Under the pieces are notes generated by a model. It did not search any database and was not told the origin of the DNA. It worked only from the letters and a program-made list of their open reading frames with translations. Positions 1-64,000 of a DNA stretch of 64,000 nt are shown here, in pieces (the first letter of the stretch is position 1; each line of letters begins with the position of its first letter). The DNA is taken from assembly GCA_007693505.1 (NCBI GenBank), contig REDL01000064.1, positions 1 to 64,000 of the forward strand, read 5' to 3'. The stretch is from Desulfovibrionales bacterium. GTDB lineage: Bacteria; Desulfobacterota; Desulfovibrionia; Desulfovibrionales; Desulfonatronaceae. Position numbers and translations under genes: made by a program.

Positions 1-223
1 AAGGAAGATCGTGTTCCAGGATGTTGTGGCCGAGCAGAAAGGAGCGGTTCGTGAAAAAGGAATCTATTTTGGCCAGGGCATTCCCGGCATGAAAATCGCC
101 CTGAAAGAGCCGACGTTCGCGATCCAGAAGATCAACGGCCCCGATCTTGAGCAACTGGTCTTCTTCCGGATGGATCTCCAGGTCGATGGCAATCCCGTTT
201 CGAAGGTAGTCGTCGAGGGTCAT
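1..223 (-). CDS. DEDD 3'-5' exonuclease domain protein, probably RecQ-type helicase (N-terminus only)
   Basis: The minus strand reads openly from an ATG at 223 to the window edge, giving about 74 residues. The N-terminus carries an exonuclease I motif IDLE (D-x-E) near residues 13-16 and an exonuclease II motif GHNILEHD near residues 64-71. This is the DnaQ-like DEDD exonuclease arrangement found at the N-terminus of some large RecQ-family helicases, where the phrase GHN-hydrophobic-x-HDLP is typical. Only the start of the gene is visible, so the helicase part is inferred. No strong ribosome binding site precedes the ATG. The gene points away from the island and probably belongs to the flanking chromosome or an older part of the island. 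Confidence 0.55.
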   Translation of the reverse strand, partial: MTLDDYLRNGIAIDLEIHPEEDQLLKIGAVDLLDRERRLFQGDFHAGNALAKIDSFFTNRSFLLGHNILEHDLP

Positions 224-295
224 TGTGAGGTGTCGCGGCTTGAACTTTCCAGGGCGTGACTCTCATCCTCAATTTTCGGCCGAATAGTCGCATCC

Positions 296-529
296 GTGTT
301 CATGAATATCTCAGAAAGGATAAGGGGTGAGCAGGGGGATTACCTCGACTTTCAGGGATTGCATAAAACGATATATTGGGAAGCGCAAACAGGTGTGTGG
401 TGGCGTAGGGGCATCGTCCCTCCTCATGTCACGACCACTGTGAAAAAGGTCGCGGCGCTGAACGCTGACGTCCTGCGCAAAGACGGCGGCACGGCTCAGT
501 ATAGGAACGAATTTGATGCCGCGATGTAG
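296..529 (+). pseudogene. Short fragment ending in a YRNEFD-type peptide
   Basis: Between the exonuclease gene and the thiC remnant lies about 300 bp with no intact recognisable gene. A 77-residue open frame ends in GTAQYRNEFDAAM. The last 26 residues resemble the end of the small frame at 12437-12601 (GRTARYRNEFDNAM), and the DNA is also alike (GGAACGAATT-GAT then GCGATGTAG). The upstream part shows no family signature. I read it as the decayed 3' end of a small gene present near both ends of the island. The function is unknown. Confidence 0.3.
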
Positions 530-540
530 GCGGTTATCGC

Positions 541-902
541 CCTCCACCCCTCAATCCTCCAACCGGATATCCTTCCCCTCCTTGATCCGCTTCATGGTCC
601 GCACGGCGCACATCTTGCCGCACATGGTGCAGGAGTCCTCGTGGTGCGGGCGGGAGGAGGCGCGGTAGGCGCGGGCTTTTTCCGGGTCCAGGGCCAGGTT
701 GAACATGGCTTTCCAGTCCAGGTCGGCGCGGGCCTTGGACATTTTGTCGTCCCAGTTGCGCGCTCCGGGGATGCCCTTGGCGATGTTCGCGGCGTGGGCC
801 GCGATGCGGGAGGCCATGATGCCTTCCTTCATGTCCTCCAGGGTGGGCAGGCGCAGGTGTTCCGCCGGGGTGACGTAGCAGAGGAAGTTCGCACCGGCGG
901 CC
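541..902 (-). pseudogene. Truncated thiC 3' fragment
   Basis: The minus strand encodes the C-terminal ~117 residues of ThiC (from [14 protein letters not shown] through the CTMCGKMC iron-sulfur motif to a normal stop at 551). No start and no upstream ThiC sequence are present. It matches the end of intact thiC at 13506 with roughly 25 differences in 362 bp, counted by eye. Several differences change residues (NFL for DFL, WKAM for [14 protein letters not shown] for [10 protein letters not shown]). Homology stops at GGCGGCC (896-902), where the sequence passes into the tail of an antitoxin gene. It is not expected to give a functional enzyme. Confidence 0.88.
541..902. repeat. Direct repeat, left copy (thiC 3' end)
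   Basis: About 362 bp matches 13497-13858 in the same orientation, including about 10 bp beyond the thiC stop codon (CTCCACCCCTCAATC). The two copies bracket the roughly 12.6-kb accessory segment. Confidence 0.88.
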
Positions 903-1108
903 TGGGATATGGAAAACCCTTTTCGGACCTTGGCGGCGACGGGGAATGTGGACCAGGCGCTGGAGATATTGAACGGCTGGATGCCGAGGATAATCAGGCG
1001 GGTGTAGAGCTCCCCGCCCTTGCCGTTCCGACCGCCGCGACTTGCCTGCCGACCAGCAGAACCAATGCATTTCATGTTGTCAAAATGCTGAAATACAAGA
1101 CCTGACCC
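896..1108. repeat. Direct repeat, left copy of the antitoxin tail
   Basis: This segment repeats 1688-1901 in the same orientation: the last ~35 codons of the RHH antitoxin plus its 3' flank, ending in AAATACAAGACCTGACCC. It is joined to the thiC fragment at GGCGGCC, a heptamer shared by thiC (13851-13857) and the antitoxin gene (1688-1694), as expected for a microhomology junction. Confidence 0.8.
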
Positions 1109-1120
1109 AGAGCCCCGCGC

Positions 1121-1155
1121 TTGCCATGCGATATGATGGCATATATGCTATCACA
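1121..1155 (+). promoter_or_regulatory. Promoter and palindromic operator of the first toxin-antitoxin pair
   Basis: TTGCCA (1121-1126) and TATGCT (1144-1149) are 17 bp apart and could be -35 and -10 boxes. The perfect palindrome GCATATATGC (1139-1148) overlaps the -10 box. The expected transcription start falls on or next to the ATG at 1156, so the message is probably leaderless and autorepressed. Confidence 0.5.
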
Positions 1156-1575
1156 ATGATTCCCTTGGTGATTGACACGAATGTTTTCGTGGCGGGTTTG
1201 CGTTCGGCGCGGGGCGCTTCGCGTGAAGTTTTGCGACGTGCGTTGACGGGGCGTTATGAGCCTTTGTTCGGCAACGCGCTGTGGCTTGAGTATCGCGATT
1301 TGCTGGATCGCCCGGTGTGGGGCGACGCAACTTCGGCGACGGAGCGTCTTGAGGTTTTGGCGGCTCTGGCCCAATGCGGCCGCTGGGTAACAATTTATTA
1401 CGGCTGGCGGCCAAACTTGCCGGACGAGGCCGATAATCACCTGATCGAGTTGGCCTTGGCGGGTAATGCCGAGGCGATTGTCACGCATAACGTGCGGGAT
1501 GTTGGCTGCGGCGAGTTGCACCTCGACTCGCTGCGCATCCTGACGCTCGCGCAATGTTTGGAGGAATGGCCATGA
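1156..1575 (+). CDS. PIN-domain toxin (COG2402/PIN_3-like)
   Basis: This 139-residue protein opens with VIDTNVFVAGL, the first acidic motif of PIN ribonucleases. It continues with a WLEYRDLL segment, then DEADNHLIELALAGNAEAIVTHNVRD, which supplies the later acidic residues. PIN toxins are Mg-dependent RNases that cut tRNA, rRNA or mRNA and are held inactive by a cognate antitoxin. I chose the ATG at 1156 because the domain starts at its third residue and a promoter sits directly upstream; an upstream extension would read through repeat sequence. The stop overlaps the antitoxin start by 4 bp (ATGA). The toxin-first order is reversed from classical VapBC. Confidence 0.85.
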   Translation: MIPLVIDTNVFVAGLRSARGASREVLRRALTGRYEPLFGNALWLEYRDLLDRPVWGDATSATERLEVLAALAQCGRWVTIYYGWRPNLPDEADNHLIELALAGNAEAIVTHNVRDVGCGELHLDSLRILTLAQCLEEWP

Positions 1576-1802
1576 GTACATTGACGATCCGCTTGCCCGA
1601 CGATACGGCGCACCGCCTGAAGGCGCTTGCCAAGAGCCGTGGCTTGAGCACGAACAAGCTTATTGAGGAGTTGAGCGCGCATGCGCTGGCGGCCTGGGAT
1701 ACGGAAAACCATTTTCGGGCCTTGGCGGCGACGGGGAATGTGAACCGGGCGCTGGAGATCCTGGAGCGGCTGGATGCCGAGGATAATCAGGCGGGTGCAT
1801 AG
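1572..1802 (+). CDS. Ribbon-helix-helix antitoxin
   Basis: This 76-residue protein begins STLTIRLPDDTAHRLKALAKSRG, the beta-strand and first helix of a CopG/Arc RHH DNA-binding fold. A second helix and a C-terminal tail (HFRALAATGNVNRALEILERLD) follow and presumably bind the toxin. It overlaps the PIN toxin stop by 4 bp, indicating translational coupling. RHH antitoxins usually repress their own promoter, here likely at the palindrome 1139-1148. The last ~35 codons and the 3' flank are duplicated at 896-1108. Confidence 0.85.
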   Translation: MSTLTIRLPDDTAHRLKALAKSRGLSTNKLIEELSAHALAAWDTENHFRALAATGNVNRALEILERLDAEDNQAGA

Positions 1803-1901
1803 TGCGCCGCCCTTGCCGTCTTGTCCGCCGCGACTTGCCTGCCGACAGGCGCACCGACGCGGTTTCGCGATGTCAAAATGTCGAAATACAAGACCTGACC
1901 C
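1688..1901. repeat. Direct repeat, right copy of the antitoxin tail
   Basis: This is the intact counterpart of 896-1108. Its end (AAATACAAGACCTGACCCC) abuts the truncated helicase fragment. The two copies bracket the toxin gene, as if a second toxin-antitoxin unit had once stood upstream and lost all but its tail. Confidence 0.8.
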
Positions 1902-3837
1902 CGTTCCCAGTATGCCCTTGGTGATCGGAGTTTCCGCAACGCCGCGCCGGTTTGAAGATCTGCTGTCCGGCACCACGCATACGTTGTACAAGGTCTATAT
2001 CAAGGCCGATGAGGTGAGGGAATCAGGGCTGCTGAAGGACCGCATCCTGATTCACTTCCCGGATGCTGCCAGTCAGGCGGAAATGACCCTGCTGGCCGAG
2101 GCAGTGCAACGCTGGCAGACCGTGACGCAACGTTGGGCCGAATACTGCCAAAAGCAGGATGGGGCTGTAGTCCGCCCGATTTTGGTCATTCAGGTGGAAG
2201 ACGGCACTGACAAGACCTTGACCAAGACCAACCTGAGCATGAGTCTCGCGACCCTGGAAAACGCCATCGGTCGCCAATTGCGGGAAGGCGAGGCGGCCCA
2301 CGCCTTCCACGACAGCGGCGACCTGCATATTGACGGCCGGAGAGTGCGGCATATCGAAGCATCTCGCATCGAGGAAGACCAAAACATCGGGGTCGTCTTG
2401 TTCAAGATGAATCTCTCCACAGGTTGGGACTGCCCCAGGGCCGAGGTGATGATGTCGTTCCGTCGAGCCCAGGATCACACCTACATTGCCCAGCTGCTTG
2501 GCCGCATGGTGCGGACGCCGTTGGCCCGACGCGTCGTTGCCGACGCAGCACTGAACGACGTGCATCTGTACTTGCCCCACTACGACCAGACCGCGGTGGA
2601 GTCAGTCATCCAGGACTTGAAAAACGTGGAGGACGTTCCGCCTTCCGAAACAGGCACGAGTCGCGAACTGGTGACCCTCCATCGCCGTGAGGACATGGAG
2701 CAGGTTTTCGAGGCAATGAGCGAGCTGATCACCTACCGGGTCAATGCCGTACGCAAACAGAGCAGCTTGCGCCGCCTGATGGGATTGGGGCGCGGGCTGA
2801 CCCATGACCGCCTCGACGATGACGCGTAGGAGAGGGTAAAGAGCCAAATCGTTCAAAAAATGGCCGAGGAAGTACAACGGCTTCAGGATGCCGGTACATT
2901 GCAGCAAAAGGCCAAACTGATTGTCGGCATCGACCTGAGAACCGTTGCCGTGGAACACGGGACCGGTCTCGCGGAGGATGTCGGTGAATACAATATTGAT
3001 GCTGCTTCAGCGGACATTGATCGCCAATTCCAACAAGCCGGACGGTTGCTGGGGAACGGACTGCACATGGACTATTGGAGGTCCAAGGGGGACCGGGATG
3101 CAGATGAAGTAAAGGTGGAAGTCGTGGTCCTGTCCCAGGACCATGAGAGCATGAAACGCCTGGAAAATTTCGCGGAGGTTGAATTCGACGCGCTCTACGC
3201 CAGGCACAAGCGGGATATTGCCAAACTCAAGGAGCAGCGACAGCAGCATTTTCAGCGCCTGCGTCTGGCCGCCAGCATTGCGCAGACAATCCCCTGGGCC
3301 TTGCCAGAAATTATCGACTTCCGCCGCTCTCCACATGCCAAGGAGTATGACAAGCACCTCTACCTTGAGCAAGACGGCAAATTTCGCGCCGACCTTGGTA
3401 CTTGGGAGCAGGAGGTGCTTCAGGAAGAGTTTGCTGATGGGTCGGTCGTCGGCTGGTTGAGAAATGTGGATCGCAAGCCCTGGTCCCTGGAGATTCCTTG
3501 CGAAGAAGCTGGAAGTGTAAAGCCCATGTTTCCAGATATTCTGGTGGTACGGAAGGATGCAAAAGGGTATATATTCGACATCCTGGAGCCCCATGATCCA
3601 AGCAGGCAGGACAATGTTCCCAAAGTGTTGGGCCTGGCGAGGTTTGCCGAAAAGCACTGGAATTTGTTCGACCGGATTCAATTAATCCGTAAAATGACGG
3701 GAGTAAATGGAAAGGGGCGGCACGTCCGTTTGGACGTTGGCCAGGATGCCGTTCGCAAGAAGGTCTTGGCAGTGACCACCAACAGTCAGCTTGACCAGCT
3801 GTTTGAAGTGGAGGAGCGCACGAAAGGGGGCACTTAG
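1902..3837 (+). pseudogene. Type III restriction-like helicase/nuclease (Res family), 5'-truncated with in-frame TAG
   Basis: The frame enters a superfamily 2 helicase at about motif III (GVSATPRRFE), so the Walker A and DEAD-box part is missing. Motifs V and VI follow (STGWDCPRAEVMMSFRRAQD; QLLGRMVRTP). At 2827-2829 a TAG interrupts the frame, yet the same frame continues without a shift (ERVKSQIVQKMAEEVQ) for another 335 residues. That part includes FPDILVVRKDAKGYIFDILEPHD, resembling the C-terminal nuclease-like part of Res subunits. Upstream, the gene is cut exactly at the end of the toxin-antitoxin repeat. The second half could be re-initiated at the ATG at 2860, but without an ATPase core function is unlikely. 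No cognate methylase is in view. Confidence 0.75.
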
Positions 3838-3895
3838 GAGCTGCCTTCTTTCGTACGTCCCACCCGCGAGCCCGTAGCGTAAGGGAGAAATCTGT

Positions 3896-5119
3896 ATGCC
3901 CAATGATCCGAATCCGCCCCGCATCGAGAGCCTCTCCGTACGCAACTACCGTGCGTTGAGAGAGCTGACTCTTGATCAACTGACGCCGCTGACCGTGCTG
4001 CTGGGGCCTAATGGCAGCGGCAAGTCCACGGTGTTCGATGTTTTCGCGTTTCTCTCCGAATGTTTCTCCGATGGTCTGCGCAAGGCTTGGGATCGTCGGG
4101 GCCGTTTTCGCGAGTTGCGCAGCAGAGATCAGGACGGGCCGATCGTTATTGAGGTCAAGTATCGTGAACAACCGGATGCCTACCTGATTACCTACCATTT
4201 GGAAATTGAGGAACAGGCCAAGGGGCCCGTTGTGAAGCGGGAGTTTTTGCGCTGGAAGCGGGGCCATCCGGCCGCCCCTTTCCTTTTTCTGGACTACCGT
4301 TACGGCCAGGGCAAGGTGATCACCGGTGAACAACCCGAGCCGACAGATATCCGCGTGGACAAGCCGCTGTCCGGGCCGGACGTGTTGGCGGTCAGCACCC
4401 TGGGTACGCTGGCGGAGAATCCGCGGGTCATTGCCTTGCGCAATTTCATCACCGGCTGGCATCTTTCCTATCTGTCCGCGGATGCGGTCCGGGGCAATCC
4501 CGAAGCGGGTGCCGAGGAGCGGCTTTCGCCCACCGGCGACAATCTGCCCAATGTCGTCCAGTACCTGCATGAACAGCATCCGGAGCGGCTGGAGCGGATC
4601 TTCGAGACCTTGCGCCGCCGCATCCCGCGGATCGAAAAGGTGCAGGCAGAAGTACTCCAGGACAGTCGCCTGCTGTTGCTGGTCAAGGACGCGCCATTTT
4701 CAACGCCGGTCCTGTCCCGTTTCGCCTCCGACGGTACCCTCAAGCTGCTGGCGTACCTGACCCTTCTCTACGACCCGGAACCTCCCCGTCTCGTGGGTAT
4801 CGAGGAACCGGAAAACTACCTGCATCCCCGGCTGTTGCCCGAGTTGGCCGAGGAATGCCGGATGGCCGCCGACCATACACAACTCATCGTCACGACCCAT
4901 TCGCCCTTTTTTATCAATCCTCTTCAGCCGAAAGAGGTTCGTGTGCTGTACCGGACCGCGGATGGGTACACGCGGGCGCGGCGAGCCAGCGACATGCCTG
5001 GTGTTCAAGAATTTCTGGACCAGGGCGCCAACCTGGGTGAATTGTGGATGGAGGGGCATTTCGACGTCGGCGATCCCCTGAGCACCTACAGCCCCTTGGC
5101 CCGGGACGACGAGCCATGA
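3896..5119 (+). CDS. AAA family ATPase, OLD/PARIS AriA-like (AAA_21)
   Basis: This 407-residue protein starts with [20 protein letters not shown], the usual entry to RecF/OLD-type ABC ATPases. Walker [10 protein letters not shown] is at residues 37-45. Near the C-terminal third are a Walker [12 protein letters not shown] and the H-motif [11 protein letters not shown]. No TOPRIM domain is fused; the next gene (DUF4276) supplies a TOPRIM-like partner, as in split OLD-like defence pairs such as PARIS. The stop overlaps the next ATG by 4 bp. AAGGGAG precedes the start. It is the first gene of a six-gene operon running into jetABCD. The ATPase family is clear; the exact system name is inferred. 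Confidence 0.85.
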
Positions 5120-5730
5120 TCCAACTCGAACTGCTCGTAGAGGAAGCTTCAGCCGAAGAGGCGCTGCGCCATGTGCTGCCCGGTCTGTTGCGTAGCCGCG
5201 CGCGGGCCAAGGTGATCAACCTTGGAAGCAAATACAAGCTGCTCAAGGTGATCGAGAACCGCTTGCGGGCTTACCGGACGCGCATCGATAAAGGCGAGGA
5301 TCTGCGCATCGTCGTCCTGCTCGATCGTGACGATGACGATTGCGTCCTCTTGAAAGGCTGGCTGGAGCAGGCCGCGGCAACGGCGGGCCTGCCCTCCAAA
5401 TCCCGACCGGATGAGCATGGCCGCTTTTTCGTGGTGAACCGGATCGTGGTGGAAGAGCTGGAGTCCTGGTTTATCGGTGATACGGAGGAGCTCCGACGGG
5501 CTTTCACCGGATTGCCCAGGATCAACCCCAATGGGGGCATCTTTCGCAATCCGGACAACGGCGGAACCTGGGAAGCCCTGCACCGTTTCCTGAAGAAGCA
5601 CGGCATCTACAGAAACTCTTACCCAAAGATCGATGCGGCCCGGCGCATCGATCCGAACATGCGGGTCGACCGGAACAGGTCTGGGAGCTTTGGGCAGTTC
5701 GTCGCCGGGATCGAAGCGGTCCTTGCCTGA
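5116..5730 (+). CDS. DUF4276 family protein (TOPRIM-like partner of the ATPase)
   Basis: This 204-residue protein has the DUF4276 pattern: [14 protein letters not shown] at the N-terminus with the conserved glutamates, [11 protein letters not shown] near residue 75 (aspartate cluster), and [11 protein letters not shown] near residue 115. DUF4276 proteins commonly follow AAA_21 ATPases and have been likened to TOPRIM nucleases of the DUF4435/AriB type. The likely role is the effector or nuclease of an ATP-gated immune pair. Translation is coupled to the ATPase by ATGA overlap. Only 13 bp separate it from jetA, so it probably shares a transcript with Wadjet. Enzymatic activity is inferred. Confidence 0.8.
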
Positions 5731-5743
5731 GGGTGCACCTGAA

Positions 5744-7087
5744 ATGAAACCGGCCTTGAACCACGATCACCGCTATCTCGAAGAACTGCGGATGATGCTG
5801 TCCCGGTTCCCGGGGGGCTTGCAGCTGACCCAGGCCGATCTGGCGTTTACCGGGTGGCTGTTCTACAGGGAGGAGGAGATCGGACAGAATGCGTTGTCCA
5901 ACCGGGAGATGATCTCTCTGCTGGGCCGGGCCACCTGGGAACTGGGAATCCAGGAGGAAGCGGCCCAGCCGGCCGCCGCGCTGGAGCGGCTTTTGCGGTT
6001 CAGGATCGTGCGCTCGGTGGCCTCAGGGTACGAGGGGAGCTACGCCCTGACCCGCCTTGGGCGCAGCCTGGCCAGGGGGTTGCTGAGCGAAGTGGACTTC
6101 ACGGGCGACGACCTGTGCACCCAGATCAACTCCGCCTATGCCGGGATGCGGGCGGTCTTGGGCGAAGATTCTCCGGACAAGCTGCATGACTGGCTCAGGT
6201 ACGTGTTTCAGCGCACGGTCCAGGAAAGCATCGACTACAAGCTCCGGGGCATCGAGGAGGCGCTGCAGTCCCAGGAGCAGCGGATCAAGGAATACGGCAG
6301 CAGCGGGGAGACGGATCAGTTCGAAGCCCATCTGGAGGCGGTGCGGGTCAGCCGGAAGCTGCTGGAAGAGCTGCTGGACTCGGTTCAGGAAGGCTCCTCG
6401 TACTTCCCCCTGATCGAGGAACTCTACCGCTGCCGGGAAACGCACCTGGGCAACGCCGACCTGTTGCACGCCCTGGACAGAAGCCTGGATTTACTGGAGG
6501 GCCTCAAGCGCCGGGTGGAGGAGATGCTGGCGCACCTGGTGGCGTTCATCCGATCTTGCGTGAAGTACCAAGGGTTTGTCGGGGCCTTTTCCCTGCGCGA
6601 CCGGCTCAGCGCGGTCCAGCTGGATCTTGTCCGGCACGCCCTGCAGCGCGAGGTCAGACTGCCGCTTGTGAACAGCTCGCGGCCCGTGCGCCTGAGCCTG
6701 GAATGGAACAAGGACTCGGCGGTTTTGCCGGTGCACATCGACGCGTCCCACCTTGCCGCGCTGGCGGAATTCATCCCTGAAGCGTTGAAGAGCCGGGGCG
6801 CGGAGTGGCGGGAGCGGTTCCTCTCCCAGGCCAGATCGGAATGGGGCGAGCGGCCGGATCGGCAACTCGTGGAGTGGACCCGGGAGCTGATCGAGCATTG
6901 TGATCTGGAGCTGTCCGAGGCCATGACCGGCCTCTGGTTCCTGGTCCAGGACATGCCCGAATGGGAACCGGGGGTCAGGGTCAGGCCCGGTCCAGGCTGG
7001 CGGCGATTGATGCCCGGGACCCTGGTCAAGAACGTCGTCCTTTTTTCCGGCCATGCCCGTTCGGAGGCGGAACATGCTCATGGATAA
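5744..7087 (+). CDS. jetA: Wadjet subunit JetA (kleisin, MksF/MukF-like)
   Basis: This 447-residue, mainly helical protein starts HRYLEELRMMLSRFPGGLQLTQADL. It has a winged-helix-like N-terminal region (NREMISLLGRATWELG; YALTRLGRSLARGL), a long helical centre and a C-terminal segment. This is the layout of MukF/MksF kleisins, which bridge the two heads of an SMC dimer. The assignment rests on that plus its place before a MukE-like, an SMC and a TOPRIM gene. It starts at the ATG at 5744, 13 bp after the DUF4276 stop, and its end overlaps jetB. In Wadjet, JetA with JetB and JetC forms the loop-extruding complex that recognises small circular DNA. Confidence 0.85.
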   Translation: MKPALNHDHRYLEELRMMLSRFPGGLQLTQADLAFTGWLFYREEEIGQNALSNREMISLLGRATWELGIQEEAAQPAAALERLLRFRIVRSVASGYEGSYALTRLGRSLARGLLSEVDFTGDDLCTQINSAYAGMRAVLGEDSPDKLHDWLRYVFQRTVQESIDYKLRGIEEALQSQEQRIKEYGSSGETDQFEAHLEAVRVSRKLLEELLDSVQEGSSYFPLIEELYRCRETHLGNADLLHALDRSLDLLEGLKRRVEEMLAHLVAFIRSCVKYQGFVGAFSLRDRLSAVQLDLVRHALQREVRLPLVNSSRPVRLSLEWNKDSAVLPVHIDASHLAALAEFIPEALKSRGAEWRERFLSQARSEWGERPDRQLVEWTRELIEHCDLELSEAMTGLWFLVQDMPEWEPGVRVRPGPGWRRLMPGTLVKNVVLFSGHARSEAEHAHG

Positions 7088-7838
7088 TCTCCCTTCCGTG
7101 CTCTGGGAGAACGAGGAGCTTTCCCGGAGAATCATCCACCGCTTGCAGCGTGGCGAGCACATTGACGCCTTTCTTCCCGCGGAGTTCCGGTTTCTTGAGG
7201 AGGAGGGGCCGGCCTGGGAGGAATTCTTCCGGTTTCTGGGCTACCGGCTGGTGCGCACGACCATCGGCGAGGAAACCTTCTCCTATCTGGTTTCGCAAAC
7301 CGGGCACATGCAGCCCGGCCGCCTGGGCCGGGGGGCCACTTTTCTGGGACTGTTTTTGAGCTGGCATTTCCTGAACCAGGGCATCGACGGCATCGAGAAA
7401 GTCGGGGCCGCGGAAATTCACGAGCACCTGCTGTCCACATTCGATTTCAACCTGCTGGTGAGCGTGTTCAACCCCAGGGGCAAGCACTCCCGCAAAAAGG
7501 AGGAAAGCGAGCGTCAGCACCGGTTTTTGCGCGACTGGATGCGCACCTGTCTGAATGAACTGGCCAGATACCGGTTCATCGAGATCAAGCCCTCCCCGCG
7601 GGCCGACTGGGGGGCTGTCCAGCTCTACCGTCTGCCCGCCCTGCAGCGTTTTTTGGAGGTGGGCCGGGACCTGATCCAGCACGGCCAGGACTTCAGCGGG
7701 AAGGACGGCCTCGAGGAAGCAGGCGAGGACGGGTTTGCCCGGCGCATCCAGCGCATCTGGGGCAGCCTTGAGGTGCCGGAGGACGAGGACGGCCAGACAC
7801 CCGGACTTGAGGATGACGCGGATGCAGACGATGCATGA
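7074..7838 (+). CDS. jetB: Wadjet subunit JetB (MksE/MukE-like)
   Basis: This 254-residue protein has winged-helix character: FRFLGYRLVRTTIGEETFSYLVS and LGRGATFLGLFLSWHFLNQG, then IHEHLLSTFDFN. This strand-helix pattern is typical of MukE/MksE/JetB accessory subunits (KITE proteins). The C-terminus is a strongly acidic tail (EDEDGQTPGLEDDADADD). GGAGG at 7063-7067 supports the ATG at 7074, giving a 14-bp overlap with jetA; ATG 7053 is the alternative. JetB binds the kleisin and modulates DNA binding by the SMC. Confidence 0.82.
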   Translation: MLMDNLPSVLWENEELSRRIIHRLQRGEHIDAFLPAEFRFLEEEGPAWEEFFRFLGYRLVRTTIGEETFSYLVSQTGHMQPGRLGRGATFLGLFLSWHFLNQGIDGIEKVGAAEIHEHLLSTFDFNLLVSVFNPRGKHSRKKEESERQHRFLRDWMRTCLNELARYRFIEIKPSPRADWGAVQLYRLPALQRFLEVGRDLIQHGQDFSGKDGLEEAGEDGFARRIQRIWGSLEVPEDEDGQTPGLEDDADADDA

Positions 7839-10800
7839 GGACCGCCCGGTTCCCGGGTTCCTGTTTTCCCTGGGCCAAGTCGCGGCCGCGGAAATCATTC
7901 TCGTCGGGTACGCGATGTTCCCCCTCGCCCGCCTGGAGATCCATCCGCGCCTGACCATCCTTTCCGGCAACAACGCCGTGGGCAAGACCACCATCCTGGA
8001 CGCCATCCAGACCGCCATCCTCTGCCACCAGCGATACATCAACCTCAATGTCGCCTCGGGCCAGAACGACCGCAGCCTGGCCGGGCAGATCAAGGACAGG
8101 GTGGCCTGGGCGGTCCTGTCCATCGCGGGCCATGAGTCCGTCAAGGCCATTGGCGTACGCCTGGTGCGCAAGCCGGCCTCGGACCTGGTCGACCTGGAAC
8201 CCTTTGCCTTGCTGCATGCGGCCCCTGATCCCCCGTTTTTTCTTGACCCGGATTCCATGCTGATCACCAGCGACCTGCGCGAGCTTCGCCGCCGGGTGGT
8301 GGTCACGGACATGGCCGGACAGGTGCACGAGTTCGCCAGGCTCGACGAATACCATGAATTCTTGCACAAGGAAGGGATCTTTCCCATCGCCCTGATGCAA
8401 AAGGGCATGAAGAAGCTCTATTCCGGCTTGTGGCGGCAGATCACCCAGCCCAGGCTGGGCGATCTGCAAAAATTCCTCCGGGAGATGCTCTGCACCGCGC
8501 CGCGCAAGAAAATGGGCTTTGACCAGGTCGAGCAGCTGATGCGCGAACGCAGAAAGGTCGAGCAGCGGCTGGATCTCCTGCTCAGGTTCAAGTCAACCCG
8601 CGACGAGCTCCAGGAGCTTTGCGAGCAGTACGCCCAGCAACGGCGCTCGGCCCTGGGGCTGGCCGCGGCCCTGCATGCCTGTGCTCTCCAGGATGCCAGG
8701 CTGAAGATTGCGGACGCGAAGGAACGAACCGTGGCCCTGGAGGCCCGGAAGACCGAATTGAGCGCCAGGGAGCAGGAACTGTCCCGGACCATCGCCGATC
8801 TGGAGCACGAACGGGAAAAACTGCTCGGCCGGCAGTCCGAACTGCACACGCGGTTGCGCCACCACCGGGAATACGTCGAGGCCTGCCGGATCATGGATAC
8901 GGCCGGCCGGGAACTGCAGGGGCTCGAGCCGGACCTGGAACGGACACGGACGGAGCTGGAACTGGCGCAACGCCGCAAGGAGGATTTGCAGGCCCGGCTC
9001 CATGAGCAGGAACGGCAAAAAGCCCGGCAGGAGGAGCGACTCGCGCAGCGCACGGAGGAGGCGCGGCGGTGGCGGGAGTACCTCGGGCGAATCGAGGAGG
9101 CGGAGCGCCGGACGGGTTGGACCTTGCGGTCCAGGGCGGAAGTCGGCGCCAAGCGTGAACAGGCGGACCTCGAAAAGCGGCATGTTGATGACCTGCCCAA
9201 TCTGAAAAGCCAGGCCTCCGAAGCCCGGAAGCGCGCCCAGGCCCACGAGGCGGCCCTTCGCGACTGGGAGAAATGCGCCCGGTTGTGCGGGATGGAGCGG
9301 ACGACGGACCCGACGCGGGACCTCCTGAGCCTGATTCGGGTTGAGGCGGAAGAAACATGGCTGGAGCAGAAGGACCGGATCAATGAGCTGGAGAGGGTCA
9401 TGCGGCAGCGGACCGCCGAACGGGACCAGCTGCTGCGCGGGCGCCCGCCCTTGCCGGAGAAGGCCGTTGAGGCCGTGGACAGGGGGATGGCCGTCCCGCT
9501 GGCCGATCGCTTCGAGGGTCTGGACCTGGCCGAGGCCAGGCTCTGGCAGCAGCGCCTCGGGCCCCTGGCCCTGGCCATTGAGCCGGGCCCGGGAGTTGCG
9601 CCAAAGGATCTGGGCGCAGGCCCGGAATCGTTTTGGATCTCCACCGGCCCATCGCCCGCGGACGAATCGGCCTGGAAGGAACCGGTCCCGGTCGAGGGGG
9701 GTAGCGTGGGCGGGATCGGCGCGCTGTCCTGGTATCAGCCCGACGGGCCCGTGTGGATCAGTTCCAAGGCCAGAATGCTGCGCATCCGCGAGCTGGAGCA
9801 GGCCCAGGAATCCGACGCCCGCCGCAGGCAGGACGCCCAGGACAGCCTGGACGAGGCCCAACGGAAGCTTGACGCGGTGCTTGCCTTCATTCCCCTGCTG
9901 GAAGCCTTTGCAGATCGCGACGCGCCGCAGCGGTCCGCGGACCTGTCCAGGCGCGTCCAGGATCTGGAGGTCAGAAGGCCGGAGATCCTGCGCAGGGCCC
10001 AGCTGTTGGCCGAGCTGGACAGGGACGCGTTCCTGCTGGACTGGCGCGCCGCCCCGGAGCAGGTCGCGGAACTGGAGAAGGTCCTGCAAGCCATCAGCCA
10101 TGAGCTTCAGGGGATCGGCCGGGAGCTGGAGCGGCTTGCCGCGGCAACGGGCCGGATGGAGAAGGACAAGCAGGACAAGGAGGCTCGGCGCGTGGCCCTG
10201 CTGGAGCAGCTTCGGTCCGCCGAAGAACGGAAGGCGTTCCTGGAACAGGAAGAGCCCCTCGACGTCCTGCTGGGCCGCGTGGATTTCCAGGAGGCCGAGG
10301 CCTTGGAAACGTCCGTTCGCGAGCTGAAGGAGAACAGGGACCGGCAGGGAAAGGCGCGTGATCTTCTGATCGATGAACGTGGCGGAATTCAGTCTCAACT
10401 GCTGAAGGTGGCGGAGGATCTGGAGCGCTTCGTCCGGAAAAAAAGGGAAGAGGCGGCGGAGCAGGAAAACGCCCTGCGCGAGTGGCGGGTCTTTTTCCCT
10501 GACGAGGCGCCGCCCAGGCCGGTCGAAAGCCCCAGCCAGGGGCTCGTGGAGCGGGCCAGGGCGCAGCGGGAATCCCTGCGACAAAGCCTTGGTCAGCGAA
10601 TCGCCCAGGTCGGTGCCGGGCACGGCATTGCCGTGAACACGGAACGCGAGCCGGACGAATCAGCCGCGCTGCTGCTGGAAGCCATGATGCCCCACGGCAT
10701 CGACCTGGACAGGGAGGAAGCGCAGCTTGATCAGCTCCGGGCCGAGTTGAAGGAGATCGAAGGCCGGATCAGGTCCTATGTGGAGGAAATCAAGAGAAAC

Positions 10801-11427
10801 GTCGACGTGGACCTGAACGAACTCGGGCGGCGGGTGCATCAGGTCAACCGCATTCTCTCGGATCTGAGTTTCGGCCGGATCAGACGGGTCCAGCTGGACC
10901 GGGAGTTCCTGCCGGCCTACGAAGGGCTCAAAAGGCTCAAGGGCCAGCAGCTCACGCTCTTTTCCCACGGCGAGCCCCTGACACTGCAGCAGTTCATCCA
11001 GCAGGTCCGGGACATGGTCGCGCGGTATGCGAGAACCGAGGAGATCAGCGAGGAGCAGATCGCGGACTACCGGACCTACGTCCGGATTCGCTGGACCATC
11101 ACCGATGCGGAAGGCACGACCCGGGACGCCGGGTTTTCCAGCGGGGAGGGGCTGGGCATCAACCTGGCCATCTGCCTGAGCCTGCTCTTCTACCTGTCCG
11201 GCGGTTCCGACCGGAGCAGGGTGCAAGGAATGCTGCTCATGGCGCTGGACGAAGCCGAACGGTTGGACGAAAAGGCCCTGCTCACGGTCAGATCCCTGCT
11301 GGACCGGGTCAACTGCCAGCTGCTTGTGGCCCTGCCCAGGACGCTTGAGGTCCCCTCGTCCCTCTGTCACCTGCTCACCCCGCTCTCCCAAGGGGTGACC
11401 CACATCTCCGTCTACCACGAAGGCTGA
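7822..11427 (+). CDS. jetC: Wadjet SMC-like ATPase JetC (MksB/MukB-like)
   Basis: This protein is about 1,201 residues long. An N-terminal ATPase half has Walker A GNNAVGKTT (about residues 49-57). Two long coiled-coil stretches rich in E, R, L and Q flank a hinge-like region around residues 560-680. The C-terminal half has the ABC signature FSSGEGLG (about 1103-1110) and Walker B LLMALDEAERLD (about 1138). This is SMC architecture of MukB/MksB type and family length. ATG 7822 has GAGG nine bases upstream; 7813 and 7831 are alternatives. It overlaps the end of jetB by 17 bp. ATP-driven loop extrusion on plasmid DNA is the known role of the family. Confidence 0.92.
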   Translation: MQTMHEDRPVPGFLFSLGQVAAAEIILVGYAMFPLARLEIHPRLTILSGNNAVGKTTILDAIQTAILCHQRYINLNVASGQNDRSLAGQIKDRVAWAVLSIAGHESVKAIGVRLVRKPASDLVDLEPFALLHAAPDPPFFLDPDSMLITSDLRELRRRVVVTDMAGQVHEFARLDEYHEFLHKEGIFPIALMQKGMKKLYSGLWRQITQPRLGDLQKFLREMLCTAPRKKMGFDQVEQLMRERRKVEQRLDLLLRFKSTRDELQELCEQYAQQRRSALGLAAALHACALQDARLKIADAKERTVALEARKTELSAREQELSRTIADLEHEREKLLGRQSELHTRLRHHREYVEACRIMDTAGRELQGLEPDLERTRTELELAQRRKEDLQARLHEQERQKARQEERLAQRTEEARRWREYLGRIEEAERRTGWTLRSRAEVGAKREQADLEKRHVDDLPNLKSQASEARKRAQAHEAALRDWEKCARLCGMERTTDPTRDLLSLIRVEAEETWLEQKDRINELERVMRQRTAERDQLLRGRPPLPEKAVEAVDRGMAVPLADRFEGLDLAEARLWQQRLGPLALAIEPGPGVAPKDLGAGPESFWISTGPSPADESAWKEPVPVEGGSVGGIGALSWYQPDGPVWISSKARMLRIRELEQAQESDARRRQDAQDSLDEAQRKLDAVLAFIPLLEAFADRDAPQRSADLSRRVQDLEVRRPEILRRAQLLAELDRDAFLLDWRAAPEQVAELEKVLQAISHELQGIGRELERLAAATGRMEKDKQDKEARRVALLEQLRSAEERKAFLEQEEPLDVLLGRVDFQEAEALETSVRELKENRDRQGKARDLLIDERGGIQSQLLKVAEDLERFVRKKREEAAEQENALREWRVFFPDEAPPRPVESPSQGLVERARAQRESLRQSLGQRIAQVGAGHGIAVNTEREPDESAALLLEAMMPHGIDLDREEAQLDQLRAELKEIEGRIRSYVEEIKRNVDVDLNELGRRVHQVNRILSDLSFGRIRRVQLDREFLPAYEGLKRLKGQQLTLFSHGEPLTLQQFIQQVRDMVARYARTEEISEEQIADYRTYVRIRWTITDAEGTTRDAGFSSGEGLGINLAICLSLLFYLSGGSDRSRVQGMLLMALDEAERLDEKALLTVRSLLDRVNCQLLVALPRTLEVPSSLCHLLTPLSQGVTHISVYHEG

Positions 11428-11429
11428 TC

Positions 11430-12434
11430 ATGGGGGCAAGATGCCTGCTGAAGACCTGCCTGCGGCTGCGTGACCTCCAGGAGCAGCAGGCAATCCGCCA
11501 TACCAGCCTGCTTGACGAATATGTGCGAGCCGGCATCCTGGAAAGGACCGCCAATCTGATCCGGATCAAGGATCACGACACCCTGGGGAACATCCTCGAT
11601 CTGCAATGCGCCGGGCTTTTGCGGGACAAGGCCGAGGCGGAGCGCCTGCTCCAGGAGCTTGGGCTGGACATCGCGATCACGGCTCTGCCCCGGGAAGCGC
11701 TTCTTCTGGCCAGGGCCCTGCGATCCGCACCCGCCATCCCGGAGCGGGCCTGGCACCAGCAGCTGTGTGCCGAGCTTTTCGGAGACTCGAAATTCCTCCA
11801 GAAACACCACCTGCTCCTGCGCATCTATTCCCAATGGCGGGCCAATGCCGGAGGCGGCGGGGAACTGCGGATCAAGGCCTTTGAGCCGGTCCGGCACGAA
11901 CAGGGGCTGGACCTGCGTGAGGTCACCGCATGCTGCGGCCAGGCGGTCCTGGACGCCGTCGATGCCTCGGGCCTGCAACACTGGGATTTTTCCGGGCTGG
12001 ACCTCGTGGTCACCTGCGAAAACCTCTCCCCGTTCCTCCAGCTTGACCTGCCCCGGGGGCTGCTCGTCTACACCGCCGGATATGCCGGCACGTCATTGAC
12101 CGCGTTTCTACGCGGTCTTCCGCAAGCCTGCCGCTGGGTGCACTTCGGCGACTTCGATCCGGACGGGCTGTACATCTTCGAAAACATCCAGCGGGTCGCC
12201 GGGCGAGAGGGGTCCTTTTTTCCCGGCATTTCCTTTCTCGCCGGACACGACCTGCCGGGGTACCCGGCAAAGCGGAACTGGGAGCCTGAGAGATACGTTT
12301 CGGATCAGGCCAGGGAACTGGCCCGTTGGGGAGCAAGCAGAAATCTCTACGTGGAGCAGGAGGCGATCATGGCCGCTGCCAGCGACCAGATTGCCCGGAG
12401 CCTTGTCAGTGTAACGGAAACCCCGTCTGGTTGA
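11430..12434 (+). CDS. jetD: Wadjet nuclease JetD (MksG, TOPRIM, DUF3322/DUF2220)
   Basis: This 334-residue protein follows jetC after 2 bp. The N-terminal part is a helical DUF3322-like region. The C-terminal part is a DUF2220 TOPRIM domain: VVTCENLSPF carries the TOPRIM glutamate (about residue 197) and HFGDFDPDGLYIF the DxD motif (about residue 241). The closing YVEQEAIM is typical of JetD. JetD is the topoisomerase VI-like nuclease that cuts plasmids halted by the JetABC motor. All catalytic acids are present. The protein is somewhat shorter than the ~390 residues common in the family, apparently at the N-terminus. Confidence 0.9.
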   Translation: MGARCLLKTCLRLRDLQEQQAIRHTSLLDEYVRAGILERTANLIRIKDHDTLGNILDLQCAGLLRDKAEAERLLQELGLDIAITALPREALLLARALRSAPAIPERAWHQQLCAELFGDSKFLQKHHLLLRIYSQWRANAGGGGELRIKAFEPVRHEQGLDLREVTACCGQAVLDAVDASGLQHWDFSGLDLVVTCENLSPFLQLDLPRGLLVYTAGYAGTSLTAFLRGLPQACRWVHFGDFDPDGLYIFENIQRVAGREGSFFPGISFLAGHDLPGYPAKRNWEPERYVSDQARELARWGASRNLYVEQEAIMAAASDQIARSLVSVTETPSG

Positions 12435-12436
12435 TT

Positions 12437-12601
12437 ATGCCGAAACAGGAGATGATTCCTGTCCTCGATTCAATAACGATACCTGAATGGGAGGGGGTGC
12501 CGGACGAGGCGTTCATGGCCGCCGTGCCGGTCGACCATGACGCCCTGTCCAAGACCGGGAGAACGGCACGGTATCGGAACGAATTCGATAACGCGATGTA
12601 G
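12437..12601 (+). CDS. Small hypothetical frame with YRNEFD tail
   Basis: This 54-residue frame (MPKQEMIPVLDSITIPEWEG to ARYRNEFDNAM) lies 2 bp after jetD. The C-terminal half resembles the tail of the fragment at 296-529 near the other island end. There is no clear ribosome binding site and no recognised domain. It could be a small jet-associated gene, an antitoxin-like peptide, or a remnant shared by both island borders. Confidence 0.35.
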   Translation: MPKQEMIPVLDSITIPEWEGVPDEAFMAAVPVDHDALSKTGRTARYRNEFDNAM

Positions 12602-12603
12602 AA

Positions 12604-12632
12604 GGCTTGGTGCAAGGACGTTGCACCAAGCC
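12604..12632. terminator. Perfect 12-bp inverted repeat after the Wadjet operon
   Basis: GGCTTGGTGCAA (12604-12615), a 5-base loop and TTGCACCAAGCC (12621-12632) form a strong hairpin just behind the last frame of the operon. There is no U-tract, so it may act as a 3'-end stabiliser or factor-assisted terminator. A short GACGGAT tandem follows at about 12637-12655; nothing else is seen up to the promoter at 12760. Confidence 0.5.
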
Positions 12633-12759
12633 GAAGACGGATGACGGATGACGGAGAAGGGAAAATATGTGGTTGCGGCAATACGATTTCAAGGTCTGAC
12701 AGAGCCAGTCTCTTCTTGCAGTATCAAATGAAGAGGCAGGAGCGGCGCCCCCCTTGGAA

Positions 12760-12796
12760 TTGACATTAAAAGACAGATAAGTACAATTGTACTTAT
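12760..12796 (+). promoter_or_regulatory. Promoter with 20-bp palindromic operator, leaderless vapC
   Basis: TTGACA (12760-12765) and TACAAT (12782-12787), spaced 16 bp, form a near-consensus sigma-70 promoter. The perfect palindrome ATAAGTACAATTGTACTTAT (12777-12796) covers the -10 box and runs into the start codon. The predicted start of transcription is the A of the ATG at 12795, so the mRNA should be leaderless and repressed by toxin-antitoxin complex binding. Confidence 0.75.
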
Positions 12797-13187
12797 GAAG
12801 GTTGTTGCCGATACCAATACATTTCTTGCCGTTGTTTTGAACGAACCGGAGAAAGATGCTCTAGTCCGGGCGACATCTGGACATCAGCTCATTGCTCCCG
12901 AGGTTCTGCCGTACGAAATCGGCAATGCTCTGACCGCAATGCTGAAAAAGGGCGTCCTTGCTCCTCCCGAGGTTGCACTCATCTGGGACGCTGTTCGGCA
13001 AATTCCCGTGGAACTCAGGGCGGTTGACATGCGCGAGGCATTGCGCTTGGCCGTGAGGTTCCAGATATATGCCTATGATGCGTATTTTCTTGATTGCGCG
13101 TTGAATGGCCGTTTTCCTCTCCTGACCCTTGATCGCGGCATGAGGCGGTGCGCGCAACATCTGAATGTACAAATACTGGAGTTCTGA
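12795..13187 (+). CDS. VapC-like PIN-domain toxin
   Basis: This 130-residue PIN protein has VVADTNTFLAVVLNEPEKDAL at the N-terminus (first Asp), PEVLPYEIGNAL (second acidic residue), and AYDAYFLDCALN with LLTLDRGM in the C-terminal part (remaining acidic residues). The set of four acids expected for Mg-dependent RNase activity appears complete. The antitoxin gene follows after 2 bp, again toxin first. The start codon lies inside the palindromic operator. Confidence 0.9.
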   Translation: MKVVADTNTFLAVVLNEPEKDALVRATSGHQLIAPEVLPYEIGNALTAMLKKGVLAPPEVALIWDAVRQIPVELRAVDMREALRLAVRFQIYAYDAYFLDCALNGRFPLLTLDRGMRRCAQHLNVQILEF

Positions 13188-13189
13188 TC

Positions 13190-13447
13190 ATGCAAGTATT
13201 TACCTATTCCCAGGCCCGCCAGGCATTGGCAACGGTCCTCAACACTGCTCGCTCCGAGCGGGTTTTGATCACCCGCCGCGGCGGAGAAACTTTTGAGGTC
13301 ACGCTCAGGCCTGCCCCCAAATCACCTTTTGACGTGCCTGGAGTGACAACCCGGGCTGCCACTCGGGATATTCTCGCTGCGATTCGGGAATCGAGGTCGC
13401 GGGAAAGCGAGCAGGATGCATCTCCGGTGGACAAGGCTTCTCAATGA
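13190..13447 (+). CDS. Phd/YefM-like antitoxin
   Basis: This 85-residue protein has an N-terminal YSQARQALATVLNTARSERVLITRRGGE, the Phd/YefM DNA-binding fold pattern (short helix, then the VLITRRG strand). A disordered, charged C-terminal tail (RESRSRESEQ) probably wraps the PIN toxin. It is translated from an ATG 2 bp after the toxin stop. It ends 58 bp before the thiC stop codon, the two genes being convergent. Confidence 0.85.
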   Translation: MQVFTYSQARQALATVLNTARSERVLITRRGGETFEVTLRPAPKSPFDVPGVTTRAATRDILAAIRESRSRESEQDASPVDKASQ

Positions 13448-13496
13448 CTCCATGCACGTCAGAGGATGTGTCCAAGGCTGCCAGCTTCTTTGTTCG

Positions 13497-13858
13497 CTCC
13501 ACCCCTCAATCATCCAGCTGAATATCCTTCCCCTCCCTAACCCTTTTCATGGTCCGCACGGCGCACATCTTGCCGCACATGGTGCAGGAGTCCTCGTGGG
13601 CCGGTTTGGAGGAGGCGCGGTAGGCGCGGGCTTTTTCCGGGTCCAGGGCCAGGTTGAACATGGCTTCCCAGTCCAGGTCGGCGCGGGCCTTGGACATCTT
13701 GTCGTCCCAGTTGCGTGCGCCGGGGATGCCTTTGGCGATGTCCGCGGCGTGGGCCGCGATGCGAGAGGCCATGATCCCTTCCTTCATGTCCTCCAGGGTG
13801 GGCAGGCGCAGGTGTTCGGCCGGGGTGACGTAGCAGAGGAAATCCGCACCGGCGGCCG
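13497..13858. repeat. Direct repeat, right copy (end of intact thiC)
   Basis: This is the counterpart of 541-902. It covers the last ~118 codons of thiC plus about 10 bp beyond the stop. The duplicated 3' end implies insertion or unequal recombination at the thiC end. Confidence 0.88.
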
Positions 13859-14810
13859 CGGCCACGGCTCCGCCGATGGCGCTGGTGATGTGGTCGTAGC
13901 CCGGGGCCACGTCCGTGACCAGGGGGCCGAGCACGTAGAAGGGCGCGCCGTGGCAGAGCCGTTTTTCCAGGACCATGTTCGCGGCGATCTCGTTCAGGGC
14001 CATGTGTCCGGGTCCTTCGATCATCACCTGGACGTCGCGTTCCCAGGCCCGCTTGGTCAGCTCGCCCAGGACGATCATCTCCTGGACTTGGACCGCGTCC
14101 GTGGCGTCGTGCAGGGAGCCGGGACGGCAGCCGTCGCCCAGGCTCAGGGTCACGTCGTGTTTTGCGCAGATTTCCAGGAGCCGGTCGTAATGCTCGTAGA
14201 ACGGGTTCTCGGCGTCGTTCTCCTTCATCCAGGCGTAGAGCAGGGAACCGCCCCGAGAGACCAGGGAGGTCAGGCGATTGGTCTTATCGATCCGCTCCGC
14301 GGTCAACCGGTTCAAGCCGCAGTGGATGGTCAAAAAATCCACGCCGTCGTCCACGTGGGCCTGGACCACGTCGAAGAACTCGTCCGCGCTGATGTCGGAC
14401 AGATTCTTGTCGTAGAAGCCCACGGCGTCATAGATGGGTACCGTGCCGATCATGGCCCGGGATTCGGCGATCAGGGCCTGGCGGAATTCCCGTGTCTTGC
14501 CGAAGCAGCTCAGGTCCATGATCGCCTCGGCTCCCAGGCGCAGGGCGTGGCGGACCTTTTCCATTTCCAGGTCCATGTCGCAGGCGTCCTTGGAAATGCC
14601 CAGGTTGACGTTGATCTTGGTCCGCAGCCCCCGGCCGACGCCTTCAGGGTCCAGGTGGGCGTGATTCTTGTTCGCCGGAATGATCACCTCGCCCGAGGCC
14701 ATGCGCTCCATCAGGGTTTCCAAAGGCAGATTCTCCTTGGCCGCCACGGTGCGCATCTGGTCCGTGACAATGCCCTTGCGGGCCGCATTCATTTGGGTTG
14801 TCCAACTCAT
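13506..14810 (-). CDS. thiC: Phosphomethylpyrimidine synthase ThiC
   Basis: This 434-residue radical SAM enzyme converts aminoimidazole ribotide to HMP phosphate, the pyrimidine branch of thiamine synthesis. Family signatures include [33 protein letters not shown] and the C-terminal CTMCGKMC motif that ligates the 4Fe-4S cluster. Length matches bacterial ThiC of the shorter type. The start overlaps the thiE stop by 4 bp. It is the last gene of the thiamine operon and its 3' end is duplicated at 541-902. No U-rich terminator is visible after it, so transcripts may run on into the island, antisense to the vapC-like pair. Confidence 0.97.
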
Positions 14811-15463
14811 GATTTTGTTTCCCTCATATTTTGTTGCATGGCTTTACGCAGGGCTTGGATCTGCGCCGGTATGTCCGGCTTGGCGACGATTTCCGTGATC
14901 ATGGCCACGCAGGACGCGCCCCGCTGAACCACCTCGCCGATGTTGTGCTCCTTGATCCCGCCGATGACCACGAAGGGGATGGACAGGTTGGCCGTGACCC
15001 ATTCCAGGTATTCCAGACCCACCGGCGCGCAGACGTCCTTCTTGGTCTTGGTGGCAAAGATCGGCCCCACGCCAATGTAGTCCACTCCGACCTCCACCGC
15101 GGCTCGGGCCTGGTCCGGGCAGTGGGTGGACAGGCCGATGATCTTGTCCGGTCCGAGTAGGTGGCGGACCACCGGCACGGGCAGGTCGTCCTGGCCCACG
15201 TGGACGCCGTCCGCGTCCACGGCCTGGGCCACGGCCACGTCGTCGTTGACCAGGAAGAGAGCCCCGGTCTTACGGGTCAGCTCCCGGATGGCCGCGCATT
15301 CCTCCAGCTTGACCCGTCCAGGCTTGTCCTTCTCCCGGTACTGAATGAGCTTGATGCCGGCGTCCAGCATGGATTGAACCACCTCCAGGTTGGAGCGGCC
15401 CAGGGAGTGCTCCTCGCTGGTCAGGCAGTAGAGGTCGATGTTGTGCAAGGGATTATTCATCAT
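14807..15463 (-). CDS. thiE: Thiamine-phosphate synthase ThiE
   Basis: This 218-residue TIM barrel couples HMP pyrophosphate and thiazole phosphate to thiamine phosphate. Signatures are IQYREKDK (pyrophosphate region), [42 protein letters not shown] and FVVIGGI. AAGGAATCCC precedes the ATG at 15463, so the longer frame upstream is not used. It overlaps thiC by 4 bp. A 343-bp gap with a long hairpin separates it from thiF, so it may have its own promoter; AT-rich sequence near 15590-15615 is a weak candidate. Confidence 0.95.
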
Positions 15464-15656
15464 GGGATTCCTTTGGTGATGATGGTTCAATGTTTTGAGT
15501 TCACGGTTCAACGGTCCATGGTCGGCCAATGCAATTCCGTGGGTGCGCACCTGTGTGAGCGCCCCAGGGGCATTTCCTTCTCTGTAAAAAGAATATAATT
15601 TCAAATTATTAGGTTGAAGTATGTTCAGGGTGAACCTCCAGGGTGGGCCAGCAATC

Positions 15657-15728
15657 ATCGAAATCGAAATCGCTGTCGAAATCGGAAAGTTTCCAGAAAT
15701 CGATTTCGATCACGATTTCGATTTCGAT
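15657..15728. repeat. 72-bp hairpin built from GAAATC units
   Basis: Left arm 15657-15684 and right arm 15701-15728 are 28 bases each and pair at about 25 of 28 positions. Both arms are made of CGAAAT/ATTTCG units, and the loop contains GGAAAGTTTCC. It sits in the 343-bp thiF-thiE gap of the thiamine operon, which otherwise holds no gene. It may be an attenuator, an RNA processing site or a miniature repeat element. Confidence 0.7.
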
Positions 15729-15806
15729 ACCGATTTAGAGCGCCCGAAGTGCGGAAACAAACCTGCCTTGGTGTCAGCCCCGTCCGGATTGTCAGGGCTC
15801 TTTTCC

Positions 15807-16421
15807 TCAATCTTGTTGATGCAGAAAATGATGCAACACCACGTCGGCCTGCTTGGCCGCGGCTACGGCGACCAGAGGGGCCAGCGGGGGCGTGTCCGGG
15901 CAGGCGGCGGTTTGCTCGTCGCCCACGAGGAAGAAATTGGCCCGAAGGCGTCTGGTGCGGATGCGATCGGCATCCCCGCATCCGGCAATGCCCGAAGCGG
16001 CCACAAACAAGGCCGCAGTGGGGAGCATGGCCTCGGCCAGCAGCTTTTTCACGGCCGGCTCATCCACGCATTCCAGCATGGCATCGCATCCCGCCAAGAG
16101 CGGGTGAACATTTTTCGAGGTGATCACTGTTTCGTGCAGTTCCAGTTCCAGGTCCGGATTGATCCGCAGCAGGTTGGCTCCCAGGGCCACGACCTTGGGC
16201 AGGCCGACCTGATCCGGAAAGAAGAACTGCCGGTTCAGGTTAGAGGGTTCCACCCGGTCGAAATCCGCGAGCACGAAGCGCTTGAACCCGGAGCGGACCA
16301 GGGCATGGGCGCAGTTGGAGCCCAGCCCACCGGCCCCGGCCAAGCCGATGCGCACCCGTTGCAGGCGGGCCAGGGCGTCCTGGCCGATGTGGTGGGCGAT
16401 GCCTTGTTCCAGGAGGTTCAT
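15807..16421 (-). CDS. thiF: ThiS adenylyltransferase ThiF
   Basis: This 204-residue E1-like enzyme adenylates the ThiS C-terminal Gly-Gly tail with ATP. Visible are GLAGAGGLGSNCAHAL (ATP-binding glycine loop), FVLADFDRVEPSNLNRQFF (Asp and Arg of the E1 active site) and QVGLPKVVALGANL. It is the short ThiF form common in anaerobes, without a rhodanese extension. It begins at the ATG at 16421, overlapping the thiH stop by 4 bp. Confidence 0.93.
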   Translation of the reverse strand: MNLLEQGIAHHIGQDALARLQRVRIGLAGAGGLGSNCAHALVRSGFKRFVLADFDRVEPSNLNRQFFFPDQVGLPKVVALGANLLRINPDLELELHETVITSKNVHPLLAGCDAMLECVDEPAVKKLLAEAMLPTAALFVAASGIAGCGDADRIRTRRLRANFFLVGDEQTAACPDTPPLAPLVAVAAAKQADVVLHHFLHQQD

Positions 16422-17536
16422 GGCGTTACCGGGTTTAATTGCTGCCAATCCTTGAACACCGGCTGATAGCCCTTGCTCCGCAACATGGCCGTGATCTCGC
16501 CCACGCTGCGGTCGTCGGCCACCTCGAACTGCGGCGTTCCTGCCTGATCCGCCCCATGGCCGCCCACGGAGGTGGAGACTCCGGCGGAGAGCCGGGTGAC
16601 GCCCAGGGGCAGGAGGTTTTCCCGCAGCCCGGGGGCTTCCCTGGTGGACAGGGTGATGGCGGCCCGAGGCAGGAACAGGCGTTGGGCCAGGAGGATCTGG
16701 GTCAGGTCGCGGTCCGAAACCGGGTGCTCCGGCTGCCAGCCCGCGGCATGGGGGCGCATCCGGGGCAAGGACAGGCCGATTTCCGCGCCGGGATACCGAT
16801 CCTGCAGCCAGCGGGCGTGCAGGGCGGCCCAGAAAGCGTCCATGCGCCAGTCACCCAGGCCGTAGAGCGCGCCGATCCCCACCCAGCGCATGCCTGCCCG
16901 GCAGGCCCGTTCCGGGGTGTCCAGGCGGAACACGTAGTCCTGTTTGGGGCCGCTGGGATGCATCCGGGCGTATTGCTCCGGGTCGTAGGTTTCCTGATAA
17001 ATCGTCAGCCCTTCGGCCCCGGCGGTGATCATCCGGGCGTATTCCTCCTGGGTCAGGGCGTAGACCTCCAGGAGCAGGCTGGGGAAAAATTCGCGAAGCA
17101 CGGCCAGGACCTGCTCCAGATACTCAGGCGGGGCCTTGGCCTGGGCGTCGCCGGTGAGCACCAAGACCTGACGCAGCCCGGTGGCGGCGATGCGCTCGGC
17201 CTCGACGCGGACTTCATCCAGGGAAAGCTGGCGGCGCTTGTTTTTTTGTTCCGCGTTGAAACCGCAATACACGCAGCTGTTGGTGCAGAAATCCGAAACA
17301 TAGAGCGGGGTGAACAACTGCACGGCCCGACCAAAGTGACGCAGGGTCACGGCCGTGGCCTTGCGGGCCAGTTCTTCCAGCATGGTCCCGGCGGCAGGGG
17401 AGAGCAGGGCCAGCAGGTCATCCGGGCCGAGGCGGTCCTTGTCCAGGGCTCGCATCACGTCCTGGCGCTGAAATCCATGGATGGCCTTGGCCATGTCCAG
17501 GTCGGCATAGGCGCCCATGACTTCGGCAAAACTCAT
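16418..17536 (-). CDS. thiH: 2-iminoacetate synthase ThiH
   Basis: This 372-residue radical SAM enzyme cleaves tyrosine to dehydroglycine (2-iminoacetate) for thiazole assembly under anaerobic conditions. The SAM cluster motif is C84-x3-C88-x2-C91 (FCTNSCVYCGF). It is followed by VLVLTGDAQAK, EEYARMITAGAEGLTIYQETYD and the late DDRSVGEI segment. The ATG at 17536 gives the usual family start; the open frame upstream overlaps thiG and is not coding. Presence of ThiH rather than the oxidase ThiO fits an anaerobe. Confidence 0.96.
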   Translation of the reverse strand: MSFAEVMGAYADLDMAKAIHGFQRQDVMRALDKDRLGPDDLLALLSPAAGTMLEELARKATAVTLRHFGRAVQLFTPLYVSDFCTNSCVYCGFNAEQKNKRRQLSLDEVRVEAERIAATGLRQVLVLTGDAQAKAPPEYLEQVLAVLREFFPSLLLEVYALTQEEYARMITAGAEGLTIYQETYDPEQYARMHPSGPKQDYVFRLDTPERACRAGMRWVGIGALYGLGDWRMDAFWAALHARWLQDRYPGAEIGLSLPRMRPHAAGWQPEHPVSDRDLTQILLAQRLFLPRAAITLSTREAPGLRENLLPLGVTRLSAGVSTSVGGHGADQAGTPQFEVADDRSVGEITAMLRSKGYQPVFKDWQQLNPVTP

Positions 17537-17541
17537 GGGCG

Positions 17542-18327
17542 TTATCCTTCCAAAAAGCCGGTCAACGGCGAAGAAGCATCGGCCTGCATCCGCTGAGCAC
17601 CAGGCCCGGCCAGAAATCCTCGCCGTCCGGCCCGTACAGCTTCGCCGAAAGCCTTGGCCATGCTCACGGGATCGGCGGCCGTGGCAATGGCCGTGTTCAC
17701 CAGCACGGCGTCCGCGCCCATCTCCATGGCCTCGCAGGCATGGGAGGGCCGGCCCAGCCCGGCGTCCACGATGATCGGCAGGTCGATCTCCTCGATCAGG
17801 ATGCGGATCATCTCCCTGGTCTGCAGGCCGCGGTTGGTGCCGATGGGCGCGCCCAGGGGCATTACCGCCGCGGCTCCGGCAGATGCCAGGTCCCGGGCCA
17901 TGTACAGGTCCGCGTTGACGTAGGGCAGGACCACGAAGCCCTCGGCGGCCAGGACTTCCGTGGCCCGCACCGTGGCGTATCCGTCCGGGAGCAGGTGGTT
18001 GTTGTCCGCGATGACCTCGATCTTGATCCAGTTCCCGCAGCCCATGGCCCTGGCCAGCCGGGCGATGCGCACGGCCTCGTCCGCGGTACGCGCCCCAGAG
18101 GTGTTGGGCAGCAGGCGCATGTGTTTGGGGATGTGGTCCATGACATTGCCCGTGGCGGCCTGAAAATCCACCCGCCGCAAGGCCACGGTGATCACCTCGG
18201 AACCAGAGGCCGCGCAGACCTCCGGAATCACGGCGTCGTCGCCGTACTTGCCCGTTCCGGTGAGCAGCCGGCTGCCCAGGCGTTCCCCGCCGATCTCGAA
18301 CAGGTCGTCCATCATGTCTTGGTGCAT
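17542..18327 (-). CDS. thiG: Thiazole synthase ThiG
   Basis: This 261-residue TIM-barrel enzyme builds the thiazole phosphate ring from deoxyxylulose phosphate, ThiS thiocarboxylate and dehydroglycine. Motifs are [30 protein letters not shown] (Schiff-base lysine) and [13 protein letters not shown]. It starts with the ATG at 18327 inside TGATG, whose TGA is the thiS stop, so the two are translationally coupled. Only 5 bp separate it from thiH. Confidence 0.96.
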
Positions 18328-18527
18328 CACCCACCTCCCACGAACTGCAACAGTTCTAGCCGATCACCCTCCTGGAGCCTGGTTTTTGGGAATTCCTCGC
18401 CGGGCACGATTTCTCGGTTCAACTCGGCCACAACCCGGGAAGGATCCAGCCCCCTGGTCGATATCAGGTCATGGAGCGTGATGTCTTCGTGCTGGGACTC
18501 GCTCATCCCGTTGACAATCACCTGCAT
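18327..18527 (-). CDS. thiS: Sulfur carrier protein ThiS
   Basis: This 66-residue ubiquitin-like protein begins MQVIVNGM, contains [16 protein letters not shown] and [10 protein letters not shown]-type strands, and ends FVGGG, so the terminal Gly-Gly used for thiocarboxylate formation is present. GGAGG lies just before the ATG at 18527. It is the first gene of the operon, directly downstream of the TPP riboswitch. Confidence 0.95.
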
Positions 18528-18554
18528 ATCCAACCTCCTTATGATCTTTTCGCC

Positions 18555-18607
18555 AAAAAAAACGCCTTTTCGGAACCTGGCGTGAAGCTCTGCGGTCCGA
18601 AAAGGCG
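18555..18607 (-). terminator. Intrinsic terminator of the TPP riboswitch expression platform
   Basis: On the minus strand CGCCTTTTCGGA (18607-18596) pairs with TCCGAAAAGGCG (18574-18563), followed by eight Ts (18562-18555). A 12-bp perfect stem with a U-tract lies between aptamer and thiS. TPP-bound aptamer would favour it and reduce thi transcription. Confidence 0.9.
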
Positions 18608-18709
18608 GTCTCTCGCGGTGCTTCCCTACGACGGTATGATCCGTGTCAGGTTCCAAGGGTCGGGGCATCTGCCCCCTCTCAGCCTTGCGGCTCCCCCAGC
18701 AGTGAGACC
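18607..18709 (-). promoter_or_regulatory. TPP riboswitch (THI element)
   Basis: The minus strand carries the THI-box landmarks: GGGGGAGCC, CTGAGA (18682-18677), GACCCTTGGAACCTGA, and GGATCATACCGTCGTAGGGA (18642-18623). GGTCTC (18709-18704) and GAGACC (18612-18607) close the P1 stem, which touches the base of the downstream terminator. It controls thiSGHF and probably thiEC. Confidence 0.95.
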
Positions 18710-18853
18710 AATTGCTAGTCTAATCCGGTTCGAGTGTAAAGACTCCCGAAGAATTGAGGTCGGCTTTGCCCTTTTTTTTGCTTGCCAGTTGCTCAATAAT
18801 AGCCTAATTGGACACGGTTCAAAATTCGCACATCCTCCAAGGAACCCGAGGGT

Positions 18854-18872
18854 CTTTCGTCCGTGACGAAAG
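18854..18872 (+). promoter_or_regulatory. Hairpin in the rpsB leader
   Basis: CTTTCGTC-CGT-GACGAAAG forms a perfect 8-bp stem about 60 bases before rpsB. The long leader (roughly 18790-18930) is typical for rpsB, which S2 often autoregulates. No clear promoter boxes were identified, and the link to S2 is inferred. Confidence 0.4.
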
Positions 18873-18930
18873 TGAGCGGGGTCGCGTGTGGAGGGTGGAG
18901 GAAAAACCCATCAGTTTAAGGAGTATTGCA

Positions 18931-19728
18931 ATGGCGTACGTAACAATGAAGCAAATGCTGGAGACCGGGGTGCACTTCGGCCATCAGACAAGGCGATGGA
19001 ATCCCAAAATGCGCCCGTATATTTTTGGCGCGCGCAACGGCATCCATATCATCGATTTGCAGCAAACGGTGAAGATGTTCCAGAAGGCCCATGATTTCAT
19101 TGCTGAGACTGTGGCCCAAGGTGGAAAGGTCATGTTTGTGGGCACCAAGCCGCAGGCACGGGAAATCATCAAACAGGAAGCGGAACGAGTGGGCATGTAT
19201 TCCGTGACCCATCGCTGGATGGGTGGTACCCTGACCAACTTCCAGACCATTCGCAGCAGCATTCAGCGCCTGAAAAAGCTGGAAACCATGTTTGAAGACG
19301 GTACCGTGAACCGGTTCGTCAAAAAGGAAATCGTGCGCATGCAGCGCGACGTGGAAAAGTTGAACCTGGCTCTGGGCGGAATCAAGGACATGGAAGGATT
19401 GCCCCAGGCAGCATTCATCATCGATCCGAACCGGGAAGACATCGCGGTTCAGGAATGTCGCAAGCTGAATATCCCGGTTGTGGCCGTGGTGGACACCAAC
19501 TGTGATCCGGACCTGATAGACTTCATTATCCCGGGCAACGACGACGCCATCCGGGCGATCAAGTTGTTTTCCGCCAGCATCGCCGACGCGTGCTCCGAAG
19601 GGGCCGCCAGAATGCGTGATATGGACGAGGCCGCCGAAAAAGCTGCCGACGCCGCGCTGGCCCAGGCCGCCGCTGAAAGTGAAGAGATAGAAGTTGAACG
19701 TGAACAAGACGTTACGGAGGAGAAATAA
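18931..19728 (+). CDS. rpsB: 30S ribosomal protein S2
   Basis: This 265-residue protein starts [26 protein letters not shown], the S2 signature, with [22 protein letters not shown] and [14 protein letters not shown] further on. TAAGGAG seven bases before the ATG supports this start over the longer frame. The C-terminus carries an acidic, alanine-rich tail. The tsf start codon follows the stop directly. Confidence 0.98.
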
Positions 19729-20328
19729 ATGGCCATTACCGCAAGTTTGGTGAAGGAGCTGCGCGAGCGTACCGGCGCGGGCATGATGGATTGCAAGAAG
19801 GCCTTGCAGGAGTGTGGCGGGGACCAGGAAAAATCCCTGCTTTGGCTGCGTGAAAAAGGCTTGGCCAAGGCGCAAAAGAAGTCCGGCCGAGCCACCTCCC
19901 AGGGTGTCATCGGTTCCTATATTCACTCCAACGGCAAGATCGGAGTAATGGTCGAGCTGAAGTGCGAAACCGATTTCGTGGCCAAGAATGAAAAATTTCT
20001 GGAACTGGCCAAGGACCTGGCCATGCAGGTGGCCGCCACCTCACCGCTGTGCGTCGCGTCGGAAGACATCCCGGAAGACGTCTTGGAGCGGGAGCGCCAA
20101 TTCGTCACCCAACAGACCCGGGACGAGGGCAAGCCGGAAAACATCATTCCCAAGATCGTGGACGGTCGGATGAAGAAGTTCGCCCAGGAAGTTTGTCTGC
20201 TGGAGCAGGTCTTCATCAAGGATGACTCGCGCAAGATCAAGGATTTGATCACGGAAACCATCGCCGTGCTTGGCGAAAATATCCAGGTCGGTCGGATCGT
20301 GCGGTTGGCCTTGGGTGAAGAAGCGTAA
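19729..20328 (+). CDS. tsf: Elongation factor Ts
   Basis: This 199-residue guanine-nucleotide exchange factor for EF-Tu begins ITASLVKELRERTGAGMMDCKKAL, the universal EF-Ts N-terminal domain. IGVMVELKCETDFVAKNEKF and a shortened core follow. It belongs to the short class of EF-Ts, with one coiled-coil subdomain reduced. Its ATG abuts the rpsB stop with GGAGGAG just upstream. Confidence 0.97.
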   Translation: MAITASLVKELRERTGAGMMDCKKALQECGGDQEKSLLWLREKGLAKAQKKSGRATSQGVIGSYIHSNGKIGVMVELKCETDFVAKNEKFLELAKDLAMQVAATSPLCVASEDIPEDVLERERQFVTQQTRDEGKPENIIPKIVDGRMKKFAQEVCLLEQVFIKDDSRKIKDLITETIAVLGENIQVGRIVRLALGEEA

Positions 20329-20347
20329 TACGAAACGAATGGCCGCG

Positions 20348-20369
20348 GGGGCACGGCGCGTCGTGCCCC
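20348..20369 (+). terminator. GC-rich hairpin between tsf and pyrH
   Basis: GGGGCACG (20348-20355) and CGTGCCCC (20362-20369) enclose a 6-base loop, with TTCC rather than a U-tract behind. It is possibly an attenuator or mRNA stabiliser inside the operon. Confidence 0.4.
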
Positions 20370-20414
20370 TTCCGTGAACCCGTTCAACCTGCGGCCTGAG
20401 CCGTTGGAGCAGGC

Positions 20415-21137
20415 ATGATGGAACTGCGCTATCCCCGAATATTGCTGAAAATCAGCGGTGAGGCCCTGGCTGGGCCTAATCAGTCCGGGATCGATCCCGA
20501 GACCATCGACACATTCTGTCGGGAAATGTTCGAGGTCGCCGAATTGGGAGTCGAATTGGCGCTGGTGATCGGCGGCGGGAACATTTTCCGGGGGCTTTCA
20601 GCGGCCTCTCGGGGGATGGATCGAGCCGGGGCGGACTACATGGGCATGCTGGCCACGGTCATCAACTCCCTGGCTGTCCAGGACGGCCTGGAAAAGTTGG
20701 GACTGGCCACACGGGTGATGACCGCTTTTCCCATGCAGCAAGTGGCCGAGCCTTATATCCGTCGCCGGGCTATCCGGCATCTGGAAAAGAAGCGGGTAGT
20801 GATCTGTGCAGCGGGCACGGGTAATCCGTTTTTTACTACGGATACCGCTGCGGTTCTGCGCGGGGCTGAGCTCAAGGTGCAAGCCATTCTCAAGGCTACC
20901 AAGGTTGATGGTGTCTACGACAAGGATCCCAAGAAGGATCAAGACGCCCAGCTGTTCCCGCATATCTCTTATATTGATGTCCTGAAAAAGCGCCTGAAAG
21001 TCATGGATTCTACGGCCATTTCTCTGGCCATGGACAACAATTTGCCCATCGTGGTCTTCAACCTGTTCACCGAGGGCAACATCAAAAGGGTCGCACTGGG
21101 AGAACCAACGGGAACGCTGGTTACAGGAGGAGAGTAA
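20415..21137 (+). CDS. pyrH: UMP kinase PyrH
   Basis: This 240-residue amino-acid-kinase-fold enzyme phosphorylates UMP to UDP. Signatures are [36 protein letters not shown] and [13 protein letters not shown]. Start ATG 20415 or the adjacent 20418. Ends 2 bp before frr. Confidence 0.97.
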
Positions 21138-21139
21138 AT

Positions 21140-21694
21140 ATGGCATCCGTACTGGACGACAACAAGGAACGTATGGAAAAATCCCTGCAAAGCCTGGACA
21201 GAGAGTTCAAAAGGCTGCGCACTGGACGGGCTTCCTCAGCCCTGCTGGAGGGCATTCGTGTTGACTATTACGGAACGCCTACGCCGCTGGAGCAGTTGGC
21301 TTCCATTTCCATTCCGGACAGCCGGACCATCTCCATTCAGCCCTGGGACCGCGGGGCATTCAAGGACGTGGAAAAGGCCATCCTCAAATCCGAGCTGGGA
21401 TTGAACCCGGTCAACGACGGCAAAACTCTGCGGATCATCATTCCGCCGCTTACTGAGGAGCGCCGCAAGGAACTGGTCAAGATTGCCAAGAAGTTCACAG
21501 AGGAGGCCAAGGTCAGCATTCGAAATATTCGCCGCGATGCGAACGACACGCTGAAAAAACAGGAAAAGGCCAAGGAAATGACCGAGGATGAGCTGCACAA
21601 AACCCAGGACGAGGTGCAGAAGCTAACGGACGAATTTATTGCCAAGACCGACGCCATTTTCGCGGCCAAGGAAAAGGAAATCATGGAGATTTGA
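21140..21694 (+). CDS. frr: Ribosome recycling factor
   Basis: This 184-residue protein has the RRF pattern: [36 protein letters not shown], then ISIQPWD, and the C-terminal helix ending [21 protein letters not shown]. It splits post-termination ribosomes with EF-G. GGAGGAG precedes the start, which follows pyrH by 2 bp. Confidence 0.98.
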
Positions 21695-21700
21695 TCCGAA

Positions 21701-22405
21701 TTGTCCTCTCTCCCGCGGCATATCGCCATCATCATGGACGGCAACGGACGGTGGGCCGAGCAGCATGGCCTGCCGCGAGCCGAAGGCCACAAGGCCGGCA
21801 CCCGCTCTGCACGCAAGATTGTCACGCACTGTCGCAAGATCGGCATTGAATATGTGACGTTCTACACCTTTTCCAAGGAAAATTGGTCGCGACCTCGCGA
21901 AGAGGTCTCTTTCCTGTTCGAGATGCTCCAGTCCTACCTCAAGAGCGAGATGGACTCCCTGCTGGAGCGGGACATCCGGCTGCACGTGCTCGGAGACTGG
22001 ACCGAGCTGCCCTTTGCCCTGCGCCAGCTTCTGCGCCACGTCTGCGCCAGGAGCAGCCATTGCAAGTCCATGGTCGTCAATTTGGCCTTGAACTATTCCG
22101 GTCGTGAAGAAATCGTAAGGGCCTGCCGGAAAATGATATCCCTGGGCGTATCCATGGACCAGGTCACGGAGCGATCCCTGGCCGACAACCTGGACACGGC
22201 CGGTCAGCCGGATCCGGATCTGATCATCCGGACCAGCGGTGAACAACGTTTGAGCAATTTTTTGCTGTACCAGGCAGCATACAGCGAACTTATCTTTACT
22301 CCAGTGATGTGGCCGGACTTTGACGAGGATTGCCTGCAAACAGCTCTGGACGAATATTCCAGGCGATCCCGAAGGTTCGGCGGGCTGGAGCAGCCCCCGG
22401 CCTGA
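21701..22405 (+). CDS. uppS: Isoprenyl transferase (undecaprenyl diphosphate synthase)
   Basis: This 234-residue cis-prenyltransferase makes the C55 lipid carrier for the cell wall. HIAIIMDGNGRWA holds the catalytic Asp near residue 13; GHKAGTRSARKI, TFYTFSKENWSRP and DLIIRTSGEQRLSNFLLYQAAYSE match the other conserved regions. No ATG fits the family start, so a TTG at 21701, 6 bp after frr, is the likely initiator. Confidence 0.96.
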   Translation: MSSLPRHIAIIMDGNGRWAEQHGLPRAEGHKAGTRSARKIVTHCRKIGIEYVTFYTFSKENWSRPREEVSFLFEMLQSYLKSEMDSLLERDIRLHVLGDWTELPFALRQLLRHVCARSSHCKSMVVNLALNYSGREEIVRACRKMISLGVSMDQVTERSLADNLDTAGQPDPDLIIRTSGEQRLSNFLLYQAAYSELIFTPVMWPDFDEDCLQTALDEYSRRSRRFGGLEQPPA

Positions 22406-22472
22406 TCCGTAAAGTCTTCCTTTCTGATCCCGTTATTTTCATCCATTCTTGCCATAAGCCAACAGCATCATC

Positions 22473-23270
22473 ATGCCCTTGACCTCACACCAAAAACGCC
22501 TGTTGACCGGGCTGCTGCCGTTACCCATCCTGCTCTGGATTCTGATTTCCGGGGGAGTGTCGCTGTTGCTTCTTGTGATGATTCTGGCCGCTCTAGGTCA
22601 ATGGGAATTATATTCCATGTTTTGGAAAGGAACGCGATCAGGGTGGAAGGTGCTGGGTGTTGCCGGTGGGGCACTTTTCCTGCTGGTCGCATACTTGGCG
22701 CCCTTGGCGGTCCCCGCTGTCCTGGCCGCACTGTTTGGCCTGTTCGGCATCATGTTTTTGATCAGTTACAGCAACAATCCGGAAACCGCGTCATTTCCTG
22801 AAGTGCTGCTGCTTTTTCTGGGTTGCTGCTATCTGCCGCTGCTGTTGCACTTTGCCCTGGGGTTGACGTGGCCGGAGTTATTGCTGGTCGTGGCCGCGGC
22901 GTTTCTGTCCGATACGGCTGCCTACTACGCCGGCTCCAGGCTGGGACGTCGGCATGTCTGGCCGTCCATCAGCCCCAAGAAGACCTGGGAAGGTAGCGCC
23001 GGGGGCTTGGCAGCCTGTGTGGCTGTTTGCCTGATTGTGGGCCTGGGCTGGGGCATTGCGAGTGCTTCGGCGTTTATCCTCCTGGGCATAGCTCTGAATG
23101 GAGCCGCCCAGGTGGGGGACTTTTTCGAATCCGCCCTGAAGCGTTCCCAGGCCGTCAAGGACTCCGGAACCCTCCTGCCTGGCCACGGAGGCATTTTGGA
23201 CCGCATCGACAGTCTGCTATTTGTTTTACCGGCCTATTCGGGCCTGAGCCTTGTTTTTCCTTTCTTTTAG
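22473..23270 (+). CDS. cdsA: Phosphatidate cytidylyltransferase
   Basis: This 265-residue protein with several membrane segments makes CDP-diacylglycerol from phosphatidate and CTP. The C-terminal signature is present: PSISPKKTWEGSAGG, then GDFFESALKRSQAVKDSGTLLPGHGGILDRIDS. It lies 67 bp after uppS in the usual cell-envelope lipid order. Confidence 0.95.
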   Translation: MPLTSHQKRLLTGLLPLPILLWILISGGVSLLLLVMILAALGQWELYSMFWKGTRSGWKVLGVAGGALFLLVAYLAPLAVPAVLAALFGLFGIMFLISYSNNPETASFPEVLLLFLGCCYLPLLLHFALGLTWPELLLVVAAAFLSDTAAYYAGSRLGRRHVWPSISPKKTWEGSAGGLAACVAVCLIVGLGWGIASASAFILLGIALNGAAQVGDFFESALKRSQAVKDSGTLLPGHGGILDRIDSLLFVLPAYSGLSLVFPFF

Positions 23271-23273
23271 ATT

Positions 23274-24536
23274 GTGCACCAAGCCTTCATCTCCACGGCC
23301 TCCCCTTCCATGTCCCCCTTGCACGCTTGCCGATACATCAGCGACCTGCCTTTGACAGCGTCATCCGTTCCACGTGGCTTGGTCATTCTGGGCAGCACGG
23401 GCTCCATCGGCCGTAGCGCCCTGGCAGTGATCAGTGAGCATCCTGAACGCTTTTTGGTGAAAGGGTTGGCCGGTGGGCGCAACATCCACCTGTTGGCTGA
23501 ACAGGCCGTGAAGTGGCGGCCGGAGATGTTGGCGGTGTTGGACGCTTCACTGGCCAATAAACTGCAAGAACTGTTGCCCTCCGGTTATGCTCCGGAGATC
23601 GTTTACGGTCGGGAAGGGTACGAGCAGATGGCCCGGTTGCCCGAAGCCGAGATGATCCTCTCCGCCCAGGTGGGTGCAGCCGGGTTGCCGGCCACACTGG
23701 CCGCGGCTCAGGCTGGAAAGGTCATTGCCCTGGCCAACAAGGAGTCTTTGGTTTTGGCCGGTGCCATGATCCGCGACGCCTGCAGCCGATACGGCGCCAT
23801 GATCCTACCGGTGGACTCGGAGCACAACGCGGTGTTCCAGTCCTTGCAGGGGGAAAACTCCTTCAGCCTGCGCCGGATCATCCTCACAGCCTCGGGCGGT
23901 CCGTTTCGCGATCTGGACGCGACGGAATTGAACACGGTCACGGTGCGGCAAGCCCTTGCCCATCCCAATTGGTCCATGGGCGCAAAAATCAGCGTGGACT
24001 CCGCGACGCTGATGAACAAGGGCTTGGAAGTCATTGAAGCCTGTTTACTCTTCGGGCTGGATCTGGACCAGGTTGCCGTGTTGATCCACCCGCAAAGCAT
24101 TGTGCATTCCTTGGTGGAATTTACGGATCGTTCCCTGCTGGCCCATCTTGGACCGGCGGATATGCAGGTGCCCATTTCCCACTGTTTGGGATATCCTCGT
24201 CGCCTGGCATTGAGCTTGGCCCCTCTGGACCTGCTTCAGGCCGGAACCTTGACCTTTCGGGAGCCAAGGACAGATCTCTTTCCCTGCCTGGAATTGGCCC
24301 GTGAAGCCTTGCGAAGCGGGCCGAGCCATCTGGTGGTGCTGAATGCGGCCAACGAAGCCGCCGTTGACCTGTTTCTGACGGAAAAGATCACGTTTTTGCA
24401 GATCCCGCTTTTGATCCGTAGCGCACTGGATGGTCATGCCGGGCAGCGGGTGGATTCCCTGGAGACCATCATGGCATTGAGCGCCGCCACGCAACGATTT
24501 ATCCGCCAACACACTCTGAAGCTGGCTACATCCTGA
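23274..24536 (+). CDS. dxr: 1-deoxy-D-xylulose 5-phosphate reductoisomerase
   Basis: This protein of about 408-420 residues carries out the second MEP-pathway step to isoprenoids with NADPH. Seen: LVILGSTGSIGRSALAVI (dinucleotide fold), ALANKESLVLAG, LPVDSEHNAVFQ, SGGPFRD and HPNWSMGAKISVDSATLMNKGLE. The start is uncertain: a GTG at 23274 gives 420 residues, and the ATG at 23310 gives 408 with less extra N-terminus. The fold itself begins near residue 35 of the long form. Confidence 0.96.
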   Translation: MHQAFISTASPSMSPLHACRYISDLPLTASSVPRGLVILGSTGSIGRSALAVISEHPERFLVKGLAGGRNIHLLAEQAVKWRPEMLAVLDASLANKLQELLPSGYAPEIVYGREGYEQMARLPEAEMILSAQVGAAGLPATLAAAQAGKVIALANKESLVLAGAMIRDACSRYGAMILPVDSEHNAVFQSLQGENSFSLRRIILTASGGPFRDLDATELNTVTVRQALAHPNWSMGAKISVDSATLMNKGLEVIEACLLFGLDLDQVAVLIHPQSIVHSLVEFTDRSLLAHLGPADMQVPISHCLGYPRRLALSLAPLDLLQAGTLTFREPRTDLFPCLELAREALRSGPSHLVVLNAANEAAVDLFLTEKITFLQIPLLIRSALDGHAGQRVDSLETIMALSAATQRFIRQHTLKLATS

Positions 24537-24745
24537 GCAAACCCTGCGTGGTCCGAAGCCCGAGGCGGCAATCCCTTTTTCATGTACATTCAGCACCTTC
24601 AATCTTGACTTGGGGCCGGGAAGTACCAGAATAATGTCCGTAACCGTGTTGTTGAACATGAGACCGGCAACGTGCCAGTCCTTTCGGTTACTGGTCATGA
24701 TCATGTCTTGAAGTCCTCCTCAACCCATCAGCCACTGAGAACTGC
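24537..24745. other. Intergenic region between dxr and rseP
   Basis: The 209 bp holds no recognised plus-strand gene. On the minus strand AGGAGG precedes an ATG at 24704 whose frame reads MIMTSNRKDWHVAGLMF and runs about 60 residues before entering dxr antisense sequence. It looks like a gene vestige. CATGATCATG (24696-24705) is a perfect palindrome. Confidence 0.35.
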
Positions 24746-25810
24746 ATGCAAAGTGTTTTTGCCATCATACTTGTCCTGGGCGTTCTGATTTTTTTTCATG
24801 AACTCGGCCATTTCCTTGTTGCGCGCCTGTTTCGAATCGGCGTGCCGGTTTTTGCGCTTGGATTCGGGCCAAAGATCTTCGGTTTCAAATACGGCGCGAC
24901 GGAGTATCAGCTTCGTGCCGTGCCTCTCGGGGGATTCGTCAAACTGGCCGGGGAAAGTCCCGAGGAGGAGCTGGCTGAAGGGATTGGCAGGGAGTCCAGT
25001 TTCAGCCTGCGGCCTCCCTGGCAGCGCATCCTGGTGGTGGCCGCCGGACCGGTGTTCAATTTTGTGCTGGCTGTCTTCATCTATTGGGGGCTGTTTTGGA
25101 CGCATGGCCAGCAAGAACTGCTGCCCGTTGTCGGACAGGTCCTGGAGGACAGCCCGGCCCAGGTGGCTGATCTGCGTGATGGAGATCGGATCCTTTCCGT
25201 CAATGGCCGGGATATCCTGTTCTGGAGCGAATTGGCCGAGAGCATCCAGCAGTCCGAAGGCCAAACCATGCAACTGGCGGTGCAACGCGACGACCAGGTC
25301 GTTTCCATCGCTGCGCAGCCTCGTGTGGAAGTTCGACAGAACCTCTTCGGCGAGGACATCAAAGTGGCCATGCTGGGCATCACCGCATCCGGAGAGACTC
25401 AATCCATTGCCCTAGGCCCGGGCACGGCTCTGGTGGCCGGCGCGGAGCAGACCTGGACCATTATCACCCTGACGGTTCAGGGAATTATCAAACTGATTGA
25501 ACGGATCATCCCGGCGGACAACATCGGCGGCCCGATTCTTATTGCCCAACTTGTCAGTGAGCAGGCCTCGGAAGGGTTGACCAATCTGTTGGCTCTGACC
25601 GCGTTGATCAGCATCAATCTCGGTTTGTTGAATCTGCTTCCCGTGCCGGTTCTGGATGGAGGACATATTCTTTTTTACACCATCGAGGCGGTTACCGGAA
25701 AGCCGCTCAATCCCCGAATGCAGGAAATCGCCTACAAGATCGGGATCGCCTTTCTGATCGCACTGATGACCTTTGCGGTGTTCAATGACATCCACCGTTT
25801 CTTCAAGTGA
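24746..25810 (+). CDS. rseP: RIP metalloprotease RseP (site-2 protease)
   Basis: This 354-residue membrane zinc protease has HELGH (residues 18-22) in the first membrane segment and a PDZ-like domain at about 115-195 (DSPAQVADLRDGDRILSVNG). The third zinc ligand is in LPVPVLDGGH (about 300-309). It cuts anti-sigma factors or leftover signal peptides within the membrane. Its end overlaps the likely tsaB start by 26 bp. Confidence 0.95.
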   Translation: MQSVFAIILVLGVLIFFHELGHFLVARLFRIGVPVFALGFGPKIFGFKYGATEYQLRAVPLGGFVKLAGESPEEELAEGIGRESSFSLRPPWQRILVVAAGPVFNFVLAVFIYWGLFWTHGQQELLPVVGQVLEDSPAQVADLRDGDRILSVNGRDILFWSELAESIQQSEGQTMQLAVQRDDQVVSIAAQPRVEVRQNLFGEDIKVAMLGITASGETQSIALGPGTALVAGAEQTWTIITLTVQGIIKLIERIIPADNIGGPILIAQLVSEQASEGLTNLLALTALISINLGLLNLLPVPVLDGGHILFYTIEAVTGKPLNPRMQEIAYKIGIAFLIALMTFAVFNDIHRFFK

Positions 25811-26669
25811 CCGATTGTTCGAAGGGGCCGGGCCATTGCCTGGCGCGTCCGCCGAACGCCTGTTGCTGACACTGAATTGCGTGGAAGAGCGGGTGCAGGT
25901 CCTGCTTGCCCGGGAGAGCACCCTGGTTTTTCACCAGGAGTGGGCCGCTCCGGCCAGGGTGATGCGCTTTTTGGCCCCTGCCCTGGACCACGCTTTGGAC
26001 ATTCTCGAACTGAGAATGCGCGACCTTAACGGGATTGCCTGTGTACGCGGCCCAGGTAATTTTACCGGCCTTCGCCTCTGCCTGGCCACGGCCTACGGAC
26101 TGGCCGTGGGCGCGGGGTTGCCCATGGCCGGCCTGGACTATCTGCACTTGCTGGCCAGCGGCCCGGTTACTCTCGTTTCTGGTCGCCTTGTTGTGCTGAC
26201 CCATGCGCGACGGGGGCTGGTCCATGCCCAATCCTTTTGGATCGACGACTCGGCTGGTGCGCCAAGAAAGGTCTCGGCAGGTTGCGGTAAATCACTCGTC
26301 AGGCCATTGGATGAACCTCGCATCGTGGCTGTGGATGATGCCGCTGCCCTCCAAGCTTTGTGCGGCAATGAGGAAGCACCGTTGACCTTGATGGGCAGCG
26401 GAGTTCGGCGCAACCTGGAGAGCATCAGGGCCGTATTCTCTCAGGCTCACATTCTGGACGCATCCTGGGATCATCCTCGGGCGGACATCCTGATTCAGGC
26501 TGCGCGCACTGCCGCCTTTCACCATGGACCTATTGAACCACGCTACCTGCGCCCATGCGATGCCGAGGAGAATTTGGAGCTTTTCGCGGCCAAGAGGGGA
26601 TTCAGTTCCGAGGAAGCACGGGAACGGATGCATCAGGAAATGACCGGCGAATTTATGGTTCGGACATGA
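25785..26669 (+). CDS. tsaB: tRNA threonylcarbamoyladenosine protein TsaB
   Basis: This 294-residue ASKHA-fold protein partners TsaD and TsaE in t6A modification of tRNA. The key motif CVRGPGNFTGLRLCLATAYGLAVG (about residues 87-110) matches the TsaB GPGSFTGLR signature. LLTLNCVEERVQVLLA is the first strand pair. The C-terminal part is longer than in E. coli TsaB and less conserved. The start is uncertain; ATG 25785 lies inside rseP. The stop overlaps the next gene by 4 bp. Confidence 0.88.
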   Translation: MTSTVSSSDRLFEGAGPLPGASAERLLLTLNCVEERVQVLLARESTLVFHQEWAAPARVMRFLAPALDHALDILELRMRDLNGIACVRGPGNFTGLRLCLATAYGLAVGAGLPMAGLDYLHLLASGPVTLVSGRLVVLTHARRGLVHAQSFWIDDSAGAPRKVSAGCGKSLVRPLDEPRIVAVDDAAALQALCGNEEAPLTLMGSGVRRNLESIRAVFSQAHILDASWDHPRADILIQAARTAAFHHGPIEPRYLRPCDAEENLELFAAKRGFSSEEARERMHQEMTGEFMVRT

Positions 26670-28978
26670 CAGCCACCCGGAAAGTCTGCATTCATGGCCA
26701 TTACTATCAGCCGCCACGGATTGATCCCTGGTTCCAGGAACTGCTGCCAGAAGGAAGTGCCGCACCAGGGCTGAACTGGAACCAGCGGATTCTGGAGGAG
26801 TCCTATGCACCCCTCGCCTGGGCTCGTCGCAAAGACGCCCGAGGAAGGATTACGGATCTGGTCAACTGCTATGCCTGGACCAGCTTCAATTTTGGTCCGA
26901 CCCTGCTCTCCTGGCTAGAGTGGGCTGACCCTGTCTGCTATGCCCGAATCCTGGATGCGGATCGCCAGAGTCTGGAGCGCTGGGGACACGGCAACGCCCT
27001 GGCGCAGTGCTACCATCATCTGATCATGCCGCTGGCATCACCTTTGGACAAACAGGCCCAACTGGCCTGGACCATCGCTGATTTTCAGGCTCGCTATCAG
27101 CGTGCGCCTGAAGGGCTCTGGCTTTCCGAAGCTGCCGTGGATACTCCAACGCTGGAGGCCGTGGCCCAGGCCGGGTTTCGCTTTGTGGTTCTGGCTCCCC
27201 GTCAGGCCCGAGCCGTGTCAACTCTGGATGGATCGAATTTTCAACCCGTGGATGAATCCAGCCTGGACATCCGCTGGCCGTATGCCGCCGTGTTGCCTTC
27301 CGGCCGGGAACTGGCCATATTTTTCTATCATGGGCCGATCTCCCAGGCCGTGGCCTTTGAGCGGCTCCTGACTGACGGCGAGAGACATTTTCAACGGATT
27401 GAAACGGCCGCGGGTATGGGGCTGCTCTGTGTGGCCACGGATGGCGAGACTTACGGCCATCATGTTCCCTTCGGTGAAATGGCCCTTGCCTATGTCCTGG
27501 AACAGATCCGCCAGGAGCGGGATGGGTTGGAGCTGACCAACTTCGCGGCCTTTCTGGCTGCCAATCCGCCTGCTCAGCGGATCGTGCTTCACGAGCCGTC
27601 CTCCTGGAGCTGTATTCACGGCGTGGAACGCTGGCGTTCGGACTGCGGCTGCACGGACGGTGGACATCCGGGCTGGAACCAACGCTGGCGTGGACCATTG
27701 CGTAACGCCCTGGCCCTGAACAAGCAATACGTGGACGAGCATTTTTTCGGCGTTGGGCGGCGACTTTTCAACGATCCCAGAAAGGCCTTGCTGGGTTATG
27801 GGCGATTACAGGCCAACGCCATCACGCGCGATGCGTTCCTCAGCCAGCACGTCCTTGCCGAACTCTCCCGCAAGGAGCGGGAGCATGCGCTCAACCTGCT
27901 GGCCATGCAGGAGTGGGCCATGTGTTCTCTGGCCAGTTGCGCCTGGTTTTTTGACGAAATCAGTCGGGTGGAACCACTCAATGCCATGGCCTACGCTCTA
28001 CGTTCCATGGAGTTGGCCCGGGGCACTGGAGCCAGGGACTGGTCGCCGGATGTTGTTGAAATTCTGGCCTGCGCGGAGTCGAACATTCCGGGCAAAGGGA
28101 CGGGAGCGGAGCTGTGGCGTTCCCATGTTCTGCCGCGGAGCATGTCTCCGGCCTCATGGACATTGCTTGGACTGCTCATGGACGTGGAAACAGGAGATGT
28201 CTTGCCCGGCGGCCGTGATGGGCACAGCCGTGTGCAACGCAGCTGGGCCGGAGTCGAATTGATCCTGGAATTGGATGCGTCGCCGCGGTCCAAAGGGGAG
28301 GCGACCCGCGGCTGGGGGCGGCTGCAGCGCCCTTTCACCAGTACGGATGAATCGTTTTCCTGGCGTTGGGAGTCAGTGGGGCGGGGGCACAGGTATGGCG
28401 TCGTGACCGTGGACTCCCCGGAAATGGGCGTAAGCTCCTGTACCTACGAGGATCTGGCCTGGAACAGGCGGGAGGTGGTCTCCTTGGCCTGGCTGCGACG
28501 TCGGACCCAGACCTGGTGGGACGACCAGCTCCGATTTGCGGAATCCGCCCTGGACCATTTTCAGGAATGGCAGGAGGATCAGCATCGACCAGCCCAGGAG
28601 GACGTCTGGCTGCTGTTTCTGCCTGGCTTGGTCTGGGCCGATGTCGTGTTGGGGTTCGTCGCAGTCAACCAGGATCAGTTCCACTCGTTTCTGCGGGCCA
28701 ATTGGCAACCATCGCGGGAATTCGACATCCGTCTCGGCGCAAGACTGCTTGAATCGCTCGCGTCGGAGCAACCGGAATGGCGTAAGGTGGGCGCCATTTT
28801 GGACCGCATCGCAGTTCTGGGGCTGCCACTCAATCTATGGGCTGTGGAAAACCGGCTTTGGGAGTTGAGCCGGAAAAATCCAGAGGCAAGGGACCTAGTC
28901 GGCAAGCTGAACATCCATCGCCAACAAGATGCCTCAGACGTCTTTTCAGAGGCGAACAAAGCGAGCAGACGTCGATGA
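26666..28978 (+). CDS. GH57-type glycoside hydrolase with DUF3536
   Basis: This 770-residue protein begins ATRKVCIHGHYYQPPRIDPW, the hallmark start of DUF3536/GH57 proteins. APEGLWLSEAAVDTPTLEAVAQAGFRFVVLAP and LLCVATDGETYGHH carry the GH57 motifs including the metal or acid positions; the C-terminal half is the DUF3536 part. GH57 enzymes act on alpha-glucans; the substrate of this subgroup is unproven. No signal peptide, so cytoplasmic. It overlaps tsaB by 4 bp and the following gene by 4 bp. Confidence 0.88.
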   Translation: MTATRKVCIHGHYYQPPRIDPWFQELLPEGSAAPGLNWNQRILEESYAPLAWARRKDARGRITDLVNCYAWTSFNFGPTLLSWLEWADPVCYARILDADRQSLERWGHGNALAQCYHHLIMPLASPLDKQAQLAWTIADFQARYQRAPEGLWLSEAAVDTPTLEAVAQAGFRFVVLAPRQARAVSTLDGSNFQPVDESSLDIRWPYAAVLPSGRELAIFFYHGPISQAVAFERLLTDGERHFQRIETAAGMGLLCVATDGETYGHHVPFGEMALAYVLEQIRQERDGLELTNFAAFLAANPPAQRIVLHEPSSWSCIHGVERWRSDCGCTDGGHPGWNQRWRGPLRNALALNKQYVDEHFFGVGRRLFNDPRKALLGYGRLQANAITRDAFLSQHVLAELSRKEREHALNLLAMQEWAMCSLASCAWFFDEISRVEPLNAMAYALRSMELARGTGARDWSPDVVEILACAESNIPGKGTGAELWRSHVLPRSMSPASWTLLGLLMDVETGDVLPGGRDGHSRVQRSWAGVELILELDASPRSKGEATRGWGRLQRPFTSTDESFSWRWESVGRGHRYGVVTVDSPEMGVSSCTYEDLAWNRREVVSLAWLRRRTQTWWDDQLRFAESALDHFQEWQEDQHRPAQEDVWLLFLPGLVWADVVLGFVAVNQDQFHSFLRANWQPSREFDIRLGARLLESLASEQPEWRKVGAILDRIAVLGLPLNLWAVENRLWELSRKNPEARDLVGKLNIHRQQDASDVFSEANKASRRR

Positions 28979-29454
28979 TCACCCGTTCCGTGCACCTTCT
29001 CCCTTGGGTTTTCGCCCTGGCCCTGGCCGTGACCTGCATGTCGCTCTACGCCAAGTTGCATGGGACGCGGGACGCCCTGCGTTTGTGCGAATTGGAAAGC
29101 CAGGATTTTCGCGAACAACTGGACGTGGCCAATCTGGCGCCGCTCCTTTCCATCCAACGTAAAATTCAGCCCAGGCTGAGTGAATTCGAACTGCGCCGCC
29201 TGCAACGCAAAGGGCTGATCAACCCGGTCTTCGACCTGATCCAGGACTTGGCCAGCCGCGCGGATTTGATCCCCGCGGAAGCTTTTTTCGGTGGCAGCAT
29301 GCACATCATCACCGGGGAAACCTACGTACTTACGGATAGATGGGTGCTGGCCGGATTCGAGGATGGACACGTTCGCGGCAATCTCTGGCTGGAATATGAC
29401 GTGGATCAGTCAGGAAGCATTACCTGGCGGGTTCTCGGCTGGTACATGAATTGA
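28975..29454 (+). CDS. Hypothetical single-pass membrane protein
   Basis: This 159-residue protein has one N-terminal hydrophobic segment (LLPWVFALALAVTCMSLYA) and a soluble remainder of mixed alpha/beta character ending TWRVLGWYMN. No family is recognised. It overlaps the end of the GH57 gene by 4 bp and is probably cotranscribed, which suggests an envelope-anchored accessory role. Confidence 0.75.
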   Translation: MITRSVHLLPWVFALALAVTCMSLYAKLHGTRDALRLCELESQDFREQLDVANLAPLLSIQRKIQPRLSEFELRRLQRKGLINPVFDLIQDLASRADLIPAEAFFGGSMHIITGETYVLTDRWVLAGFEDGHVRGNLWLEYDVDQSGSITWRVLGWYMN

Positions 29455-29544
29455 TAATCCGTAATATCTCAAAAACTTGTAGCAAGCATGGCCTGAATGC
29501 TCGCCTTCTCGGGCATGGCGGGCTTGAGAGAATGTGCCGTTTCA

Positions 29545-29590
29545 GTCATTCCAGCGCAGGCCTGCCTGTGGCAGACAGGCGGGAATCCAG
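29545..29590. repeat. Dispersed intergenic palindromic repeat
   Basis: The element opens GTCATTCC and closes GGGAATCCAG, with CCTGCCTGT-GGCAG-ACAGGCGGG at its centre. It is of the common GTCATTCC...GGGAATCC type found between genes in many proteobacteria. A related short hairpin is at about 48058-48075. The surrounding 29455-29663 interval has no gene. Confidence 0.55.
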
Positions 29591-29663
29591 CTGCAGAGGC
29601 AGTTTCAGGGTTTGCCAGGCCTATTGAGCAATTACGATAATCCGGTTTCGCCATTAGGATTTC

Positions 29664-30761
29664 TTGCCGTTGTTTCTTTCCTCCTTTTTCCACCGACTTT
29701 CCTCTCTCCTGAAAATTTATCGCCGCCAATTTACCCGAGTGCAATGCACAACCCTGCTGCTGGGCATGTTGTTTTTGATCTTGGGATGCGACAGGTCCAC
29801 AGAGCATGTTGTTCGTGGGACGACCATGGGAACTACCTACACCGTGCGCGTACCCCATGCTCCAGTCAGGACGCTTTGGGGGTTGGAACAGGCAATCCAT
29901 GCCCGACTGGTGCAGGTGAACGCCGCTATGTCCGCCTACAGTCCGGAAAGCGAATTGTCCCGGTTTAACGCCCTGCCTGTTGGAGATTCCATGGCCGTGT
30001 CCGAGGATTTTGAACAGGTGATGCGGGTCTCGTTGCAGGTGTTCATCCAAACTGAGGGAGCTTTTGACCCCACGGTCAAGCCATTGCTGGATCTTTGGGG
30101 ATTCGGGCCTGGGTCTCCGCCCCGAGAAGCATGGCATCCTCCGGACGAGGACGCGGTGAATCGAGCTTTGGCAGCCGTTGGCATGGAACATGTTGATATG
30201 TCGCACTCTGGGCGACTGGGCAAGCTCCATCCCGACGTGCAGTTGGACCTGGGGGCCGTGGCCAAGGGATTTGCCGTGGATGCTCTGGCCAAACTCTTGG
30301 AGGGCCGGGGGGTGCAGGACTATCTTGTGGATATTGGTGGAGATATCCGGCTTGCCGGACGCAACGCGGAAGGCAAACCGTGGCGGGTCGGGGTAAACTC
30401 CCCCAGGAGAGGCCGCGAATGGGATGGGATCTTTCTGGTACTGCAGCCTGGTCGGGGTGCCGTCCTGACCAGCGGAGATTACCGACAATTCGTCGAACAC
30501 CAAGATCAGTTTTTCAGCCATATTCTCGATCCGCGTACAGGGAGGCCTGTGGCCAACGACGTGGCCAGTGTCACCGTCATGGGTGCGACAGCGGTCCATG
30601 CGGATGCCCTGGCCACCGGAATGATGGTCCTCGGCGTTGAAAAGGGCCTTGAACTAGCGGAGTCCCTGTCCGGAGTCGAGGTCATGTTTCTGGTCAGAAC
30701 CGCTGATGACGACTTTTGGAGCGCACGCAGCCCCGGATTTAATCAACGCGGCGGGCTGTAA
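29664..30761 (+). CDS. apbE: FAD:protein FMN transferase ApbE, lipoprotein
   Basis: This protein of about 340-365 residues attaches FMN covalently to threonines of flavoproteins such as Nqr/Rnf subunits. Seen: lipobox LILGC after a hydrophobic stretch (about residues 38-42 of the long form), RGTTMGTTYTVRV, TVKPLLDLWGFGP, DLGAVAKGFAVD, YLVDIGGDIR, and HILDPRTGRPV (Mg site). The start is unclear: a TTG at 29664 or, more likely for a signal peptide of normal length, a GTG at 29739. Confidence 0.93.
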   Translation: MPLFLSSFFHRLSSLLKIYRRQFTRVQCTTLLLGMLFLILGCDRSTEHVVRGTTMGTTYTVRVPHAPVRTLWGLEQAIHARLVQVNAAMSAYSPESELSRFNALPVGDSMAVSEDFEQVMRVSLQVFIQTEGAFDPTVKPLLDLWGFGPGSPPREAWHPPDEDAVNRALAAVGMEHVDMSHSGRLGKLHPDVQLDLGAVAKGFAVDALAKLLEGRGVQDYLVDIGGDIRLAGRNAEGKPWRVGVNSPRRGREWDGIFLVLQPGRGAVLTSGDYRQFVEHQDQFFSHILDPRTGRPVANDVASVTVMGATAVHADALATGMMVLGVEKGLELAESLSGVEVMFLVRTADDDFWSARSPGFNQRGGL

Positions 30762-30930
30762 CGTGGGAGACCCTGGGTGCCATGCCCTGATTTTGCGCTT
30801 GGCCGGCAGTCCAGGACATTGCCAGTACCAGACAATCCGACTACCATCATGATCGCGTTTGCGCGTTTGGCCGACCGCTCATCTTGCTATTTCAACTCAT
30901 TGCCTGTTCTGCGTCAGGAGGATCCCGCTT

Positions 30931-32475
30931 ATGGAAGTTGCCGCCGTGGTTGATCAGATCGCCAATTTGCAGATTTTGAATCAGTTTCTGCTGTCCCTTT
31001 TCCTGCTCATCCCCATGGTCCTGGTGGCCAGGACGGCCGTTGCGGGGACACGGTATTCACCAATTTTGATCATCGTCATTTTTGGTTTGACCATGGGCTA
31101 TGTCCTGGTGGCCAGTGGTGTTTCCACCCCCGGGTTACCGCAATTCTCGCTGATAGATCTGATCAGTCGTGCAACCATTGTGGCCTTGACGGTTTCCTTT
31201 TTCGTGGGCGGGCAGGAACTGCGCAAGATCCTGGGGGGCATTGAGCTGGATCCGGACAACATGGTGACGCCTTCCAAGGAAGAGACGTTTGTGGGCACGG
31301 GTCGGACGCAGCTCATCTTCATCGTCCGGGCTTTTTTTCTGCTTATCGGCATTGAGGCTCTGTACCGGCTCACACTGGGTTTGACGTTCACCGACCTAAG
31401 CCGGTTCTACCCGTTGATTGCCTACCTCGGTCTGGTTGGGGCGATTATTTTGATCGACCACAAGGCCCAGGTGACCAACAAGCGATTATACATCAAGATG
31501 GGCATCGTTGAGGTGGTGGCCATCCTGGGCATCCTCCTGGGCTCCTACACCATCGCCATGTGGATCCAGCCGATCATCGCCCTGCCGCAGATTTTCTTTG
31601 CCATGATTATCGCCGCAGGCCTAGGGGCGTTGATGTACCGCTGGCGTTTTGGACCGACGATCCGGGCCCTGCTGTTCGCCGGCATTCCAGTGGTGTTGGC
31701 GGCCAACTTCATGATCGGGGGGTCGCGAATCACCGAGGCCTTCGCCATCACGGGCATGAACGCGGTGCTGGCCTACGGTTTTTTCGGGCAGATGTTCTGG
31801 ATGTTCGGGGGGATCGCCTTGTTGATGCTGTTCGGCAAGACCAGCCAGGCCCGGAATCTGGCACCAGGCATGGCTGGCGGACTGTCCCACTCCGGATTGA
31901 CCGGTGCCTGTACAGCCGGAGACCTGGGCAAGACCGCGGCCTATCGGGCGCCCATCATGATCAACGTGCCGTTTTTTGGGCATATATTTGTGTTTTCCGT
32001 TTTGGCCATGAGCGCACAACAAGACAGTCTGATGATGTGGCCTTCGCTATTGATTGTCCTGGCAGGTGTGGTTTTGACCGTATTTTCACTGAAAACCATG
32101 AGCAAGGCCGATGGCAGTGATGCCAAAGAGGTCAAGGGGCTCATGCAGTTCTCCTTTGGCTGGCAGCTCTGCGCGGTCTTCGGCGGGTTCGTCCTGCTCA
32201 GCCTGGCCAGCATGCCTTTGGGTTTCACGGCCATGGCCGTGTCCTCGGGCATTTCCCACTTCGGTCTCTTTGCCGCCACCCAGGGCGGAATGTTCGGAGA
32301 AGAGGCCTCCCTGTTGATCCCCTTCATCTTTTCCATGCCCTTTTTGGTGCACCCCCTGGTCTTTTTCATGTTCGGGCGCGCCATGGAAAATAACGGGGAA
32401 ATGCCGCGTACTCCAGTTTATGTACTGGCCGGAATCGGGTTGCTGGGCGTAATCTATGCCATGTTTGCTGTATGA
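30931..32475 (+). CDS. Polytopic membrane protein of unknown function (about 12 TM)
   Basis: This 514-residue, highly hydrophobic protein has about twelve predicted membrane segments and one larger loop near residues 95-125 (ELRKILGGIELDPDNMVTPSKEE). Conserved-looking stretches are MIGGSRITEAFAITGMNAVL and GGLSHSGLTGACTAGDLGKTAAYRAP. A strong AGGAGG precedes ATG 30931, so the upstream extension is rejected. I do not recognise the family; a transporter or exchanger is possible. It lies 75 bp before an iron alcohol dehydrogenase and its two-component system. Confidence 0.85.
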   Translation: MEVAAVVDQIANLQILNQFLLSLFLLIPMVLVARTAVAGTRYSPILIIVIFGLTMGYVLVASGVSTPGLPQFSLIDLISRATIVALTVSFFVGGQELRKILGGIELDPDNMVTPSKEETFVGTGRTQLIFIVRAFFLLIGIEALYRLTLGLTFTDLSRFYPLIAYLGLVGAIILIDHKAQVTNKRLYIKMGIVEVVAILGILLGSYTIAMWIQPIIALPQIFFAMIIAAGLGALMYRWRFGPTIRALLFAGIPVVLAANFMIGGSRITEAFAITGMNAVLAYGFFGQMFWMFGGIALLMLFGKTSQARNLAPGMAGGLSHSGLTGACTAGDLGKTAAYRAPIMINVPFFGHIFVFSVLAMSAQQDSLMMWPSLLIVLAGVVLTVFSLKTMSKADGSDAKEVKGLMQFSFGWQLCAVFGGFVLLSLASMPLGFTAMAVSSGISHFGLFAATQGGMFGEEASLLIPFIFSMPFLVHPLVFFMFGRAMENNGEMPRTPVYVLAGIGLLGVIYAMFAV

Positions 32476-32550
32476 TAAACAACTTTGCCGTGAAAATCTT
32501 CATGAACACTATACCTGTGAGCCATTGAACCGTTGAATAATCTTCCAGCC

Positions 32551-33702
32551 ATGTCTGAGCAGCGTGTAACAAAATTTGCCATTCCGGAGATCATCTTCGG
32601 CCAGAGCAGCATCCGCTACCTGGCGCAGTGTTCGAGGCGACTGGGTGCGAAACGCGCACTTGTTGTCACGGACCAAGGTTTGATTGATTCCGGCTGGGCC
32701 GACTTTGTGATGGATATCCTGCGGGATGATGGCTTGGACTTCCTGCTCTTCGACAAGGTCAACTCCAACCCCCGGGACTACCAGGTCCATGAAGGAGCGG
32801 ACCTGTATGTTCGGGAAAAGGCTGACGTGATCATCGCTCTTGGCGGCGGAAGTCCCATGGATTCTGCCAAAGGCATTGGGACCATTGTGGGCAACGGGGG
32901 GCGGATTGCCGACTACGAGGGGGCGAATCGGATCATGCGGCCCCTGCCGCCGATGATCTTTATCCCCACCAATGCCGGCAGTGGTTCGGACATTTCTCAG
33001 TTCTGCATCATTACGGATGTGGAGCGCCAGGTGAAAATGTCCATCATCAGCCGTTCCCTGGTCCCCAACGTTTCGATCATCGACCCTGATTTGTTGATGA
33101 CCAAGGACGATCAGTTGGTCGTTTCCTCGGCCATTGACGCGTTGGCCCACGCCATTGAGTCTTTTGTTTCTCCACTGGCTTCGCCGTTCACAGAGAATCA
33201 GGCCTTGAAGGCCATTGAACTGATTGCCCAGAATCTTCAGCCGGCCATTCTGAATCGCACGCCGCAGGTCATGGAGCAGTTGTCCATCGCCAGCACGGCC
33301 GCAGGCATGTCCTTCAGCAACGCCGGCCTGGGAATCGGCCACGCCTTGGCCCACTCCCTGGGAGGTATTTTCGACACGCTTCACGGTCTGGTTCACCCGA
33401 TCGTGCTCCCCGTGGTCATGCGCTATAACTTGCCGGTCTGCCGGGAGAAGATGTGTACCATTGGCAGGATCATCCAGGGGTCGTCCGGAGAGTGTTCGTT
33501 GGATCATGGTGAAGAGGGCATCATTCGGCTGGAGGAACTTTTCGCCAAGCTTGAGGTTCCCAACAGGATGCGGGATATCGTACCCGATAGCGGCAAGCTG
33601 GAGCAGATTTGTCGCATGGCGGTCCACGATGCCTGCATGTTGACCAATCCGCGTAAGGCCGATTGGGAGGATTTGCTGCATATCTGCCAGGAGGCATGGT
33701 GA
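32551..33702 (+). CDS. Iron-containing alcohol dehydrogenase (first copy)
   Basis: This 383-residue member of the type III alcohol dehydrogenases oxidises alcohols with NAD and an active-site iron. GGGSPMDSAKGIG is the nucleotide-binding motif; AGSGSDISQFCIIT and the iron ligands in SSAIDALAHAIESFV, GIGHALAHSLGG and LHGLVHPIVLP follow. It differs clearly from the second copy at 36573, which suggests a different substrate or a sensory/regulatory link. The stop overlaps the kinase start by 1 bp. Confidence 0.93.
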   Translation: MSEQRVTKFAIPEIIFGQSSIRYLAQCSRRLGAKRALVVTDQGLIDSGWADFVMDILRDDGLDFLLFDKVNSNPRDYQVHEGADLYVREKADVIIALGGGSPMDSAKGIGTIVGNGGRIADYEGANRIMRPLPPMIFIPTNAGSGSDISQFCIITDVERQVKMSIISRSLVPNVSIIDPDLLMTKDDQLVVSSAIDALAHAIESFVSPLASPFTENQALKAIELIAQNLQPAILNRTPQVMEQLSIASTAAGMSFSNAGLGIGHALAHSLGGIFDTLHGLVHPIVLPVVMRYNLPVCREKMCTIGRIIQGSSGECSLDHGEEGIIRLEELFAKLEVPNRMRDIVPDSGKLEQICRMAVHDACMLTNPRKADWEDLLHICQEAW

Positions 33703-34934
33703 TGCAACAACCTACCGGGCTGCAGGACCTGATCGGCATTGAGCACAGCAAGCTTGGTTTTTTTCAGGAATTGCGTCAGAAAGTCGAGGAACTGAAGGAT
33801 TCCAACAAGCGTTCTGAGGAGCAACGACGGGAGATAGCCGCCATTTTGGATGGGATCACGGACGTGATGATGGTTTTGTCCGAAAACTTGCGGATCATTT
33901 CTGTAAACCATGTCTTTCGTCAGTTTTTTGATGATCCGCATCCCGAAGGCAAGTTCTGCTATGAATTGTTCCGCCACCAGGCTCATCCCTGTCCGGAATG
34001 CCCGGCGTTTCGTTCTCTGGCCACGAATTCCGTCTGCCGCGATACGGCCATATTCAAGCTCAAAGGCCGAAATCTGCAATTTGAAATGGTTGCCTCGCCG
34101 CTGAAGAACCCCGAGTGGCCGGAGCACCGGGTACTGATCTTCAAGCGCGACGTGACCTTGGAAAAGGAGTATCAGGCAAAATACTATCAGGTTGAAAAAA
34201 TGGCCACCATGGGCATGCTGGCCGCGGGCGTTGCCCATGAGGTGAACAATCCCATGGCGGCGATCCATGGCTTTGCCGAGGGATTGCAGCGGCGACTGCC
34301 GCGGATTGAAGGCACGGTGGATCCGGAGTTGGTCCAGGATTTTCGCGACTACACGGACATCATTCTCAAGGAGTGCCATCGCTGCCAGAAGATCATCCAG
34401 ACCCTGCTGACCTTCAGCCGCCCGGTTTCCGCACCCTTCTCCCCCCTGGCAATGAATCAGGTCGTCACGGATACCCTTCGCCTGGTGGACCACCACCTGC
34501 GCAAGCGAGATGGATTGAAAATCCAACTTCATCTGGCTGACGAACTGCCGCTGATCTATGGTGACGAATCCCAGCTCAAGCAGGTGATCTTGAACCTGCT
34601 GGTCAACGCCCTGGATGCCCTTCAGGGGGATGGCCAGATTACAATTACGACCAGTTTTGTGGAAGGCGAAGAAGTTTGTTTGTGCATCGAGGATACGGGA
34701 TGCGGTATTCCGCCTGAAAATCTGGACAAAATGTTTGAGCCGTTTTTTACCACCAAACCGGTGGGCAAGGGTATCGGAATCGGCCTCGCCTCCTGCTACA
34801 CCATTGTCCAGGAACATGGTGGTGAAATTTCCGTCGCCAGCGAGATGGATAACGGGTCACGGTTTACTGTCTGTTTACCGCTGAATGTCAAACAAGGATC
34901 CCGTGAGCGAGCATTACTCAGTTCTCGTCGTTGA
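33702..34934 (+). CDS. PAS-domain sensor histidine kinase
   Basis: This 410-residue soluble kinase has an N-terminal coiled coil (about 20-48), a PAS domain (about 45-150), a HisKA domain with H179 in [16 protein letters not shown], and an HATPase domain with [22 protein letters not shown] and [13 protein letters not shown]. The PAS domain holds a cysteine set (C86, C97, C100, C112; [16 protein letters not shown]) often seen in deltaproteobacterial PAS kinases, possibly a metal or redox site. GGAGG seven bases upstream fixes ATG 33702. It overlaps the regulator by 50 bp, marking a cognate pair. Confidence 0.93.
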
Positions 34935-36255
34935 CGACGAGGACTCCATCCTCAAGCTGTTCCAAAAGGAATTCTCCCGACCGGAACGGACCATTCATGT
35001 CGCTCCGACTGCGGCCCAGGCGCGACAATTGGCCCGCCGCAATCTCTACGATGTCGTGATTCTGGATATTCGTCTTCCGGATGCGGATGGGCTGGACCTC
35101 TTCGCGGAATTCAAGGAGCGGCTTCAGGATGTGGAGATCATCCTGATCACCGGCCATGGCAATATTGACAGCGCGGTTCAGGCAATGAAACTTGGCGCCT
35201 ACGACTACATCACCAAGCCCTTCAACCTGGACAAGCTGGAACTGGTCATCGAGAGAGCTTGGCAGCGGGCCTGCATGCAACGAGAAAACAGGGGCTACCG
35301 AATATCCTCTGTCAGTCAGCGGGCGCACCGCATGGTGGGCAATTCGGAAAGCATCAAACAGGTTCGATATCTGGCTGGCCGCGCCGCGCCCACAGAGGTT
35401 CCGGTCCTGCTGACCGGAGAAAGCGGAGTGGGCAAGGACGTAGCAGCCCAGGTGATCCATTCGGGCAGCAAGCGAGCGGATAAGCCGTTCATCATCAAGA
35501 ATTGCGCCGCTCTGGTCAAGGAACTGGCTCGCAGCGAACTGTTCGGACACATCAAGGGAGCCTTTACCGGGGCCACGGAATCTCGTGAGGGATTGATGGC
35601 TTTTGCCCACAAGGGAACCTTGTTTCTGGATGAAATCGGTGAACTGCCCATAGAGGTTCAGGCTTCGCTGCTGCGCGTGCTGGAAAACAAGACCTATCGC
35701 CGCGTGGGAGAAAAGGAGGAGCGGACCATCGACATCCGCTTTATCTTCGCTACCAGTCGAAATTTGTTCACTGAGGTGGAGGAAGGCCGCTTCCAGGAAG
35801 CTCTGTTGCACCGGATCAACGTCTTCAATATCCATACGCCGCCACTACGCGAGCGCAAGGAAGACGTCCCGCTTCTCGTGGAGCACTTCCTGGCCAGCTT
35901 GTCCACCACCCCAACCCGCTACCGGGTCACGGACAGGGCCATGCATTGTCTGCTGAACTACTCCTGGCCCGGCAACGTTCGCGAACTGCGCAATGTCCTG
36001 GAACGGAGCATGATTCTGGCCGACAAAGGCATTATTTCGGACCGAGCTCTGCCGCGGGAATTGGTGGACCAATCCCTGCCGACCCCAAGCAGTGGTTTCA
36101 GTGATGATGGAATGTTCTCTTTGCGCCTCATGGAGCGGGAGCATATTTCACGGGTGCTGAACCACTTCGAAGGCAATCGCCAGCAGGCCGCGAAGGCCAT
36201 GGGTATCGGTCGCAAAACCCTCTATCGGAAAATGAAAGAGTTTGAACTGCAGTAA
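34885..36255 (+). CDS. Sigma-54-dependent response regulator (NtrC family)
   Basis: This 456-residue protein has a receiver domain with phosphoacceptor D61 (VVILDIRLPDADG) and an AAA+ domain with Walker A GESGVGKD (about 171), the sigma-54 contact loop GAFTGA (about 224) and Walker B LFLDEIGEL. A Fis-type helix-turn-helix lies at the C-terminus (NRQQAAKAMGIGRKTLYRKM). Start ATG 34885 or GTG 34903, which has AAGGA close by. It ends 216 bp before a sigma-54 promoter for the second alcohol dehydrogenase, its probable target. Confidence 0.95.
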   Translation: MSNKDPVSEHYSVLVVDDEDSILKLFQKEFSRPERTIHVAPTAAQARQLARRNLYDVVILDIRLPDADGLDLFAEFKERLQDVEIILITGHGNIDSAVQAMKLGAYDYITKPFNLDKLELVIERAWQRACMQRENRGYRISSVSQRAHRMVGNSESIKQVRYLAGRAAPTEVPVLLTGESGVGKDVAAQVIHSGSKRADKPFIIKNCAALVKELARSELFGHIKGAFTGATESREGLMAFAHKGTLFLDEIGELPIEVQASLLRVLENKTYRRVGEKEERTIDIRFIFATSRNLFTEVEEGRFQEALLHRINVFNIHTPPLRERKEDVPLLVEHFLASLSTTPTRYRVTDRAMHCLLNYSWPGNVRELRNVLERSMILADKGIISDRALPRELVDQSLPTPSSGFSDDGMFSLRLMEREHISRVLNHFEGNRQQAAKAMGIGRKTLYRKMKEFELQ

Positions 36256-36470
36256 TCAATCGGTGGCTGTATCCTTTTGACCCAGCACAAGGCTTTTGTT
36301 GTATCAAGATGACACGGCTTTGTAACATTTTGAAATATCAGCATCTTCCCTGTTTTTCCCGCAGGGCTTTTCAGTGGCTGCGGTCTAGTGTCTCGAAAAT
36401 GTCCCATCTGCCAGGATGCGCTTGGAGTGGCTTGGGGGGAATATGCTTGATTTTTCAAGCTTTTCTTGCA

Positions 36471-36486
36471 TGGCCCGGAAGTTGCT
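36471..36486 (+). promoter_or_regulatory. Sigma-54 promoter of the alcohol dehydrogenase/Hdr-Flx region
   Basis: TGGCCCGGAAGTTGCT fits the -24/-12 consensus (TGGC at 36471, GC at 36484-36485, correct spacing). Transcription should start near 36497, leaving a ~75-base leader before adh. GCTTGATTTTTCAAGC (36445-36460) lies just upstream; TGTATCAAGATGACA (36300-36314) is a weak candidate activator site. The rest of 36256-36470 shows no gene. Confidence 0.85.
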
Positions 36487-36572
36487 CTTAGGGACTGCAA
36501 CAGTCGCTGCAGCGGAAACCGAGTGAGTGTTGTATTGTATTTATCCCTTTAACCGAAAGGATGGTTAGCATT

Positions 36573-37754
36573 ATGGCCGTACGTGAACAAGTTAATGGAT
36601 TTTTCATTCCCAGCGTTACCCTGATCGGCATCGGAGCCCACAAGGAAATTCCCGCCAAGATTCAGGCTCTGGGCGGCTCCAAGCCGTTGCTGGTCACCGA
36701 CAAGGGCATCACCGGCATCGGGATGACCGACCAGATCGTGAAGCTGCTCAAGGATGCCAAGATGGATTGCGTGGTCTACGACGAAACCATCCCTAACCCA
36801 ACGGATGCCAACGTGCATGCTGGTGTCGATGTATACCAGAAGAACAAGTGCGACAGCCTGATCACCCTGGGCGGCGGAAGCTCCCATGACTGCGGCAAGG
36901 GCATCGGCCTGGTCATTGCCAATGGTGGGAAGATTCACGACTTCGAAGGTGTGGACAAGTCCACTAAACCCATGCCTCCCTACGTTGCCGTGAACACCAC
37001 CGCCGGTACGGCCTCCGAGATGACCCGTTTTTGCATCATCACCGACCTGTCCCGGAAGGTGAAGATGGCGATCGTTGACTGGCGCGTCACTCCCGGCGTT
37101 GCCGTGGACGATCCGTTGCTGATGATGGGCATGCCTCCGGCGCTGACCGCCGCCACCGGTATGGACGCCCTGACACATGCCGTGGAAGCCTACGTTTCCA
37201 CCATCGCCACCCCGATGACCGATGCCTGCGCTGAAAAAGCCATCGAGCTGATTTTCAAGTACCTGCGTCCCGCCGTGGCCAACGGTCAGGACATCGATGC
37301 CCGTGAAGGCATGTGCTATGCCCAGTATCTGGCCGGCATGGCCTTCAACAACGCCAGCCTGGGTCACGTGCATGCCATGGCTCACCAGCTGGGCGGCTTC
37401 TACGACCTGCCCCACGGCGAGTGCAACGCCATCCTGTTGCCCCACGTGGAGAAGTTCAACCTGATTGCCAAGGTGGAGCGTTTTGCCAAGATGGCCCAGC
37501 TGATGGGCGAGAACATCGACGGCCTGAGCCCGCGCGCTGCCGCTGAAAAGGCCCTGGACGCCATTAAGCAGCTCTCCGCTGATGTCGGCATCCCGTCCGG
37601 CCTTGTTGAGCTGGGCAAGCGCTATGGCAAGGACGTGAAGAAGGAAGACATTGCGACCATGACCGGCAATGCCCAGAAGGACGCGTGCGGATTCACCAAC
37701 CCCCGCTGCCCCAAGGATGCCGACGTGCAGGCCATTTACGAGGCCGCGCTGTAG
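36573..37754 (+). CDS. adh: Iron-containing alcohol dehydrogenase (main copy)
   Basis: This 393-residue type III enzyme oxidises ethanol and similar alcohols with NAD. Signatures: LGGGSSHDCGKGIGLV, NTTAGTASEMTRFCIIT, and iron ligands in GMDALTHAVEAYVST, HVHAMAHQLGGFYDLPHGECNAILLP. Codon use is strongly biased to a preferred set, as in highly expressed genes. It has a sigma-54 promoter upstream and its own terminator downstream. The following genes encode the NADH-using Flx-Hdr complex, the same order known from Desulfovibrio vulgaris. ATG 36561 is an alternative start. Confidence 0.96.
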   Translation: MAVREQVNGFFIPSVTLIGIGAHKEIPAKIQALGGSKPLLVTDKGITGIGMTDQIVKLLKDAKMDCVVYDETIPNPTDANVHAGVDVYQKNKCDSLITLGGGSSHDCGKGIGLVIANGGKIHDFEGVDKSTKPMPPYVAVNTTAGTASEMTRFCIITDLSRKVKMAIVDWRVTPGVAVDDPLLMMGMPPALTAATGMDALTHAVEAYVSTIATPMTDACAEKAIELIFKYLRPAVANGQDIDAREGMCYAQYLAGMAFNNASLGHVHAMAHQLGGFYDLPHGECNAILLPHVEKFNLIAKVERFAKMAQLMGENIDGLSPRAAAEKALDAIKQLSADVGIPSGLVELGKRYGKDVKKEDIATMTGNAQKDACGFTNPRCPKDADVQAIYEAAL

Positions 37755-37773
37755 CATCTGAATATCGTTATTA

Positions 37774-37812
37774 TCAGAAAGGCCGGAAAGATCCGGCCTT
37801 TCTGATTTTTTA
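37774..37812 (+). terminator. Intrinsic terminator after adh
   Basis: TCAGAAAGGCCGG (37774-37786) and CCGGCCTTTCTGA (37793-37805) pair perfectly around a 6-base loop and are followed by TTTTTT (37807-37812). It separates a strong adh transcript from the hdr-flx operon; 37813-38007 must hold the hdrC promoter, of which TTGCCT/TATCTC near 37893-37920 is only a weak candidate. Confidence 0.93.
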
Positions 37813-38007
37813 CGCTTCACTCACATCAGGTGTTGAGGAGGTGCGGACTTTGGCTGCATGGTGTTCGAAGTTTTGTCGACGCAATAGGCTTGCCTTTTCC
37901 GTCACGATTCCTATCTCTGCATTCCGGTCATCCGTAAAGTTTTCACCCCCTCAACCCCTAAGCTGATTGTTGGCACCCCAACCCTCCCGCCAAGGAGCAG
38001 AAGACAC

Positions 38008-38565
38008 ATGGAAGTTGTTGATATCCACGCCTCGTGCGATCACGAATTCATCGCCAAGGTTGAAGAAGAGAGTGAGCAGAAGGTTCGCCTCTGCTACCAA
38101 TGCGGCAACTGTACCGCCGGCTGCCCTTATACTTTTGTCTATGATATCCCGGTCAGCCAAGTGATGCGTCTAGTGCAGGCCGGGCAGAAGGAACGGTTGT
38201 TGTCCTGCAAGTCGATCTGGCTGTGCGCCACCTGCGAGTCGTGTACCACACGCTGCCCCAATGAAATCGACGTTGCCCGGATCATGGACGTGCTGCGCCA
38301 CATGGCTCGTCGCGAAGGCTATGTGGCGGAGAAGAACGTGAAAAAGTTCTGGGATACATTTCTGGACTCCGTGGAAAAACACGGCAGGGTTTTTGAGATG
38401 GGGTTGTTGGCGACATATGTTGCCAAAACCGGTCGGTTCTGGACGGACATGGAACTGGGCCCCAAAATTCTTCCCAAGGGCAAACTCTCCTTCAAACCCC
38501 ACGAAATCCAGGGCAAGGATAAGGTTGCTGAAATCTTCAAACGCTTCAGGGAGATGCAGCAATGA
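38008..38565 (+). CDS. hdrC: Heterodisulfide reductase-like subunit HdrC
   Basis: This 185-residue ferredoxin-like subunit has two 4Fe-4S motifs: C29-C32-C35-C39 (CYQCGNCTAGCP) and C73-C76-C79-C83 (CATCESCTTRCP). It relays electrons from HdrA to the catalytic HdrB. AAGGAGC precedes the start and the stop overlaps hdrB by 4 bp. In this cluster HdrABC joins FlxABCD in a soluble NADH-linked bifurcating complex. Confidence 0.94.
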   Translation: MEVVDIHASCDHEFIAKVEEESEQKVRLCYQCGNCTAGCPYTFVYDIPVSQVMRLVQAGQKERLLSCKSIWLCATCESCTTRCPNEIDVARIMDVLRHMARREGYVAEKNVKKFWDTFLDSVEKHGRVFEMGLLATYVAKTGRFWTDMELGPKILPKGKLSFKPHEIQGKDKVAEIFKRFREMQQ

Positions 38566-39506
38566 GTACATATGCCTACTACCCTGGGTGTTCCGGACTC
38601 GGCACCTCCCAGGAGTATGAGTCCTCCACCAGGGCGGTCTGCCGGGCCTTGGGTGTGAAATTGGTGGATATTCCGGACTGGAGCTGCTGTGGCTCCACTC
38701 CCGCGCACACCGTCGATCACCTCCTGTCTTCAGCCTTGGCTGCCAGAAATCTGGCTCTTGCCGAAGACCTGGACGCAGCCGCGGTGATTACGCCCTGCCC
38801 AAGCTGTCTGACCAATCTTAAAGTCGCCGTACATCGCATGAGTGATCGGGAGTTTCGGATGCAGGTGAACAAACTGCTGGACAAACCGGTGGATCGATCC
38901 ACCCCGGTGAAATCCGTTCTGCAGGTGCTTGCCGAGGACGTCGGACCTGAGACCGTGGCCGAAATGCTGCCCCATAAGCCGCTGGCCGGTCTGAAGGTTG
39001 CTCCCTACTACGGCTGTATCATGAACCGCCCTCCGGAGGTGATGCAGTTCGACGACCATGAAAACCCCATGGCCATGGACAATTTGATGGCCGCACTCGG
39101 CGCGGAGGTTCTGCCCTTTCCGCTGAAGGTCGAGTGTTGCGGGGCCTCTTACGGGGTTGCCCGGAAGGACATCGTGGCCAAATTATCTGGTAAACTACTG
39201 CAGGCCGCTGAAGACCTCGGGGCGCATGCCGTGGTGACGGCCTGTCCGCTCTGTCAGATGAATCTGGACCTGCGCCAGGGACAGGCATCGTCCGCCGCTG
39301 GTCACAAGTTTCAGCTGCCTGTTTTCTACTACACGCAATTGATCGGCCTGGCACTTGGTGTGCCGCAAAGCGAGTTGGGACTGTCCAAACTGTGCGTCAA
39401 CCCGAGACTGGCTCTGGATGCCATGCATGCGGTCCAGGCCGAGAAGCGGGAACAGGAAGCCAAGAAAGAGGCCGCCAAGCAAATCCACAAGGCCAAGGCC
39501 GCCTAG
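38562..39506 (+). CDS. hdrB: Heterodisulfide reductase-like subunit HdrB
   Basis: This 314-residue protein has two CCG domains: DWSCCGSTPAHTVD with CPSCLTNL (about 45-90), and YYGCIMNRP with VECCGASYG and TACPLCQMNL (about 150-230). These cysteine sets ligate the two non-cubane 4Fe-4S clusters where the disulfide is reduced. The C-terminus is a lysine/alanine-rich tail (about 290-314). In sulfate reducers the partner is thought to be DsrC or another thiol protein rather than CoM-CoB. Confidence 0.94.
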   Translation: MSTYAYYPGCSGLGTSQEYESSTRAVCRALGVKLVDIPDWSCCGSTPAHTVDHLLSSALAARNLALAEDLDAAAVITPCPSCLTNLKVAVHRMSDREFRMQVNKLLDKPVDRSTPVKSVLQVLAEDVGPETVAEMLPHKPLAGLKVAPYYGCIMNRPPEVMQFDDHENPMAMDNLMAALGAEVLPFPLKVECCGASYGVARKDIVAKLSGKLLQAAEDLGAHAVVTACPLCQMNLDLRQGQASSAAGHKFQLPVFYYTQLIGLALGVPQSELGLSKLCVNPRLALDAMHAVQAEKREQEAKKEAAKQIHKAKAA

Positions 39507-39546
39507 AGCACCTTCGCGATCATACGGCGAAGCCGGAGGAACGTTC

Positions 39547-41505
39547 ATGAAGATTGGAGTATTCGTCTGCCACTGCGGCAGCAATATCGGTGGGACGGTG
39601 GACGCGGCCAGGGTCGCGGAGGCCTCCCGCGAATTTCCTGACGTGGTCTTTACGTCGGACACCATGTATGCCTGTTCCGAACCGGGACAGGACGGGATCA
39701 TTCAGGCCATCAAGGACAACCAGCTGGACGGCGTGGTCGTTTCCTCCTGCACCCCGCGGATGCACGAGCCCACGTTTCGACGCACCGTGGAACGGGCCGG
39801 GCTGAACCGGTTCATGTTCGAGATGGCCAACATCCGGGAACACGTCTCCTGGATCGGCAAGGACAAGGAGGCGAACACCAATAAGGCCATCGAACTGACC
39901 GGCATTGCCGTGGAAAAGCTGCGTCGCGACCAACCCTTGTTTGCCAAACAGTTCGATATCAACAAGCGGGTTCTGGTCATCGGCGGCGGTGTGGCCGGTA
40001 TTCAGGCCGCTCTGGACTGTGCCGACGGGGACCGGGAAGTGGTCCTGGTGGAGCGGGAATCCACCATCGGTGGGAAGATGGCCAAGCTGGACAAGACCTT
40101 CCCCACCGTGGACTGCAGCAGCTGCATACTCGGGCCGAAAATGGTCGACGTGGCCCAGCATCCGAAGATTCAGTTGTACGCCATGGCCGAGGTGGAGGAG
40201 ATCGGCGGCTATGTGGGCAACTACGAAGTGAAAATCCGTCGCAAGGCACCCTACGTGAACTGGGACCTTTGTACCGGTTGCGGACTGTGCATGGAGAAGT
40301 GTCCCAGCAAAAAGTCCACGGATCGCTTCAATGAACAGGTGGGCTCGACCACGGCCATCAATATCCCATTTCCCCAGGCCATTCCAAAGAAAGCCGTGAT
40401 TGACCCAAAATTCTGCATCAAGCTGACCAAAGGCAAGTGTGGGATTTGCGCCAAGATCTGTCCGACAAAGGCCATTGTTTTCGACCAGCGGGAAGAAATC
40501 ATTTCCGAGAGCGTCGGCGCCATTGTCGCGGCCACTGGTTACGATCTCTTCGATATCAGCAAGTATGGAGAATACGGTGGCGGGCGTCTGCCCGACGTGA
40601 TCACCGGTCTGCAGTACGAGCGGTTGCTCTCGGCCTCAGGCCCCACTGGAGGGCATGTCAAGCGGCCCTCGGACGGCAAGGAGCCGAAAACCATCGTCTT
40701 TGTTCAATGCGTCGGCTCTCGGGACAAGAGTGTTGACCGGCCGTACTGTTCCGGTTTCTGCTGCATGTACACGGCCAAGCAGGCCATCTTGACCAAGGAC
40801 CATATTCCGGATTCCTCTTCCTATGTCTTTTACATGGACATCCGTTCTCCAGGAAAGATGTACGATGAGTTCACCCGCCGGGCCATGGAAGAATACGGGA
40901 CACAATACGTTCGCGGGCGGGTCTCGATGATTTATCCACAAGGCGACAAGCTGATGGTCCGCGGTGCGGACACCCTGATGGGTACCCAGGTGGAGGTGGA
41001 GGCGGACCTCGTGGTTCTGGCCGCCGGGGCCGAAGCCGCTGTGGGCGCTCCGCAACTTGCCGAGAAATTGCGTATTTCTTACGATAAATACGGCTTTTTC
41101 ATGGAGAGCCATCCCAAACTGCGACCCGTGGAGACCAACACCGCCGGGGTGTACCTGGCCGGTTCATGTCAGGGACCCAAGGACATTCCTGCGTCCGTTG
41201 CGCAAGGTAGTGCCGCCGCGGCCAAGGTGTTGGCTCTGTTCGCCAAGGACAAGCTGGAAAACGATCCGATGATTTCCCTGGTGGACATGAAACGGTGCGT
41301 GGGCTGCGGCAAATGCGTTCGGGTCTGCCCCTTTGGTGCGATCAAGGAAATCGACGTTCGGGGAGAACCCAAGGCCGAGGTAATCGAGACGGTTTGCCAA
41401 GGTTGCGGACTGTGTACAGCAACGTGTCCGCAGGGGGCGATCCAACTTTCCCATTTTACCGATAATCAGATTCTCGCCGAGGTGAACGCATTATGCCAGC
41501 TTTAG
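39547..41505 (+). CDS. hdrA: Heterodisulfide reductase-like subunit HdrA
   Basis: This 652-residue flavoprotein is the presumed bifurcation site. The N-terminal domain (1-135) has GVFVCHCG; the FAD-binding loop VIGGGVAGIQAAL is at 145-157. Four ferredoxin-type motifs are seen: CTGCGLCMEKCP (from 242), CGICAKICPTKA (from 298), CVGCGKCVRVCP (about 583) and CQGCGLCTATCP (about 618). GGAGG precedes ATG 39547; upstream frame reads through hdrB sequence. The end overlaps flxD by 13 bp. FAD splits NADH-derived electrons between ferredoxin and HdrB. Confidence 0.95.
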   Translation: MKIGVFVCHCGSNIGGTVDAARVAEASREFPDVVFTSDTMYACSEPGQDGIIQAIKDNQLDGVVVSSCTPRMHEPTFRRTVERAGLNRFMFEMANIREHVSWIGKDKEANTNKAIELTGIAVEKLRRDQPLFAKQFDINKRVLVIGGGVAGIQAALDCADGDREVVLVERESTIGGKMAKLDKTFPTVDCSSCILGPKMVDVAQHPKIQLYAMAEVEEIGGYVGNYEVKIRRKAPYVNWDLCTGCGLCMEKCPSKKSTDRFNEQVGSTTAINIPFPQAIPKKAVIDPKFCIKLTKGKCGICAKICPTKAIVFDQREEIISESVGAIVAATGYDLFDISKYGEYGGGRLPDVITGLQYERLLSASGPTGGHVKRPSDGKEPKTIVFVQCVGSRDKSVDRPYCSGFCCMYTAKQAILTKDHIPDSSSYVFYMDIRSPGKMYDEFTRRAMEEYGTQYVRGRVSMIYPQGDKLMVRGADTLMGTQVEVEADLVVLAAGAEAAVGAPQLAEKLRISYDKYGFFMESHPKLRPVETNTAGVYLAGSCQGPKDIPASVAQGSAAAAKVLALFAKDKLENDPMISLVDMKRCVGCGKCVRVCPFGAIKEIDVRGEPKAEVIETVCQGCGLCTATCPQGAIQLSHFTDNQILAEVNALCQL

Positions 41506-41951
41506 CCGGAAAGGAACTTCGAATCGTTGGCTTTCTCTGTAACTGGTGCTCCTACGGTGGAGCGGATACGGCTGGAGTCGGTCGGTTTTCTCAGCCCACG
41601 GACCTGCGGATCATCCGCGTCCCATGCTCCGGACGAATCAATCCCCTGTTCGTCGCCAAGACCCTGCTATCCGGTGCCGATGGGGTGCTTGTTTCCGGAT
41701 GCCACCCCCGGGACTGTCACTATGCCGAAGGCAATTTCTATGCCCGCCGCCGATTGGAAGTCTTCAAGCGGTTTCTGCCGACCATGGGCATAGACCCCGA
41801 CCGTTTTGAGTATACCTGGGTTTCCGCGTCCGAGGGACAACGGTGGCAGAAAGTGGTGACCACCTTTACGGAGCAGATTCACAAGCTTGGCCCGGCTCCC
41901 CGATTCGGCTTTGCCCATGAGCAGAACCCGGCAACCGCGGCGGCGTGTTAA
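41493..41951 (+). CDS. flxD: FlxD (MvhD-like iron-sulfur protein)
   Basis: This 152-residue protein has the MvhD/FlpD pattern: VGFLCNWCSYGGADTAG at the N-terminus, VPCSGRI, and SGCHPRDCHYAEGNF, giving the cysteines for a 2Fe-2S cluster. It transfers electrons from the FlxABC oxidoreductase to HdrA. It overlaps hdrA at its start and is followed by flxC after 11 bp. Confidence 0.93.
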   Translation: MPALAGKELRIVGFLCNWCSYGGADTAGVGRFSQPTDLRIIRVPCSGRINPLFVAKTLLSGADGVLVSGCHPRDCHYAEGNFYARRRLEVFKRFLPTMGIDPDRFEYTWVSASEGQRWQKVVTTFTEQIHKLGPAPRFGFAHEQNPATAAAC

Positions 41952-41962
41952 GGAGTGCAACA

Positions 41963-42919
41963 GTGACAATTCTCACGCAACTCAAGGAACAGATCACGGC
42001 ACAGTTGCCGAAGCTGGATATGGTTATCGGCTGGGAGCAGGGCTACGACGCACTGCATGCCACGCCGTTGTTCATGCGTGCGGCGGAGGATGTGGAGCGG
42101 CTACAGATTGGGCCGCTGTCCGTCCATAACACGGCAACATACCTCACTGGTTTGCGAAACAAGAAGGTCGGACTCGTGGTCAAGGGCTGTGACAGCCGGG
42201 CCGTGGTTCAATTGCAGCAAGAGGGGTTGATCGACCGTGAAAATGTCGTGGTCTTCGGCTTTCCGTGTGATGGCGTGGCCGACCTGACCAAGGTGCGGCG
42301 GCTGATTGGCGATGTCGGACGGGTGGAAGAAGTTGAAACTACTCCCACGGAACTTCGCCTGCGGGTGGACGGCCGAGAAGAACAGGTGGCCATGTCCGAC
42401 GTGATGGCGGACAAGTGCCGGCGGTGTCAGTATCCCAATGCCCTGGTTCATGATCATTTCGCGGGCAAGCCCAGGGAGCCTCACGCTACGAGTGACGATT
42501 ATACCGATGTACAGGAATTCGAGTCGCAGTCCCTGGAGACTCGATTCGAACACTGGAAGTCGGAAATGAGCCGATGCATCCGCTGCTACGCCTGCCGCAA
42601 CGCCTGTCCCATGTGCGTATGCCGGGATCATTGTATTGCCCAGAGCCGGGATCCCCATTGGGTCACCCAGGACGACATGGTCCGGGAAAAATGGATGTTC
42701 CAGGTGATCCATGCCATGCACTTGGCCGGGCGCTGCGTGGAATGCGGCGAATGCCAACGAGCCTGCCCGGTGGATATTCCGATTCTGGCGCTGAAGCGCA
42801 AAATGAACAAGGAAATCAAGGAAGTCTTCAACTATGATGCCGGTGTTGACCCTCAGGCAATACCGCCATTGCTCTCCTTCCAGGTGGAAGAGGAGAACAT
42901 CAACGAGCGAGGTTGGTGA
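41963..42919 (+). CDS. flxC: FlxC iron-sulfur subunit
   Basis: This 318-residue protein has an FrhB-like N-terminal half (VVKGCDSRAVVQL, CDGVADL) and three cysteine clusters: CRRCQYP; CIRCYACRNACPMCVC; and CVECGECQRACPVD. AAGGAG lies seven bases before the GTG at 41963, which I take as the start. Its TGA is part of TGATG at the flxB start. It mediates electron flow between FlxA/FlxB and FlxD. Confidence 0.92.
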   Translation: MTILTQLKEQITAQLPKLDMVIGWEQGYDALHATPLFMRAAEDVERLQIGPLSVHNTATYLTGLRNKKVGLVVKGCDSRAVVQLQQEGLIDRENVVVFGFPCDGVADLTKVRRLIGDVGRVEEVETTPTELRLRVDGREEQVAMSDVMADKCRRCQYPNALVHDHFAGKPREPHATSDDYTDVQEFESQSLETRFEHWKSEMSRCIRCYACRNACPMCVCRDHCIAQSRDPHWVTQDDMVREKWMFQVIHAMHLAGRCVECGECQRACPVDIPILALKRKMNKEIKEVFNYDAGVDPQAIPPLLSFQVEEENINERGW

Positions 42920-43989
42920 TGGCCGAGGCCAAATACATATCAAACGACAAGCTGACGGCCTGGCTGGACGAATTGGCCGGGAAGATGCGTGTAATTGCCC
43001 CGACACGCCAAGGTGACGCGGTGGTTTTCGCTCCCTATGCTTCGGGTCAAAGCGTGGAGTTGGCGCAGGAAGCCACGGCTCCGCCAAAAAGTGTTGTTTT
43101 CCCGGCCAGCGAGGATCTCCTGCGCTACGACTATCGCAAGAATCCGGAAAATCTGGGCCAGGTTGACGTGGAACTGCTCCCGACCATCTCACCGGAGCCA
43201 ACTCTGGTTTTTGGTTCCCGCCCTTGCGGGGTCCGGGGGTTTTTGATCTTCGACCGCGTCTATGACGGGGCAACCTACAAGGATCCCTATTATCTTGCCC
43301 GCCGGGAAGCGACCCTGTTTGCCACCATCGCCTGCGGACAGGCGGAGAATGCCTGTTTTTGCCATAGCGTCGGTTCCGCGCCGGGCGATGCAACAGGGTC
43401 GGATTTGTTGTTGACCCCGATTGCCGACGGTTTTGTTGTGGAGGCCGTCAGTGACAAAGGGGCGCAATGCTTGGAGAGCTCATTGTTGGAAGCTGCCGGT
43501 GGCAAGGCCGACGAGGCTAAAGCCTTTCGAGAAAAAGCGCTCCAGGAAATGGGTGAACCGCAGGATTTTGGCCCGGCTCAGCAGAAGCTTCTGGAACTCT
43601 TCGACGACATGGGGTTCTGGGAGGATGTCTCGGCCAAATGCATCAGTTGCGGGGCCTGCACCTATCTCTGCCCGACCTGTTACTGTTTCAATATAACCGA
43701 CGAAAATGCCGGATTGACCGGGCGCAGGGTTCGTTCTTGGGATAACTGCATGTCGTTCCAGTTTACCCTGGAAGCCAGCGGTCACAATCCCCGCCCGACC
43801 AAGGCGCATCGCCTGAAGAACCGGGTCGGTCACAAGTTCAGCTACTACCCGAATCTGCATGATGGGATTATCGCCTGTTGCGGTTGCGGCCGATGCATCA
43901 AAAGCTGCCCCGTGAGCGTGGATATTCGGGAAATCGTGACCAAGGCCATGGCTCATCAACCACCGGCTGTCGAGGAGGCCGCAAAATGA
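42919..43989 (+). CDS. flxB: FlxB iron-sulfur subunit
   Basis: This 356-residue protein resembles the beta subunit of sulfhydrogenases and anaerobic sulfite reductase A: GSRPCGVRGFLIFDRVY in the N-terminal half and two 4Fe-4S motifs in the C-terminal half (CISCGACTYLCPTCYCFN; CCGCGRCIKSCP). It passes electrons from the FAD of FlxA inward. The start is ATG 42919, coupled to flxC, and the end overlaps flxA by 4 bp. Confidence 0.93.
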   Translation: MAEAKYISNDKLTAWLDELAGKMRVIAPTRQGDAVVFAPYASGQSVELAQEATAPPKSVVFPASEDLLRYDYRKNPENLGQVDVELLPTISPEPTLVFGSRPCGVRGFLIFDRVYDGATYKDPYYLARREATLFATIACGQAENACFCHSVGSAPGDATGSDLLLTPIADGFVVEAVSDKGAQCLESSLLEAAGGKADEAKAFREKALQEMGEPQDFGPAQQKLLELFDDMGFWEDVSAKCISCGACTYLCPTCYCFNITDENAGLTGRRVRSWDNCMSFQFTLEASGHNPRPTKAHRLKNRVGHKFSYYPNLHDGIIACCGCGRCIKSCPVSVDIREIVTKAMAHQPPAVEEAAK

Positions 43990-44843
43990 CCGAGAACCCG
44001 AAACAGTCGCCCCTTGCCGCCAACCCTTACCTGCCGGAAATCGGCACGGTGGTGGAAACCATCCAGGAGACCCACAACATCAAGACCTTCCGGATTGTTC
44101 TGGGCAGTGAAGAACGGATGCAGAACTTTCACTACGAACCGGGTCAGGTCGGACAGCTTTCCGTGTTCGGCATTGGCGAATCCACCTTCGTGATCAACTC
44201 CCCGCCCACGCGCAAGGAATATCTCCAATTCAGCGTGATGCGCGCCGGCGAGGTGACCACCAAACTGCACTCCTTGTCCAAGGGCGATCGCATCGGCGTC
44301 CGCGCTCCTTTGGGCAACGCCTTTCCTTACGAGTCCATGAAGGGCAAGGACATCATTTTTATCGGGGGCGGGATCGGCATGGCCCCGTTGCGGACCTTGC
44401 TGTTGTTCATGCTGGACAACAGGAAGGATTACGGCAAGATCCGTCTTCTTTATGGCGCGCGTAGCCCCCAGGATATGGCCTTCAGTTATGAATTGCCGGA
44501 CTGGCTGGAGCGCAAGGACATGGAAACCGTGTTGACCATCGACCGAGAGGCCGAAGGCTGGGAACACAAAGTCGGGCTGATCCCCAATGTGCTCCTGGAC
44601 ATGGCGCCCAAGCCGCGCAAGGCTGTTGCCGTGACCTGTGGTCCACCGATCATGATCAAATTTACCCTTCAGGCTTTGAAGAAACTGGGCTTTAAGGACA
44701 ATCAGATCATCACCACCTTGGAAAAACGGATGAAGTGTGGTGTGGGCATTTGTGGACGCTGCAATATCGGGACAAAGTACGTCTGTGTGGACGGTCCGGT
44801 GTTTTCCTATGAACAACTTCGGGAACTTCCCAACGAATTATAG
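43986..44843 (+). CDS. flxA: FlxA NADH-oxidising flavoprotein subunit
   Basis: This 285-residue ferredoxin-reductase-type protein has an FAD-binding barrel (about 15-105, with RKEYLQFSVMRAGEVT) and an NAD-binding domain with FIGGGIGMAPLRTLL and YGARSPQDM. A C-terminal 2Fe-2S site lies in CGVGICGRCNIGTKYVC (about 256-272). It is the entry point for NADH, here plausibly made by the adjacent alcohol dehydrogenase. The upstream frame inside flxB is excluded by the ATGA overlap. Confidence 0.94.
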   Translation: MTENPKQSPLAANPYLPEIGTVVETIQETHNIKTFRIVLGSEERMQNFHYEPGQVGQLSVFGIGESTFVINSPPTRKEYLQFSVMRAGEVTTKLHSLSKGDRIGVRAPLGNAFPYESMKGKDIIFIGGGIGMAPLRTLLLFMLDNRKDYGKIRLLYGARSPQDMAFSYELPDWLERKDMETVLTIDREAEGWEHKVGLIPNVLLDMAPKPRKAVAVTCGPPIMIKFTLQALKKLGFKDNQIITTLEKRMKCGVGICGRCNIGTKYVCVDGPVFSYEQLRELPNEL

Positions 44844-44893
44844 CCCAGAGGCATCCTGGCATGCCTTGGTAATGGACCCAAAGGAGCGTTAAT

Positions 44894-45367
44894 ATGGCAG
44901 GATTTTTCCACGCGGCTGAAATAGCCGAGGCCGCCGTGAATATCGAGCAGAAGGGACAGACCTTTTATGTAAATGCTGCTGAATCGGCCAAGAACCCTGA
45001 TGTCAAGGATTTCTTCCTGTATTTTGCCAAGGAAGAGGCCAAGCATGAACAGATTTTCCTGCAATTCAAGGAGCGACTGGGGAAGGTCGAACTCCCGGCC
45101 TGGAGCACCAGTGACGAATACGCCGCCTATTTGCAAGCTCTGATCGATTCACATTCAATTTTTTCCCCGGAACTGAAAAAGCGTTTGGTCGAGGCGGATA
45201 GTGAAAATGAGGCCATTCGTTTGGCCATGGGGTTTGAGAAGGACACCATCTTGTTTTTCATGGAAATGAAAGAGTTGGTGCCTGATTCGGAAAAGAAGTT
45301 TGTTCAGCAATGCATTGACGAAGAGCGGTCGCATCTGCGGCAACTTTCCAAAATGCTGTCGTCGTAA
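44894..45367 (+). CDS. Ferritin-like diiron protein (rubrerythrin family without rubredoxin domain)
   Basis: This 157-residue four-helix protein has diiron ligands in VNIEQKGQTFY, KEEAKHEQIF, GFEKDTILFF and DEERSHLRQL. No C-terminal CxxC rubredoxin site is present, so electrons must come from elsewhere. The likely role is peroxide scavenging or protection of the oxygen-sensitive enzymes on either side. GGAG precedes the start; a 143-bp gap to the next gene probably holds that gene's promoter. Confidence 0.88.
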   Translation: MAGFFHAAEIAEAAVNIEQKGQTFYVNAAESAKNPDVKDFFLYFAKEEAKHEQIFLQFKERLGKVELPAWSTSDEYAAYLQALIDSHSIFSPELKKRLVEADSENEAIRLAMGFEKDTILFFMEMKELVPDSEKKFVQQCIDEERSHLRQLSKMLSS

Positions 45368-45510
45368 CCTGGGCGTTTCGGTTTTCGCCGGAACGTTTTT
45401 TTCTTGCGTTTACTTCCGGCAGGTTGGAAAGTACAAGGCAAGTAGGTATGCATCGATGGTTGTCGTGTTATTTTTTGCTTGCAGGCATAACATGTTAAGG
45501 AGGTTTTTCG

Positions 45511-47250
45511 ATGGACAAGATTTTACGTATTGACGTTGGAGCGCAGGACGGCCCCAAAGCTACCGTGGAGCCGGTTGGGGACTACGCGGGCATGGGGGGT
45601 CGGGCCATGACCACCATGGTTGTATTCAAAGAAGTTCCGCCGGATTGCCATCCCTTGGGACCGGAAAACAAGCTGGTCATCTCCCCCGGTCTGATGAGCG
45701 GATCGGCTGCTTCCTCTTCCGGTCGCCTGTCTGTGGGCTGCAAGAGCCCGCTTACGGGAACCATCAAGGAATCCAATGCCGGCGGTACCGCAGCCCAGGC
45801 TCTCGGACGTCTCGGCTATGCGGCGGTTATCCTGGAAGGCGAGCGTCAGGGCGACGATATGTACAAGGTGTTCATTGACGACCAGGGCGTGAAGATCGAG
45901 AAGGCCAATGACCTGAAGATGCTGCCCAACTACGACCTGATCGAAAAGCTGAAGCCCGTCTATGGCGAAAAAGTCTCGGTGATTTCCATTGGGACAGCAG
46001 GGGAAATGCGTTTTTCCAACTCCTCCATTGCCGTGACCGACCCGGAATTCCGGCCGACCCGACACTGCGGACGCGGTGGTGTTGGCGCGGTCATGGGCTC
46101 CAAGGGCATCAAATGCCTTGTCGTGGACGCTTCCAACGCCAAAATGCGTCAGCCGGTAAACCCCGAGGCCTTCAAGGAATCCAATCGCAAGTTCGTGGAA
46201 GGTCTGAAGCAGCACGCGGTGACCGGGCAGGGCCTGCCAACCTACGGTACCAACGTCCTGACCAACGTGCTCAACGAGGCCGGGGGGTATCCAACGTACA
46301 ACTTCCGGGAAGGACGTTACAAGCACCACCAGACACTTTCCGGCGAACTTCAGGCTGAGACCATGAAGAACCGGGAAGGCGGCCAGCCCACCCACGGCTG
46401 TCACCGCGGTTGTGCCATCCAATGTTCCGGCATCTGGACGGACAAGGACGGTAACTATATGACCAAGCAGCCGGAGTACGAGACTGTTTGGTCACACGGC
46501 GGCAACTGCGGTATCAGCGACCTGGATGCCGTGGCCAAGCTCGATTATCTGGACGACAACTACGGCCTGGACACCATTGAAATGGGCGTGACCATCGGCG
46601 TGGCCATGGAAGCCGGAGTGATCGAATTCGGCGATGCCGAAGGTGCCATCAATCTGGTTCACGAAGTGGGCAAGGGCACTCCACTGGGCCGCATCCTGGG
46701 TGCCGGCGCCGCAACGACAGCCCGCTGCTATGGTCTGGAACGCGCCCCGGTGGTCAAGGGTCAGGCCATGCCGGCATATGACCCCCGCTCGGTCAAGGGG
46801 ATCGGCGTGACCTATGCCACCTCCACCATGGGCGCCGACCACACCGCTGGATATGCCGTGGCCACGAACATCCTCAAGGTCGGCGGTGATGTCGATCCGC
46901 TGAAGGTCGAGGGCCAAGCTGAGTTGTCCCGGAATCTGCAGGTGGCCACAGCCGCACTGGACGCCACGGGCTTTTGCCTTTTCGTGGCCTTCGCCATTCT
47001 GGATCAGCCCGAAACCTTTAACGCCATGGTTGAGACCATCAACGGCATGTATGGTCTGAGCATGACCGGTGATGATGTGGTCGCCCTGGGTCAGAAGATT
47101 CTGAAGATGGAGCAGGAATTCAACAAGAAGGCCGGCTTCGGCCCGGAACATGACCGCCTGCCCCGCTACTTCTCCCGTGAGCCGCTGACCCCGCATAACG
47201 TGGTCTTCGACGTGCCCGGAGAAGAGTTGGACAAGGTCTACAACTTCTAA
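45511..47250 (+). CDS. aor: Aldehyde:ferredoxin oxidoreductase (tungsten enzyme)
   Basis: This 579-residue protein has the AOR N-terminal layout (PVGDYAGMGGRAMTT, GLMSGSAASSSGRL) for tungstopterin binding. The 4Fe-4S cysteines are in CHRGCAIQC (about 294-302), with a later cysteine in TGFCLFVAF. It oxidises aldehydes to acids with reduction of ferredoxin. Next to alcohol dehydrogenase and Flx-Hdr it completes ethanol to acetate oxidation. A strong AAGGAGG precedes the start, and codon use suggests high expression. Confidence 0.94.
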   Translation: MDKILRIDVGAQDGPKATVEPVGDYAGMGGRAMTTMVVFKEVPPDCHPLGPENKLVISPGLMSGSAASSSGRLSVGCKSPLTGTIKESNAGGTAAQALGRLGYAAVILEGERQGDDMYKVFIDDQGVKIEKANDLKMLPNYDLIEKLKPVYGEKVSVISIGTAGEMRFSNSSIAVTDPEFRPTRHCGRGGVGAVMGSKGIKCLVVDASNAKMRQPVNPEAFKESNRKFVEGLKQHAVTGQGLPTYGTNVLTNVLNEAGGYPTYNFREGRYKHHQTLSGELQAETMKNREGGQPTHGCHRGCAIQCSGIWTDKDGNYMTKQPEYETVWSHGGNCGISDLDAVAKLDYLDDNYGLDTIEMGVTIGVAMEAGVIEFGDAEGAINLVHEVGKGTPLGRILGAGAATTARCYGLERAPVVKGQAMPAYDPRSVKGIGVTYATSTMGADHTAGYAVATNILKVGGDVDPLKVEGQAELSRNLQVATAALDATGFCLFVAFAILDQPETFNAMVETINGMYGLSMTGDDVVALGQKILKMEQEFNKKAGFGPEHDRLPRYFSREPLTPHNVVFDVPGEELDKVYNF

Positions 47251-47277
47251 AGTCATAAGGGCGCTGCGGCGCTGTTG

Positions 47278-47312
47278 CGGGAGGTCCTGTTCAAGCGGGG
47301 CCTCCCGTTTTT
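47278..47312 (+). terminator. Intrinsic terminator after the aldehyde oxidoreductase
   Basis: CGGGAGG (47278-47284) pairs with CCTCCCG (47301-47307) and is followed by TTTTT. Some read-through would be needed for the next gene unless it has its own promoter. Confidence 0.8.
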
Positions 47313-47340
47313 CCTTTCTCTTTTACGCCCAAACAAGCAA

Positions 47341-47982
47341 ATGTCCTACACCGCTGATTTTCCTGAACCGTACGATAAGGCGCTGGGAAACCTCCCGCTC
47401 ATGTTGATGCGCCATGACGCACCGGAACTCTTCAGTTTGTTGCTTCAGGGCGGCTTTCTGATGCCCGTTCCCGAACCATGCACTCTGCGGGAATTCCTCT
47501 GCGAGTTGGTGGGGGTCTGCGGAGTATACACAGAAAAAACGATACAGACCATTTTTCTTGACGGATTGGCCATTGATGACCTGGACACCGCACTGATTCG
47601 GCCTGGCTCCCGTCTGGCCCTGTCCGCGGCCATGCCTGGCTTGGCCGGAGCAACCATGCGCCGGGGCGGGTATTACCGGAAAATGCGGGAAGGCATATCC
47701 CAGAGATCCCTGGAGAGTGCCCAGGATCAGGTAAAAGACCCGTTTCGGTTGCAGGTCCGCCTTTATAACATGGTGGGCCGGGACTTGGCCGGACTTTTTC
47801 TGCATCAGGGCATTCTGACGCCGTCCTCGGATTTGCGCCAATTCCTAATGTCCCAGCCACAAAAATTTTTCGATCACCTCCACGCTGTCGAACTCGACGG
47901 AGTCTCCTTGCCCTGCACGCACGAATCTGTTGGATCATGGCCACTCCCCGACGGAGATCTTGGTCTTCGGGTGGCAGAATGA
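47341..47982 (+). CDS. Hypothetical protein next to aldehyde oxidoreductase
   Basis: This 213-residue protein has no signal peptide and no firm family. The middle (TLREFLCELVGVC...IFLDGLAIDDLDTALIRPGSRLALSAAMPGLAG) is reminiscent of a MoaD/ThiS beta-grasp fold, which would suit a pterin-cofactor neighbour. The usual C-terminal Gly-Gly is absent (MRRGGYY lies internally). The likeness is weak. Start taken at ATG 47341. Confidence 0.6.
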   Translation: MSYTADFPEPYDKALGNLPLMLMRHDAPELFSLLLQGGFLMPVPEPCTLREFLCELVGVCGVYTEKTIQTIFLDGLAIDDLDTALIRPGSRLALSAAMPGLAGATMRRGGYYRKMREGISQRSLESAQDQVKDPFRLQVRLYNMVGRDLAGLFLHQGILTPSSDLRQFLMSQPQKFFDHLHAVELDGVSLPCTHESVGSWPLPDGDLGLRVAE

Positions 47983-48296
47983 TTATCGCACACCATGTGT
48001 AATCACACAGTTCGCTTCCTAACTGCTCCATACAATGCGGGCAGCATGATCTGGTTCCCCGCTTTCGCGGGAAAGATTTGCCTGGAAAAGCATTTTCATT
48101 GAAGTCATTGCCGCGAAAGAGAAAAACCAGTTGCCCGGTAATACGCGTTCTGTGCCCGCCCTTTTTTGAGCAGTTGCCTTGCTTCCGTTGAACATTTTTA
48201 TTTTTCGTGTGGGCTTGCCGCTTCGAGCCAAAAGGTTGACCTTGCAGTGGAGAACGATTATCCAGTGAGAAACATTTTCCAAGGGGTTCGGCCATC
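47983..48296. other. Intergenic region before perR
   Basis: The 314 bp shows no credible gene. It has a CCCCGCTTTCGCGGGAAAG hairpin (about 48057-48075) of the dispersed-repeat type and, close to perR, AT-rich sequence that should hold the promoter. No PerR box could be assigned with confidence. Confidence 0.5.
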
Positions 48297-48761
48297 ATGG
48301 TCTTTCCAGTCAAGACGTTAGACTCTCAAGCTCGCCTTGCGCAGATGATTGATCGGCTCAAAAGTCGTGATTTTCGATTGACGCCGCAACGCATGGCCGT
48401 ACTCAGAATCCTGGCTTCCAGTGAAGGACACCCTTCCGTGGATCAGATCTATGAGCAGGTTCGCCGCGATTTTCCGACCACCAGCATTGCGACGGTGTAT
48501 AAAACCGTGGCTCTGCTCCGGGAGCTTGGCGAGATTTTGGAACTGGGTTTCCCGGATGGCAGTAATCGGTATGACGGGAACAAGCCGTTTCCCCATCCCC
48601 ATGTCATCTGCACGCAGTGCAAATCGATTCATGACCCAGAGGTGAATGGCCTGACGGACCTGACCAAAGAGGTCAGCGCGGAGACCGGCTTTCAAATCAC
48701 GACGCACCGAGTGGATTTCTTTGGCATATGCCGTGATTGCCAAAGGGTTGTGCCCAAATGA
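48297..48761 (+). CDS. perR: Fur family regulator, probable peroxide sensor PerR
   Basis: This 154-residue protein has a winged helix (RLTPQRMAVLRILASSEGHPSVDQIYEQV; TTSIATVYKTVALL) and a C-terminal metal domain with HPHVICTQC and GICRDC, the two CxxC pairs of a structural zinc site. PerR proteins sense peroxide by iron-catalysed histidine oxidation. The neighbouring catalase-peroxidase gene supports PerR over Fur or Zur; the sequence alone does not prove it. Confidence 0.85.
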   Translation: MVFPVKTLDSQARLAQMIDRLKSRDFRLTPQRMAVLRILASSEGHPSVDQIYEQVRRDFPTTSIATVYKTVALLRELGEILELGFPDGSNRYDGNKPFPHPHVICTQCKSIHDPEVNGLTDLTKEVSAETGFQITTHRVDFFGICRDCQRVVPK

Positions 48762-48771
48762 CGAGATAACT

Positions 48772-51125
<2,354 letters not shown>

Positions 51126-51155
51126 TTGCGGCCTGAGCAAAGAAAAAAAAGACTA

Positions 51156-51205
51156 GGCCGATCTGTCTCGTTGGTGTGACCACACCGGATCGAGACAGAT
51201 CGGCC
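51156..51205. terminator. Bidirectional terminator between katG and the photolyase gene
   Basis: GGCCGATCTGTCTCG (51156-51170) and CGAGACAGATCGGCC (51191-51205) pair perfectly, with an inner GGTGTG/CACACC stem. A-rich sequence on the left and TTTT on the right serve the two convergent genes. Confidence 0.92.
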
Positions 51206-51221
51206 TTTTGCATTGGCGAGC

Positions 51222-52772
51222 TTATTCCCAATACCGTTTACAGATCTCTTGTGCTGACTTCCGGGTTCTGCCCATCAGGGTTTTGTCTCGCCTGCGACGT
51301 TCCAGGTTGGCCAATTGTAGGGTCATACGCTGGTTGGTGCCCAGCTTCTGGGCATGGCGGTCAAGGAAATCCCAGTAGAGCACGGAAAACGGGCATGCTC
51401 GTGGACCGTAGCTTTGCGCCGGATCAAATGCACAAGCCGGGCAGAAGTCTCCCATGCGCTGGATATATTTGCCCGTGGCGCAGTAAGGCTTGGTCCCCAC
51501 GATTCCGCCGTCAGCGTACTGGCTCATGCCCAGGGCATTGGGCAGGGAAACCCAGTCCACAGCATCGGCGTACATGGCCATGTGCCATTCGTGAAAACCC
51601 CGGGGATGTACGCCCGCGAGCAGGGCGAACAACCCCAAAACCATGAGTCGCTGAATATGGTGCGTGTACGCAAGGCGCACCACGTTGGCCATGGCATCCC
51701 GCAGACAAGCCATGTCCGTGAGCCCATCCCAAAACAGGCTGGGGACGGGCCGGTGGTGGTCCAGGGCATTCATGTCCTGGTAATCGGGCATATGCAGCCA
51801 GTACACGCCACGGATATATTCCCGCCAACCGATGATCTGGCGGACAAAGCCCTCTATGCTGTTGAGCGGCGAGGCGTTGTGCTGGAGCGCGTCCAGGGCC
51901 GCATCCAGACATTCCTGGGGATGGAGCAGCTTGAGATTCAGGCATGCAGATAGTCGGGAATGGAACAGAACGGGCTCACCCTGGTGCATGGCATCCTCGT
52001 AAGCCCCGAAATCGGGCAGGCGGTGGGTGATGAAGTCGTTCAGGGCCTGGCGGGCTTGGCCCTGGGTTACGGGCTGGTCAAAGCCTGTGCATCTGCCGGG
52101 GTGATCCGCAAAGCGCTTCGTGACCATGTTGATCACCTCACCGGTGACCTGGTCCGGAGGAAATGACGGTGGCCGGGGGATCCGGTCCAGAATGCTTCTG
52201 GTGAGCGGCTGGCGGTTGTCCTTGTCAAAGTTCCAGCGACCCCCCAGGGGATTGCCCTGATCATCCATGAGTATTCCGGTCTCGCGGCGCATATGATGAT
52301 AAAAATTCTCCAGCAGAATCCGCTTGCGTCCCTTGGCAAAGGCTGCGTAGGCTTCGGGAGTCGTGAGAAAGTGGGTGTCTTCCGCGATGTGCAAAGAGAT
52401 GTTCGTGTCTTTGGCCACATGCTGGATGGAGCGCAACACCCGGTGATCGCCGGGCCGGGTAACCACCAACCGTTGCGGTTGAAGTGCACGGATATCCGCG
52501 TGGAGCACCTCCGCCAGGGATCTGCCTCGGTCTTGGCTCTTCTGTTCCGTCAAGGCATGATAGCGCACATCCAGACCGCGAGATCGCAGTAAATCCCGAA
52601 AGTGGCGCATGGCCGCAAAGAAGAGCACCAACCGTGTCTTGTGGCTCCAAACATGGCTGGCTTCCTCCTGGACTTCGGCCATCCAGACGGTGTCCTGGCC
52701 TGGGTCGGCGTTGTTCAGAATCGGAGCGTTGGCATCAAGCTGGTCGCCGAAAACAAGAATCATGTCGCGCAT
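51222..52772 (-). CDS. Cryptochrome/photolyase family protein, FeS-BCP (PhrB) type
   Basis: This 516-residue protein starts MILVFGDQLDANAPIL and has an N-terminal Rossmann-like antenna domain. A FAD-binding helical domain follows (SPLNSIEGFVRQIIGWREYIRGVYW; LNLKLLHP; HWMHIQRLMVL-like segment). Cysteines for a 4Fe-4S cluster lie in the C-terminal part (YCATGKYIQRMGDFCPACAFDP). This set marks the prokaryotic (6-4) photolyase group, which repairs UV-damaged DNA with light. It is convergent with katG. Confidence 0.92.
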   Translation of the reverse strand: MRDMILVFGDQLDANAPILNNADPGQDTVWMAEVQEEASHVWSHKTRLVLFFAAMRHFRDLLRSRGLDVRYHALTEQKSQDRGRSLAEVLHADIRALQPQRLVVTRPGDHRVLRSIQHVAKDTNISLHIAEDTHFLTTPEAYAAFAKGRKRILLENFYHHMRRETGILMDDQGNPLGGRWNFDKDNRQPLTRSILDRIPRPPSFPPDQVTGEVINMVTKRFADHPGRCTGFDQPVTQGQARQALNDFITHRLPDFGAYEDAMHQGEPVLFHSRLSACLNLKLLHPQECLDAALDALQHNASPLNSIEGFVRQIIGWREYIRGVYWLHMPDYQDMNALDHHRPVPSLFWDGLTDMACLRDAMANVVRLAYTHHIQRLMVLGLFALLAGVHPRGFHEWHMAMYADAVDWVSLPNALGMSQYADGGIVGTKPYCATGKYIQRMGDFCPACAFDPAQSYGPRACPFSVLYWDFLDRHAQKLGTNQRMTLQLANLERRRRDKTLMGRTRKSAQEICKRYWE

Positions 52773-52842
52773 GGAATGGTCCGAAGGAAACGTTGTTGAG
52801 ATCTGAAGAACAGGATAGCCTGGAGCGGCTTTGAAGGCAAAA

Positions 52843-55077
52843 ATGTTGGCATCGAAGGGGATTAAAGTGGCTGATGACAGAACTATATCTCCGTGTGCAC
52901 TTGATCAGGTTGACGCAGCCCAGGCGGCCCGTTTCGGGGGAAAAGCTTGTGCCTTGGCCGTTTTGAACCGGGCTGACATCCGGTTGCCAAAGTCGCTGGT
53001 TCTGGGGATTGAGGCCTACCAGGATTTCCTGGTTCGGTCCGGACTGGATCAGATCATCGCGGAGATCTTGAGTCGCAAGTCCCTGGATGACATGCGCTGG
53101 GAGGAGATTTGGGACTTGGCCCTGACGATTCGGAATCGCTTCCTGCGCCAGAAGTCATCTGCTTGGTTGAAAAATCTTGTGGCGGAAATCATCGCGGCCT
53201 TTCCCGGCGGCAGTGAACTGGCCCTGCGCTCTTCAGCGCCTGGTGAAGACAGCCGGGTTGCCTCCCATGCCGGACTCCATGAATCCCATGTGGGGTTGCA
53301 GGGAGCTGAGGCAGTGGAGGATGCGCTGATCCGGGTCTGGTCTTCGTTATGGTCGGACCGGGCCCTGCTGTACCGCAAGGAGTTGGGACTCAATCCGGCT
53401 GAGAGCGCCATGGCCGTGCTGATCCAGGAGTGCATCCGGGGTGAGTGTTCCGGGGTTGCTTTCAGTATGGATCCCACGGACGCATCGCGGAGCGTGATCG
53501 AGGCCGTGCCCGGCATGAACGAGTCTCTGGTGGACGGTTCCACACCTCCGGCCCGCTGGCTGCTGGATGCTGGCACCGGACGGATCCTGGAAACCCAGCC
53601 TGGACCGTGGGACATGGCGCATGACGGTTTTCCCCGTGAGGAGGAAGTCCAGCGTGTCTGGAGTCTTTCCCGGCGGTGCAGCGATATTTTTCAGGCTCCC
53701 CAGGACGTGGAGTGGACGCTGCGTGACGGGGAGCTATTTTGCCTGCAATCGCGTCCGATCACCACGGGAACGGTTCAGAGCGCCCCTTGGGAAGCCGATG
53801 ATCGGCGGCCCTGGTATCTCAGTCTGCATCGCAGCTTCGAAAATCTGCGGGCCTTGCGGCGGGAGGTGGAGGATGATCTCCTGCCGGAACTGGAGCAGGA
53901 ACATGCGGCTCTGGCCGGCGTGGACCTGGATGCCCTGACCAACGCACGGCTGGCAGAGGAGCTGCGAACACGCCGCGAAACCATGCAGCGCTGGCGGGAT
54001 ATCTACTGGGCCAAGTTTATCCCCTTGGCCCATGGAGTGCGGTTGCTGGGCATGGTCTACAACGATGCGCTCCGCCCAGACGACCCGTACGCCTTCACTG
54101 CCCTGCTCACGGGAGGTCGGCTGGAAGCGGTCCAGCGCAACCAGGCTTTGGAGGCCTTGGCTGGTCTGATCCGCGAAGACGCGGCCCTGCGCCGGTCCCT
54201 GGAGCAGGGCATGCTCCCTGGCGAACTGGCGGCTGGCAACCGGTTTTCCGAGGTTTTTGCCACGTTTGTCCAGCGGCATGGCGCCCTGCTCTGTTCCACG
54301 GCCTGGTGCACGGAAGGGGAACGGGGGCTGACAAGCTTGTTGCTGGCCATGGCCGCTGAACCGTCCCGGAGCGATCCAGGGCGTGGCGACACTCGCAAAA
54401 AACAGTTCGAATCAGACACAAACGGCCCCGAACATTTTGGGCGGCAACCAATATCACAAGCAGAACTGGAACAGCGGTTTCTGGCAGCCTTTCCGGATTC
54501 AAAAAAAGAATTTGCGATTCAGGTCCTGGAACTCGGCCGGGCGGCCTACCAGATCCGGGATAACGACAACATGGCGCTGGGTCGCATTCAGGGCGAGCTG
54601 ATCCGGGGCGTGGACGAGGCCCAACGCAGATTGCAGGTGCGGACTGACCCAGAGTTGACTGCGGCCCTGGCCCTGATTCCCCAGGACTACCTGGACGCGG
54701 GCAGTCCGACGGGACGCAGTTCGTCCAAAGCGGCTGAGGCAAGATCGTCTGGTGCGCGGACACTTTTCGGGCAACCCGCTGGTCCGGGCCTGGCCCGCGG
54801 CCCGGCCCGGGTAATCCGCGAACCTGGAGACCTGTTCGCTTTTCAGCGCGGCGAGGTCCTGGTCTGCGAGGCCATGGACCCGAGCATGTCCTTTGTGGTC
54901 CCAATGGCCGCGGCCATTGTCGAAGCCCGTGGCGGCATGCTCGTTCACGGCGCGATCATTGCCCGGGAGTACGGCCTGCCATGCGTCACCGGGGTGGTCG
55001 ATGCAACCGATCATTTGCGAAATGGAGACCGGATTCTGGTGGATGGATATTCCGGGCTGGTCGCCCTGCAGGGATGA
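52843..55077 (+). CDS. PEP synthase-like protein (PEP/pyruvate-binding and PEP-utilising domains)
   Basis: This protein of about 744 residues has an N-terminal ATP-grasp domain like pyruvate phosphate dikinase (RFGGKACALAVLNRA, LALRSSAPGEDS, CIRGECSGVAFSMDP, VEWTLRDGELFCLQSRPI). A variable middle follows, then a C-terminal swivelling domain with the phosphohistidine in GGMLVHGAIIAREYGLPCVTG (about residue 702). The PEP/pyruvate TIM barrel of true PEP synthase seems absent; the domain order resembles rifampicin phosphotransferase-type enzymes. The substrate is unknown. Starts at 52831, 52843 or GTG 52867 are possible. Confidence 0.82.
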   Translation: MLASKGIKVADDRTISPCALDQVDAAQAARFGGKACALAVLNRADIRLPKSLVLGIEAYQDFLVRSGLDQIIAEILSRKSLDDMRWEEIWDLALTIRNRFLRQKSSAWLKNLVAEIIAAFPGGSELALRSSAPGEDSRVASHAGLHESHVGLQGAEAVEDALIRVWSSLWSDRALLYRKELGLNPAESAMAVLIQECIRGECSGVAFSMDPTDASRSVIEAVPGMNESLVDGSTPPARWLLDAGTGRILETQPGPWDMAHDGFPREEEVQRVWSLSRRCSDIFQAPQDVEWTLRDGELFCLQSRPITTGTVQSAPWEADDRRPWYLSLHRSFENLRALRREVEDDLLPELEQEHAALAGVDLDALTNARLAEELRTRRETMQRWRDIYWAKFIPLAHGVRLLGMVYNDALRPDDPYAFTALLTGGRLEAVQRNQALEALAGLIREDAALRRSLEQGMLPGELAAGNRFSEVFATFVQRHGALLCSTAWCTEGERGLTSLLLAMAAEPSRSDPGRGDTRKKQFESDTNGPEHFGRQPISQAELEQRFLAAFPDSKKEFAIQVLELGRAAYQIRDNDNMALGRIQGELIRGVDEAQRRLQVRTDPELTAALALIPQDYLDAGSPTGRSSSKAAEARSSGARTLFGQPAGPGLARGPARVIREPGDLFAFQRGEVLVCEAMDPSMSFVVPMAAAIVEARGGMLVHGAIIAREYGLPCVTGVVDATDHLRNGDRILVDGYSGLVALQG

Positions 55078-55261
55078 TTGGATCAAGTTTTCGGATCAAA
55101 GTAGGGGAGACTGCCAACCCTTGAAACCCTTTCCACATTCTTTCAAGTTCTTCTCGTTTTTTCCCTGGGCTTGCCAATCCCTGGTTCAAGCTTATCTGCA
55201 ATAAAACAGCACAAGATCGAGAATGATCGACGAACTTATCCAATAAAATGAGGAGCAATAT

Positions 55262-55777
55262 ATGCCTACGTTTGTGAATCCCGAGAAATGCGACGGTTGC
55301 AAGGGCGGTGAAAAGACCGCTTGCATGTATATCTGTCCCAATGATCTGATGATCCTGGATGCCCAGGAAATGAAGGCCTTTAACCAGGAGCCGGATGCCT
55401 GCTGGGAATGTTACTCTTGCGTGAAGATCTGTCCCCAGGGTGCCATCGAGGCCCGGCCCTACGCTGACTTTGCGCCCATGGGCGGGACGAGTATCCCCCT
55501 GCGCAGCGGAGACTCCATCATGTGGACCATCAAGTTCCGCAATGGAAATATCAAGCGATTCAAGTTTCCGATCCGGACCACGGCCGAAGGGTCCATCAAG
55601 CCTTATGAGGGCAAGCCGGAACCGGGGGACCTGGAAAGCGAGCTGTTGTTCACCGAGACCGAACTGGTGAAGCCTGGTGAAGTTTTGGAGGGCAAGGGCA
55701 AGACGTTTGAACCCAAGGATCCGGAGTATACCCAGTGTTGGTTTGAGCCGACCTGTGAACCCGGTAACAGGGTGTAA
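55262..55777 (+). CDS. aprB: Adenylylsulfate reductase beta subunit AprB (orphan)
   Basis: This 171-residue protein has the two AprB 4Fe-4S motifs, C10-C13-C21-C25 (CDGCKGGEKTACMYIC) and C47-C50-C53-C57 (CWECYSCVKICP). The AprB-specific ARPYADFAPMGG and IMWTIKFRNGNIKRFKFPIRTT follow, and the C-terminal tail that clasps AprA is present. It matches the beta subunit of dissimilatory APS reductase along its whole length. Unusually, no aprA, sat or qmo gene adjoins it; the next gene is a small zinc-ribbon protein. GAGGAG precedes the start, after a ~180-bp region that probably holds its promoter. Confidence 0.93.
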   Translation: MPTFVNPEKCDGCKGGEKTACMYICPNDLMILDAQEMKAFNQEPDACWECYSCVKICPQGAIEARPYADFAPMGGTSIPLRSGDSIMWTIKFRNGNIKRFKFPIRTTAEGSIKPYEGKPEPGDLESELLFTETELVKPGEVLEGKGKTFEPKDPEYTQCWFEPTCEPGNRV

Positions 55778-55909
55778 CAAGAAACCTGATCGTGATTGTG
55801 CTGTTGGTTGAGGTTCGGGGTCAACTCGACTGTCTGGCTGGATTCGCGTAACATTGCGGTGGGTTTGGCCCCGTTTTTGATCAACTGAACGACTGAAGGA
55901 GACTGTATC

Positions 55910-56146
55910 ATGGCTGAAGAACGTTGCTGCCCGCACTGCGGGGTTGTCTTGACCGCGACGATTGGACCCCCTGATTCCGGATGGGGCGAGTTGCTCGTGT
56001 GCGAGAATAATGATTGTGTTGTTTTTAGCGGTTCAAAGGACGATATTCGCTACAAGCCCAGCGACTCCCCGCTGGGATGCCGGTACGCCGAAGACGTTGA
56101 GGGGGGATACAAACCCTTCAACATGCTGGCGTTTCGCGGAATGTGA
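55910..56146 (+). CDS. Small zinc-ribbon-like protein
   Basis: This 78-residue protein has a CCPHCG knuckle at the N-terminus and CENNDC about 25 residues later, giving a plausible zinc ribbon; the rest (GCRYAEDVEGGYKPFNMLAFRGM) is not recognised. AAGGAG precedes the ATG. It lies 132 bp after aprB and ends at a strong terminator, so the two may form one transcription unit. A role in APS reductase assembly or expression is only a guess. Confidence 0.75.
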   Translation: MAEERCCPHCGVVLTATIGPPDSGWGELLVCENNDCVVFSGSKDDIRYKPSDSPLGCRYAEDVEGGYKPFNMLAFRGM

Positions 56147-56171
56147 ACACGAAGCTCAAGCACCACGAAAA

Positions 56172-56208
56172 ACTCCCCGGGATTGATTGTTCCCGGGGAG
56201 TTTTTTTT
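56172..56208 (+). terminator. Intrinsic terminator after the zinc-ribbon gene
   Basis: ACTCCCCGGGA (56172-56182) and TCCCGGGGAGT (56191-56201) form a perfect 11-bp stem with an 8-base loop, followed by a run of Ts to 56208. Confidence 0.95.
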
Positions 56209-56222
56209 GTATCGTTTTCGGC

Positions 56223-56852
56223 ATGGAACATGATCCACACACCCCCTGGCTGGAGTGGTCCCGGGAAATTCAAGCCCTGAGCCAGACCGGGCTGGCATTT
56301 GCCCAGACCCACTACGAACGTGTCCGCTATCACCGTCTTCTGGAGCTGGCCTCGGAGATGGTTTCCCACCGTACCTGTCTGGACAGTGATGACGTATTGC
56401 GCACGTTTCAAGTCCAGCCCGGTTACGCAACCGTCAAGGTGGATGTCCGCGGAGCCGTGGTCCGCGATGACCGTATCCTGCTTGTTCGGGAACGAACCGA
56501 CGGCCGGTGGGCCATGCCCGGGGGATGGGCCGATGTGGGAGAGTATCCTTCGGATATGATCTCCCGGGAGATTCGGGAGGAGAGCGGATACGAGGCCAAG
56601 CCGGTGCGGTTGATCGGGGTGTACGACGCCAACCGGGCCGGGCGACCCATGGAGTTTTTTCACGCCTATAAGGTGATTTTTCTTTGCGAACTGACAGGGG
56701 GAGCTCCCGCGGCCAGCGATGAAACCTCGGATGTGGGGTTCTTCCCCTTTGAAGATCTGCCATCTCTGTCAGAGCATCGGACCAACCAGGTTCATCTTTT
56801 GGAGGTTCGGCGCCATCTTGCCGATCCGACACGTCCCGCCGCCTTTGACTGA
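56223..56852 (+). CDS. Nudix hydrolase with N-terminal Nudt-type domain
   Basis: This 209-residue protein has a helical N-terminal region (about 10-60) like the Nudix_N_2 domain of ADP-ribose or sugar-nucleotide hydrolases. The Nudix box follows: GWADVGE (101-107) through REIREESG (115-122). It cleaves a nucleoside diphosphate linked to another group; substrate unknown. ATG 56223 is chosen because an earlier start would lie inside the terminator. Confidence 0.9.
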   Translation: MEHDPHTPWLEWSREIQALSQTGLAFAQTHYERVRYHRLLELASEMVSHRTCLDSDDVLRTFQVQPGYATVKVDVRGAVVRDDRILLVRERTDGRWAMPGGWADVGEYPSDMISREIREESGYEAKPVRLIGVYDANRAGRPMEFFHAYKVIFLCELTGGAPAASDETSDVGFFPFEDLPSLSEHRTNQVHLLEVRRHLADPTRPAAFD

Positions 56853-56943
56853 AACGGACCACGACAACCATTCTTCAGGGCCGTACGGCATCTTGAAATC
56901 GTTGATGCGCCGTGCTGCCCGTTTTTTTTGGGGAATTTCCCTT

Positions 56944-58038
56944 ATGAAATATGTTCTGCAGCTGTTTGTATTCGCCGTGCTGTTGCCTCTGGCTTTCGGG
57001 TGCTCCGGAAAGAACCCGCACTATGATCCTGACAAACCCCACCACACTTCCACCGGCTTTCAGAACAACTATCCCCACAGCCGTCCCAGCGGCTTGGATT
57101 TCTGGCGCTGGTTCGTGCAGCGGCGACTGGAGGGATTGCCAAAAAAACCAACTCTGGAACTGGCCCCGGTGGCTCCAGAGTTGGAGTTTCTGCATGCCAA
57201 TCGTTCCCAGCCGGCCGTGACATGGATCGGTCACGCCACGCTATTGATGCAGATGGGCGGATTGAATATTCTGACGGATCCAATTTTTTCCGAACGGGCC
57301 TCCCCGGTGCAATGGGCCGGGCCGAAGCGGTGGCAGGCTCCAGGCGTGGCACTGGATGAGCTGCCACATATCCACCTGGTGCTGATCTCTCACAGCCACT
57401 ATGATCATTTGGATTTGCGTTCGGTTCGAGAGCTGGCCGTACAGCCTGGGGGCGCGCCACTGTTTGCGGTGCCATTGGGGCTTAAGGAATGGTTCCATCG
57501 CAATGTTCCCGGGGCACGGGGTCGAGTGCAGGCTTATGACTGGTGGGACAAGACGAAGCCCGAAGCATTGGCAACAGCCTTGCCGGAGGCCACGGTGGCC
57601 ACGACAGTGCATTTCGTTCCTGCCCAGCACTGGTCGCAACGTACCCTGTGGGATCGAAATCGGACCCTTTGGGGCGGATGGGTGGTGGAGCAGCCGGACT
57701 TTGTGTTCTATTTCGCCGGAGACATGGGCTATTCGCAGGACACCAAGGATATCGGGGAGCGCTTCGGCGGATTCGATCTGGCGGCCATTCCGGTGGGTGC
57801 ATATGAACCGCGGTGGTTCATGCAAAGCCAGCATATCAATCCGGAGGAGGCGGTTCTGGTGCACCAGGACGTCCGGACACGGCGATCCATCGGCGTGCAT
57901 TGGGGGACCTTTCACGGCATCACGGATGAACCCCTGGACCAGCCCATTGCGGACCTGGCCGAGGCCAAGGCCAATCATGGCTTGACGAATGACGACTTCT
58001 TTTTGTTGCGCCACGGGGAAACACGGCGATTGGATTGA
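56944..58038 (+). CDS. Metallo-beta-lactamase fold lipoprotein, NAPE-PLD/UlaG-like
   Basis: This 364-residue protein has a signal peptide with a lipobox-like LAFGC (C20), then WIGHATLLMQMGGLNILTDPIF and the zinc motif SHSHYDH (150-155 region). Further ligands follow in PAQHWSQRT, YFAGDMGYS and IGVHWGTFH. This layout matches NAPE-PLD-type hydrolases, so a phospholipid-related substrate at the inner membrane or periplasm is plausible but not shown. ATG 56944 is preferred over the upstream frame, which overlaps the Nudix gene. Confidence 0.88.
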   Translation: MKYVLQLFVFAVLLPLAFGCSGKNPHYDPDKPHHTSTGFQNNYPHSRPSGLDFWRWFVQRRLEGLPKKPTLELAPVAPELEFLHANRSQPAVTWIGHATLLMQMGGLNILTDPIFSERASPVQWAGPKRWQAPGVALDELPHIHLVLISHSHYDHLDLRSVRELAVQPGGAPLFAVPLGLKEWFHRNVPGARGRVQAYDWWDKTKPEALATALPEATVATTVHFVPAQHWSQRTLWDRNRTLWGGWVVEQPDFVFYFAGDMGYSQDTKDIGERFGGFDLAAIPVGAYEPRWFMQSQHINPEEAVLVHQDVRTRRSIGVHWGTFHGITDEPLDQPIADLAEAKANHGLTNDDFFLLRHGETRRLD

Positions 58039-58064
58039 AACCAGGTCACCGGGGAGACGACAGC

Positions 58065-59309
58065 ATGGCCGGAATCCGTAAAAGCCTCTTGCAGCTGATT
58101 TTTTCCGGATCGTTTATGAAGCGCTGGAATGACAAGCTGCGGCCCATGGAGTTGATGGAGGTGGACAAGCAGGCGCACAAGATGATCGTGGCCTGGATGC
58201 TGTTCGAGCTGAATACGCGTGAGCTGTCACGAGAAGAGCGGCTTCGTATCGGCGAGCGGATCGTCGAAGGAGGGATTTTCGAATACCTCTATCGATTGGT
58301 GATAACGGACATCAAGCCGCCGGTATTTTACCAGATCAAGGCCAATCCAGCTCATTATCGTCAGCTCACAGACTGGGTCCTGGACCAGCTCAAGCCGCGG
58401 GTCGAATGTTTGGGCATGGCCTTCTGGGGGCGGTTGCGTCACTGGCTGGACCACCCGGAGGAGGGCGATCTGGCCCGAAGAATTCTGGACGCAGCCCATG
58501 GATACGCCAGCCGTTGGGAATTTCACCTGATCACCCACGTCCAGAATTATGACGATGAGCTGGAAGAGATCGAGGAAAGCTTCCGCGCCCAGCTGGAGAC
58601 GCACCGTGATCTTGTAGGCATGACCGAGCTGCTCCAGGGAACGGGAAGCCATCTGGGCCGACTGGCTCATCTTAGCGGACAATTACGATTTCAGAAGCGT
58701 TGGTCGCAGACACCGCGGGTCCCGGAAACATCCGTTTTGGGGCACATGTTTGTGGTGGCCTGTTTCAGTTATTTTTTCAGTTTGGCGGTGGGTGCCTGTC
58801 GGGCCCGCGCGCAGAACAATTTCTTTGCCGGGCTGGTCCATGACCTGCCGGAACTATTGACCAGAGATATTATCTCCCCGGTCAAACGCTCGGTGGTCCG
58901 CATTGGCGACCTGATCCGGGAGTATGAATTCAAGGAACTGGAGCGACGGGTTTTCGGTCCATTGGAACAAGGCGGCTACGCCGACCTTTCCGAACGGCTG
59001 GCCTATTTTCTCGGGCTGGACGTCGGATCGGAGTTCGTGAGCACGGTCATCCTGGAGGGACTCATCCGAGAGGTGAACTGGGACCAACTCCAATCCACCT
59101 ACAACCAGGATCATTTCGATCCCAAAGACGGCAAACTGCTAAAGGTTTGTGACAGTCTGGCAGCTTTCATGGAGGCATACACATCTCTGCGCAACGGAAT
59201 CAGCAGCGACCAACTCCAGCAGGCTCTTTGGCGCATCCGGACCGAGTACCAGCAGGCCTCCCTCGGCGATGGCGTGCACATTGGCGCGTTGTTGGCCGAT
59301 TTCGACTAA
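58065..59309 (+). CDS. HD-domain phosphohydrolase
   Basis: This 414-residue soluble protein has HD metal ligands in LGHMFVVACFSYFF, FFAGLVHDLPELLTRDIISPVK (the HD pair) and a later LLKVCDSLAAFMEAY (last Asp). It resembles the YfbR/HD_2 group of nucleotidases, with a long N-terminal extension. GGGGAG precedes ATG 58065; the gap to the lipoprotein gene is 26 bp, suggesting cotranscription. Substrate unknown. Confidence 0.85.
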   Translation: MAGIRKSLLQLIFSGSFMKRWNDKLRPMELMEVDKQAHKMIVAWMLFELNTRELSREERLRIGERIVEGGIFEYLYRLVITDIKPPVFYQIKANPAHYRQLTDWVLDQLKPRVECLGMAFWGRLRHWLDHPEEGDLARRILDAAHGYASRWEFHLITHVQNYDDELEEIEESFRAQLETHRDLVGMTELLQGTGSHLGRLAHLSGQLRFQKRWSQTPRVPETSVLGHMFVVACFSYFFSLAVGACRARAQNNFFAGLVHDLPELLTRDIISPVKRSVVRIGDLIREYEFKELERRVFGPLEQGGYADLSERLAYFLGLDVGSEFVSTVILEGLIREVNWDQLQSTYNQDHFDPKDGKLLKVCDSLAAFMEAYTSLRNGISSDQLQQALWRIRTEYQQASLGDGVHIGALLADFD

Positions 59310-59333
59310 TTCCGGTTTAGATTTCCCCCTTCC

Positions 59334-60323
59334 TCACCCAGCCAGTATGACGCCCTGCAGGGCGCGAACCATCTTGGCATTGTAGCCGGAACTCTGGCTG
59401 AGCGCGGCCAGGGCGCTGTCGGGGCTCTGGGCTTCGGCATAGGGCCTGTGCGTGGTCATGGCGCAATAGGAATCCACCGTGGCGCACAGTTGGCCGAGAA
59501 TGCTGATTTCCTTTCCTGAAAGCTTTTGCGGATAGCCCTTGCCATCCAGCCGCTCTTGGTGTTCCAGTGCTTGCTTGAGAATCGAGTCAGCACGAACGTC
59601 CAGGGCGTGGAGCAGTTTTGTCCCAATCCAGCAATGCTCCTGGATTTTTTCTCGTTCTTCGCGGTTCAGCGGTGTCGCCTTGCCCCGGATAAATGCCGGG
59701 ATTTTGCACATGCCCAGATCGTGGACCAGGAGGCCAAGGGCCACGTCATCCAGATGTTTGCGGCGCAGTTCTCCCTCGTAGAGACGCATATACAAGGCCA
59801 GACCGACGAAGGTGGAATTGACGCCGTGCCTGGCCTGGGAATGGTCGCTCCAAAGATGCTTTTTGATGTCCTTGATACGGAAAAGGTCTTGCCAAAGGTA
59901 CTCGGTCAGCACCAGCAGGTCGGTTCGCAGGTCCGAGAAGACGGAGGCCACGGGTTGGTTCAGGAAGGCCTCCAGGCGATCGGTCAATGCCTGCTGAAAA
60001 ATCAGGGCGATTTCTGAAGCTTTCAGGTTGGAGTCCATCAGGACCAAATCCAATTGCTTGCTGATGTGCTTGGCGTAGATCGAGTGGTCCTTGCGGGCGA
60101 CAAAGATCAGTCCCTGGCCGCTTTTATCCAGGATTTCCTGCCGCTGTTCCTTGCTGATCCGTTGGTCGGCGCGGGTCAAGGGAACTAATTGAGCAATATG
60201 CTCTCGAAACTCGAATGTGTCCAAAGGCAAGCGAAATCGGGGAAAGCTTTCCAAGATGCACGGACTGACCTGATAGAATTCCTCATGCAATTCCCGACCC
60301 GGTTTCATAGTGGCACTGCGCAT
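59334..60323 (-). CDS. HD-GYP-like domain protein
   Basis: This 329-residue protein has a C-terminal HD-GYP-like domain with VHDLGMCKIPAFI and EHQERLDGKGYPQKLSG. The canonical HHE is EHQE here and GYP is kept. The N-terminal ~140 residues are a PilZ-like or unassigned sensor region without membrane segments. HD-GYP enzymes hydrolyse cyclic di-GMP; activity here is inferred. It is convergent with the HD protein at 58065, 24 bp apart. Start at 60323 or 60308. Confidence 0.85.
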   Translation of the reverse strand: MRSATMKPGRELHEEFYQVSPCILESFPRFRLPLDTFEFREHIAQLVPLTRADQRISKEQRQEILDKSGQGLIFVARKDHSIYAKHISKQLDLVLMDSNLKASEIALIFQQALTDRLEAFLNQPVASVFSDLRTDLLVLTEYLWQDLFRIKDIKKHLWSDHSQARHGVNSTFVGLALYMRLYEGELRRKHLDDVALGLLVHDLGMCKIPAFIRGKATPLNREEREKIQEHCWIGTKLLHALDVRADSILKQALEHQERLDGKGYPQKLSGKEISILGQLCATVDSYCAMTTHRPYAEAQSPDSALAALSQSSGYNAKMVRALQGVILAG

Positions 60324-60402
60324 ACGCGTCCCTTCATTTGCCGTTCCTGGTTAATCTGATCCCGCACTCTTCCTTTGCCGGCTATGCTTAAGGTGAATTC
60401 CC

Positions 60403-60648
60403 CTAAAAAGGCAACAAGCTGGGATTCCTGGCTACGCCCTTTTGCTCAAGGGAATTGAGCGAAGAGCATTGGCAACAGAAGGGGATTCCGAGTCGGACCA
60501 GTTCGCCACACTCCATTTCGATTGTTCTGTTCAACGGCAGACAACGTCTCCCCCCAAGCTTGAGCCAACAATATTTTCCCGGTGCAATGGATGGCCATGC
60601 TTTTGATGCACAGGCTGCACAGGAGCGCTCGTTAATCGCTTTATTCAA
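60403..60648 (-). CDS. Possible small cysteine-rich protein
   Basis: An 81-residue frame from a TTG has several cysteines (CAAC; KYCWLKLGGRRC; MECGEL; CCQC). It would occupy most of the otherwise empty 60324-60680 interval. No ribosome binding site or known family is seen, and the opposite strand also has a short frame, so this is weak. Confidence 0.25.
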   Translation of the reverse strand: MNKAINERSCAACASKAWPSIAPGKYCWLKLGGRRCLPLNRTIEMECGELVRLGIPFCCQCSSLNSLEQKGVARNPSLLPF

Positions 60649-60683
60649 CTATTGCTTTATGTTGCTGTAAAATTGAAAAATAC

Positions 60684-60748
60684 TTGACATTTAGAGGTAT
60701 GTGCGAAACAAAGTGGAAAAAAGTGGGAAAATGTGGGAGTAAGTGGGG
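60684..60748 (+). promoter_or_regulatory. mraZ promoter region with four MraZ-type boxes
   Basis: GTGGA/GTGGG pentamers start at 60713, 60723, 60733 and 60743, exactly 10 bp apart, directly before mraZ. This is the direct-repeat operator bound by MraZ for autorepression of the dcw cluster. TTGACA (60684-60689) is a good -35; the -10 box is unclear. Confidence 0.85.
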
Positions 60749-60753
60749 AAGCG

Positions 60754-61212
60754 ATGACCTTTCGCGGACATGCCTATCGCAGCTTGGACCCCAAGGGGCG
60801 CTTGGTACTTCCTCTGGAGTTCCGGGATGTTATTCTTTCGACAGGATCTCCGGGGCGGGCAATACTGACGAATTTCGACGGATGCGTAGTGGGGTACTCC
60901 ATGCAGGAGTGGGAACGTATTGAGGAGAGTTTTCAGCGCATCAACATGCTCAACCGCCAGCTCCGCGATTTTCAGCGATTCTTCATTTCCGGCGCCATGG
61001 AAGTGGAGCTGGACAAGCAGGGGCGAGTTCTCATCCCCCCGCATCTCCGCTCCTACGCTGGACTTTCCAGGGACGTCGCCTTGGCCGGAGTCGGCCGCAA
61101 GTTTGAAATATGGGACCTGGAGCGGTTTGAAGGGCAACGACGCAAAATGGAAGAAAATTTTGATCAGGTCATGGATGCCTTGGCTCAGACGGACTGCGAT
61201 CTGCGCCTTTAG
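60754..61212 (+). CDS. mraZ: Transcriptional regulator MraZ
   Basis: This 152-residue protein has two AbrB-like repeats: FRGHAYRSLDPKGRLVLPLEFRD and VELDKQGRVLIPPHLRSYAGL, the DxKGR motifs of MraZ. It is the first gene of the division and cell-wall cluster and represses it. ATG 60754 is chosen because a longer GTG start would lie within the operator boxes. Confidence 0.96.
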   Translation: MTFRGHAYRSLDPKGRLVLPLEFRDVILSTGSPGRAILTNFDGCVVGYSMQEWERIEESFQRINMLNRQLRDFQRFFISGAMEVELDKQGRVLIPPHLRSYAGLSRDVALAGVGRKFEIWDLERFEGQRRKMEENFDQVMDALAQTDCDLRL

Positions 61213-61331
61213 GACGAGCTGGCCAAAACGTCGTTGTACCATTTTTAGGCACCCATCCACTATCTCGTTGTCAGGGAAAATCTTCTGAAAGCACCTGAAA
61301 CGGTCGCATCCGACACCGGAGATCATTCGTC

Positions 61332-62327
61332 GTGACCACCGTGCTTGAATCCATTCCCCAGCCGAGCCACCAACCGGTACTGGTCGAGCAGGTGCTTACA
61401 TATCTCGCCCCACGGCCAGGAGGACGCTATCTGGACGGAACATTGGGGCTTGGTGGTCACACACGAGCTGTTCTGAAGGCCACCGGCGGTAAGGCAGAGG
61501 TCGTGGGGATGGATCGGGATTCCCTGGCCCTGGAGGCAGCATCCAGAGCTCTTCGTCAGGAGTGGCCTCAGGCCGCCCTGACACTGCGGCACGAGTGCTT
61601 CAGCCGGTTCACGGAGACCCTTGACGAATTGCGTTGGAGCAAACTGGATGGGGCCCTGTTGGATTTGGGGTTTTCTTCCTTTCAATTGGACTCCCCGGAG
61701 CGCGGTTTCAGCTTTCTTGCAGACGGCCCTTTGGACATGCGAATGAATTCTCATGGGGCTGGGGTGACGGCAGGGGACGTGGTCAATGCCTACTCAGCCC
61801 GGCAGATTGCCAAGATTATCTTTGAATTCGGTGAGGAGCCTCTGGCCGGGAGAATTGCCAGGGGAATCGAAGCGGCCCGGAAAAGTGGTCCCATTGCCTC
61901 CACCCTGGAACTGGCGCGGATTGTGGAGTTGGCCTATCCCCCGGCGCGCAGGGCACGGGCCCGCAATCACCCGGCAACCCGGACGTTTCAGGCTTTGCGA
62001 ATGTTTGTCAACGATGAAGCCGGCGAACTCAGACAGTTTTTGGAAAATATCGTGGCGCATCTCGCTGAAGCCGCCAGGGTTGTAATCATTTCATTCCATT
62101 CCATCGAGGACCGGATCGTCAAGCAGTATTTCGTGCAGCAAGCCAAGGCGTGCCTCTGTCCGCCACTCCAACCCTTTTGTCTGTGCGGGCACAAGGCAAC
62201 ATTGAAGATCCTGACAAAAAAACCACTCATTGCCACCAGTGCCGAACTGGCCGCCAACCCCCGGAGCCGAAGCGCCAAGTTGCGGGCTGCGGAACGGATC
62301 AATGTCCACGAGGATACGGATTCCTAA
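61332..62327 (+). CDS. rsmH: 16S rRNA (cytosine-1402-N4) methyltransferase RsmH
   Basis: This 331-residue SAM-dependent enzyme has HQPVLVEQVLTYL, YLDGTLGLGGHTRAVL (SAM loop), LDGALLDLGFSSFQLDSPERGFSF, RTFQALRMFVNDE and VVIISFHSIEDRIVKQYF. It begins with GTG at 61332, GGAG ten bases upstream. The 119-bp gap after mraZ has no gene. Confidence 0.97.
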   Translation: MTTVLESIPQPSHQPVLVEQVLTYLAPRPGGRYLDGTLGLGGHTRAVLKATGGKAEVVGMDRDSLALEAASRALRQEWPQAALTLRHECFSRFTETLDELRWSKLDGALLDLGFSSFQLDSPERGFSFLADGPLDMRMNSHGAGVTAGDVVNAYSARQIAKIIFEFGEEPLAGRIARGIEAARKSGPIASTLELARIVELAYPPARRARARNHPATRTFQALRMFVNDEAGELRQFLENIVAHLAEAARVVIISFHSIEDRIVKQYFVQQAKACLCPPLQPFCLCGHKATLKILTKKPLIATSAELAANPRSRSAKLRAAERINVHEDTDS

Positions 62328-62343
62328 CTGTATGGTACATGCC

Positions 62344-62646
62344 ATGGCCGCAAATACGCATTTACCAAGCAAACAGGTTTCCAGGCGATGGGTTTGGCCC
62401 ACGGTACTGCTGGGCTTCAGCGGACTGATCCTTGGGTTGGCAGTGGTTTGGATCAATATCGAGCGACTGGATCTGGCCTATGAGTTGAAGCAACTTCAAA
62501 CCGAGTTGGAGCGAAAAGTCGATCTTCAGGCCAAGCTGGAGGTGGAGCGGATGAATCTGCTGTCCTCGTCACGGCTTCGAGTGCTGGCTGAGGAACATGA
62601 GCTTCGACAGGCCGAGCCGGGTCAGATCAGAATTTTAACGCCCTAA
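62344..62646 (+). CDS. ftsL: Cell division protein FtsL-like
   Basis: This 100-residue bitopic protein has one membrane segment (VLLGFSGLILGLAVVWINI, about 22-40) followed by a leucine-heptad coiled coil (LAYELKQLQTELERKVDLQAKLEVERMNLL). Size, topology and position between rsmH and ftsI identify FtsL; sequence conservation in this family is low. ATG 62332 is an alternative start. Confidence 0.85.
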   Translation: MAANTHLPSKQVSRRWVWPTVLLGFSGLILGLAVVWINIERLDLAYELKQLQTELERKVDLQAKLEVERMNLLSSSRLRVLAEEHELRQAEPGQIRILTP

Positions 62647-62685
62647 TGCACAGTCGTCGCCATGTTCGGGCGACTTTTTTCAGGT

Positions 62686-64000
62686 ATGAAAAACGATCGG
62701 ATGAAAAAAAACGCACCCCGCGATTGGGTCCGAATCCGTATGGTTCTGCTGGGGATGTGCGTCTTCGTGATCTGGGGCGGGCTGTGGTACCGGGCCTTCC
62801 AGGTCCAGATCATCCGTGGGCCGGAGTTGACGGCCATGGCCTCCCGGCAGCACAAGGCCGCGGAGTTCGAGCGCGGGATGCGCGGGGAGATTTTTGATCG
62901 CCAGGGGCGACTGTTGGCCAAAAGCACCGGCATCCAATCTGTTTACGTTCGTCCCTTGGAGTTGGAAGACCCGGCTGCCGCGGCACCGGTGTTGGCCGCG
63001 GCCCTGGAAATGCCGATTTCCCAGGTCCGGACGCAACTTGCCAGGCCCCAGAATTTCGTTTGGCTGGCCCGTCAAATCAGCGACCGCAACGCCCGGAACA
63101 TTGTGGATGCAGGTTTGCGAGGGGTTTATTTGGCTGAAGAAACGGCCAGATTTTATCCACATGGCCATCTGGCGGGACAGGTGTTGGGGTTCGTGGGATT
63201 GGACGGTGAAGGGTTGGAAGGGATCGAGCGGGCCTTCGACGAGATTCTGGCCGGAGACAAAGCCACGTTTGTGGCTCAGCGGGATGCATCAGGGCGGAGG
63301 ATGTACCTGGATGCCCAGGGCCGGGAGGTGGATCTTCGCGGCCAAAATGTCACACTGACATTGGATGCGCAGATTCAATTCTTTGCCGAGGAAGCCCTGG
63401 CCGAGGCCGTGCAGAACTTCAATGGCAAGTCCGGAATGGCTCTTGTTGTCCATGTTTCCAGCGGCGAAATATTGGCCATGGCCAATTATCCCTTTTTCAA
63501 CCCAAACATGTCCCGACAAAATCCGGAGCAATGGCGCAATCGACTCCTTCTGGATGCTCTGGAACCGGGATCGACGCTGAAGTCCATGTTGATGGCCGCA
63601 GCACTGGAAGAGGGTCTGATCACCAATGATACGATCTATTTCTGCGAAGAGGGACGCTGGCGGCTGACCGGGGTGACCATTCGCGATGTACGGGGTCGGG
63701 GCTGGCTCCCGGCGAACAAGATCCTGCGGTACTCCAGCAACATCTGTTCGGCCAAGATCGGACTGGATCTAGGCGCGACCAGGTACCATGGTTATTTGCA
63801 AAAAATGGGATTTGGCGAACGGACCGGGCTGCCGTTGCTGGGAGAAAATCCAGGTATATTGCGGCCTCCACGATCCTGGTATCCAGTGGATCTGGCTGCC
63901 GTCTCTTTTGGACAAGGCATGTCCGCCAACGCCCTGCAAATGGCCAGGGCGTATCTTGTTTTGGCCAATCGTGGCGTCATGCGTCCCCTGCAGCTTGTTC
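62686..64000 (+). CDS. ftsI: Peptidoglycan transpeptidase FtsI (PBP3), truncated by window end
   Basis: The frame is open from ATG 62686 (or 62662) to the window edge, about 438 residues. One N-terminal membrane segment (MVLLGMCVFVIWGGLWY) is followed by the class B PBP dimerisation domain (GEIFDRQGRLLAKS; GHLAGQVLGFVG). The transpeptidase domain has the active-site serine in EPGSTLKS and YSSN. The KTG motif lies beyond the window. It synthesises septal peptidoglycan with FtsW and is recruited by FtsL. Confidence 0.95.
   Translation, partial: MKNDRMKKNAPRDWVRIRMVLLGMCVFVIWGGLWYRAFQVQIIRGPELTAMASRQHKAAEFERGMRGEIFDRQGRLLAKSTGIQSVYVRPLELEDPAAAAPVLAAALEMPISQVRTQLARPQNFVWLARQISDRNARNIVDAGLRGVYLAEETARFYPHGHLAGQVLGFVGLDGEGLEGIERAFDEILAGDKATFVAQRDASGRRMYLDAQGREVDLRGQNVTLTLDAQIQFFAEEALAEAVQNFNGKSGMALVVHVSSGEILAMANYPFFNPNMSRQNPEQWRNRLLLDALEPGSTLKSMLMAAALEEGLITNDTIYFCEEGRWRLTGVTIRDVRGRGWLPANKILRYSSNICSAKIGLDLGATRYHGYLQKMGFGERTGLPLLGENPGILRPPRSWYPVDLAAVSFGQGMSANALQMARAYLVLANRGVMRPLQLV

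Follow-up and report, generated by a model that had tools for sequence, protein, structure and literature searches.

Conserved Sigma-54 Promoter before an Alcohol Dehydrogenase Gene of a Desulfovibrionales Bacterium, with a Candidate Tandem Palindromic Enhancer for the Adjacent Two-Component Regulator

Introduction

A sigma-54-type -24/-12 element lies between a response regulator gene and the alcohol dehydrogenase gene adh in a 64-kb stretch of Desulfovibrionales DNA (the window, by which we mean the whole stretch analyzed). A sequence-only reading of this DNA proposed that the element links a kinase/regulator pair to ethanol and Flx-Hdr metabolism. The locus raises the question of whether the element is a promoter, whether the neighboring regulator acts on it, whether its reach includes the hdr-flx genes behind adh, and what the kinase may sense.

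The same reading called for a comparison with D. vulgaris, and there a regulator-adh circuit has been published. In the accessible text of Rajeev 2011 (PMC3333781), the regulator DVU2394 of D. (Nitratidesulfovibrio) vulgaris Hildenborough was mapped by DAP-chip to the adh-hdr operon, in which adh is DVU2405, and its validated motif is given as a direct repeat confined to the D. vulgaris strains Hildenborough and Miyazaki. The sigma-54 regulome of 2015 (PMC4641369), as far as its accessible text goes, lists DVU2394 as the activator of DVU2405-DVU2399. The likeness to the window is that a sigma-54-type two-component regulator is assigned to an adh-hdr-flx operon, and that a second alcohol dehydrogenase (Adh2, DVU2396) has a neighboring locus number. 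By these sources the regulator-adh circuit itself is already reported in D. vulgaris. The present analysis adds the candidate tandem palindromic enhancer, the co-occurrence of regulator and site, the locked pairing of a second dehydrogenase (ADH2) with the kinase, and evidence that hdr-flx is set apart from adh; within the open-licence literature, supplements excluded, no title or abstract opening announces a palindromic tandem enhancer for a DVU2394-type regulator or a sensor role for DVU2396.

Results and Discussion

The Sigma-54 Promoter of adh

The features on which this part of the analysis draws are the following.

34885 to 36255, + strand: response regulator of the NtrC type (receiver, GAFTGA-bearing AAA+ domain, Fis HTH), assigned by Pfam and the GAFTGA motif
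36471 to 36486, + strand: sigma-54 -24/-12 promoter of adh, TGGCCCGGAAGTTGCT, with 11/12 consensus letters and a conserved position
36573 to 37754, + strand: adh, the main Fe-type alcohol dehydrogenase and target gene, assigned by Pfam, with a start codon conserved in relatives

The element had been called near-perfect, and the description holds: TGGCCCGGAAGTTGCT has GG and GC at the correct 10-base spacing and agrees with TGGCACG-N4-TTGCW in 11 of 12 letters, the sole mismatch being at the A of TGGCAC. The distances given for it were also accurate. It begins 216 bp after the regulator stop codon, which ends at 36255, and the conserved start codon of adh, the ATG at 36573, follows about 100 bp later; transcription of adh is expected to start at about 36497. 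The genome has one sigma-54 gene (a single PF00309 match above cut-off). Within the window, 36471-36486 is the one site with at least 11/12 letters of the full consensus, and shuffling of the 317-bp gap between regulator and adh produced a comparable site by chance in 15 of 5000 trials. A match to the short pattern, taken alone, is weak evidence for the element, as the window holds 4 one-mismatch matches to TGGCAC-N5-TTGC vs 6.44 expected. The bare consensus count, not being above chance, was replaced by the full consensus together with conservation.

For conservation, the adh protein was used as the query and 79 loci of other genomes were obtained from the best 80 matches listed; these are the closest relatives among the matches listed, mostly of Desulfovibrionales and Desulfobulbales type by record title. 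Of 81 adh copies among these matches, 68 have a site with 9/12 or more letters 50-170 bp upstream, vs 42 of 1620 dinucleotide shuffles, and 44 have one with 11/12 or more at that distance (0 of 1620 shuffles); the window itself was excluded, and L053 was dropped for having too little upstream DNA. Thirteen copies among the matches listed score below 9/12, although one of them, L036, shows an 11/12 match at a greater distance upstream. An alignment with four congeners (L111, L112, L113 and L115) and two loci from another genus of the same order (L116 and L117) shows the site preserved in all six; the contig of L114 ends before adh, which makes it uninformative in the alignment. Two other loci, L017 (8012-11179) and L028 (7943-11179), hold tandem adh duplicates, and every copy is preceded by a separate sigma-54 site and by enhancer-like sites.

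It is conservation in position and sequence across relatives that makes the element real, and this comparison confirms 36471-36486 as a widely conserved sigma-54 promoter. An accidental match, with a sigma-70 promoter in charge of adh instead, is extremely improbable. In its favor, the one-mismatch short-pattern matches in the window are no commoner than chance and D. vulgaris adh is described as highly expressed on many substrates; against it, the site is kept upstream of adh far beyond the shuffle level among the matches listed, and a search of 36200-38060 found no sigma-70 consensus promoter. A string at 36445-36460, GCTTGATTTTTCAAGC, has a weak terminator or dyad look and was set aside; the nearest relative, L111, preserves only part of it, and more distant loci do not preserve it.

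Candidate Enhancer Sites and the Adjacent Regulator

Two palindromic strings and a weaker enhancer-like one lie between the regulator gene and the promoter.

36269 to 36283, no strand assigned: candidate enhancer site 1, GTATCCTTTTGACCC, of the GGGTCA-N3-TGACCC type (matrix score 12.5; aligned in congeners)
36301 to 36315, no strand assigned: candidate enhancer site 2, GTATCAAGATGACAC, 32 bp from site 1 (matrix score 10.7; aligned in congeners)
36322 to 36336, no strand assigned: weak possible third enhancer-like site, GTAACATTTTGAAAT (10.4 bits, 8.3 bits in a second scoring; position not conserved)

A prior-free count of dyads in the 220 bp before the -24 element of 73 regions among the matches listed revealed one outstanding inverted repeat, GTCA-N3-TGAC, present in 30 of the 73 (shuffle maximum 3-5) and extending to GGGTCA-N3-TGACCC. 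A symmetric matrix places the sites at sharply fixed centers about 195 and about 164 bp before the -24 element, 31-32 bp apart. To keep the test free of circularity, the matrix was trained on 48 regions outside the Desulfovibrionales and scored on 32 of Desulfovibrionales type including the window, a grouping made by record title and similarity. All 32 test regions, one of them counted twice (L015 is L117), have a best site that outscores the 95th shuffle percentile; a site over threshold stands at the expected positions in 29 of them, and at both positions in 12. The two palindromes of the window are imperfect, each matching 9 of 12 core letters. Across the 3.94 Mb of its own genome the tandem arrangement occurs once and site 2 with the promoter once, with zero control matches; these patterns were fitted to the window, and their uniqueness shows specificity, not discovery.

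An enhancer of the NtrC type is sought about 100-200 bp upstream of its promoter, and the conserved pair would fit that distance. The earlier proposal that the regulator binds within 36256-36470 agrees with the candidate sites, which fall at 36269-36315. From these comparisons the GGGTCA-N3-TGACCC tandem pair is probably the enhancer of the adjacent regulator, conserved across the groups of sulfate reducers sampled. Many Desulfobulbales-type loci (e.g., L011, L036 and L084) have a third palindrome about 62 bp before the -24 element, which is absent from the window.

The tandem palindromes differ from the D. vulgaris motif, a direct repeat of vulgaris strains in the published account available to us. 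A direct-repeat search of the adh upstream regions yielded T-rich runs and small families at about the shuffle level, and the published repeat had no counterpart. In the Nitratidesulfovibrio-type loci the two sites, GTGGCATTTCGACCC and GTGGCCCATTCTGTCCC about 32 bp apart in the example of L064, are degenerate and alike as direct repeats too. This likeness in Nitratidesulfovibrio-type sites may be the origin of the published DVU2394 motif.

The regulator is of the GAFTGA type, as had been claimed: PF00072, PF00158 and PF02954 all score above their cut-offs, giving a receiver, a sigma-54 AAA+ domain and a Fis-type HTH, and the GAFTGA motif is present, in contrast to the GSFTGA given for DVU2394 in the accessible part of PMC4641369. 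As in a DVU2394-type system, homologues and synteny link the regulator to adh and to the ADH2-kinase pair. A close homologue is encoded in 8 of 8 genomes behind L063-L065, L068, L071, L074, L077 and L079. Three of the genomes (G046-G048, with L119, L121 and L122, behind the Solidesulfovibrio-type L074, L077 and L079) hold 2-3 close copies. We considered a diverged DNA-binding domain in the vulgaris-type regulator, where alignments stop at residues 395-407, and rejected it; the Fis HTH is intact behind a Gly-rich linker.

Regulator and site can also be compared where their genes are apart. Among the matches listed, 21 genomes have the promoter and/or enhancer before adh and no cassette beside it, and 19 of these encode a close homologue of the regulator at another place, vs 0 of 4 genomes in which the adh copies retrieved have no such site (L056, L058, L067 and L072; Fisher p 0.001 without L080). 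When L080, a second adh copy, is counted, the regulator is found in 1 of 5 site-less cases (Fisher p 0.005); the other adh copy of that genome, L053, is unreadable upstream, and L060 was left out of the count. The two genomes with the site and with the regulator below threshold, G068 and G071, are both MAGs, and their misses may be gaps in the genome sequence.

Because of the conservation, the enhancer pair, this co-occurrence and the DAP-chip result reported for D. vulgaris, it is very probable that the two-component regulator next to the promoter drives it, acting on adh. It is unlikely that the promoter instead answers to some other enhancer-binding protein encoded elsewhere, with the neighbor linked by position only. 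Such regulators are numerous in bacteria of this group according to PMC4641369, and the motif published for DVU2394 has another form than the palindrome; yet, among the matches listed, regulator and site go together even when their genes lie apart, and the published D. vulgaris DAP-chip data connect this regulator type with adh.

adh as the Conserved Target and the Reach toward hdr-flx

The features behind adh are the following.

37773 to 37806, + strand: intrinsic terminator after adh (15 pairs, T-tract, -26.8 kcal/mol)
38008 to 44843, + strand: hdrCBA-flxDCBA cluster, assigned by Pfam/NCBIfam; a search upstream gave neither a sigma-54 site nor an enhancer site for it
45511 to 47250, + strand: gene of the aldehyde:ferredoxin oxidoreductase family (weak partial model match, below cut-off)

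The terminator, described earlier as strong, has the properties to justify the word, and hairpins of -25 to -31 kcal/mol also follow adh in congeners and the sister genus (L111, L112, L115, L116 and L117). Hairpins of -12 kcal/mol or stronger occur in 15 of 34 adh-hdr gaps among the matches listed, in which L015 and L117 are the same, vs 6 of 102 shuffles; most of the other genera lack a strong hairpin there (19 of the 34 gaps). The hdr-flx cluster gives partial Hdr model matches below the NCBIfam cut-offs and Pfam matches above cut-off for CCG, FlpD, Fe-S and NAD-binding domains. Hdr and Flx subunit domains thus stand in one cluster, and the gene content behind adh is that of FlxABCD-HdrABC of sulfate reducers, with the difference that FlxC and FlxD are separate genes here while the accessible D. 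vulgaris table lists FlxCD as one (PMC10920352).

None of the 34 adh-hdr gaps among the matches listed contains an enhancer site of at least 12 bits or a sigma-54 site of at least 10/12. A sigma-54 promoter belonging to hdr itself was accordingly discarded, a 9/12 string in the gap of L115 being taken as chance. Where the DNA downstream of a cassette-linked adh is visible, 25 of 33 copies among the matches listed have no hdr behind them. The terminator, the site-free gaps and these hdr-less loci lead us to regard adh as the conserved target and hdr-flx as a frequent addition, probably at least partly insulated in this genus. The link to metabolism claimed in the sequence-only reading therefore stands for adh and is indirect for hdr-flx. 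Two further differences from the D. vulgaris circuit are that the cassette is directly upstream of adh and that a strong terminator lies behind it.

Read-through from the adh promoter into hdr-flx, which would make adh-hdr-flx one regulated operon as in D. vulgaris, is possible and on balance doubtful. It accords with the gene order, with the published target DVU2405-2397 (PMC3333781, in its accessible text), with the search before hdr, which found neither a sigma-54 site nor a sigma-70 consensus, and with the lack of a strong hairpin in the adh-hdr gap of most other genera among the matches listed. The T-tract terminator of this locus, its counterparts in congeners and the sister genus, and the absence of hdr behind most cassette-linked adh copies among the matches listed argue against it, and favor adh as a largely separate unit.

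Homologues of the 45511-47250 gene recur at 31 of 79 adh loci among the matches listed, also where hdr-flx is missing. Its product is probably the next step of ethanol oxidation, as the recurrence near adh fits a route from ethanol through acetaldehyde to acetate. Beside the ethanol cluster, at 48297-51125, a PerR-like regulator gene is followed by one for the catalase/peroxidase KatG, an oxidative stress pair.

The ADH2-Kinase-Regulator Cassette

Two genes precede the regulator and form a cassette with it.

32533 to 33702, + strand: ADH2, Fe-type alcohol dehydrogenase and candidate sensor partner (Pfam PF00465; kinase linkage)
33702 to 34934, + strand: PAS-type sensor histidine kinase (Pfam; start overlaps the ADH2 stop)

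The genes of ADH2, kinase and regulator overlap, and TGATG at 33700-33704 joins the ADH2 stop to the kinase start. ADH2 lies directly before the kinase at 47 of 50 testable loci, with 16 more too short; the 3 with a kinase lacking ADH2 in front are Solidesulfovibrio-type (L074, L077 and L079). The regulator follows the kinase at 62 of 62 testable loci, with 4 too short. Known duplicate loci were left out of these counts, in which a few genomes may recur (e.g., L099 and L118). The cassette is within 0.9 kb of adh in 37 of 83 copies among the matches listed, the window included, and in L024, L035, L043, L051 and L087 cassette and adh are on different strands, with the site between them.

The window and its congeners have no site before ADH2. 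Enhancer-like sites of at least 12 bits occur in 12 of 42 cassette upstream regions, 3 of which (L035, L043 and L051) are divergent and share the adh site, and autoregulation of the cassette was rejected. By a loose pattern, 44 of 60 kinase homologues carry a Cys-rich CYELF...PCPEC motif in the PAS domain (33702-34934 in the window), for which redox or metal sensing is possible.

A precedent for a dehydrogenase in such a position comes from Pseudomonas. In the accessible text of PMC12997753 and PMC7427536, ErcA is an Fe-ADH in an operon with the kinase ErcS and is presumed to generate its signal. ErcA-ErcS of P. aeruginosa and YiaY-PP_2683 of P. putida thus share with the window an Fe-type ADH beside a sensor kinase gene, the ADH being presumed, in these accounts, to make an activating signal for the kinase that controls the genes of ethanol oxidation. 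The Pseudomonas kinase is listed there as a membrane hybrid acting on AgmR/ErbR (LuxR type), whereas the window kinase is a PAS type without predicted membrane domain matches and its output is an NtrC-type sigma-54 activator. ADH2 resembles ErcA in its place directly before the kinase, and its best NCBIfam model is ErcA (NF041833; 407 bits, 120 above the next); it differs in falling below the model's cut-off of 550 bits. The adh product scores 416 with the ErcA model and higher with others. The Fe-ADH ligand motifs, whose residues we take to be the metal-binding ones, are kept in 43 of 43 ADH2 sequences.

These observations can be accommodated by two readings of ADH2. We tentatively propose, at slightly less than even chances, that ADH2, kinase and regulator form an old three-component alcohol/aldehyde sensor of sulfate reducers, in which an intact, low-abundance ADH2 would pass a redox/NADH signal to the cytosolic kinase and from there to the sigma-54 activator on the tandem palindromic enhancer of adh. 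That ADH2 is just another catabolic alcohol dehydrogenase, made from one transcript with kinase and regulator and without a sensing role, is quite conceivable if short of an even chance: its ligand motifs are intact throughout and it misses the ErcA cut-off, but its fixed place before the kinase, with overlapping genes, and the ErcA-ErcS precedent in the accessible literature speak for sensing. So does the D. vulgaris proteomics table in the accessible part of PMC10920352, where the row of Adh2 (DVU2396) starts with 2 vs 111 for Adh1 (DVU2405), a column that we read as a spectral or abundance count. So low a count suits a sensor better than a main enzyme, without proving a sensor.

Conclusions

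We consider it highly likely that a sigma-54 promoter of adh is served by the adjacent regulator on two palindromes, with the PAS kinase and ADH2 as input and adh mostly as its own unit. The regulator would bind, as a multimer, two GGGTCA-N3-TGACCC-type sites 31-32 bp apart, 155-200 bp before the -24 element, and so activate the promoter, after phosphorylation by the adjacent cytosolic kinase. ADH2, probably coupled in translation to the kinase through the gene overlap, would most likely supply or report a signal, either an alcohol/aldehyde or a redox one, in the way that has been proposed for Pseudomonas ErcA-ErcS. The strong terminator would leave adh largely as its own transcription unit in this genus, and transcription of hdr-flx would then depend on read-through or on a different promoter, not of the sigma-54 type. 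Promoter and enhancer-site conservation, gene linkage, regulator-site co-occurrence and the terminator are observed directly in the DNA; regulator binding in this organism, the phosphorelay, the signal and the role of ADH2 we infer. Control of adh does not look like a simple ethanol switch, as D. vulgaris adh also ranks with the most strongly expressed genes when the substrates are lactate/sulfate (PMC10920352; Rajeev 2011).

Ethanol oxidation by sulfate reducers is relevant to sediments, syntrophy and corrosion, and mutations in DVU2394 recur when D. vulgaris is evolved in the laboratory, both in syntrophy and during adaptation to salt, according to PMC8319347. If the three-component reading is true, an ErcAS-like sensing principle would here be wired to a different output. 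The predicted operator pair, conserved beyond the vulgaris strains, together with a candidate dehydrogenase sensor, makes the signal of the kinase directly testable.
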